Positions 1-36,753 of a stretch of DNA of 36,753 nucleotides are shown piece by piece; position 1 is the first letter of the stretch; every line of letters starts with the position of its first letter. A program made the translations under genes and the position numbers. The notes under the pieces were generated by a model. That model did no database searches. It had not been told where the DNA came from and saw only the letters and a list, made by a program, of their open reading frames with translations. Origin of the DNA: Denitrovibrio sp. (lineage in GTDB: Bacteria; Chrysiogenota; Deferribacteres; Deferribacterales; Geovibrionaceae); contig PKTM01000023.1 in NCBI GenBank assembly GCA_002869145.1, forward strand, positions 364-37,116. Reading direction: 5' to 3'.

Positions 1-132
1 AATGCTCCCTGCACCGCCGATGACAAGAAATTTAGATTTACTGACTATCTCGCACAGTTCTTTGTTGCGTTTAGCTATATCTTCGCTAAAAAGCTCGCTG
101 TTTCTCCCGATTAGTCCTAACACAAAGTCCAT
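1..132 (-). CDS. NAD-dependent nucleotide-sugar dehydratase/epimerase, N-terminal fragment
   Basis: Only the first 44 codons are inside the window; the gene runs off the left edge. The start is ATG at 130-132, preceded by a GGAG-type ribosome site (AGGAG about 8 bases upstream). The fragment has a roughly 30-residue charged helical lead (LFSEDIAKRNKELCEIV) and then a beta-strand entering a Rossmann loop, FLVIGGAGSI at residues 35-44. This layout, a short helical extension before a GGAGSIG loop, is seen in soluble Polysacc_synt_2/SDR sugar dehydratases of O-antigen loci. It follows the WbuB-like transferase after 66 bp and is probably in the same operon. The substrate cannot be read from what is present. 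Confidence 0.7.
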   Translation of the reverse strand, partial: MDFVLGLIGRNSELFSEDIAKRNKELCEIVSKSKFLVIGGAGSI

Positions 133-198
133 TTGTTCGTCTCCTATGTAAGCTTCGGCAAAGGTTATCATGTGTGCGGGGCAAATGACTAACAAACA

Positions 199-1383
199 TT
201 ACTTAATACAGTTGAGTACCTGCTTTGCAGCTGAGCTGGCAACAAACTTTTCACTGAGCAGAACTTTGGCATTTCTGCTTATTGTCAGCCTCTTTTCTTC
301 GTCCATAAGCTTCAGAGCATTCTGATAAAAAGTTTCATCATCTCCGTTGATGCTTATGAGCCCTGCATCATATTGCTCAACAATCTGCTTAAGGTCATTC
401 CCGGGATTTATACTTCCAAGCAGAGGCTTGCCCTGAACCATATACATTAAGAGCTTTCCTTGAAAATTATGAGTCTGATGATGTTTGTTCAGTGAAAAAA
501 GGCCTATGTCGAATTCTGACAGCATTTCGAGATATTCTGCCTGAGAGACGGATGGCATGAGCATAAAATTTTTCAGCCCCCGCTCTTTTACAGCATTCTG
601 AACAAGTTCATATTCATCCCCTTCACCGATAAGCAGAAAGAAAGCCTCCTCATTTGAAGAAAGTCTGTCGGCAAGTCTGACGATATTCATCATATCCTGT
701 GCCTGACCAATATTGCAGCCATAAAAAAAGACAACTTTATCTTCTAGATTCAACTTTTTACGATAGCTGCTTTTACCTGAAAGCTCGACCTCACTTGTCC
801 AGTTAAAAAGCACTTCGAGTCTTTTGTCAGTTTTATAATAATTCTGAAACCACTCCAGATTCTTAGGAGACATAACCCCTATTCTGTCGGCAGCATCATA
901 TGATTTTTTTTCATAGAATTTTAGTAGTTTTGTAACAAGAGATTTTTCGTGAATAATTTTATTATCAATAGCCCACTGAGGGAAAAAATCACGCAGTATA
1001 AGATACGCTGGACATTTCCACTCAGATTTAAGCTTTGACACAAGGCTTCCCCAGAAAATGCTGGGAGAGTAATATACAATCAGATCATGTGGGTTGCCCT
1101 TAATAAAATCATGAAGGGATTTTATCGCTGTGCCTGAGAGGCTCATTTCATTCAATAAACGCTTAACTTTTGAAACATTTTTGATTTTTCCGGTTTTAAA
1201 TTTAATAACGTTGATATTATCTATATCTAAGACCTGGACTTTCCCATTGATAAAAGGTGAGGGGGTTATAACAGTAACACTATGTCCCAGTTTATGGTAT
1301 TCGCAGGCAAGTTCATGCATCATTTTTGATGCCGCTTTAATGCTCTCAGGTAGGTAGTCGTCTACAACGATACATATTTTCAT
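199..1383 (-). CDS. wbuB: WbuB-like GT4 glycosyltransferase (L-FucNAc/L-QuiNAc transferase type)
   Basis: This 394-residue protein has a two-domain GT-B layout. The N-terminus MKICIVVDDYLPES and the HELACEYHKLGHSVTVIT segment form the acceptor domain. The C-terminal domain has the family-typical NIGQAQDMMNIVRLADRL stretch (near 225-243) and a nucleotide-sugar-binding segment with FQGKLLMYMVQGKPLLGSI near 300-320. That combination is characteristic of the WbuB subgroup of GT4, which commonly sits directly after genes for N-acetyl-L-fucosamine or N-acetyl-L-quinovosamine synthesis, as it does here (wbjB-wbjD-reductase-wbuB). It acts on the cytoplasmic face of the inner membrane. It starts 9 bp after the reductase. 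Donor identity is inferred from context. Confidence 0.8.
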   Translation of the reverse strand: MKICIVVDDYLPESIKAASKMMHELACEYHKLGHSVTVITPSPFINGKVQVLDIDNINVIKFKTGKIKNVSKVKRLLNEMSLSGTAIKSLHDFIKGNPHDLIVYYSPSIFWGSLVSKLKSEWKCPAYLILRDFFPQWAIDNKIIHEKSLVTKLLKFYEKKSYDAADRIGVMSPKNLEWFQNYYKTDKRLEVLFNWTSEVELSGKSSYRKKLNLEDKVVFFYGCNIGQAQDMMNIVRLADRLSSNEEAFFLLIGEGDEYELVQNAVKERGLKNFMLMPSVSQAEYLEMLSEFDIGLFSLNKHHQTHNFQGKLLMYMVQGKPLLGSINPGNDLKQIVEQYDAGLISINGDDETFYQNALKLMDEEKRLTISRNAKVLLSEKFVASSAAKQVLNCIK

Positions 1384-1392
1384 ACTGATATT

Positions 1393-2292
1393 CTAGCTTC
1401 TTTTTTTAATGTAACAATCAGAGGCAGAAAAGTGCTCAAACATCTCTCTAATCATTTTTTCCCATGTTGGAGGAATATACCCTGTTAACTTTCTGAATCT
1501 ATCACTGCTCATCGATCTGTCCAAGACAAAATTGTCATATGGCTTCACAACTATATCCTTACCATACTCATCCTTTATAATGTTAAGTAGATCATATTTT
1601 GAGACAGGGTTGCTGGAGACATGGTATAACCCGTTCAAGTCCTTGTTAGGTATTATATATTTAGATATAATATTAGCCATCTCTATAGTAGGAAATCCTG
1701 AATATATTGCATTAGTAAATCCATTAACTTCCCCCTTTTCGCACATGAACCAGTCCACCAGACTTAGGTTTGATTTCAGTTCATGGCCTATGATAGAGGT
1801 TCTCAGAGTAATGCTGTGCGGATATTTTACTTCCCCTAGATACTTTGTCTTACCATAAAGATCTTCCGCGTCTGAGTTGTCTTCCTCTGTATAATTACCT
1901 TTTCTGCCGTCAAATACGCAGTCTGTGCTGATATGTATAAATCTGGCACCTGCTGTCTTTGCCACCAGTGCAAGGCGGTGTGGGAGAGCTGCATTTATAT
2001 TAATAGCAGTCAAAGGTTCTTTTGCTGAAGGAAGCTGTTTTATTATTCCAATACAGTTTATGATAATTTCTGGCTGTATATCGGCAACAGATTTTAAAAT
2101 CGATTCAAAGTTGTCTGCATCCACGCCCTCAGTGATCAATGACAATTCATCAGCATTAAAATAATTCTGAAGTCCAGATTTGCTTCTAACGGTTCCGAAT
2201 ACTTCAAAAGATTCTGCTTTATACATCTCTTTGAAAAGCGTATGCCCAAGCATTCCGGTTACACCTAAAATCAGAATCCTAGTTTTACCCAT
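1393..2292 (-). CDS. RmlD-like SDR: UDP-2-acetamido-2,6-dideoxy-L-hexos-4-ulose reductase
   Basis: A 299-residue extended SDR. It has the NAD(P)-binding loop LGVTGMLGH (9-17), STDCVF (122-127) and the catalytic pair Tyr146/Lys150 in YGKTK. Overall it resembles RmlD (dTDP-4-dehydrorhamnose reductase). It sits after a WbjB-type dehydratase/epimerase and a WbjD-type 2-epimerase, so its natural job is 4-keto reduction of a UDP-linked L-sugar. It lacks the C-terminal cupin of WbjC/CapF (about 370 residues); a short RmlD-type reductase with these partners resembles the WbvR branch, which yields L-RhaNAc/L-QuiNAc. The gene ends in TAG nine bases before the next ATG in the same frame; I read that TAG as a real stop because read-through would fuse two complete enzymes. 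Confidence 0.8.
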   Translation of the reverse strand: MGKTRILILGVTGMLGHTLFKEMYKAESFEVFGTVRSKSGLQNYFNADELSLITEGVDADNFESILKSVADIQPEIIINCIGIIKQLPSAKEPLTAININAALPHRLALVAKTAGARFIHISTDCVFDGRKGNYTEEDNSDAEDLYGKTKYLGEVKYPHSITLRTSIIGHELKSNLSLVDWFMCEKGEVNGFTNAIYSGFPTIEMANIISKYIIPNKDLNGLYHVSSNPVSKYDLLNIIKDEYGKDIVVKPYDNFVLDRSMSSDRFRKLTGYIPPTWEKMIREMFEHFSASDCYIKKRS

Positions 2293-2301
2293 GAAATCTC
2301 C

Positions 2302-3423
2302 TTAATATCGTTTCCAGACAGTCCTGTTGATGTAGTCAATATAGCTTAAGATTATTCGTACGACTTTTTTTGATACTGTTGACGTATCATAATCTTTAAC
2401 AATACCCATTTGACCGGCTTTGAACTGAGCGGTTACAACATTTATAGCGTTTATGATATCATCACTTTTCAGCCCAGACATTATGAGCGTACCTTCGTCC
2501 ATCCCCTCCGGTCTTTCATGAGCCTGTCTAACTGTAATAGCCGGAAAGTTTAATATTGAAGATTCCTCTGTAATTGTTCCGCTGTCGCTGATGGCGCAGT
2601 AAGCATTTTTCTGTAACGCTATGTAGTCGAAAAAACCAAGGGGTTTCATAAATTCTACAAGCGGACTGAATTCAAACTTGGGAAGATTTTCCATCTTTTT
2701 TCTTGTACGCGGATGTGTGGATACAATGATTCGTTTTTTATAGGTATCTGCTATAGCGTTCAGTGATTTGAGAAGATCGCTGAAGTTCTGCTCGCTGTCA
2801 ACATTCTCTTCCCTATGGGCACTTACTATAAAAAATTCGCCGGATTTTAAATTAAGCTTTTTCAAAACATCTGAATCTTTGATATCACTTTTATGATACT
2901 CAAGCACTTCCTGCATGGAGGAACCAGTTTTAATGACTGTCTCTGCAGGAATTCCTTCGGCTATCAAATATCTTCTGGCATGTTCTGTCAGAGTCATATT
3001 TATATCACTCAAATGATCCACAATCTTCCTGTTTATCTCTTCTGGGACTCTCTGGTCAAAACACCTGTTACCCGCTTCCATATGGAAGACAGGTATTTTC
3101 CTTCTTTTAGCTGAAATAACTGACAGACAGCTGTTTGTGTCGCCATATAGAAGCACTGCATCTGGCTTAACTTTCTCCAGCAGCTCATCAGACTTGCTGA
3201 TCACATTTGCGATAGTAGATGCTGCGTTCTCTCCGGCAGCGTTTAAGAAGAAATCTGGTTGTTTGATACCCATATCATTAAAAAAGACTTCATTCAGTTC
3301 ATAGTCAAAATTCTGGCCTGTATGGACGAGAATATGCTCCGTATACTTTTCAAGCTCAGGTATTACCCTGCTAAGCTTAATAATCTCAGGCCTGGTGCCG
3401 ACAATTGTCATCACTTTTTTCAT
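2302..3423 (-). CDS. wbjD: UDP-N-acetyl-hexosamine C2-epimerase (WbjD/FnlC-like)
   Basis: A 373-residue member of the non-hydrolysing UDP-GlcNAc 2-epimerase family (UDPGP-2-epimerase fold). Visible motifs are GTRPEIIKL (9-17), GDTNS (94-98), HMEAGNR (114-120) and the PEE triad (127-129). It should invert C2 of the 6-deoxy-L-hexosamine made by its neighbours, giving UDP-L-FucNAc or UDP-L-QuiNAc. It overlaps the wbjB stop by 4 bp (ATGA), so the two are translationally coupled, and it ends 9 bp before the reductase. Its length and motifs look complete. Confidence 0.88.
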   Translation of the reverse strand: MKKVMTIVGTRPEIIKLSRVIPELEKYTEHILVHTGQNFDYELNEVFFNDMGIKQPDFFLNAAGENAASTIANVISKSDELLEKVKPDAVLLYGDTNSCLSVISAKRRKIPVFHMEAGNRCFDQRVPEEINRKIVDHLSDINMTLTEHARRYLIAEGIPAETVIKTGSSMQEVLEYHKSDIKDSDVLKKLNLKSGEFFIVSAHREENVDSEQNFSDLLKSLNAIADTYKKRIIVSTHPRTRKKMENLPKFEFSPLVEFMKPLGFFDYIALQKNAYCAISDSGTITEESSILNFPAITVRQAHERPEGMDEGTLIMSGLKSDDIINAINVVTAQFKAGQMGIVKDYDTSTVSKKVVRIILSYIDYINRTVWKRY

Positions 3424-4445
3424 TTAATAACCCCGAACTCTTTTAAATCACCCTGTATCTCTCTAAGCTCTAAAAGCATCTGTAAAAGCTCTTCTTCATT
3501 AAGCCTGTGCGTGTTATGTGAATTGTAATCATTTGCTTCTTGAATGACTTTGCCCTCTTCAAAATATTTCCCGTAGTTCAGGTCTCTGTTGTCAGCTGGA
3601 ACTCTGAAATAATCCTCTAGGTCATCCGCATGAACCATCTCTTCTCTTGTCAGCAGAGTTTCATACAGTTTTTCACCATGTCTTGTGCCTATTACACTTA
3701 TTTTGTGGCTGCTTTTCCCCAGCATCTTTCTTATTGTGTCGGCCAAAAGACCAACAGTAGCAGCAGGAGACTTCTGAACAAAAATATCTCCGTTATTCCC
3801 ATTTTTAAAAGCAAACATAACTAGGTTTACAGCGTCATCCAGACTCATCATGAACCTTGTCATATCCGGGTCGGTAATTGAAATATCCATACCTTTCCTG
3901 ATCTGATCTATAAAAAGAGGAATAACTGAACCTCGGCTTGCCATAACATTGCCGTATCTTGTACAGCAGATGGTTGTTTCATTCTCTGCTATGTTTCTGC
4001 TCTTTGCTACAGCAACCTTCTCCATCATAGCCTTGCTTATTCCCATAGCATTTATAGGATAAACGGCCTTATCTGTGCTTAAAACTATGACTTTTTTCAC
4101 TTTATACTTTATGGCGGTATTCAGCATGTTTTCTGTGCCTACCACGTTGGTCTGAACCGCCTGCATAGGATAAAACTCACATGAAGGTACTTGCTTCAGT
4201 GCAGCAGCATGAAAAATATAATCTACACCTCTGACTGCATCGTTCAGAGAGTTTATATCTCTAACGTCACCAAGATAAAATTTGAGCTTTTCACTGTTGT
4301 AAGCTTTCCTCATATCGTCTTGTTTTTTCTCATCTCTTGAAAAGATTCGTATCTCTTTTATATCAGTATGAAGAAAGTTTCTTAATACAGCATTTCCAAA
4401 AGAACCTGTCCCGCCTGTAATTAAAAGTATTTTATTTTTGAACAT
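3420..4445 (-). CDS. wbjB: UDP-GlcNAc 4,6-dehydratase / 5-epimerase (WbjB/FnlA/CapE type)
   Basis: About 341 residues counted from the ATG at 4443-4445, which gives the family-typical MFKNK N-terminus; two further in-frame ATGs lie at 4449-4454 (longest form ends at 4454). The Rossmann loop is TGGTGSFG (10-17). STDKAVYP lies at 123-130, and the active site has the Met-x3-Lys variant (Met134/Lys138 in MGISK) that distinguishes FlaA1/CapE/WbjB enzymes from Tyr-x3-Lys SDRs. It removes water across C4-C6 of UDP-GlcNAc and inverts C5, opening the L-sugar pathway. Either start overlaps the end of the upstream transferase. It looks intact. Confidence 0.88.
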   Translation of the reverse strand: MFKNKILLITGGTGSFGNAVLRNFLHTDIKEIRIFSRDEKKQDDMRKAYNSEKLKFYLGDVRDINSLNDAVRGVDYIFHAAALKQVPSCEFYPMQAVQTNVVGTENMLNTAIKYKVKKVIVLSTDKAVYPINAMGISKAMMEKVAVAKSRNIAENETTICCTRYGNVMASRGSVIPLFIDQIRKGMDISITDPDMTRFMMSLDDAVNLVMFAFKNGNNGDIFVQKSPAATVGLLADTIRKMLGKSSHKISVIGTRHGEKLYETLLTREEMVHADDLEDYFRVPADNRDLNYGKYFEEGKVIQEANDYNSHNTHRLNEEELLQMLLELREIQGDLKEFGVIK

Positions 4446-5583
4446 TTCCATCATCCTTTATTTTATTTAAAATATTTAAATATTTATTTGCTCTTGAATT
4501 TGGGGTTTCAAATGTCTTTAGCTGCTTTTCTACTTCTTGAACTAACTTCTCTTGTAAAGATTTATTAGTCATCAGCATAATAATTTTATCTACTGTATCT
4601 TCAGGATTCAATGCATCAAAATATACAGCGCTTTCTCCACAAATATCTCTGGCAAAAGAGAAGTCTGAAGACAAAAGAGGTTTTTTCATTTTCATAGCTT
4701 CAGGATATACTGCACTAAAAGTTTCTAAGAGCGTTGTTGAAATAACAGCATCTGCCTGTTCGTACAAAGATGGACATGACAGCTGTGGTACACTTCCAAC
4801 ATTAATTACATTTAATTTTACTTCATCATCAAAAATCTTGCCATAACTCTCTTCGTCAATGGTTAGAATAATTTTCAAATTATAACCAGATAACCGTTTT
4901 AGAACATCATTTAACAAAGTCAAGTTTTTTGCTGGATGATTATGCGCTATGTATAATAATCTGAATTCATCATATTTTTTTTCAGGCAGCTTAATATAAA
5001 ATTCATTATCTTTATCGGCATATACTTTATTATCGAAAACTTGACTTACTGTGTTTCCTACTACAAAGAACCTATCTTTAGCTTCTTTCATTATATTTCT
5101 TAATTTATCAGAAGCATCATTTGTTTCTAGTACATAATAATCTGCATCTGTTCTTAAATGGTAAAGTTTATACTTGATAAGCAGTCTTATTCTTATTTTT
5201 TTAAAGAATGAAAGTCTATCAAATGCAATAGATGTGGGGTTATATACCCAGCCATCTGCGAACCCAAGCAAGTGAATTGATTTTGGTTTCCAGTATGATG
5301 GGCCGAAGACTGTAAAAACAGCATCAGGATTTACTTTTTCTTCTATTTCGTCCAGTTGCCTAATTATTTTTTTTCTTGTGATAAATTTAGCAGGGCTTGT
5401 TTCTATTAAATAAAAATAAAAGTTGTCAGGAAACATGCTGCTGTCTAATTGTCTGTCAATTTCTTGAGATAAAAGAACATGATATTCATTTCCAGGGATA
5501 TCTTTAATTTCATTTATAAAAGAAAGTGCAACTTGTACACCACCACCAAAATATAAAGTTGAAGTATTAATTATAATTTTCAT
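4432..5583 (-). CDS. GT4-like glycosyltransferase
   Basis: 383 residues. The N-terminal MKIIINTSTLYFGGGVQVA is the glycine-rich opening of a GT-B acceptor domain. The C-terminal donor domain has LLYIAHNHPAKN (near 240), SCPSLYEQADAVIST and ETFSAVYPEAMKMKKPLL, with the E-x7-E arrangement (ETFSAVYPE) typical of retaining GT4 enzymes. It should add one sugar of the repeat unit on the inner face of the membrane; donor unknown. It is the first gene after the 267 bp gap that holds a candidate promoter, so it may head a sub-operon with the L-sugar genes. The DNA here is strongly AT-rich by eye. Confidence 0.8.
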   Translation of the reverse strand: MKIIINTSTLYFGGGVQVALSFINEIKDIPGNEYHVLLSQEIDRQLDSSMFPDNFYFYLIETSPAKFITRKKIIRQLDEIEEKVNPDAVFTVFGPSYWKPKSIHLLGFADGWVYNPTSIAFDRLSFFKKIRIRLLIKYKLYHLRTDADYYVLETNDASDKLRNIMKEAKDRFFVVGNTVSQVFDNKVYADKDNEFYIKLPEKKYDEFRLLYIAHNHPAKNLTLLNDVLKRLSGYNLKIILTIDEESYGKIFDDEVKLNVINVGSVPQLSCPSLYEQADAVISTTLLETFSAVYPEAMKMKKPLLSSDFSFARDICGESAVYFDALNPEDTVDKIIMLMTNKSLQEKLVQEVEKQLKTFETPNSRANKYLNILNKIKDDGNVQK

Positions 5584-5850
5584 TTTAAGTGACCTATATC
5601 TAGTTTTAAAGACATCATAATTTAATCACTAAGGCAACGCATCGTTAATTATATACTTTTATACTCAACAGGTTATGGTTGCTAAGCGGACTCCTCTTCA
5701 TATGTTATATTTTTACTGTATATTTAGTTCAAGCTACCCATATTGACATAACGAGAATCTGATCCTTCGAAATATTTCAGTTCTACGAAGATACATAATT
5801 AACAACAGTCATGCCATGCTGCGACTGAGGTTCCTGCATAAAGCTTAGTC
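5584..5850. other. 267 bp intergenic gap: hairpin after galE and candidate promoters
   Basis: One of the two largest gaps in the locus. I see no open frame with a ribosome site on either strand. The galE-proximal end holds an 8 bp inverted repeat, and the middle holds promoter-like elements reading toward the downstream glycosyltransferase (listed separately). A perfect TATAAT box also occurs on the minus strand at 5648-5653, but without a recognisable -35 at the proper distance. Confidence 0.5.
5704..5732 (-). promoter_or_regulatory. Candidate sigma70 promoter for GT4-wbjB-wbjD-reductase-wbuB
   Basis: On the minus strand TTGAAC (5732-5727) and TATAAC (5709-5704) are separated by exactly 17 bases. 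This is the best promoter match in the gap and points at the gene starting at 5583, leaving a leader of about 115 bases. It is a sequence match only. Confidence 0.4.
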
Positions 5851-5857
5851 TCAGTCG
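5822..5857 (-). terminator. Hairpin at the end of galE
   Basis: CGACTGAG at 5822-5829 pairs perfectly with CTCAGTCG at 5850-5857 around a 20-base loop. The distal arm overlaps the galE stop codon. No T-run follows, so this is not a classic intrinsic terminator; it could instead protect the 3' end of the message or mark a processing point. Confidence 0.35.
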
Positions 5858-6885
5858 TTAGTTTTTTCCCATTGATAAGCACTCTGACAAATTAGTGAGA
5901 TATCATCAAATTTAGGGATCCATCCCATTTTTGATTTAATTTTTCTATTATCAGCAATAATAGCAGGAGTATCCCCCTCTCTCCTCGGTGCTGTTTCCAC
6001 AGGAAAGTCTGAGTCAGAACAAGCTTTCATCGCGCCTATTACCTCTCTGACAGAATATCCTCTGCCGTAGCCTGCATTGAAAATATCACTCGGGTTGTCA
6101 TCCAGATAGCTGATAGCTTTTAAATGTGCATCTGCAAGATCGTCTACATGTATATAATCCCTCACCCCGGTACCATCCGGAGTGTTAAAATCTTTGCCGA
6201 AAATAGACATCTTTTCCCTCTTGCCAGCGGCACATTCGCTCGCAATTTTTATGAGATGTGTAGCGTTCGGGAACCTATGTCCTATTCTTGGCTCTAAACT
6301 TCCGTTAGTATAATTAATATCCGCCCCGGCTACGTTAAAATATCTGAAAATAACATATCTGAAGTCATTATAGGCAGCGGCAGTATCTTCAAGCACTCTT
6401 TCGCTCATCAGCTTACTCATACCATATGGGTTTATAGGGTTCAGAGGAAAAGATTCGCTAACTCCAACCTCCGGCAACTGATCGGTCTCGCCGTAAACTG
6501 CCGCAGTGCTCGAGAAGATGAACTTTTTCACCTTAGATTCCACTGCACATTTTACTAGATTAATTGTATTAACCGTGTTGTTCATATAATATTTAAGTGG
6601 GTCTTTTACTGACTCCGGAACCACAATAGATCCTGCGAAATGTATGATACAGTCGAAACTGTTCTGACGGAGAAGTTCTCCTAGCTTTTCAAAATCATTC
6701 AGATCCATCTCTATGAAGCTAAACTCCCTGAATAGCAACAAGCGATCCAAAGTATCTCTGCTCCCAGTAGATAAGTTATCTAAGATTGTGATATTGTAAT
6801 CTGTAGTGCATAACAGTTGCTTTGCCAGATGGCTGCCAATATAGCCAGCCCCGCCGGTAATTAAAATTGATTTATTCTTATACAT
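5851..6885 (-). CDS. galE: UDP-glucose/UDP-GlcNAc 4-epimerase
   Basis: 344 residues from ATG at 6883-6885; an upstream TTG at 6898-6900 would add five residues but is less likely. The NAD loop is TGGAGYIGSH (10-19), with SSTAAVYG (125-132) and Tyr154/Lys158 in YGMSK. FRYFNVAGAD and VRDYIHVDDLADAH are the standard GalE landmarks. It supplies UDP-Gal or UDP-GalNAc for the repeat unit. It overlaps the upstream transferase by 8 bp. The sequence appears complete and without odd residues. Confidence 0.9.
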   Translation of the reverse strand: MYKNKSILITGGAGYIGSHLAKQLLCTTDYNITILDNLSTGSRDTLDRLLLFREFSFIEMDLNDFEKLGELLRQNSFDCIIHFAGSIVVPESVKDPLKYYMNNTVNTINLVKCAVESKVKKFIFSSTAAVYGETDQLPEVGVSESFPLNPINPYGMSKLMSERVLEDTAAAYNDFRYVIFRYFNVAGADINYTNGSLEPRIGHRFPNATHLIKIASECAAGKREKMSIFGKDFNTPDGTGVRDYIHVDDLADAHLKAISYLDDNPSDIFNAGYGRGYSVREVIGAMKACSDSDFPVETAPRREGDTPAIIADNRKIKSKMGWIPKFDDISLICQSAYQWEKTND

Positions 6886-7891
6886 TATTATACTTTTCAA
6901 AGAAATTTATTAGTTTATCTATTTTATTTTCTATTTTTATTTTACTTTTACTCACATCACCATCTAAATACTCTTTCATCTTTAATGAAATATCTAAACT
7001 GTTTGTTGGGTCGAATACTAAGCTTGGTTCAACTGCTTGATAAACATATTCTAAATCAGATGCTATTACATCCAAATCCATATTTACAGCCTCAATTAGC
7101 CCTAATCCAAAAGTCTCTTCTGTTGAGGGAAATATAAGGCATCTACTTTGTGAGTATAGTTTGCAGACATCATCTTTGGACAACTTGCCAAGATTTATAA
7201 TATTGGCATTGCCTTTTTTATTCACGTCATTTAACTTCTCTATCAATTCTTCATGACCGTCTTCAATAGTAAGTGCTAAGGTAAATGATCTGCTTTCATT
7301 AGCTAAAATTTCACAAGCTTCTATTAGCCTGCTATGATTTTTATGTGGATGTGCTAATGAGACATAGCAAAAATCATATATTTTAGAACTAGTCCCCAAT
7401 AGCTTCCTATCACAAAGCCTGAAAAAAGGCAAAAGCTCTACATTGTGATACGAATACTTGTCAACAAACTTATTCTTAATGTAATCATTCTGGCAAGCCA
7501 CAATATCTATATTGCTTATAAAATTTTTGATGTAAATCTGCTGTAGAAAATATTTTACAAAGAATTTGAGTGATGTTCTCACTAACTTACTATTTGGCAT
7601 TAAAAGGTAAGGGTTGTGAAAATAGACCATCGAGTTTTTTGATTTTACTAGTGGTGGCAAATTCCCGAAATATAGAGCATTATTGATACGTTTTGAAAAT
7701 AGTTTTATCTTTTTAAGATTGCTATCCATATGTATGACTTGTATATTATCGCTTGATTGTAGCATTTGAAGTGAATGATCTACATAAACAACAATTTTCA
7801 TATCAGAGTGCATTTTTTTAATATATTCAATTAAATAAAGCAGAAGCTCCAAGCCACCACCATTTTTAATATTTGGTGCAATTAAATTCAT
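6878..7891 (-). CDS. GT4 glycosyltransferase
   Basis: 337 residues. The start MNLIAPNIKNGGGLELL has the glycine-rich GT-B entry. The C-terminal half has FCYVSLAHPHKNHSRLIEA (near 195-213) and then CLIFPSTEETFGLGLIEAV, whose E-x7-E pair (ETFGLGLIE) is the GT4 donor-site signature. It is one of five glycosyltransferases in the window. An AAAGGAG-like site lies upstream of the ATG with rather long spacing. It is preceded by a 105 bp gap after the polymerase and overlaps galE by 8 bp. Donor and acceptor are unknown. Confidence 0.8.
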   Translation of the reverse strand: MNLIAPNIKNGGGLELLLYLIEYIKKMHSDMKIVVYVDHSLQMLQSSDNIQVIHMDSNLKKIKLFSKRINNALYFGNLPPLVKSKNSMVYFHNPYLLMPNSKLVRTSLKFFVKYFLQQIYIKNFISNIDIVACQNDYIKNKFVDKYSYHNVELLPFFRLCDRKLLGTSSKIYDFCYVSLAHPHKNHSRLIEACEILANESRSFTLALTIEDGHEELIEKLNDVNKKGNANIINLGKLSKDDVCKLYSQSRCLIFPSTEETFGLGLIEAVNMDLDVIASDLEYVYQAVEPSLVFDPTNSLDISLKMKEYLDGDVSKSKIKIENKIDKLINFFEKYNNV

Positions 7892-7996
7892 TAATAACTT
7901 TAACTCCTTTACTAGTAACTGTCAATATTGCTTACAATACTCTTAATCACTTAGTATTTTGCAGAAATTGCTCTAATAGTTACTAAAATATAGGGT
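7892..7996 (-). repeat. Nested inverted repeats in the wzy-GT4 gap
   Basis: TAGTAACT (7913-7920) is the reverse complement of AGTTACTA (7978-7985), and inside it AATACT (7936-7941) pairs with AGTATT (7953-7958). The transcript could fold into a long interrupted stem just ahead of the ribosome site of the next gene. No T-run follows it. It could be a regulatory leader or chance in AT-rich DNA. Confidence 0.3.
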
Positions 7997-9163
7997 TCAG
8001 GTTGCATACTTTTTTTGAGTATTTATCGTTTTTAGCTCTGTATACCGCGCACTAATTATCGGGATCAAGAATAGCCCACTCGTGCCGCCAATTAAATATG
8101 GATTAGAGAATGATGCAAAAACAACTGTAAAGTATGACAATAACAATACTTTGAGTAACTTATCTGCTTGAATGTATCTAATTGATACTATAGGCCAATA
8201 AAACAACATGAAATTATAGAAAACAAATCCAACAAGACCTGTTGTGCTTAAAATATGAAGTAGAACAACTTCTATAGTAAATGCGCCGTTTGGATATATA
8301 AAACCTAAACCACCGCCAAATAACATATCAGTTTCGAATACATTGTATACAATCTCAAATTGCTGTAGTTTAACAGGCACAGAATAGAGTAATTTCTCGT
8401 CTATAATGCTTATTATCAAGTCATAATTCATCATAAATGCTACATAAATGGCGATTGTAATTGCCGATAATAAAAAATATTTAAAAATGCTCTTATAGTT
8501 AGAGTGGATAATGTATAAAAGTACTAACAAATAACTGGCCCATAACACTGTTGTCTGAGTAAAAAATAACGCAAAAAAAGAAATAATCAAAAACTTATAA
8601 GGAACTTTTTTATATAAATAACTAGATATCAATAATCCAATTGGTATTACTGTTGCTTGACCTGTGAATATCCTAAAAGTCCCTGATGAAAATCCGATCC
8701 ATGTTGATTGATTTTTTTCAGAATCAAATAAAGGCAGATACTCCATAAACAAGCTATTAAAGACCAACACAAATAGAACGATGACCTTTAAAGCGACTAA
8801 AACTGCTGCTACATAAATATGAAACGCATATCTATTCATATCATATTGATCTTTTAATGTATTAAATACAAATATGTTGAACAATATTAATAACGGAAAT
8901 ATAAACTTTAGAATAATACCAAAATCATTATATTTTATTAATCCAATGAATGCTAAAACTGAGAACATTGCAAATGTAATCAACAAATACAATGATATCT
9001 GCATTGTAAACTTATGTTTTTCACTTGTTATATATATTACAAAAACAAGAAGTAAGCCTAAAACAAATAGCCCTTTAACTAAAAGAGGGAAGTCCAACAC
9101 AAAGATAACATAAATGCTTAATATAACTACCTTATCTAGTATCGAAATTAGTTTTATATTCAT
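7997..9163 (-). CDS. Wzy-like O-antigen/repeat-unit polymerase
   Basis: A 388-residue, highly hydrophobic protein. I count roughly ten to eleven membrane segments, for example VILSIYVIFVLDFPLLV near the start, VAAVLVALKVIVLFVLV near 115-131, FLLSAITIAIYVAFMM near 230, and GLVGFVFYNFMLFYWPIV near 310. A long soluble loop around residues 245-290 (LIISIIDEKLLYSVPVKLQQ) precedes GGGLGFIYPNG, a position and character expected of the large periplasmic loop in Wzy/WaaL-type proteins. Together with Wzz this implies block polymerisation in the periplasm. Wzy proteins diverge greatly, so the call rests on topology and context. One base separates it from the GT2 gene. Confidence 0.75.
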   Translation of the reverse strand: MNIKLISILDKVVILSIYVIFVLDFPLLVKGLFVLGLLLVFVIYITSEKHKFTMQISLYLLITFAMFSVLAFIGLIKYNDFGIILKFIFPLLILFNIFVFNTLKDQYDMNRYAFHIYVAAVLVALKVIVLFVLVFNSLFMEYLPLFDSEKNQSTWIGFSSGTFRIFTGQATVIPIGLLISSYLYKKVPYKFLIISFFALFFTQTTVLWASYLLVLLYIIHSNYKSIFKYFLLSAITIAIYVAFMMNYDLIISIIDEKLLYSVPVKLQQFEIVYNVFETDMLFGGGLGFIYPNGAFTIEVVLLHILSTTGLVGFVFYNFMLFYWPIVSIRYIQADKLLKVLLLSYFTVVFASFSNPYLIGGTSGLFLIPIISARYTELKTINTQKKYAT

Positions 9164-9164
9164 A

Positions 9165-10031
9165 TTACTTCTTTAATAGATATTTTAAGAACACTATAGG
9201 ATTTATTGTCAGCGCAGTAAGGAAAAGCTTTAAAAAACGACCTTGCCTAATTAAATTCTTTCCATATTTTAATTTCCAGTACATGCGATGGGAACTGACT
9301 TGCATATAATTGCTATAAGAGTTTACCAAAGCAATTGACTCACTAAAAGTAACATCAATATTTTCGTGAGACAAATTCCCACCGTGAACTCTATATTTGC
9401 ACAATACATCATCAATAGCTAGTGTACCTGAGATTTTTGCTATCTTCAGAAAAATATCATAATCCTCTGCAACTTTTAAAGAACTATCTATCCCACCGAC
9501 CTTTTCAAACAAATTTCTTCTCATTACAACTGATGGTAATGGAATGAAACATTCGTAAAGCAACTTATCAAAAACATCCCCCGAAGGTAATTCGTCTAGC
9601 TTTGGATAATAGGTCTTTTTAATACTTTTACCCATAACGCTGCTTCTTCCACTATCTTCTAGCAAAAACTCAACTCTGGAGTATATCATCCCTATTTCAT
9701 CAGATGCACTTTCCAGCTGTACTTCAAGCTTATTTTCGTGCCAGATGTCATCACAATCTAAAATCCCTATCCATTCACCGGCTGCCTTTTTAACTGCAAG
9801 ATTTCTTGCCTCACCGAGGGGGGTGTGATTCGGAGCATAAAAATAGTGTATCCTTTTATCATCGTAAGATTTAACTATCTCAGCACTGCTGTCTGTTGAT
9901 TGGTTATCCCAGAAGATTATCTCCCAGTTCTGATATGTCTGGGCAATAACACTGTCTATCGCTTCTCTTAGATACTTATCACTATTATAACAGTTCATAA
10001 TGACTGATACTAAAGGTTTTTTATTTTCCAT
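9165..10031 (-). CDS. GT2 glycosyltransferase (GT-A fold)
   Basis: 288 residues. The start PLVSVIMNCYNSDKYLREAI is the classic GT2 nucleotide-binding opening. WDNQSTDSS (41-49) and the metal-binding DxD variant DCDD (92-95) follow. A later AEDYDIFLKIA segment near 188 supplies the ED acidic pair of the acceptor site. The C-terminus is basic and hydrophobic (FLKYLLKK) and may touch the membrane. It transfers one sugar to the lipid-linked repeat unit. It overlaps the upstream aminotransferase by 11 bp, so the two are coupled. Confidence 0.88.
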   Translation of the reverse strand: MENKKPLVSVIMNCYNSDKYLREAIDSVIAQTYQNWEIIFWDNQSTDSSAEIVKSYDDKRIHYFYAPNHTPLGEARNLAVKKAAGEWIGILDCDDIWHENKLEVQLESASDEIGMIYSRVEFLLEDSGRSSVMGKSIKKTYYPKLDELPSGDVFDKLLYECFIPLPSVVMRRNLFEKVGGIDSSLKVAEDYDIFLKIAKISGTLAIDDVLCKYRVHGGNLSHENIDVTFSESIALVNSYSNYMQVSSHRMYWKLKYGKNLIRQGRFLKLFLTALTINPIVFLKYLLKK

Positions 10032-11136
10032 AAAACTCTTTCACTTTATTTATTACAATATCCTGCTCATCACTAGTCATATCAAAGTGACACGGCAGGG
10101 TCATCATTTCATCATATATCTTTTCAGTTATGCTCAGCTTAATACCAGTATTATATTTAGTAAGCAAGTGGTTCGGTTTGTAATGAATCCCGCATTCAAT
10201 ATTATTTTTAAGCAGGTGCTCTCTCAGTTCATACCTTTTTTGAGCTTTTATTACGAATATATGAGACAGCACTTCGCTATAGTCAAAATCAAGGAATGTA
10301 ATTTCATTTATACCTGCAAAGGCTTCCAGATATGTTTTTGCTACCTGCTGTCTTTTTGTTTTAAAGCTATCCAGTCTTTCTAACTGAACTATACCAATCG
10401 CAGCCATTATATTGCTCATGTGAAACCTGAAACCCTGATGTTTTACGTCAAAGTCCCAGCTTCTCTGGCCGGAATATCTCTTATCAGTATCTTTTTCTAC
10501 ACCAAGCAACCTTCCATCCTGAACACGCTGGATAAATTCTTTATCTTTAGAAAGTATCGCTCCGCCTTCACCGGAAGTGATATTTTTAATACCGTCAAAA
10601 CTAAAACAGAGGATGTCTCCATGAGTTCATATAAGCTTCCCGTCTCTTTTGCATCCGAATGCCTGAGCGGCGTCTTCTACAACTCGCAGCTTATAATCAG
10701 CCGCCAGTTCATAAACAGAGTTCATCCCTTTAGAACTGCTTGCATAATGCACGGGCATAATAGCCTTAGTGTTCTCGGTAATTTTTTTTCTGGCATCTTC
10801 AGCATCTAAAAATAGAGTATCAGGGTTAACCTCACACGGGACAGGTTTAGCACCTGCTGCCGATATAGCCTGAAATGAAGCAACATAGGTTAAGGAAGGG
10901 ACTAAAACTTCGTCACCTTCTTTTATATCAAGCGCACTGAGTGATAAATGCAGTGCTGAAGTCCCCGTGTTCACACAGACAACGTCCATCTCTGTCTGAA
11001 GGTAATCTTTGATTTTATTTTCAAAGATATTTACTTCTTCACCCATGCCCAAATACTCTTTGGAAAGAACGTTTAATACCGCTTCTTTCTCTGCCTGAGA
11101 TATTGAAGATTTTGAAAGCCGAATTTTACCACTCAT
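10021..11136 (-). pseudogene. DegT/DnrJ/EryC1 sugar aminotransferase interrupted by in-frame TGA
   Basis: One 371-codon gene is split by a single TGA at 10627-10629 (codon 170) with no frameshift. Upstream half: NTGTSALHLSLSA cofactor pocket and VEDAAQAFG. Immediately after the stop the same frame continues THGDILCFSFDGIKNITSGE, which contains the PLP-binding lysine (Lys184) and the rest of the fold. The family normally has Gly where the stop lies (IGTFGD-type loop), so GGA to TGA is the simplest change. The gene should make a CDP-linked aminodideoxyhexose from the product of rfbF, rfbG and the cupin epimerase just upstream. As written the product would be a 169-residue fragment lacking the lysine. 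Confidence 0.85.
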
Positions 11137-11533
11137 ATTTAATCATACCTAAATCAGTACTTAATGCTTCATCTGGGTCATGCTCAATACTGGCCAGATT
11201 CAGGAGCATATTGTATTCGCCCAGCCCTCTGAATGCCATCCAGAGACCTGGTTTTACAGTCAGTCTTTGGTAGTTATCATGTGATAGCTTTACACTGAAA
11301 AACTCTTCTGTTTTATCATTATAAGCAACAAACTCTATTTCTCCGGCGGGCACCACAAGGTTCAGAGTCATTACAGTATGCTTCTTCCAACCTTTTATGT
11401 CCCCCTGTTTGACAGTAGAAAAGTAAGCTTCTCCAAATCCATCATACCCACTATCACTCTTTTTCATCGCATGAAAAATATCACCCTTAGGGTTATGAAT
11501 CTGCTTAAGAGGGGTTAGAATCACTCCGTCCAT
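11126..11533 (-). CDS. RmlC-like cupin, sugar 3,5-epimerase or isomerase family
   Basis: 135 residues, a single cupin domain of the dTDP-4-dehydrorhamnose 3,5-epimerase-like family, but shorter than RmlC (about 180). Visible: MDGVILTPLKQIHNPKGDIFHAM, a GWKKHTVMTLNLVVPAGEI strand pair and PGLWMAFRGLG near 105-115. Its neighbours are CDP-glucose 4,6-dehydratase (13 bp overlap) and a DegT aminotransferase (11 bp overlap). It therefore probably rearranges CDP-4-keto-6-deoxyglucose, by epimerisation or 3,4-ketoisomerisation, before amination. Which of these reactions it carries out cannot be told from sequence alone. Confidence 0.78.
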   Translation of the reverse strand: MDGVILTPLKQIHNPKGDIFHAMKKSDSGYDGFGEAYFSTVKQGDIKGWKKHTVMTLNLVVPAGEIEFVAYNDKTEEFFSVKLSHDNYQRLTVKPGLWMAFRGLGEYNMLLNLASIEHDPDEALSTDLGMIKYEW

Positions 11534-12621
11534 TTTAAACCTTTTTCTCTTGCCATATCTTCATATTTAGCTATCTGCTCTAGTGTTTTATCAAGTATAT
11601 TTTTATCAGTTTTATAGAAATCGTAGTACCATTCACTGGTAAACGCGATGGTCTCTTTATACTCCAGACTTGCCTGCCACTTAAGGTGAAACAATGCCTT
11701 GTCACAGTTCAGCTTTAATAGCCCGGCTTCATGAAAAGGGATATTGCCGGTAACTTTATAAGCATCTTTCACGTCTTTAAAGTCCCAATATTTGCTAAGG
11801 TCAATAAGCAATTCTTCGACTGTATGATTTTGCTCTGCTCTGGGGCCAAAATTAAACCCTTCGCCATGCAATAACTCGTTATGATATAGAGCCTGCCCTA
11901 AGTTAAGGTAACCGCTTAGCGGCTCCAGCACATGCTGCCATGGTCTTGTCGCTTTCGGCGCTCTGATCTCAACAACTTCGCCTTTGCTCCACGCATGCAT
12001 ACAGTCCACGACAATTCTGTCTTTTGCCCAGTCTCCGCCGCCTATAACATTTCCAGCCCTGCCTATCGCAAGCCTGACATTGCAGTCATCTTTTGTGAAA
12101 TATGAGTGGAAGTATGATTTAATAATAAGCTCGGCAGCCCCTTTACTTCCGCTGTAAATGTCTTTGCCGCCCATCTTGTCGTCTTCTTTATATCCCCAGA
12201 CCTGTTCAATATTGTCATAAGCTTTATCACTTGTAATGATAACCGCTGTACATTTGTGATTAGAGATTTTTAAGGCTTCCAAGACATGAGTTGTGCCCAT
12301 TACGTTTGATGAAATAGTTTCTATAGGGTCACTGTAAGAGGTTGAGACTATCGGCTGCGCTGCCAGATGAAATAAAAAATCAGGTTTTTCATCTGTAACA
12401 ATCTCAATAATTTTAGGCAAGTCCCTAATATCTTCCTGATAATGCTTTATCTTACTTTCCAGATTAAGCTCTTCAAACATTGCAGGATTAGTTGGTATAT
12501 CTTTTGATATCCCGACCACCTGCGCACCAAGTTTTACCAGCCATGTTGTAAGCCAGCTGCCCTTAAATCCTGTGTGTCCAGTAACTAGGACTTTTTTATT
12601 TTTATATATATCTTTAAACAT
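11521..12621 (-). CDS. rfbG: CDP-glucose 4,6-dehydratase
   Basis: 366 residues. NAD loop VTGHTGFKGSW (13-23) with the RfbG-typical Lys-Gly-Ser-Trp, ITSDKAYDN (129-137) and Tyr156/Lys160 in YSGSK. IGRAGNVIGGGDWAKDRIV and ATRPWQHVLEPLSGYL are hallmark RfbG segments. It converts CDP-glucose to CDP-4-keto-6-deoxyglucose. It begins directly after the rfbF stop codon (TAG then ATG, no gap). No RfbH or ferredoxin-type E3 gene is present, so the pathway should go to an amino sugar and not to a 3,6-dideoxyhexose. Confidence 0.92.
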   Translation of the reverse strand: MFKDIYKNKKVLVTGHTGFKGSWLTTWLVKLGAQVVGISKDIPTNPAMFEELNLESKIKHYQEDIRDLPKIIEIVTDEKPDFLFHLAAQPIVSTSYSDPIETISSNVMGTTHVLEALKISNHKCTAVIITSDKAYDNIEQVWGYKEDDKMGGKDIYSGSKGAAELIIKSYFHSYFTKDDCNVRLAIGRAGNVIGGGDWAKDRIVVDCMHAWSKGEVVEIRAPKATRPWQHVLEPLSGYLNLGQALYHNELLHGEGFNFGPRAEQNHTVEELLIDLSKYWDFKDVKDAYKVTGNIPFHEAGLLKLNCDKALFHLKWQASLEYKETIAFTSEWYYDFYKTDKNILDKTLEQIAKYEDMAREKGLKWTE

Positions 12622-13401
12622 CTATTTATCCCATACCTTCCAAGGTGCTTTACCGCTGTCCCAAAGTTTTTGTAATGTGCTCTTGTCTCTCATAGTGTCC
12701 ATAGGCATCCAGAAAGTGTCATGCTTGTAAGTATAGATCTCGCCGTCTTTAGCAAGATTCATAAGAGGTGCCTGCTCAAAAACTGTGGCGTCCCCTTCTA
12801 GTATATAGTCAAACACTTTTGGCTCACAAACAAAGAAACCCGCATTAATCCAGCTCCCGTCACCTTTCGGCTTCTCTTTGAATTCGAGAACCTGGTTATC
12901 ATCAGAGATGTCCAATGCACCGAACCTGCCATCAGGCTGAGCAGAAGTCATAGTCATCGCTTTGCCATGAGATTTATGAAACCTTACAAGTTCTTTAATG
13001 TCAATGTCGCTGACTCCATCTCCATAGGTAAGCATAAAAGGCTCGTTGCCTACAAAACTCTGTGCTCTCTTAACCCTGCCACCTGTCATAGTATCTGCAC
13101 CTGTGTCAAGGAGAGTTACTTTCCAGGGTTCGCTGGAGTTGTTCAGCACTTCCATCTTGCCGTTTGACATATCAACTGTCACATCGCTTTGATGAAGAAA
13201 ATAGTTCGCAAAATATTCCTTAATGTAATACCCTTTGTACCCTAGCAAGACTACAAACTCATTAAACCCATAGCTAGAGTAAATCTTCATTATATGCCAC
13301 AATATAGGCTTCCCGCCGATTTCCACCATAGGTTTAGGTTTTATCTCAGTCTCTTCGCTAAGCCTTGTGCCAAATCCACCTGCCAACAATAGTACTTTCA
13401 T
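12622..13401 (-). CDS. rfbF: Glucose-1-phosphate cytidylyltransferase
   Basis: 259 residues, the usual RfbF length. The nucleotide loop is AGGFGTRLSEET (7-18). YGDGVSDID (126-134) is the metal site, and VFEQAPLMNLAKDGE with FWMPMDTMRDK are signature C-terminal segments. It makes CDP-glucose from CTP and glucose-1-phosphate. It ends in TAG at the expected place, which is useful evidence that TAG is a normal stop in this genome. It follows the sulfotransferase by 15 bp and opens the CDP-sugar block. Confidence 0.93.
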   Translation of the reverse strand: MKVLLLAGGFGTRLSEETEIKPKPMVEIGGKPILWHIMKIYSSYGFNEFVVLLGYKGYYIKEYFANYFLHQSDVTVDMSNGKMEVLNNSSEPWKVTLLDTGADTMTGGRVKRAQSFVGNEPFMLTYGDGVSDIDIKELVRFHKSHGKAMTMTSAQPDGRFGALDISDDNQVLEFKEKPKGDGSWINAGFFVCEPKVFDYILEGDATVFEQAPLMNLAKDGEIYTYKHDTFWMPMDTMRDKSTLQKLWDSGKAPWKVWDK

Positions 13402-13416
13402 ATTTCTAATTCCCTT

Positions 13417-14433
13417 TTATATGTCTAAACAGTAGCTGTTCAGCCTTTCTTTTATAATTTTTATATCATTCTGGTTTGCAAGATTTTTGTATATACCAAT
13501 AAACTTCTTTGATTCTTCAGGTTTAAAAAACTCACCTTTTTTAGTATGCATACTTTCATCTATGCCTAAAAATTCAAATATCTCATCTTTTGTTTTGTCA
13601 TAATTTAATATGAGATCTTCATATTGTAAAAACATTATATCTTCGTGCGGAGTTTTATCTGTATTTCTTTCTTGTATCTCAAAACGTTTAATAAAATTCT
13701 CCACTTTATTGCCATGTGACATTTTAGAGTATAACTGAGAATGGTTGCAAGCCGTTGTATACATATCTCGTGGATCCCTTTTAACAATTATGCATTTTGC
13801 ATTGTCAAAATACTTAAGTCCCCTTTTTGCATTAAATGGCTCAAAAGCATTATTTGTTACAAGTGTCGTAGCGTCTTCTGTTACTCCGTCATAGCTTGCA
13901 AGTAATTTTATTAGATAATCTTTTGTAAATTCATAAAATTTTTCACCATCGATAAGATGGAACTGGTTTTCAAAGGCTCCCTGTTTATCCCAAAGCCTCT
14001 TTTTTATCTTCCTGTAAAAAGCTTCTAGTTCTCCCATATCAAACAATGGATACGGCCATTCGCAAAGCCAGGTTGAAGCTATCAGGTTATTAATGTATTC
14101 ATCAGAGAGTTTAGAAAATTGATTATTGAATCTTGTCTGATAGTAATCTACATGAAAACTGAAAAGCTTATAAGGAAATCTGCCATATGTTCCGTCTAGC
14201 TTTTTTACAAGTTTTTTAAACCTCACAATCGCACTATTGGATCTAATAATTGACCAGTCTTCTACCAGAGCCTTTTCAAGATCCATAATGCCATCTTGTA
14301 ACCTCAACAGGTTGAACTCCAGGTCCCACTGATGAGCACTAAACCCTTCTATCTCTGCAATAAGCAAATTCAGAGCATGCTTGCCTGAAAACATATATCC
14401 GCTTAAGTCTAAATAGTTATATTGCTTACTCAC
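13417..14433 (-). CDS. Sulfotransferase-family protein
   Basis: About 338 residues from a GTG at 14431-14433, which has GGAG at good spacing; an ATG at 14443-14445 (342 residues) is the alternative. The first strand-loop, LDLSGYMFSGKHAL (about 9-21), matches the 5'-phosphosulfate-binding loop of PAPS-dependent sulfotransferases, and CIIVKRDPRDMYTTAC near 220 matches the 3'-phosphate-binding strand with Arg and the following Arg-Asp. The C-terminal LQYEDLILNYDKT helix and KSKKF-like basic end (EESKKFIGIYKN) also fit. It would place a sulfate on the glycan or on a cassette intermediate. It overlaps the cyclase gene and closes the unusual cassette. The acceptor is unknown. Confidence 0.72.
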   Translation of the reverse strand: MSKQYNYLDLSGYMFSGKHALNLLIAEIEGFSAHQWDLEFNLLRLQDGIMDLEKALVEDWSIIRSNSAIVRFKKLVKKLDGTYGRFPYKLFSFHVDYYQTRFNNQFSKLSDEYINNLIASTWLCEWPYPLFDMGELEAFYRKIKKRLWDKQGAFENQFHLIDGEKFYEFTKDYLIKLLASYDGVTEDATTLVTNNAFEPFNAKRGLKYFDNAKCIIVKRDPRDMYTTACNHSQLYSKMSHGNKVENFIKRFEIQERNTDKTPHEDIMFLQYEDLILNYDKTKDEIFEFLGIDESMHTKKGEFFKPEESKKFIGIYKNLANQNDIKIIKERLNSYCLDI

Positions 14434-15097
14434 CAACGACTCCATAAACACTGCAAGGTAAACCGTCACAGTCTGCAATGCGGATAGGCATTATCGTAAT
14501 CTCAGATAATTTTGTATCTTTGTCAATACTCCTCAAATCCATATCTTCCAGTATTAAAATGGGGTTCTCTGGATTTAAGAATGCTTTGTGAGATATTTTG
14601 CCTAAGTCTCTCCCCTGCCAGCTTGAGATAGAAATAGAATCAAATCCAATAACTCTAATTGAATTAAATTTATTTACTAGATAGTCGTATATTTTAGGAG
14701 AAAAACCGTAGTTGTATTCCCAGAATTTTCTCTCTTCTCTGAAATGGCAAATACCTGTTTTGACTATCAGTATATCGTAGCCTTCGTCTTCTATTTTATC
14801 TAAGATGCCTATCAAATCATCTTCTATGATATAATTTTTTGGTTTAAAATCGATTACCAGCGGTTTAGAGAAAAACCAGAAATCTATGTCATAATCTTCA
14901 ACTGTCTGACCGTTTTTATGGAAGTGATAGGGCAAGTCTATGTGAGTGCTAACGTGCACTGTGGACTCAATTCTTGTGTCATTTGCAATTTTGCCTTCAT
15001 TTATTGATGACGTTTTATAGATACTAAAGTTTTCTGTCCTGCCGCCATAAAGCGGCGTCTTAGTATCTATAATATGCGATAACCATATCTTTTTCAT
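14426..15097 (-). CDS. Cyclase-family (kynurenine-formamidase-like) metal hydrolase
   Basis: 223 residues of the Cyclase fold (Pfam Cyclase, as in KynB). The metal-binding motif is HVSTHIDLPYHF with His48, His52, Asp54 and His58. GFDSISIS and DGLPCSVYGVVGE (C-terminal) are later conserved elements. Family members hydrolyse N-formyl, lactam or lactone-type bonds, or act as isatin hydrolases. Such a gene is out of place in an O-antigen locus, so its substrate probably comes from this cassette, for example a lactone or amide of the keto-acid product. It overlaps the AroB-like gene by 4 bp (ATGA), arguing for a shared pathway. Confidence 0.8.
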   Translation of the reverse strand: MKKIWLSHIIDTKTPLYGGRTENFSIYKTSSINEGKIANDTRIESTVHVSTHIDLPYHFHKNGQTVEDYDIDFWFFSKPLVIDFKPKNYIIEDDLIGILDKIEDEGYDILIVKTGICHFREERKFWEYNYGFSPKIYDYLVNKFNSIRVIGFDSISISSWQGRDLGKISHKAFLNPENPILILEDMDLRSIDKDTKLSEITIMPIRIADCDGLPCSVYGVVGE

Positions 15098-16170
15098 TTC
15101 AATGCTAACACTTCTATTAAGTCTTTTAGTACTTTCTTAAATTCTTCAATTGTTAAATCGTCGATTTTTTCAGCTGCGATATCATCGTTGACAGGGATGA
15201 CTATTGTTAAATTTTTACCTACTCTTTTCTTATCATTTTTCATAGAGTCTAAAAGAATAGTCTCATCAAACTGCTTTTTATCAAGCTCTATAGGTATATT
15301 AGGCAAAAACAGTTTTTCATTTAAAAACAGATACCGCTCTTTACTGATCAGCCCTCTGTTCAACGCGACAATATTTGCGTAAATCATACCTATTGTTACA
15401 GCTATGCCGTGGGGTATTTCGTAATGTGAGGAGTTCTCAAGAGCATGGCCGAAACAATGCCCGTAGTTAAACAGATTTCGTTTGCCTGTATCAAACTCAT
15501 CTTCATCTATATAGGCTTTTTTTACTTCCATAGTTTTCTTAATGGCTTCAAGCCTGTTTTCTTTCCCTTTTACACTCTCTACCAGCTCTACTATGGCATC
15601 GAAATCTTTAGGGTAAGACTCTTTCAACAGGGCAAATTTTATTATTTCGCCTATCCCGCTGTAATAATCTTTTGTACTTAATGTATCTAAGAATTTAGGC
15701 TGTATGTATATTTTGTCAGGCGGGTAAAATCCGCCTAAGATATTTTTATATGTTTCAAAATTCAGCGATGTCTTGCTGCCTATACAGCTGTCTGCCTGTG
15801 CCAGAAATGTAGTAGGTACAAATATCCACTTAATGCCTCTGTATAGTGTAGCTGCTGCAAAGCCGGTTACATCCTGTGTTACCCCGCCGCCAAAAGATAT
15901 AAGGGTAATATTTCTTTTAGCATCCTTTGTCGCCAGAAACTTATATATTTCCTCTACTGATTTCAAAGTTTTTTTCTCTTCAATAGCATCGAATAAAAAC
16001 AGGTCTTCCTCTTTTACATCTGTAAAAAGATCCTTATATAATTCGTATATGTTCTTATCAAGCACAAAAACTTTTTTCTCTATTTTCTTAATATCATCAA
16101 GGAAAGCGAAACTGTCACAAAATTCAACTTCATAATCATGTATATTTGAATGTAACTTTAAAGTACTCAT
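15094..16170 (-). CDS. AroB-like sugar-phosphate cyclase (3-dehydroquinate synthase superfamily)
   Basis: 358 residues. NAD site GGGVTQDVTGF (94-104), phosphate-site PTTFLAQADSCIGSKTSLN (119-137) with Asp127, Lys133 and Asn137. Candidate zinc ligands are Glu175, His238 and His254. Arg231 and Asn235, in RNLFNYGHCFGH, correspond with identical spacing to the Arg/Asn pair that binds the substrate carboxylate in dehydroquinate synthase and is replaced in 2-epi-5-epi-valiolone synthases. The enzyme should therefore cyclise a carboxylated, DAHP-like sugar phosphate. Its location between an SDR and a hydrolase (4 bp overlaps both sides) argues against being the housekeeping aroB. Product unknown. 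Confidence 0.8.
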   Translation of the reverse strand: MSTLKLHSNIHDYEVEFCDSFAFLDDIKKIEKKVFVLDKNIYELYKDLFTDVKEEDLFLFDAIEEKKTLKSVEEIYKFLATKDAKRNITLISFGGGVTQDVTGFAAATLYRGIKWIFVPTTFLAQADSCIGSKTSLNFETYKNILGGFYPPDKIYIQPKFLDTLSTKDYYSGIGEIIKFALLKESYPKDFDAIVELVESVKGKENRLEAIKKTMEVKKAYIDEDEFDTGKRNLFNYGHCFGHALENSSHYEIPHGIAVTIGMIYANIVALNRGLISKERYLFLNEKLFLPNIPIELDKKQFDETILLDSMKNDKKRVGKNLTIVIPVNDDIAAEKIDDLTIEEFKKVLKDLIEVLALK

Positions 16171-16823
16171 GCAGTAAACCCACCATCAACCACTAATGTT
16201 TGACCTGTAATATATGTGTTATCATCGCCGACCAAAAACTTTATACAGTTTGCTATCTCTTTAGGCTCAGCCATCCTTTTAAGAGGTATCTGTCCAAAGA
16301 CAGCTTCCATCTCGCTTTCAGAGAGTGACTGCATTGTCAGCTCAGTCGCAGTGAAACCCGGACATACAGCATTGATTAAAATATTATATTCACCAAGCTC
16401 TCTTGCCAAAGCTTTTGTCTGACCGATAATTCCAAATTTTGTACCGCTGTAAAGAGTGCGTTTCTCTTTGCTTCTCACACCCCAAATGGAGCTGATATTT
16501 ACTATCTTTCCAAATTTGTTTGCCTTCATCCCTTTGACACAATACTTTGTCAGTTTTAAAGGCGCCACTAAGTTTATATTATTAATTTTCTGAATATCTT
16601 CATCTAGAATACTGTCTATATCTTTGATAATATTAATACCAGCGTTATTAATAAGTATATCAAAAGATTTGCCGTCTTCGAAATACCTGTCAATAGATGA
16701 GATGTCGCATAAATCCAGCTCTTCTCTTTTAGGTATGACAACATCATACGTATCTATTAATTCGTCATATATCGCTTTGCCTATACCTCTGCTGCCGCCA
16801 GTTAACAATACACGTCTTTTCAT
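16167..16823 (-). CDS. Classical SDR oxidoreductase
   Basis: 218 residues. Dinucleotide loop TGGSRGIG (8-15), NNAG (59-62), catalytic Ser near 111-112, Tyr125 and Lys129 in YSGTK, and the FabG-like end NTYITGQTLVVDGGFTA. It should reduce a ketone or oxidise an alcohol with NAD(P)(H). It is coupled by 4 bp overlaps to both the Gfo/Idh dehydrogenase and the AroB-like cyclase, so it probably works on the carbocycle or its precursor. The FabG resemblance reflects the fold and does not show a role in fatty-acid synthesis. Confidence 0.85.
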   Translation of the reverse strand: MKRRVLLTGGSRGIGKAIYDELIDTYDVVIPKREELDLCDISSIDRYFEDGKSFDILINNAGINIIKDIDSILDEDIQKINNINLVAPLKLTKYCVKGMKANKFGKIVNISSIWGVRSKEKRTLYSGTKFGIIGQTKALARELGEYNILINAVCPGFTATELTMQSLSESEMEAVFGQIPLKRMAEPKEIANCIKFLVGDDNTYITGQTLVVDGGFTA

Positions 16824-17827
16824 TTGTAAAATCCAGACTCCTCGTATATAGCTTCAACCAGCTGCATAACTTTTAATGCATCGTAACTGTTTCCGTTATA
16901 TACAGCTTTTTTCTCTAAAATACAGTCTACAAATTCCTCAAGCTCAAGTTTCCATGATTCATCTGTATCAAAATATATTTTTTCTTCCCTTGGTTTGCCC
17001 ATAGCAAATGTTTCGTTTTCAAATTGTCTTTTTGCTATCACCAAAGTCTCATCGCCATAACTTCTTGTGCTCGATAAGATTCCATCAAGATTTACATAAC
17101 CGTTTTCAAAACTCATCTCGAGTAAAAACTTGTGTCTCCACTGTGTTGCACATGAATGTATGGTAGCCATCAAACCATCCTGTGTCTGCATCATAGCGAA
17201 AGCGTTATCTTCTACTTTAATATCCCAGTAGTTTGTATTAACCATACTTTTTATATTTACAAAATCGCCAGCGAAAAATCTCATCAGATCAAGCATATGT
17301 ATCCCCTGATCCAATAAAATACCTCCACCGGATTCTTCTTTATCATTTCTCCAGTTGTCGGCAAACTTATTACCGCCTGCTTTGCCATATACGCCCCTCA
17401 TCCACAGGAGCCTGCCAAACATATTATTTTCGATTAGTTTTTTTGCTTCTATAACAGAGTAGTGGTATCTATGGTTAAAGCCATATTTAAGAACCAGACC
17501 TTTTTCGCTTTCTACTGCTCTTACTTCTTCCACTTCTTTAGAGGTTCTTGCTGGAGGTTTTTCGCAAAACACATGCAATCCAGCGTTTAAAGCCCTGATT
17601 GAATACTCAGGCGCAGACTTGTTAAATGTGCAAATTACAACTGCGTCTAAATCTTTTATTTTAAAGATATCGTCGACCGTTGAACATTTGGTAATATCAT
17701 TAAATTCGTCAAGCTGCTAACTATCAATATCATAGGCTGCTATAAGTTGAGTATGTTTGTTCTCTTTAATCGTCTTGGCTCTTGTTTTACCAATCTTACC
17801 CATTCCTATAATAGCAATATTAATCAT
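16820..17827 (-). pseudogene. Gfo/Idh/MocA oxidoreductase interrupted by in-frame TAG
   Basis: A 335-codon frame from ATG at 17825-17827 to TGA at 16820, with one TAG at 17717-17719 (codon 37) and no frameshift. Before the stop: MINIAIIGMGKIGKTRA, a complete Rossmann opening. After it: CTFNKSAPEYSIRAL, the EKP signature (89-91) and GGGILLDQGIHMLDL with the usual Asp and His. GAG to TAG would restore a Glu at DIDS-E-QLDE, a common residue there. The family oxidises or reduces sugars and cyclitols with NAD(P). The ATG overlaps the SIS gene stop by one base (TAATG). A rescue start such as TTG at 17578 would lack the nucleotide-binding strand. Confidence 0.85.
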
Positions 17828-18402
17828 TATTTTGTGCCCAGCGCTATAAAATAAGAGTAAATAACATGGTCTAAAATCATATGCATGTCTTCTACTAAGC
17901 CATATTCGCCTTTAGGTGTATCAACATGAAAACATATGTCACTTTTTTGCCTTAACTCACCACCATCAAAACCGGTACACCCTACAACTTTACTGCCAAC
18001 TGTTTTTGCATAATCAATAGCTTTTGTAATATTAGGCGAGTTACCGCTGCATGATATAGCGATTATAATATCTTCCGGCTTTAAAACTTCTAACAGCTGC
18101 ATATAGAAAATATTATCATAACCTATGTCATTAGAAATAGCTGTGATTACCGGGCTGTTGTCAGCTAAAGACACAACATTAAATGTTCGTATATTTCTTC
18201 TTTTCAGACCTACATTTAAGTCATTAGCCATATGAGAAGCTGTACCAGAGCTGCCGCCGTTGCCTAGCACATAAATGACACCCTTTTTCTTTTGAGTCTC
18301 TTCTAATAAATCAATAATTTCGCTAATAGCATTAACATCAACATTATCTAATAGTTTTTTTAACTTAGATGTATAACTTAATATAAAATCTTTCTTTTCC
18401 AT
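17827..18402 (-). CDS. SIS-domain isomerase, GmhA-like (sedoheptulose-7-phosphate isomerase family)
   Basis: 191 residues, the length of GmhA. GNGGSSGTASH (47-57) is the phosphate-binding turn; SCSGNSPN (117-124) is the second SIS loop. At the E. coli GmhA zinc positions (His, Glu, Gln, His) this protein has His57, Asp61, Glu171 and His179, so two ligands are conservatively changed. GmhA turns sedoheptulose 7-phosphate into D-glycero-D-manno-heptose 7-phosphate. No heptose kinase/adenylyltransferase (HldE) or GmhB is nearby, so here the product may feed another route. A ribosome site AAAGGATG lies 5 bases before the ATG. Confidence 0.83.
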   Translation of the reverse strand: MEKKDFILSYTSKLKKLLDNVDVNAISEIIDLLEETQKKKGVIYVLGNGGSSGTASHMANDLNVGLKRRNIRTFNVVSLADNSPVITAISNDIGYDNIFYMQLLEVLKPEDIIIAISCSGNSPNITKAIDYAKTVGSKVVGCTGFDGGELRQKSDICFHVDTPKGEYGLVEDMHMILDHVIYSYFIALGTK

Positions 18403-18405
18403 TTT

Positions 18406-19308
18406 TCATCCTTTTTGTGCAATTATTGTTGCAAATGAGCTTAGTAAATTTTTTTGTATAAAAACTCTAAAATCCTCTAAAGCATTCTCTTTATCAAAAC
18501 TTGCAAGATAATTCAAAAACCTAGGGATATTAGAAGATTTACTGTTCAAAATATTATCAACATCCAAAGTCCCGGGAGTATTAAGTCCTTTGATATTAAA
18601 ACCGATAGTATTTAACATTATTTTAATTCCATCTACAGACAATAAATTTTGGTGCTCTAATGGATAAAGCTTAGTCTCTTCCCATAGTGTCAAAATATCA
18701 ATACCGCTGCCGACTCTTGATGATATGTACAGATAACCATTACTATTGAGAGATTTATGCACTGTTGTCATAAGTTGTTTCAGGTCGAGCACTTTCTCCA
18801 TATAATGATCCATAATTATGAAATCATAACTACCTGTTATCGAACAGTTATCATCAATAATATCAAATTCTGTGTCAAAATTACTTAATGCAACCTGGAA
18901 CACTTTTGCCTTACTGCCCATGTACGCAACTTTTAATTTTGTATTCTTATTTAAAAATCTTGAAGCAGTAAGTTCTAAGTTGGAAGACTTATTCCTTGCT
19001 AATTCTTCAAGATACTTTTTGTATTTTTCACCAGAATAAATATTATCTTCCAGCTCTTTCGAATATTTTATATAATCATCTAACTCTATTGTGTTTTGTA
19101 TGTATAGACTTTTACAATTACAGCATTCGACATAATGAAATTTATATTTATCAAAGGCATGCTTATATTCATCGCTGCTGCAGGCTGGGCAGATATTTCT
19201 AAGTTTTGTCTTACCGCTAAATTCTTTATGCAGACGATGAATAGTTTCGTCAAGCTCTTTAGGTTTTATGTCATTGACATCAAATACGGTTTCATTTACT
19301 AAGCTCAT
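18406..19308 (-). CDS. Zinc-finger methyltransferase-like protein with degenerate SAM site
   Basis: 300 residues. An N-terminal zinc-ribbon-like CPAC (40-43) and CNC cluster (62-65) is followed by a Rossmann domain. It is a paralogue of the gene at 20237-21214: shared N-terminal KPKELDETIHRL/RPQELFDELLRL, shared ILTLWEETKLYPLEHQNLLS/IRVLWEESKPVSPPMHLNFL, shared C-terminal NLLSSFATII/NLLSSHMMIV. But SAM motif I, IDIGGGYGTF in the paralogue, is VAYMGSKAKVF here and lacks the glycines. It may be inactive, a partner subunit or a binding protein. A 1 bp TAATG overlap joins it to the dehydrogenase. Confidence 0.72.
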   Translation of the reverse strand: MSLVNETVFDVNDIKPKELDETIHRLHKEFSGKTKLRNICPACSSDEYKHAFDKYKFHYVECCNCKSLYIQNTIELDDYIKYSKELEDNIYSGEKYKKYLEELARNKSSNLELTASRFLNKNTKLKVAYMGSKAKVFQVALSNFDTEFDIIDDNCSITGSYDFIIMDHYMEKVLDLKQLMTTVHKSLNSNGYLYISSRVGSGIDILTLWEETKLYPLEHQNLLSVDGIKIMLNTIGFNIKGLNTPGTLDVDNILNSKSSNIPRFLNYLASFDKENALEDFRVFIQKNLLSSFATIIAQKG

Positions 19309-20234
19309 TATATATCCTTGAAAAATTCCTTTACATGCATTACAGCACTCTTTCCCATAGCCTCAACTGCCTCTTTTGCATTACCACCGACATGAGGTGT
19401 TGCAACAAGATTAGGCAGTGATAGAAATTCTCTATCAACTGGAGGTTCTACATTATAAACATCTATCGCACCACCACAAATGATACCATCTTGCAGTGCT
19501 TTTTTAAAATCATCTTCATTTATTATTCCACCTCTTGCAGTATTTATGATGAAAGTACTCTCTTTCATAAGATTCATCTCTTTTAAAGTGATTAAATCTC
19601 TTGTATCGTCTGTCAAAGGTGTATGTATTGTTATAATATCAGCATATCTATATATTTTCTCTTTTGCAACCTCTTCAAGCCCATTTTGCAGGTAATAATC
19701 ACTCTTGTCTATTATGTCATTTACCAATATCCTGCAATTAAATGGTTTCAAAAGCCTCACTAGCTCTTTCCCTATATGTCCAACGCCGATAATGCCTATA
19801 GTTTTACCTGAAAGCTGCAATCCGCCTGCCTTGTTCCATGTCAAATCTTTTAATTGATTTGATGTAACATACAAGTTTCTTATCAGCATCAGCATAAAGC
19901 CTAATGCCATCTCCGCCACAGAAGTTTTATTAACTCCACCAGTCCAGCCCACTTTGATGTTAAATTGTTTACAATCATCAAGATTTATGTTGTCCAGCCC
20001 CACACCATACTTCGCTATTATCTTTAAATCTTTACACTCTTTTAAAACACTCTCGTCAATTTTATCTAACCCGACGATTGCTCCGTCAGCGTCTTTCAAC
20101 GCTGAGATCAATTCCTCTTTTGTATAGCGTCCTGAGGTGTTTAACACTATGTTGGAAGTAAACTTTTTCAGTTCATTTACTAAAAATTCATTTTTGGAAA
20201 AAGCATTGGCAGTTACGACTATCTTTGGATCCAT
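19308..20234 (-). CDS. D-2-hydroxyacid dehydrogenase (phosphoglycerate-dehydrogenase-like)
   Basis: 308 residues. NAD loop GVGHIG (150-155) with the following Asp near 173, and the catalytic triad Arg234 (NTARGG), Glu263 (NVEPP) and His281 (TPHVGG). There is no ACT or other regulatory domain, unlike serine-pathway SerA. It should interconvert a 2-keto acid and a D-2-hydroxy acid, which fits a cassette that also has a pyruvate-type aldolase. It lies between the two paralogous methyltransferase-like genes, 2 bp after one and overlapping the other by 1 bp. AAGG precedes the ATG. Confidence 0.87.
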   Translation of the reverse strand: MDPKIVVTANAFSKNEFLVNELKKFTSNIVLNTSGRYTKEELISALKDADGAIVGLDKIDESVLKECKDLKIIAKYGVGLDNINLDDCKQFNIKVGWTGGVNKTSVAEMALGFMLMLIRNLYVTSNQLKDLTWNKAGGLQLSGKTIGIIGVGHIGKELVRLLKPFNCRILVNDIIDKSDYYLQNGLEEVAKEKIYRYADIITIHTPLTDDTRDLITLKEMNLMKESTFIINTARGGIINEDDFKKALQDGIICGGAIDVYNVEPPVDREFLSLPNLVATPHVGGNAKEAVEAMGKSAVMHVKEFFKDI

Positions 20235-20236
20235 TT

Positions 20237-21214
20237 CTAAACCTTCTTACATACTATCATCATGTGAGAACTGAGAAGATTATCACTCAGAAAAAGCTGC
20301 ATTTTCTGCCTCTCCTCATCGGTGGAATACTCTAAATAATCTTTCCAGAACCTGTCTTTAATTTTATCTTTATTATTATTCATGATATCCACATCGAGCT
20401 TGCCGGGTGTAGTAACCTCCAGCACCTCAAATCCAGTACTATTGAGTAATAATTCTATTGATTTTGGATTTAGAAAGTTTAGATGCATCGGCGGGCTTAC
20501 CGGCTTAGATTCTTCCCATAAAACTCGTATATCAACGCCCATACCGCTTAAGGTAGTAAAAATGAAAACGTCACCGCTGCTCATTACATCATTTAGAGTT
20601 TCTAAAAATTCTCTTGTAGTATGCAAATGCTCAAACAATTCAAAACTTACGAATGTCTTCTCATCTATTGGCAGATCTTTTTCTGAAATATCTTCAAGAA
20701 ATTTTACAACAACGCTAAGACCTTTTTCCTTACATGCTTCTGAAAGATACTGGGAAGGCTCAATTATTAAGTGTTCCATATCTGATATTTTCAAAAACTC
20801 TTCCATAAAAGTTCCATATCCACCACCAATGTCAATTAATTTTTTGGTATTTGGTGAAAACTGTTTGATCTTATCTGATATCAATTTTGCTTTTGGCTTC
20901 CAAAGCATCTCTCTTCTGTTTTGTTCAGTAGCTTTATAAAATGTTGTCGCCCAATATTTTGTAGACTCCGAATCAGTATAGTAAGCATCGAAATACTCTC
21001 TTTTTGGCCTTGGCGAAACATATAGTGTTTTGCATTCGGGGCACTCATCAAAAGAGAACGAATTTTTACTAAAACTGCTGACCCCTTGAGTATCACATGC
21101 AGGGCACAAAAGCACTTCTTTCTCACTATTTGTAAAATACTTATCAATGTCTAACTTGTTTAACCTTAAAAGCTCATCAAAAAGCTCCTGAGGCCTTATA
21201 TCATTTTCTTTCAT
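20237..21214 (-). CDS. Class I SAM methyltransferase with N-terminal zinc ribbon
   Basis: 325 residues from ATG at 21212-21214; an upstream TTG-type extension would run into the acetyltransferase gene and is not supported. Cys37/Cys40 and Cys58/Cys61 form a CPAC...CPEC zinc ribbon. SAM motif I is IDIGGGYGTF (127-136), followed by an acidic residue in LIIEPSQYL and a SFELFEHLHTTREFL segment typical of the Methyltransf_23 group. It should methylate a sugar or acid intermediate of the cassette. Ends in TAG exactly where its paralogue at 18406 ends, so that stop is natural. Confidence 0.82.
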   Translation of the reverse strand: MKENDIRPQELFDELLRLNKLDIDKYFTNSEKEVLLCPACDTQGVSSFSKNSFSFDECPECKTLYVSPRPKREYFDAYYTDSESTKYWATTFYKATEQNRREMLWKPKAKLISDKIKQFSPNTKKLIDIGGGYGTFMEEFLKISDMEHLIIEPSQYLSEACKEKGLSVVVKFLEDISEKDLPIDEKTFVSFELFEHLHTTREFLETLNDVMSSGDVFIFTTLSGMGVDIRVLWEESKPVSPPMHLNFLNPKSIELLLNSTGFEVLEVTTPGKLDVDIMNNNKDKIKDRFWKDYLEYSTDEERQKMQLFLSDNLLSSHMMIVCKKV

Positions 21215-21224
21215 AGTTACACTT

Positions 21225-21677
21225 TTAAATCTTTTTAATAACTTTAGCTGGTATACCCGCAACAAATGAATAGTCTGGAACATCTTTTGTAACTACTGCA
21301 CCAGCAGCAACAACACAGTGCTTACCAATAGTAACGCCACCCATAATCATAGCTCCTGTTGCTATCCAGGTAGCATCACCAATAACAATATCTCTTCCTT
21401 GAGGAACATCATTTCTCAAGATGTCTATATCCTTTGACTCATAATTATGTTTACCTGTAATTACCATACAGTTGTGCCCAAAGATAACACCTTCTCCGAG
21501 GGTTATCGTTCCGCTCATTGTGTTAAACAAAGTATTAACAAATGGATACTCTTCGTCATATTTACCATTTAAGATGAGTCTATCGTTCGGCCCTGAAACA
21601 TGGTGAATATAATGGTTAACAAACCCGAGCTTTGTTAAGGTTTTTGTTAAAAACTTAGCGATCTTGTTCTTAATCAT
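21225..21677 (-). CDS. Left-handed beta-helix acyltransferase (WbbJ/maltose-acetyltransferase type)
   Basis: 150 residues. Hexapeptide turns are visible as ITLGEGVIFGHNCMV, IVIGDATWIATGAMIMGG and VTIGKHCVVAAGAVV, with the catalytic-type His in GKHNY near 76. The end SFVAGIPAKVIKKI is typical of acetyltransferases acting on sugars. It likely O- or N-acetylates a residue using acetyl-CoA. It is joined to the cytidylyltransferase by a 4 bp overlap, and an AGGGGG ribosome site lies upstream. The substrate is unknown. Confidence 0.87.
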   Translation of the reverse strand: MIKNKIAKFLTKTLTKLGFVNHYIHHVSGPNDRLILNGKYDEEYPFVNTLFNTMSGTITLGEGVIFGHNCMVITGKHNYESKDIDILRNDVPQGRDIVIGDATWIATGAMIMGGVTIGKHCVVAAGAVVTKDVPDYSFVAGIPAKVIKKI

Positions 21678-22444
21678 AAATATAGCCCCCTAAGTTCATC
21701 TGTTTTAAATATCTCTTCTACGACTGCTAAATCTTCCACAACATCTACAGCTTTTACATTGTGTTTTGTAGGTATCATTTTGACTTTCATGCCGTTTTCC
21801 AATATTCTCATCATATCAACAGATTCGATAATCTCTAACGGTGTAGGCTCCATTTCATTATATTCAAGTAAAAAGTCTCTTGTAAAAGGGATAATTGGAA
21901 CTTGTTTAAACATGGGCAGCTTACCTTTATACTTCTTTTTCGATGGGATCGGCTCTCTACTGAAGTACATTGCATTCCAATCTTTATCCACAACAACCTT
22001 AACTTCATTTGGGTTTTCAAAATCATGCTGAGAAGTTATTTCGCCAGTAAGGTTTGTTATTTTTATACTGCTGTCATCTAGCATAGGCTGTACAGCTTCA
22101 TCGATCATATCCGGATGAGTCAAAGGCTCGTCGCCTTGCACCAAAACCATAATGTCACACTTGTCTGCAGGGTTTGCTGCTTCAATTTTAAGCATAGCCT
22201 CTGCACACCTATCACTTGCTCTCTCATGAGTATCTTTTGTCATAACAGCTTTTGCGCCGATAGATTCTGCATAGTCATATATCTCTTTATCACACGTTGC
22301 TATATAAACTTCATCAAGCGTTTTACTCATTTTTACTCTTTTATACACGTGTCCTATCATTGGCATGCCTAGTATTTTTATCATAGGTTTACCTGGAAAC
22401 CTGCTTGAACTCATTCTTGCAGGAATTATCGCTATTGCTTTCAT
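21674..22444 (-). CDS. KdsB-like CTP:2-keto-acid-sugar cytidylyltransferase
   Basis: 256 residues of the CMP-KDO synthetase/acylneuraminate cytidylyltransferase group. CTP-binding opening IPARMSSSRFPGKPM (7-21), VQGDEPL near 105, NPNEVKVVVD near 146, YFSREPIPS and ESVDMMRILENG, then VDVVEDL. KdsB itself reads similarly but with a different C-terminal sugar-binding segment. No kdsA, kdsC or kdsD is nearby, whereas a pyruvate-type aldolase is directly upstream (4 bp overlap). I infer that it activates a non-KDO 2-keto-3-deoxy acid as the CMP derivative. AGGAG precedes the ATG. Confidence 0.83.
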   Translation of the reverse strand: MKAIAIIPARMSSSRFPGKPMIKILGMPMIGHVYKRVKMSKTLDEVYIATCDKEIYDYAESIGAKAVMTKDTHERASDRCAEAMLKIEAANPADKCDIMVLVQGDEPLTHPDMIDEAVQPMLDDSSIKITNLTGEITSQHDFENPNEVKVVVDKDWNAMYFSREPIPSKKKYKGKLPMFKQVPIIPFTRDFLLEYNEMEPTPLEIIESVDMMRILENGMKVKMIPTKHNVKAVDVVEDLAVVEEIFKTDELRGLYL

Positions 22445-23202
22445 TTATTTTCTCCTAAGATTTTTCTCATTCCATCTCTGGCATTATCTCCCAAAAAGAA
22501 AAAATCAACGCTATATGCTAAAAATGTACAGCCTTCATCTATCCGTTCCTGCAGCTTCTGCGGATTTGATTCTATCACATGAAAGCCGGAGGGCACATTT
22601 TCCTCTTTACAAACCCTTAACACTTTTGCTATTCCCTCTTTTACTTCTTTTCTATGGTATTCACCAGGATAGCCCATGCTGCCGGATAAGTAGTAAGGTC
22701 CGATAATTACACCGTCGATACCATCAGTAGTTATTATTTCTTTTATATTATCAACTGCTTCAAAGTGCTCTATCTGAGCTATTATAACAAGCTCATCTTT
22801 TACCAACTTTTTGTATTCGTCAAATCCTGTCCCATATTTTTGCGCACGGAATAAGCCTACACCCCTGTTGCCCACAGGCGGATATTTAGCATAGCTAATA
22901 GCTTCCTGGGCATCCTCTTTCGATTTTATCATGGGAACAACTATGCCGTCTGCCCCCATATCAAGGACTTTTTTTATGATAACCTCTTCATTTTTACTGA
23001 CTCTTACTAAAGCCTTCATCCCATGTGACTGAATAGTAGCTATTAGATTGTGTGCTGTATTTAAATCTATTGATGTATGTTCTAAGTCCACAACAAGCCA
23101 GTCAAAACCGGCACTTGCCATTACATCTACTACTGCTGTATGTCCGATAGTAATCCAGCTGCCGATAGATAATTCGTTATTTTTTAATTTCTTTTTAAGC
23201 AA
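22441..23202 (-). CDS. HpcH/HpaI-family pyruvate aldolase with substituted metal ligand
   Basis: About 253 residues from TTG at 23200-23202, which has GAGG nine bases upstream, gives the family's usual N-terminus (LKKKLKNNELSIGSW) and overlaps the ABC gene by 8 bp; a TTG at 23217 would add five residues. Expected residues His42 (DLEHTS), Arg67 (ALVRV) and Glu145 (QIEH) are present. The second metal ligand, Asp in the GPxDLS motif, is Tyr171 (GPYYLSGSMG). The family cleaves or forms 2-keto-3-deoxy acids from pyruvate (or hydroxypyruvate) and an aldehyde using a divalent metal. With Tyr at the ligand position, activity is doubtful. GAC to TAC would explain it. Confidence 0.85.
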   Translation of the reverse strand: MLKKKLKNNELSIGSWITIGHTAVVDVMASAGFDWLVVDLEHTSIDLNTAHNLIATIQSHGMKALVRVSKNEEVIIKKVLDMGADGIVVPMIKSKEDAQEAISYAKYPPVGNRGVGLFRAQKYGTGFDEYKKLVKDELVIIAQIEHFEAVDNIKEIITTDGIDGVIIGPYYLSGSMGYPGEYHRKEVKEGIAKVLRVCKEENVPSGFHVIESNPQKLQERIDEGCTFLAYSVDFFFLGDNARDGMRKILGENK

Positions 23203-24901
23203 TTTTCCCGTCCTCAACTTTTATAATTTTATCGAATTTAGCAGCAAGATGCTCTTTATGTATAATCGCAATAATTGTCTTGTTTTTGTATTTTTCAAGC
23301 AGTCGGTCTAAGATTTTCTCTTCTATTTCCTCATGAAGGGATGAAGTGGCCTCATCCAAAAAGAGTATCTCCCTTTCCTGATATAGTGATCTTGCAAAGG
23401 CTAGCCGTTGCATTTGTCCACCACTGAATCCAGATATCTCATCTCCAACCTTTGCTTCCATTCCGCCTTTTGCCATAACTACGTCATATACAAAAGCATC
23501 TTCTAAAACCTCTTTAAAAAGCTGCTCATTATATTCTTTTCCGAATGTAACATTCTCTTTTACATCAGATTCAAAAAGTACAACTTTCTGAGGGACAAAA
23601 GAAGTGCTCTGTCTCCAGTTGATAACATTATTTTCATTAATTTCTATTCCATCTATAATAAATTTTCCAGAATTCGGAAGATGCAGACCGATTAAGATGT
23701 CCATTAAAGTACTTTTACCAGATCCGCTCTCTCCGATAATCGCAACCTTGTCTCCATTTTTAATATCTATATCTATGCCAGACAAACTCTTTTTATCACT
23801 TTCAGGATAAGCAAACGTAACATCTTTAAGCTGAATTAAATCATTAAAGACAATAGGATCTCCTATGCTTTTTTGCTCAATTTTATAGTTGATCTCTGTG
23901 TGCACCATGTCTAATGTTTTCTTATACATATTAACAATGTTTGCACCCTGCAATATTTTTGACAAAGAAGGGAGCATCCTGAACAGAGCCAAAGCATAAG
24001 CACTTACAACCACCAGCAGTTCACCATTATCTTCATACTTAAGTTTAATAAACATGAATATTATTATCATCATTGCGATAATAATAAACTCCAGAATAAG
24101 TCTTGGCAGTTCTGCCCAGAAAAGCATGTCTACTCTGGCTTTCTTATAATGATTTGTGATACTCGTAAGGTTTTTTTCTATGTACTCTCCATCCAGACCT
24201 TTTATAAATTTAAAATTAGAAAATGTACTTTTAATGAATTTCATATAATCGGTTACGGCTTCAATTCTCTCTTCGCCCATAATAACTAATTTTCTTTTAA
24301 GTAACTTTTTGTACAAATAAATAATAAATGCAAACATAACCGACACACTGATAGTCAGCATCCAGTCAACATAAAACATATATCCATAAAGCAAACCAAT
24401 AATTACTGTATGAATAATGATGTAAATAATATTTGAAATCATTAATGATAAATTGTCAGATTCAACAACAAGTATTTGATTTATTTCAGCCGTGTTTCTT
24501 TTAGCAAAATCTCGATAGTAGTAATTCATATAATTTTCAAAAAGCTTTTTTGATACATCAATATAAAGATTACTTGCCAGTTTTGCCATATATCTAGCGT
24601 TGATTAATGATACAAATAATTTAACGACATAAAAAACAAAAACCGTGCTTGTGATTATTAATATGAAAGCAGAAGTGTTGCTATTTGAAAGCGAATCAAA
24701 AACATACCTAAGTAAACTATTAGATTCTCTTATAGAATCATTAGTAAAGACCTGAATCATTAACACTAGCAAGGTTAGTCCGATCAGCTCAAACAATCCT
24801 ACTATAAAACCTAAAATAAGGACAAAACGTATATCTTTTTTATCTTTATTGCTTATAAGGAAATAAAATTTGTTTTTAAATTGCTTAATATTCTTAATCA
24901 T
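23195..24901 (-). CDS. ABC-type lipid-linked-oligosaccharide flippase (PglK/MsbA-like)
   Basis: 568 residues from ATG at 24899-24901; a TTG seven codons earlier is the longer alternative. An N-terminal six-helix exporter domain (segments near 25-50, 63-85, 135-160, 160-180, 255-275, 285-300) is fused to an ATPase domain. Walker A GESGSGKST, Q-loop FVPQ, signature FSGGQMQRLAFARSL, Walker B EILFLDEATSSL and the H-loop His in IAIIHK are all intact. The fusion and size match PglK/WlaB and MsbA half-transporters that flip undecaprenyl-linked glycans or lipid A. No Wzx is visible in the window, so this is the best candidate for repeat-unit export. 8 bp overlap with the upstream transferase. Confidence 0.88.
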   Translation of the reverse strand: MIKNIKQFKNKFYFLISNKDKKDIRFVLILGFIVGLFELIGLTLLVLMIQVFTNDSIRESNSLLRYVFDSLSNSNTSAFILIITSTVFVFYVVKLFVSLINARYMAKLASNLYIDVSKKLFENYMNYYYRDFAKRNTAEINQILVVESDNLSLMISNIIYIIIHTVIIGLLYGYMFYVDWMLTISVSVMFAFIIYLYKKLLKRKLVIMGEERIEAVTDYMKFIKSTFSNFKFIKGLDGEYIEKNLTSITNHYKKARVDMLFWAELPRLILEFIIIAMMIIIFMFIKLKYEDNGELLVVVSAYALALFRMLPSLSKILQGANIVNMYKKTLDMVHTEINYKIEQKSIGDPIVFNDLIQLKDVTFAYPESDKKSLSGIDIDIKNGDKVAIIGESGSGKSTLMDILIGLHLPNSGKFIIDGIEINENNVINWRQSTSFVPQKVVLFESDVKENVTFGKEYNEQLFKEVLEDAFVYDVVMAKGGMEAKVGDEISGFSGGQMQRLAFARSLYQEREILFLDEATSSLHEEIEEKILDRLLEKYKNKTIIAIIHKEHLAAKFDKIIKVEDGKIA

Positions 24902-26135
24902 TATAATATTTCTTCGCACCAATTATATTATGTAACATATTCATTTTAAAATAGCTTTTATCTAGGTCACTATACATCAAATCTGCATTTTGAACCAACT
25001 CTAGAAATTTTAATACATTATCTTGTATATTAAAACTATTATTTACATATTCAAATGACTTACATGAGACCGATTGAAAGTTATCTGATAACTCATGCAT
25101 AATATTTTCCAAGCTTTGATTATCTTTTTCACATAAACGGCTGCTTATCTCTCTCCCGAGAGTATAATTCTTTGTGTTGTATATCCAATCAAACTTGTAA
25201 TCATCTTCAATATTTTCATAAGCAAAATCTAGTAAAACTGTAGGCAGCCCATATTTTGCAAGATCAAGTGCTGCTGTGCCCATAGCAAAACCGATATCCA
25301 TCTCTCTTAAATAATCTTTAAGATTATCGGGGGCTATGTAATCTACATAGTTAATGGTAATTTTATCTAAATCTTTCACACTCTCTTTTAAAAGCTCCAG
25401 AAATTCTCCCATTCCGGCAATTAAAAACTTAATATTCAGATTATTCTTTTCTGCAAGCTCATTGAGTTTTTTAAGCACGTAAATTAATATATGTACCTTA
25501 AAATCACCTATCCGTCCTATCCATATGCAGTTTAAATCTTTGTGGTTGGGGTTATACTGTGTTTTGATATTTTCTATATTGTCTACAATAAGAGGTAAGT
25601 AAAGCTCGTTCTGTAATTTAACATTGAGCCACCTTCTAGTCTGTTCGAAATTCTCGCCATCCATATAAAAGATAGATTTTTTTCTATCAAACACCCTTAC
25701 CGCTTTTCTGTCTTTCCCATAAATAACATATCTGAAAATTAATTTAACGATTGTTTGAACAAATTCATTTTTAAAACGTTTCCCGATACTGGATGCATAG
25801 CCAAACATATTGTAAGGATGAAGATTCCAATATATTAATTTGGTTTTATCACTAAAAATTAAGTTTGGAGGCATTCCCCAAAGTGGCATAGACTGAAAAA
25901 CAACAATATCATCGTCTTTAAAATTTATATTGTCTTGCGGACTGTATTTAATGAATGTTATAGATTTACTTTTGTCATAGTTTTCAGACATATATCCATC
26001 ATCATAATCTATAAGATATATATTATATATATCAAGTGTTTCGATATGGTGTGCTAACCTCAGAAAAAGGACAGGTACGCCTCCGACACCTCTGTATGGG
26101 AAAAAAAAGAACAAGTTTTGCTTGTTAGAATTCAT
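24894..26135 (-). CDS. GT4-like glycosyltransferase
   Basis: 413 residues. The start [21 protein letters not shown] has the GT-B glycine-rich loop. The middle has [20 protein letters not shown] (near 205-225), the entry to a C-terminal GT4 donor domain, and [15 protein letters not shown]. The later [25 protein letters not shown] takes the place of the usual E-x7-E segment but has no clear glutamate pair, so the subgroup is uncertain. It overlaps the upstream aminotransferase by 11 bp and the flippase by 8 bp. Donor unknown. Confidence 0.7.
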
Positions 26136-27222
26136 TTATGACCTTAATTATTTTCTCAGTATCCTCAGGGCTCTGAACACCACTGATAGGCAAACTCAAA
26201 ACTTCCTCATGGATCTGCTCACTTATAGCATAACTATCATTATTCCACTCTTTATAAGCTCTTTGCTTATGAGGCGGTATAGGATAGTGTATCAATGTGT
26301 GGATATCTTTATCACTTAAATATTTTTGCAGTTTATCTCTGTTTTTTGTTCTTATCACAAATAAATGCCAGACATGATTATTCCATTCTCTTACAGTCGG
26401 CAGAATCAGATTGTCATTCTTTATCTTTTCCAGATAAGAGTTTGCAACATCTCTTCTTTTTTCTATTTCCTCATCCAAATGATTTAATTTTACACTTAAA
26501 ATCGCAGCCTGTAATGGGTCCAATCGGCTATTCATGCCTTTATAAATATTCTCATATTTCTTTTGGCTTCCATAGTTACCTAACACCTTTACAGTATTGG
26601 CTAACTCTTCATCATTAGTAGTAACTGCTCCGCCATCACCCAAAGCGCCTAGATTTTTACCTGTGTAAAAACTAAAACCGCTGGCATCACCCAAGTTGCC
26701 GCTTCTTTTATTTCCAAAAAATGCACCATGTGACTGAGCCGAATCTTCTACAACTTTCAGATTATATTTTTCAGCAATCTAGTTTATTTTGTCCATCTGG
26801 CAAGTTTGTCCATATAGATGTACTGGAAGTATGGCTCTTGTTTTTGACGTAATCTTTTCTTCAATTTTTTCAGGGTCTATCAGGTAAGTATTAATATCAG
26901 GTTCAACCAGAACCGGGACAAGATCACTATCAGAGATTGCTAAGATTGAGGCAATATATGTATTAGACGGTACTATTACTTCATCACCGTCTGCCATAAG
27001 TCCAATCTCTTTATATGCCCGAAGTACCAAAATAAGTGCATCTAAGCCATTTGCGACACCTATAGCGTATTTCACACCACAATAATCAGCAAACTCTTGC
27101 TCAAATTTTTCGCATTCTGCACCCTGAATATACCAGCCGCTATCAATGACTCTTGTGCAGGCTTCTATCAATTCAGCTCTGTATTGATTATTTATTTTTT
27201 TTAAATCTAAAAATGGTATCAT
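26125..27222 (-). pseudogene. FdtB/QdtB-like dTDP-3-keto-6-deoxyhexose aminotransferase interrupted by in-frame TAG
   Basis: A 365-codon DegT-family gene with one TAG at 26779-26781 (codon 148) and no frameshift. Before it: VANGLDALILVLRAY, YIASILAISD and LPVHLYGQTCQMDKIN. After it the same frame gives [19 protein letters not shown] and then [18 protein letters not shown], with PLP lysine Lys189. That FYxGKNLGAxGDGG form is typical of FdtB/QdtB. Homologues usually have Glu at the interrupted site, so GAG to TAG fits. It would aminate the 3-keto sugar made by RmlA, RmlB and the FdtA-like isomerase. It is coupled to the acyltransferase by 4 bp. As written, only a lysine-less fragment is made. 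Confidence 0.87.
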
Positions 27223-27734
27223 TCAACGCTACCCGAACACTGTTTACAAACTAAAGTATCATCGCACTTCTGACCGCATTTGCATACGTAGCCGGCGTGT
27301 TTAGCAGGATTTCCATACCATAACTCCTGCTTTCCAACACTTTTTGTCAAAACACTTCCCGCACCTATCATTGCATATTCGCCTATAGTAACTCCACCAA
27401 GAATAGTGCTGTTGGCACCTATAGATGCGGATTGCTTTACCAGAGTACTCATAAACTCTGTAGGGTAATGTTTGCTTCTTGGCAAAAAGTCATTTGTAAA
27501 AGTGACATTAGGGCCTATAAAAGCATTGTCTTCTATTGTAATACCATCCCAAATCTGAACACCGCATTTTATGGTTACGTTGTCGCCAATAGTAACATCG
27601 TTTTCGATAAGCACGTTTGCATTTATATTACAGTCTCTTCCAATCTTTGCACCACTTAAAATAACACAAAATTGCCAGACTCTCGTTTTTTCGCCAATAT
27701 TTTTACTCTGAACATCTGCTAATTTATGAATCAT
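27219..27734 (-). CDS. Hexapeptide N-acyltransferase (FdtC/QdtC-like) with zinc-ribbon tail
   Basis: 171 residues, a left-handed beta-helix: [40 protein letters not shown] and [20 protein letters not shown]. The insert NDFLPRS, then SKHYP, is the WbpD/QdtC-type acceptor loop. The last 25 residues hold CKCGQKC and CKQC, a four- to five-cysteine zinc-ribbon-like tail seen in this acyltransferase group. It should N-acetylate the 3-amino group of the dTDP-sugar formed by the adjoining aminotransferase, giving dTDP-Fuc3NAc or dTDP-Qui3NAc. Overlaps the FdtA-like gene by 11 bp. Confidence 0.86.
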
Positions 27735-28128
27735 TTTTTGCCACTTCCAAAAATTTATTATAATTCCTTATGTAATCACTATCATCGTAATGATCATCAG
27801 CCAAAATCATTAATACGCAATCATCGCTGAAATCGTGCATAGTTCCCCATATCATAGCATCCTGAAATAAACAAATATTTGGTTTATTCAGTTCAAATGT
27901 ATGCTTTTCCTGTCCGTTATCAAGTGTCACTTTGCACCTGCCGCTTACAGGCACTAGGAACTGCTTAGTTTTATAGTGTGCATGAGCGCCTCTAGTAGCG
28001 GATGTGTTAACATCATAAATATAAAATACGCGTTTTATGTCAAACTGAACATCTATACCGCCTTCTATAACAGAAAGCTTGCCCCTGTCATCACCCATCA
28101 CTTTCAGCTCTGAAATATTCTCTATCAT
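27724..28128 (-). CDS. dTDP-4-keto-6-deoxyglucose 3,4-ketoisomerase (FdtA/QdtA-like cupin)
   Basis: 134 residues, the size of FdtA/QdtA. The cupin has [12 protein letters not shown] (13-24), the signature [15 protein letters not shown] (46-60) with the paired histidines of the active site, and a C-terminal [19 protein letters not shown] segment typical of the WxcM/FdtA group. It moves the keto group of dTDP-4-keto-6-deoxyglucose to C3. Whether the product has galacto (Fuc3N) or gluco (Qui3N) configuration cannot be read safely from sequence. It sits between rmlB (4 bp overlap) and its acyltransferase partner. Confidence 0.88.
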
Positions 28129-29153
28129 AAGTATTTACCTAAATACCACTCTATCGTTTTTATTATGCCTGTTTCAAAGTTTTCATCTGCTTTCCAGCCG
28201 AGTTCATTTTCTAACTTAGTAGCATCTATGGCATATCGCCTATCATGCCCTGCCCTGTCTTCAACAAATGTTATGAGTTTTTTGTATGAAGATTTATCCG
28301 CCGCAGGAGCTTTTTTATCAAGAATTTCGCATATAGTATTGACTATCTGAAGGTTGGTTTTCTCGTTTCTACCGCCTATGTTATATGTTTCGCCTTTTAG
28401 TCCTTTTTGGAAAACTAAATCGATCCCTTTACAATGATCAAGAACATATAGCCAGTCCCTGACATTTTTTCCGTCTCCGTATATTGGGATCTGATTCCCT
28501 TTAAGGGCATTTCGGATGATTGTAGGTATAAGTTTTTCATCATGCTGTTTCGGCCCATAATTATTAGAACAATTCGTTATAACGCAGTTTAAGCCAAAAG
28601 TTTCGACATAGCTTCTTACTATCATGTCACTGCTTGCTTTAGACGCTGAGTATGGAGAATTCGGCGCATACGGAGTCTTTTCTGTAAAAAGCCCGGTTTC
28701 TCCTAGAGTTCCATAAACTTCATCAGTTGAAATGTGATGAAACCGACAGCTTTTATATTCATCTTTATATTTGAAAGGTTTTTCCATCCAGTGCTTCTTA
28801 GCAACATCCACAAGTGTATATGTACCATTCACATTTGTTTGCACAAACACTCCTGGGTTTTTGATGGAGTTATCCACGTGCGACTCTGCAGCAAAATGTA
28901 TCACACCCCTTATATCATATTCCGTAAATATAAACTCAACGAGCTCTCTGTTGCAAATGTCCCCTTTGATAAATTTATATCTGGGGTGGTTGTCTAACTC
29001 TTCTAAGTTTTCCAAATCTCCTGCGTAAGTTAAAAGGTCGAGATTTATTATATTATAATTTGGGTATTTCTCTAAATAATATGGAACAAAGTTGCTCCCT
29101 ATAAAACCTGCACATCCTGTAACCAGTATTGTTGTATTATTGTTTTTAAGCAT
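28125..29153 (-). CDS. rmlB: dTDP-glucose 4,6-dehydratase
   Basis: 342 residues. The NAD loop is [12 protein letters not shown] (11-22). [20 protein letters not shown], the Tyr-x3-Lys pair in [10 protein letters not shown], and [12 protein letters not shown] are the RmlB landmarks. It makes dTDP-4-keto-6-deoxyglucose. RmlC and RmlD for L-rhamnose are not adjacent; the next genes instead lead to a 3-amino sugar. It overlaps rmlA by 8 bp and has an AAGGA ribosome site inside the rmlA end. Intact. Confidence 0.93.
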
Positions 29154-30021
29154 TGTCTTCCTTTACTAGATCATATAAATATTGTCCGTACCCATTTTTT
29201 GAAAGCGGTTTAGCAATTTCTAGTATTTTTTCTTTTGTTATCCATCCATTTTTATATGCTATTTCCTCTAGGCAGGCTATTTTATATCCTTGTCTATGTT
29301 CAATAGTTTGCACAAACTGCCCTGCTTCAATCAAGCTGTCATGAGTTCCAGTATCTAGCCATGCAAAGCCACGACCCAAGAGTTCTACTCTTAATTTTCC
29401 ATTTTCGAGGTATTTTTGATTAACAGACGTTATTTCAAGCTCACCACGGTCACTTGGTTTGACATTTTTTGCAATTTCAACAACATCATTATCATAAAAG
29501 TACAACCCTGTTACAGCTATGTTTGATTTTGGAACTTTTGGTTTTTCTTCAATACTTAACACATTCTTATGTTCATCAAATTCTACAACACCAAATTTAT
29601 CAGGATCTTTTACAGTATAGCCAAACACTACTGCACCCTCTTTTAAAGACGCAGCATTTCTAACCATAGGGGTTAGTCCTTGCCCGTAAAATATGTTATC
29701 CCCGAGTATCAGACAGACATTGTCTTCTCCGATGAAGTCTTCACCTAAGATGAATGCCTGAGCGAGGCCATCAGGGGATGGCTGAATCTTGTATTCCAGT
29801 CTCATACCCCAATTACTGCCATCACCAAGCAGCTCTTCGAATTTGGAAATATCTTCAGGAGTTGATATTATTAAGATTTCTTTTATCCCAGCTAACATTA
29901 GAACAGAGAGCGGGTAATAAATCATAGGTTTGTCGTATATAGGCAGCAGTTGCTTGCTTATCGTTCTTGTAACTGGATAAAGCCTTGTGCCGCTTCCGCC
30001 AGCTAAAATAATTCCTTTCAT
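29146..30021 (-). CDS. rmlA: Glucose-1-phosphate thymidylyltransferase
   Basis: 291 residues, normal RmlA length. The nucleotide loop is [11 protein letters not shown] (6-16); [39 protein letters not shown] and [12 protein letters not shown] are all present. It makes dTDP-glucose from dTTP and glucose-1-phosphate, the first step of the 3-amino-sugar block. A strong Shine-Dalgarno, TAGGAGG, lies four to five bases before the ATG, much better than most genes here, and the gene follows a 291 bp gap with a candidate promoter. It therefore probably heads the long biosynthetic operon. Confidence 0.94.
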
Positions 30022-30220
30022 TTTTCCTCCTAAACAGCAGCTCAGAAGCTTTCATGATAAGCAAAAGATAACGCTGTGTTGTGTGTAGTGGGTATTATCG
30101 AATTTTCGATTAAGTAGCTGCACCTAAATGAGCTTAAGCTATGGCTTACACCATTACATCACTCGCACTATCATCATTAAATGTTTTTTTGCTCTTGTCG
30201 AAGAACTTTACAGATGCTTC

Positions 30221-30250
30221 TTTATATAATTACGTCTATAGCTTCTACAA
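30221..30250 (-). promoter_or_regulatory. Candidate sigma70 promoter for the rmlA operon
   Basis: Minus-strand TTGTAG (30250-30245) and TATAAA (30226-30221) with 18 bases between. Transcription from here would give a leader of roughly 190 bases before rmlA, long enough to hold the palindromes listed for this gap. A sequence match only. Confidence 0.33.
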
Positions 30251-30273
30251 AACGTTATATTTGTTTAACTACT

Positions 30274-30310
30274 AAAAACAGAGGTTAAGAGGCAAACTGC
30301 CTGTTTTTTT
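30274..30310. terminator. Possible bidirectional terminator after wzz
   Basis: AGGCA-AAC-TGCCT (30290-30302) is followed on the plus strand by seven T (30304-30310); an outer pairing AAAAACAG (30274-30281) with CTGTTTTT (30301-30308) extends it. On the minus strand the hairpin begins just after the wzz stop, but the T-run (30278-30274) is about 11 bases beyond the inner stem, so termination there may be partial. Confidence 0.4.
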
Positions 30311-30312
30311 AC

Positions 30313-31176
30313 TTACTTACGCTTTTTAAGAAAATACTCATATATTAGTGCAAACATTATTGAGAAAAAGAATGCAAACATAAAAGCTGTTATGCATATA
30401 ATAGACCTTCTTGGTGCTACCTTTTCTAAAACATCAGGTACAGCAGGCTGAACCAGTATATCAAAACCGTAGTATTCCTGTGCCTGAGAAATTATTTTTT
30501 TCTGTATCAGACCAGAAACGATTTGTGCCAGGCTATTTTTTATAGAAATATCACTTGTCTTGGATATTTCGCTTTTATAATTGTCGATCTGTTGTTGAGT
30601 GGAGCTAAGATCAAGTTTTTTGTATCTGGCACTAAGCTCAAGCAAGAGCTTATCTACCAGAGTCTTTGTGAACTCTCTGTTTTTGTTTCTATAAGATAAC
30701 GCGATGACACCGGTTTTATTGTTTTTACTAAAGGATATGTTGCCTCTTAATGAAAGTTTGACGTAAAACCTTTCATTTGCAAGAAATTCAGGATCATTTT
30801 TCTTTTTTTCGAATTCACTAAAAATATACGGCTCAAAGTTATTCTCTTTTACAAAAGCTGTTAGAAAATTTGCATCATCCAAAAAGGTTGCCATTACATC
30901 AAACGAACTTATGTCTTCTGATTTTCCTAAATCTACTCCGGCAATACTAGCAAGATTACCCAGTCTGCCAACCAGTGCCGATGAATCTGAACTGGATTCT
31001 GATGATTTCAACAAAGCCCTTGATTCGTATATATTTTCTAATTTGGTTACACTAAAGACTGTTACAACGCTAACTATTAAAAGGAATGCAATAATCCAAT
31101 ATTTTCGTTTCCAGACAATACTGAATAACTTCATTAAGTCAATTTCTTCAGTATTTTGCAGATTTTCTTTTGTCAT
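30313..31176 (-). CDS. Wzz-like polysaccharide chain-length determinant
   Basis: 287 residues. An N-terminal EIDLMKLFSIVWKRKYW lead and a first membrane helix (about 27-43) precede a periplasmic helical domain, and a second helix lies at about 259-280 with a Pro-rich approach (VPDVLEKVAPRRS). That two-helix arrangement defines the Wzz/PCP family. There is no C-terminal tyrosine-kinase domain as in Wzc, and no separate kinase is visible here. It sets the modal length of the polymer made by the Wzy-like protein. AGGT lies about 7 bases upstream of the ATG. Confidence 0.88.
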   Translation of the reverse strand: MTKENLQNTEEIDLMKLFSIVWKRKYWIIAFLLIVSVVTVFSVTKLENIYESRALLKSSESSSDSSALVGRLGNLASIAGVDLGKSEDISSFDVMATFLDDANFLTAFVKENNFEPYIFSEFEKKKNDPEFLANERFYVKLSLRGNISFSKNNKTGVIALSYRNKNREFTKTLVDKLLLELSARYKKLDLSSTQQQIDNYKSEISKTSDISIKNSLAQIVSGLIQKKIISQAQEYYGFDILVQPAVPDVLEKVAPRRSIICITAFMFAFFFSIMFALIYEYFLKKRK

Positions 31177-31200
31177 TTTATACCTATAATTTTATCTTTT

Positions 31201-31743
31201 TCATTTAATGAAGTCATTCTTTTTTATAAGGAATACTCCTTGGTCACAGAGCTGCTCAACACTGTTTTTATTACAAAAGACAGTTTCAAGCTGACCAGTA
31301 ACACTCCCTCTCTCCATACCTGTACCATTAATATTTACAAAATAAGACGTGCATTCACTTGTGCTATACCGTTGGTATATATCAAGAATATAATTGATGT
31401 TATTTATTTTCTTGTAAAAGTCAATAACTGGTGGACAGCTGTTTGAGCCTATTCTCAGTACTATGTCATTATAAATATTGTATCTTAACTCATTCTTACT
31501 ACTGTTATAATAAATCATAACAACTTTTTTCTGCTGTTCTAAATCAAGTGAGTTATACTTGCTGATACAGTCTTCATATCCTTCACAACGAATGTCCACA
31601 GGTTTTTCAATTACTAATTGCTTGCCTGCATCAGTTCCTGTGACCAAACCATTAGTTGTATCTTCAGCAAATACTGTGGAAAACGTAAAGATACAGGAAA
31701 TAACTATCACGACTATCTTTACTAATTTTTGTATATTCTGCAT
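31201..31743 (-). CDS. Secreted six-cysteine protein of unknown function
   Basis: 180 residues with no family I recognise. A signal peptide spans residues 1-26 (basic MQNIQKLVK, hydrophobic core, cleavage after VFA). The mature part has six cysteines (53, 59, 103, 131, 157, 166), consistent with up to three disulfides in the periplasm. A Cys17 within the hydrophobic core follows VIS, a lipobox-like string, but the hydrophobic stretch before it is short, so a lipoprotein is less likely. It lies 11 bp after the SLBB export gene and 24 bp before wzz, so a role in export or length control is plausible but unproved. It starts after GGTGGGG. Confidence 0.75.
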   Translation of the reverse strand: MQNIQKLVKIVVIVISCIFTFSTVFAEDTTNGLVTGTDAGKQLVIEKPVDIRCEGYEDCISKYNSLDLEQQKKVVMIYYNSSKNELRYNIYNDIVLRIGSNSCPPVIDFYKKINNINYILDIYQRYSTSECTSYFVNINGTGMERGSVTGQLETVFCNKNSVEQLCDQGVFLIKKNDFIK

Positions 31744-31754
31744 TTCCCCACCAA

Positions 31755-34652
31755 TTAAAATAGATTAGCTGCAACGCCGCCTGTGACAGCAATTTGCATT
31801 AGAACCTGTGTTATGTCTTTAATGTTTCTCAGCCATGCAATTCTTCTGTAATTATCAGGAACAATTAGGTTGTCCCCTGGCTGCAACATCTTAGAATCAG
31901 TGAAATAACTGACTTCCCATCTATCATTTTCACTTGACCAGCTTATAGCCCTGTCTTCTACGTGCTGTACAGTGCCATTAGCTTTCATTATATAAATGTT
32001 ACTCTTATCAGCGTTATTAAGGTATCCGCCTGCAATCTTTATATAATCTTTCCATTCCATCTTCTCATTATATACAAAGGCGCCTTGATTAAGTACTGCA
32101 CCAGAAACAGTTACATAGTCCTGCCTCTTAGGCACATAAACGCTGTCTCCATTTTCAAGTTCAATGTCATTGACACTGCCTTTAAGCAATCTAGGATGAC
32201 TCATAGCTATTACTAGCCTTCCGTCAGCCTTAACCTTCTTAAGAGATTCAATAAAGCTGTCTTTAGTTTTCATAAAAAGTTCTGCTGAGCTGATTGTCGC
32301 ATCAGAAGCTGCTGTCATGGCTTGTATATTAGCATTTGTAACAAGGTCTCTCTCAAGTCTTGAAATCATAGACTCTATCATCTTCTGTTTTTCCAACCTG
32401 ACTTTTTCACGCTTAAACTCTGTTCCATAAAGGTAAGCATAGTCAGTAAAACCACCAGCCCTCTTAATTATCGTAGACAGTTTTTCACCTTTTTTGATCG
32501 GGTATACACCAGGAAAAACAAATTCTCCGCTTAAATTCACATATTCTGATTTATTGTATTCTGATATATTTTTAATAACGACACTATCATTCGGCATCAT
32601 TTTAAAACTGTTAAAATCTTTACTTTTAACTATTATATATTCCTGTTTAATGTCATATCCGTCTATAGTCTTCCTGATAATCTCTACTTCGTCTCTGTAA
32701 GCGCTGTCGATATAGCCACCGGCAATTATTATAGCGTCAGCGATAGTCATCCCTTCGCCGTACACGTAAGTGCCTTTGTCATACACAGCACCATCTATAT
32801 TTACATATTTCCTAGTATTCTTCTTTGAAAGCTTGACCTCTATCTTATCATTTTTATTAAGCAGCACATCAGCTTTTCTGTCATTCAGGCCGTTGATGGA
32901 TATGTTATATATCTCTCTTTCTCCATATGGGGAGGTCTTATAATGCAGCAATGTATAACTATGTCCGTAATCTTCTTTGTTAATTGCTTTTTTAAGTACA
33001 TCACTAATCATCATTCCATTGTTAAAAAAGTATTCGCCTGGGTTGAAAACATCACCAGAGACTTCCACATAATCCTTACTTATACTTTCGTAAATGCTAT
33101 GTACTATTATATACCCTTGTGTAGGGGCCTCTGTTGCCATAGACTCGTTAACAGCGATAACCTTTGAAGCGAGATTACCATTTTGGTATGTTACTATTTC
33201 AATATTGTCTATATTTGAAGCAGATGTGAAACCACCAGCTTTTGTTATCATTTTGTAGACTGAAGCCTCTTTTTCCGCCTTAACGTTTCCAGGTTTCGCG
33301 ACTTCACCGGTAACCATAATCTCAATATTGTTTAATATTTCAAACTTATTAACAACAACAATTTTGTCATAAGGTTCAAGCACTAAGTTTTCATCTGAAG
33401 ATGGGTTTTGAAATATTTTATTAAGACTGAACTGAATGAGATTGATTTCACTGGATTTTGCATCTTTTCTAACGATATAAGAAGAATCCACGTCAGTATT
33501 TTCAAGTATTTTTGTGCTGTCGCTTATTATATCTGATATCCGTAACCCTTCTTTGTATTCATATTGTCCTGGGAAATAAACATTGCCTGTCAGATGTATC
33601 GCGTTAGAAGGTTCTGTGCTGGCACTATAGACTTGTATCTCATCGCCATCAGCAAGAACAAAACCAGCAGCATTTTTATTTGAAAGATTAAGGTTTTTTA
33701 CCTCAACCCTGACTTTATCCTTATTAAGCCTGGATAAAATGATATCGTTAAATCTAGCATCGGGCTTCAGACCGCCTGCTAGTTCAAGAGCGTCTTTAAG
33801 AGTAGTTCCTTTTTTGATATCATAAAAAGCTTCCTCTTTAACAGCACCGGTTATTTTGACTCTCAGGCTGCTTCGCGGAACAAAAATAACATCATTAGGA
33901 AGTAACTTATTAATTTTAGTTTTATAAACGCCATTATTTGCTAACTCATAATAGTCTACAGTATCAATAACTTTACCATTTCTGAGTATAGCAACATCAC
34001 GTATATTTGCATTTTTCTCAACGCCTCCAGCGCTCATTATTGCCTGAGTCATACTGGAAAAAGCATTAAGAACATAATAGCCAGGTGAACTTACACTTCC
34101 CTACACAAGCACTTTAACAGTTTTAGTGTTATCTATCAGAAAGCTTACATTAACCCCTTCCATAGGAGCTATTACCTGCTGAACCATTCGTTTTGATTCT
34201 TCATAAGTCTTGCCACCGAGAGTAAATTTGCCAATTACATCAGAAAATATGTTTCCATCCCTGTCAACACTGAGATTCTCGGCTTTATTTGTTCTACCCC
34301 AAAATTGGAGAGTTATAGTATCTCCAGAACCGATTACGTATTCATCTGGCACATTAACATTTTTATCTGTTACATAGTTTGCCTTGTTCTCAAATAGATC
34401 ATGGCCATATATTTTAAGTCCATCTTCCATATAAAGCTTAGCTTCCATATCAGGTTTATCTTCATCAATAGTCTTGTCATTTTCCTCAACATCAGTCTCT
34501 AAATTTTTATCGTCAGTTTTTGCAGCATCTTTTTTGTCTAAATTTTTGACCTGTTCCAGATATTCCTGCTCAATTTTTGTCGTGAAGTCTACTGCGACAG
34601 CATTAAAAACAAGGGATATTGTGAACAGAAAAGAAATTATAATTTTGTACAT
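31755..34652 (-). pseudogene. Large SLBB-repeat polysaccharide export protein (Wza-like) interrupted by in-frame TAG
   Basis: A 965-codon frame from ATG at 34650-34652 with one TAG at 34101-34103 (codon 184). Signal peptide 1-20 (ending AVA). A Lys/Asp/Glu-rich linker leads to the Poly_export domain (DEYVIGSGDTITLQFWGR, near 103-120). Then come about eight SLBB units, each opening with a V-x-V-x-G-x-V-x-x-P-G-like line; the stop falls in the first one (KVLV-stop-GSVSSPGYY). Wza has only two to three such units and about 380 residues. It should form the outer-membrane/periplasmic exit channel. The downstream 765-codon frame alone lacks a signal peptide. Confidence 0.85.
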
Positions 34653-34715
34653 AGTTAGACTCGTATTATTTTATTATTAAACATTAAATATGATAATTTA
34701 TTTTTCAAAAAATTG

Positions 34716-35192
34716 CTAATCAAAAAACTTGCGGATCCAGAAACTTTCAACTAGCCCAACCTTCCATTTTGCATTTTCAAAATACATGTGCAGAATAGCA
34801 GGTTTTGTACTAGTTTTATACATCAAAGAGATGTCAACATTCTTGTCCGAAGCTTCCTTAATACTCCAAGCGGCATCATTGACTACGGTGTTTGGATCGA
34901 AGGCAGATAAATAGGCATTCCAGTAAGACTGGGTGATTTCTCCACAGTTTTCGAAATCATTGAGCACAACTTCATTGGTCAAGTCATTCTCACCATTATC
35001 AGCTTTAATGATATCTTTGGCGATAACTCTTTGTGACTCTTCAGTGAGCATACTCCATAGGCTACAGATTTCTTTATGCTGCATTTTGACAAAGAACCTG
35101 TCAGCCGCTTCTATTGCAGCATAATCAGTAGCAGCTAAAACATTCAAAAAAGTTATTGGAATTAGGATAAATACTGAAAGTAGTTTTTTCAT
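34716..35192 (-). CDS. Small secreted protein of unknown function
   Basis: 158 residues from ATG at 35190-35192. Signal peptide 1-20 (MKKLLSVFILIPITFLNVLA). The mature part, DYAAIEAADRFFVKMQHKEI through AKWKVGLVESFWIRKF, has the helix-helix-sheet character of NTF2-like/DUF4878 proteins, but I cannot assign a family firmly. No ribosome site is visible: the ATG follows a terminator T-run by only 3 bases. A GTG at 35228 would extend it through the hairpin and looks less likely. It ends in TAG, after which QFFEK and TAA would follow in frame; I treat the TAG as the stop but cannot exclude a changed GAG. Confidence 0.65.
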   Translation of the reverse strand: MKKLLSVFILIPITFLNVLAATDYAAIEAADRFFVKMQHKEICSLWSMLTEESQRVIAKDIIKADNGENDLTNEVVLNDFENCGEITQSYWNAYLSAFDPNTVVNDAAWSIKEASDKNVDISLMYKTSTKPAILHMYFENAKWKVGLVESFWIRKFFD

Positions 35193-35195
35193 GAT

Positions 35196-35227
35196 AAAAA
35201 AAATGGGTTGCCTGTAAAGGCAACCCA
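35196..35227 (-). terminator. Strong intrinsic terminator after the GfcA-like gene
   Basis: A perfect 9 bp stem (TGGGTTGCC 35204-35212 with GGCAACCCA 35219-35227), a 6-base loop and eight T on the minus strand (35203-35196). It ends three bases before the ATG of the next gene, so it limits or attenuates everything downstream in the export block. Confidence 0.88.
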
Positions 35228-35301
35228 CAGTTTTACTTTAGTTATTAGTGGTGTGCTGGTGTAACAGCGTGGTTAGAACCAACTACAACTTCGTTGCCAG
35301 T

Positions 35302-35979
35302 TTAAGTTGAAACTTCTTCAAGTATATCAGCAAGGTCTTTCTTAAACGTAGCAGCTAATGCTTTGTAGTCACCGGAAGTCCCTTTTGAACTCTTGAGAGT
35401 AGAAACTATTTTGCCAAGTTTTGTATCATCCATTGTTGATACCATCTGGCCAAATGATGCAGCAGCAGCTGGGTTAGTTGTAGCTACAGCTCTGAATGAT
35501 GCGAGCAGGTTATCGTAAGCATCGCCAGCAGGAGTTCCTGCAGCGGGTCTTCTGATACCAGCTTCACTAGCTGCTTCTTGAATATCTGCAGCTGTAAGAC
35601 CTGCATCAACAGCAGCTGATACTGCGTCAAGCATTTCAGCAACTTCAGGCTCTTCAGCACTTGCTAAGACAGTTTGAAGTTGTGCAACTTCTGTGTCTGA
35701 AAGTGACTCAAGAACTTCTGCCACAGCAGCATAAGATTCCGCTGATAGTTCTCCAGTATCATCAGCCACTGCTGATGAGCTACCTGAACCACCATTGCTA
35801 AGTGCAAGTGCGCCAACTACAGCAACACCAACAGATGCCGCTACTATAGTTCCAGTTGATACACTGGCTGCAGTAGCATTACCAGCTGATTTTCCTGCTG
35901 CGGATCCAGCAGTCTCAGCATTCGACAAAACAGGCATAAGCATTAAAGCCATAGCCAAAACAATTACGATTTTTCTCAT
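35302..35979 (-). CDS. Ala-rich secreted GfcA/YjbE-like protein, probably shortened by an in-frame TAA
   Basis: 225 residues. Signal peptide 1-21 (ending SNA), then an AGSAAGKSAGNATAAS stretch and a Gly/Ala/Val segment TGTIVAASVGVAVVGALALS, the layout of GfcA/YjbE proteins in group 4 capsule loci, though those are only about 80-100 residues. The remaining 160 residues are Ala-rich, acidic and helical. After the TAA (35302-35304, codon 226) the frame continues for 18 codons (TGNEVVVGSNHAVTPAHH) to a tandem TAATAA at 35247-35242, 14 bases before the terminator stem. That end looks like the original one. GAGGAG precedes the ATG. Confidence 0.75.
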   Translation of the reverse strand: MRKIVIVLAMALMLMPVLSNAETAGSAAGKSAGNATAASVSTGTIVAASVGVAVVGALALSNGGSGSSSAVADDTGELSAESYAAVAEVLESLSDTEVAQLQTVLASAEEPEVAEMLDAVSAAVDAGLTAADIQEAASEAGIRRPAAGTPAGDAYDNLLASFRAVATTNPAAAASFGQMVSTMDDTKLGKIVSTLKSSKGTSGDYKALAATFKKDLADILEEVST

Positions 35980-36021
35980 AGATCTCTCCTCAATGTTATT
36001 TCTATATTTATCTAGTTCACA

Positions 36022-36050
36022 AATCTACACTATAAAAACTTAAATATCAA
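36022..36050 (-). promoter_or_regulatory. Candidate sigma70 promoter for the GfcA-like gene
   Basis: Minus-strand TTGATA (36050-36045, overlapping the yjbH stop) and TAGATT (36027-36022) with exactly 17 bases between. A start near 36014 would leave a leader of about 35 bases containing the GAGGAG ribosome site. With the terminator downstream this makes the gene a potentially separate, strongly expressed unit. Confidence 0.45.
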
Positions 36051-36753
36051 TGCAATTCATTGGGAGTTTTACCAATAAAATTCATAATATTCGTAAATTC
36101 CCCAACCTGGGCCCCCACATCTCTTGTCCAGGGGCTGATAGATTGACTAAATGTTGTCTTACTGTCTTTCCCTGAAAAGAGCCTGAAAGGCACTGTTACC
36201 ATAATACCTGTGTCAGAATACCCCCTGTTAAAACGGTCTGTAAAGACAGCGGTATCAGTTTTTGTGTACAATGTTGTTAATAATACCCCATTTATATTTT
36301 TTGTCAAAATAAATTTTGCACCTTTATCTCCAGCAAGAAACTGACCCGCGTGGACTTCTAGATATCCTTTCAGCTTATGGCTTACTAATCTGGTTTTTAA
36401 AAAGTACGTTTTATATGTCTCTGAATCCTTTGATATCATAAATTCGTTTTCTTTGTCTCTTTTCTTCACGACATGACCGCTGAGTGCAACAAGCAGTCTG
36501 TCTTTAAAGAAATGAGTGCCTATATCGGCATTTAACCCTGCATACTGAGTTTCTAAAATCCCCAACTCTGCGTTGAAATATAACTTGGTTCGAGGAATTC
36601 TAGTAATATAATCAAGTTCCAGGTTTTCCAAAATGTATTTCTTGTCAATGTATTCAGACATGTCTGACCTTACAGGGCGAGAGAGAGGCTCATTTACTGT
36701 CGAAACAGTATTTAAAGGATAAAGCGCTAAGCCACCAATTAATGAGAGATTTT
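36047..36753 (-). CDS. YjbH/GfcD-family outer-membrane protein, C-terminal fragment
   Basis: The frame is open to the right edge, so only the last 235 or so codons are present and the start is outside. An ATG at 36659-36661 lies inside the gene and is not its start. The conserved end is clear: RGYSDTGIMVTVPFRL, then FSQSISPWTRDVGAQV, the signature of YjbH (DUF940), a beta-barrel-type protein of exopolysaccharide loci. Alternating strand pattern (LYFNAELGILETQYAGLNAD, KGYLEVHAGQFL) fits a barrel. In E. coli it is grouped with GfcA, GfcB, GfcC and Wza (GfcE); here GfcA-like and Wza-like genes follow it. Confidence 0.85.
   Translation of the reverse strand, partial: NLSLIGGLALYPLNTVSTVNEPLSRPVRSDMSEYIDKKYILENLELDYITRIPRTKLYFNAELGILETQYAGLNADIGTHFFKDRLLVALSGHVVKKRDKENEFMISKDSETYKTYFLKTRLVSHKLKGYLEVHAGQFLAGDKGAKFILTKNINGVLLTTLYTKTDTAVFTDRFNRGYSDTGIMVTVPFRLFSGKDSKTTFSQSISPWTRDVGAQVGEFTNIMNFIGKTPNELH

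Follow-up and report, generated by a model that had tools for sequence, protein, structure and literature searches.

The protein that we call B, encoded in a 36,753-nucleotide stretch of Denitrovibrio sp. DNA (the whole stretch analysed, hereafter the window), belongs, as judged by alignments and predicted structure, to an old zinc-ribbon family that appears to descend from a sugar C-methyltransferase-like ancestor and to have lost the SAM-binding half of its Rossmann fold. The family is under purifying selection. By co-localization and co-inheritance, B works in a pathway with a Gfo/Idh/MocA oxidoreductase and a SIS-domain isomerase, usually also with a 2-hydroxyacid dehydrogenase; the gene content points to a surface sugar as the product. 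We hold with high confidence the combination of family membership, selection and independence from A, the intact methyltransferase encoded nearby. It is possible, on balance doubtful, that a sugar C-methyltransferase lost its cofactor site a single time and gave rise to a SAM-free keto-sugar enolase, epimerase or isomerase, which would have spread over a dozen or more phyla as a dedicated step of one undescribed Gfo/Idh-SIS surface-sugar pathway. The features of the window are listed below.

22441–23217, minus strand: HpcH/HpaI-type aldolase, A sub-module
21674–22444, minus strand: KdsB-like CMP-sugar cytidylyltransferase, A sub-module (NF009905, 313.5 bits, cut-off 255)
21225–21677, minus strand: hexapeptide acyltransferase, between A and KdsB
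20237–21214, minus strand: A, intact zinc-ribbon class I methyltransferase (325 aa)
20807–20836, minus strand: motif I of A, IDIGGGYGTF
19308–20234, minus strand: D-2-hydroxyacid (phosphoglycerate-like) dehydrogenase (DH), B module (60/80 module loci)
18406–19308, minus strand: B, SAM-loop-less methyltransferase-fold protein of the degenerate family (300 aa)
19114–19191, minus strand: zinc-ribbon cysteines of B, C40-x2-C43 ... C62-x2-C65
18898–18930, minus strand: residues 127–137 of B, VAYMGSKAKVF, in the place of motif I, with no GxGxG
18652–18657, minus strand: E218-H219 of B, opposite TcaB9 E224-H225 (hhalign and census)
18562–18579, minus strand: TPGTLD of B, most strongly conserved of the family's motifs (invariant P, G and D)
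17827–18402, minus strand: SIS-domain isomerase, GmhA-like (58/80 module loci)
16820–17827, minus strand: Gfo/Idh/MocA oxidoreductase, a constant companion of B-type genes, here with an in-frame TAG (17717–17719)
16167–16823, minus strand: SDR oxidoreductase
15094–16170, minus strand: AroB-related putative sugar phosphate phospholyase (TIGR04425, 433.7 bits, cut-off 400)

The genes follow the order HpcH-KdsB-acyltransferase-A, then DH-B-SIS-Gfo-SDR-AroB-like. The window thus holds two sub-modules adjoining in one gene run, and the dehydrogenase is part of that of B. The start assigned to A, MKENDIRP, is one that A-type proteins conserve. The run of overlapping genes continues downstream, past the AroB-like gene, with genes for a sulfotransferase and for a cyclase resembling kynurenine formamidase (PF04199) at 13417–15097.

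The degenerate family

Homology between A and B extends over the full length of both (27% identity, 96.7 bits, BLASTP E 2e-27); their Smith-Waterman score is 267, compared with a mean of 38 and a maximum of 74 for 500 shuffles of B. Common to both are the motifs CPxC...CxxC, which by sequence marks a predicted four-Cys N-terminal zinc-binding domain, NDI[RK]P[QK]EL, LWEE[ST]K, TPGxLDVD and NLLSS. The SAM loop reads IDIGGGYGTF in A, and VAYMGSKAKVF stands at the same place in B. The positions, the shared motifs and the confinement of the loop to A are as the earlier note described them. Both proteins score above the cut-off of the Pfam model Methyltransf_23; the match of A covers nearly the whole profile, and that of B covers positions 79–161 of 164, without motif I. 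The acidic residue at the end of beta-2 (SAM ribose) is E152 in A, falls into a gap in B and is replaced by mixed residues across the degenerate family. Among methyltransferases of the PDB, the best matches of the B profile begin past motif I, whereas the A profile aligns with its own best matches from motif I on. Both proteins are predicted to adopt a class I methyltransferase fold with an N-terminal zinc ribbon (pLDDT 92 for A; pLDDT 88 and pTM 0.88 for B, modelled by AlphaFold2 from an alignment that excluded plasmid and Rhodobacteraceae rows). The helix after beta-2 in the A model is missing from the B model, and the B segment there is shortened.

The first relatives of B came from plasmid records of Paenibacillus cellulosilyticus and Leisingera aquaemixtae. 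Both lack the glycine loop, and the former is closer to B (1e-19) than to A (4e-9). A single-protein scan of genome contigs with B gave no match, nor did viral contigs when scanned with A or with the alignments. The Gfo/Idh neighbour was then taken as the anchor, as it is better conserved and an alignment of A with B-type proteins proved too diverged to serve as a search pattern; a scan of about 85,000 species genomes yielded 80 loci, 48 of which carry a B-like gene. One B-type protein (L021:9936-11018) comes from a tiny phylum, represented by two genomes, and a radical-SAM-like gene lies there between the B-type gene and Gfo/Idh.

The motif census covered 56 sequences, 48 degenerate and 8 A-type. 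Motif I, [DE]xGxGxG, is present in all 8 A-type proteins and in none of the 48 degenerate ones; the glycine loop is also absent from 15 relatives found later by a B-profile search, and hence from all 63. The earlier note regarded orthologues of B with an intact loop as the sign of decay; there are none among these 63 relatives. The loss is real and selected, and it is not decay.

In the tree of the full alignment, the 48 degenerate proteins form one clade (support 100/99), which spans about a dozen or more phylum-level groups. We considered whether the split from A-type proteins is an artefact of the lost motif and rejected this, since the same split persists as a single branch (100/97, 100% of bootstraps) in a tree without the Rossmann-core columns. 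B of the window groups with a protein of Candidatus Aminicenantes (L058); the partners of A in the tree are A-type proteins from Oscillospiraceae and Treponema. The trees thus place A and B in two old lineages, and the description of one as a duplicated copy does not hold for a recent local event.

Purifying selection is seen in dN/dS values of 0.12–0.15 between relatives at 64–77% protein identity, where dS is unsaturated. The zinc-ribbon residues C40, C43 and C62 are invariant across 47 family members, and C65 is found in 44 of them; in the B subgroup (n=30), three zinc-ribbon cysteines are present in all rows and C61 in 27. Also kept in the family are GFD, LQ...SS and STPGxLD, the last with invariant P, G and D. 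The region of motif I is less conserved (mean information 1.53 bits) than the C-terminal third (2.2–2.7 bits). An Asp at the end of beta-1 is kept in 42/48 degenerate proteins and is missing in B of the window, which also lacks some positions kept by most of the family (W110, E241, Q281).

Members of the family match only generic methyltransferase and zinc-ribbon models in Pfam, with E-values up to 0.01–0.1. As a result of automatic annotation they pass as class I SAM-dependent methyltransferases, as does the Leisingera copy, though the SAM site is gone family-wide. Methyltransferase-fold proteins without a SAM function are already known in other settings. Our literature search found no description of the B family, of TIGR04425 or of this gene set.

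Gene neighbourhoods and inheritance

In 45/45 loci the degenerate gene shares its strand with Gfo/Idh and lies at a distance of one or two genes from it, and distances between degenerate proteins track those between their Gfo partners (r = 0.88; 0/2000 permutations). The bias of a Gfo anchor was controlled by whole-genome searches with the B profile alone. These gave hits in none of 298 other genomes in the family of L040, in 3 of 395 in the family of L054 (two already known) and in 17 of 68 in the phylum of L072. Sufficient flank was available at 13 of the new loci; all 13 have Gfo next door, and 12 have SIS. The family is therefore sporadic, with a constant context. Mapped on the Gfo tree, the degenerate gene switches between present and absent 6 times, compared with 25 expected by shuffling. 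About 30 of the 80 module loci have Gfo, often with SIS and DH, and no B-type protein in the stretch read; thus, the step of B is not essential to the pathway.

Two alternative gene sets recur around this core, either an inositol-monophosphatase-like gene (IMPase) with a nucleotidyltransferase, or SDR with the AroB-like phospholyase. The AroB-like gene occurs in 0/35 loci with IMPase and in 18/45 without it (P = 5e-6; P-values for locus associations ignore shared ancestry). The two sets are perhaps two ways to dispose of phosphate. The AroB-related type is seen in the window and in L042, L046, L062, L063, L089, L093, L094, L102, L105, L111 and L112; the gene is usually accompanied by SDR, and together with IMPase it is found in 0/80 loci. 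Both plasmid loci have Gfo/Idh, SIS, IMPase, nucleotidyltransferase and 2-hydroxyacid dehydrogenase genes as neighbours, and the stretch read at each holds no second methyltransferase-like gene of this family. A further variant (L067, L077, L083, L095) has the order Gfo-DH-unknown protein of 226–256 aa-HpcH-SIS, with no methyltransferase-like gene of this family. The unknown protein differs in length between loci; that of L067 is reminiscent of a sugar-phosphate lactonase (GGRTPK).

A-type genes follow genes of their own. The HpcH aldolase and KdsB accompany A in 5/5 loci, compared with 17/75 and 13/75 other loci, respectively. There is no association between A-type and degenerate proteins, the latter being present in 2/5 loci with A and 46/75 without it (P = 0.38). 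Genome-wide searches gave A-type scores (E below 1e-140) in 4/37 genomes, two of which (L036, L042) have A-type and B together and two (L111, L112) have A-type without B; the other 33 have the degenerate protein or more distant methyltransferases only. No A-type protein was found in 33/35 B-bearing genomes, many of which are drafts, so that absence is not absolute. Judging by this co-occurrence, A is a separate methyltransferase of the HpcH-KdsB sub-module, and it is presumably active. The earlier note had proposed that A and B flank a dehydrogenase as the catalytic and non-catalytic subunits of one enzyme. The locus and genome counts speak against such a heteromer, and the dehydrogenase turns out to be a frequent member of the B module, not something bracketed by a pair.

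Several genes of the window carry a single in-frame stop, without frameshift, at 17717–17719, 10627–10629, 26779–26781 and 34101–34103 (minus strand). The four genes, otherwise full-length, encode Gfo/Idh, two DegT-type aminotransferases and a Wza-like export protein; three stops are TAG and one is TGA. The genome of the window has no close second copy of Gfo/Idh. Because this neighbour of B carries a stop codon, the pathway may be off in this genome. On other contigs of the same genome, single in-frame stops occur at L150:3642, L150:12083 and L159:18998, in genes for ABC-transporter-like, CoA-transferase-like and penicillin-binding-protein-like products, at places where Glu is presumably expected for these families. 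These stops could reflect a base-change bias in sequencing (oxidative damage) or a mutator strain.

Possible roles of B

In sugar C-methyltransferases, the proton next to a ketone is removed before methyl transfer, and Gfo/Idh enzymes produce such ketones. The mechanism that we favour for B is SAM-free acid-base chemistry: B may have preserved the substrate side along with E218-H219 as the acid/base position, while lacking a methyl donor. Gfo/Idh would then make a keto-sugar that B enolises, thereby epimerising or isomerising it. Since B seems to retain the deprotonation half of the reaction and Gfo/Idh makes ketones, B could enolise a keto-sugar, a step that we propose only tentatively. The whole chain, from an ancient SAM-less family through a Gfo/Idh-SIS pathway independent of A to enolisation as the mechanism, we put somewhat below an even chance.

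The candidate residues come from a profile alignment (hhalign), in which Tyr222, Glu224 and His225 of TcaB9 lie opposite Tyr215, Glu218 and His219 of B; this equivalence is a distant alignment, not one of superposed coordinates, and the TcaB9 chain used carries E224Q. We take Glu224-His225 to be the active-site pair of this sugar 3-C-methyltransferase, whose solved structures include, by their titles, the mutants Y222F, E224Q and H225N. The position of Glu224 is acidic in 44/48 degenerate proteins (26 Glu, 18 Asp) and in 0/8 A-type proteins, which have His, Asn, Met or Ile there. The residue after the acid in the degenerate family is His in 29 and Arg in 15 (n=48); the 15 members with Arg argue against one universal general base.

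The main rival accounts for the gene data almost equally well: B-type proteins would have no catalysis of their own and would instead scaffold, stabilise or allosterically regulate Gfo/Idh, SIS or the dehydrogenase. The lost cofactor site, the constant neighbourhood, the strong co-divergence with Gfo, and the modules without a B-type protein are all consistent with such a role, to which we give a serious though minor share of the probability. However, the best conserved residues are polar or belong to motifs (STPGxLD, GFD, LQ...SS, the acid before His/Arg) and look more like a putative ligand site than a surface patch.

It is rather improbable that B remains a methyltransferase which holds SAM, or a nucleotide resembling it, in a modified manner. 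The modelled fold and the beta-1 Asp of most family members would suit such binding, but neither the glycines of motif I nor the acidic beta-2 residue is conserved in the family, and B of the window lacks the Asp as well and is shortened after beta-2. A heteromeric methyltransferase of A and B is very improbable. The two genes are close in one run of touching genes and coexist in L036 and L042; against this stand the genomes with B and no A-type protein, the lack of association over 80 loci and the separation of the two lineages before they spread over phyla, and we rejected it on the association test and the genome counts. That B is a decaying duplicate of A, as the in-frame stops in several window genes might suggest, is hardly credible, as the frame of B is intact, its 63 relatives share the loss and purifying selection is measured in relatives, though no close relative carries the copy of the window; recent duplication with decay was rejected by the trees, dN/dS and the motif census.

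If B is an enzyme, as in the enolisation proposal, it would represent a methyltransferase becoming a different enzyme by keeping its deprotonation half-reaction; if not, it would be a clear ancient pseudoenzyme in glycan synthesis. In addition, B-type proteins mark a widespread sugar pathway on which our literature search gave no paper.

Comparison with known systems

The closest known systems are the zinc-binding sugar 3-C-methyltransferases MtmC, KijD1 and TcaB9. MtmC is the top PDB match for both models (Foldseek E 1.9e-14 for A and 1.5e-9 for B), and TcaB9 and KijD1 are also prominent among the matches of A. Like A and B, these enzymes combine an N-terminal Cys zinc-binding domain with a class I fold. 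Their motif I is kept in A, whereas B is without the SAM loop, and in B-type proteins the place aligned with TcaB9 E224/H225 holds an acid plus His/Arg. Identity to A and B is only 10–13% with TM about 0.4–0.6, A and B are about 80–100 residues shorter, and both match generic models, not the Pfam domains specific to the sugar 3-C-methyltransferase family.

The window resembles heteromers of the METTL3-METTL14 type in that an intact and a SAM-deficient homologue are encoded together, but in most genomes A and B do not co-occur. SpnF, in which the methyltransferase fold is reused for a non-methylating reaction, is a generic fold match of both models; SpnF retains the binding of SAM/SAH, whereas the SAM loop is gone from the B family. 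Finally, the window resembles the TIGR04425 phospholyase cassettes: the product of 15094–16170 scores above the curated cut-off, and SIS, Gfo and DH recur with its relatives.
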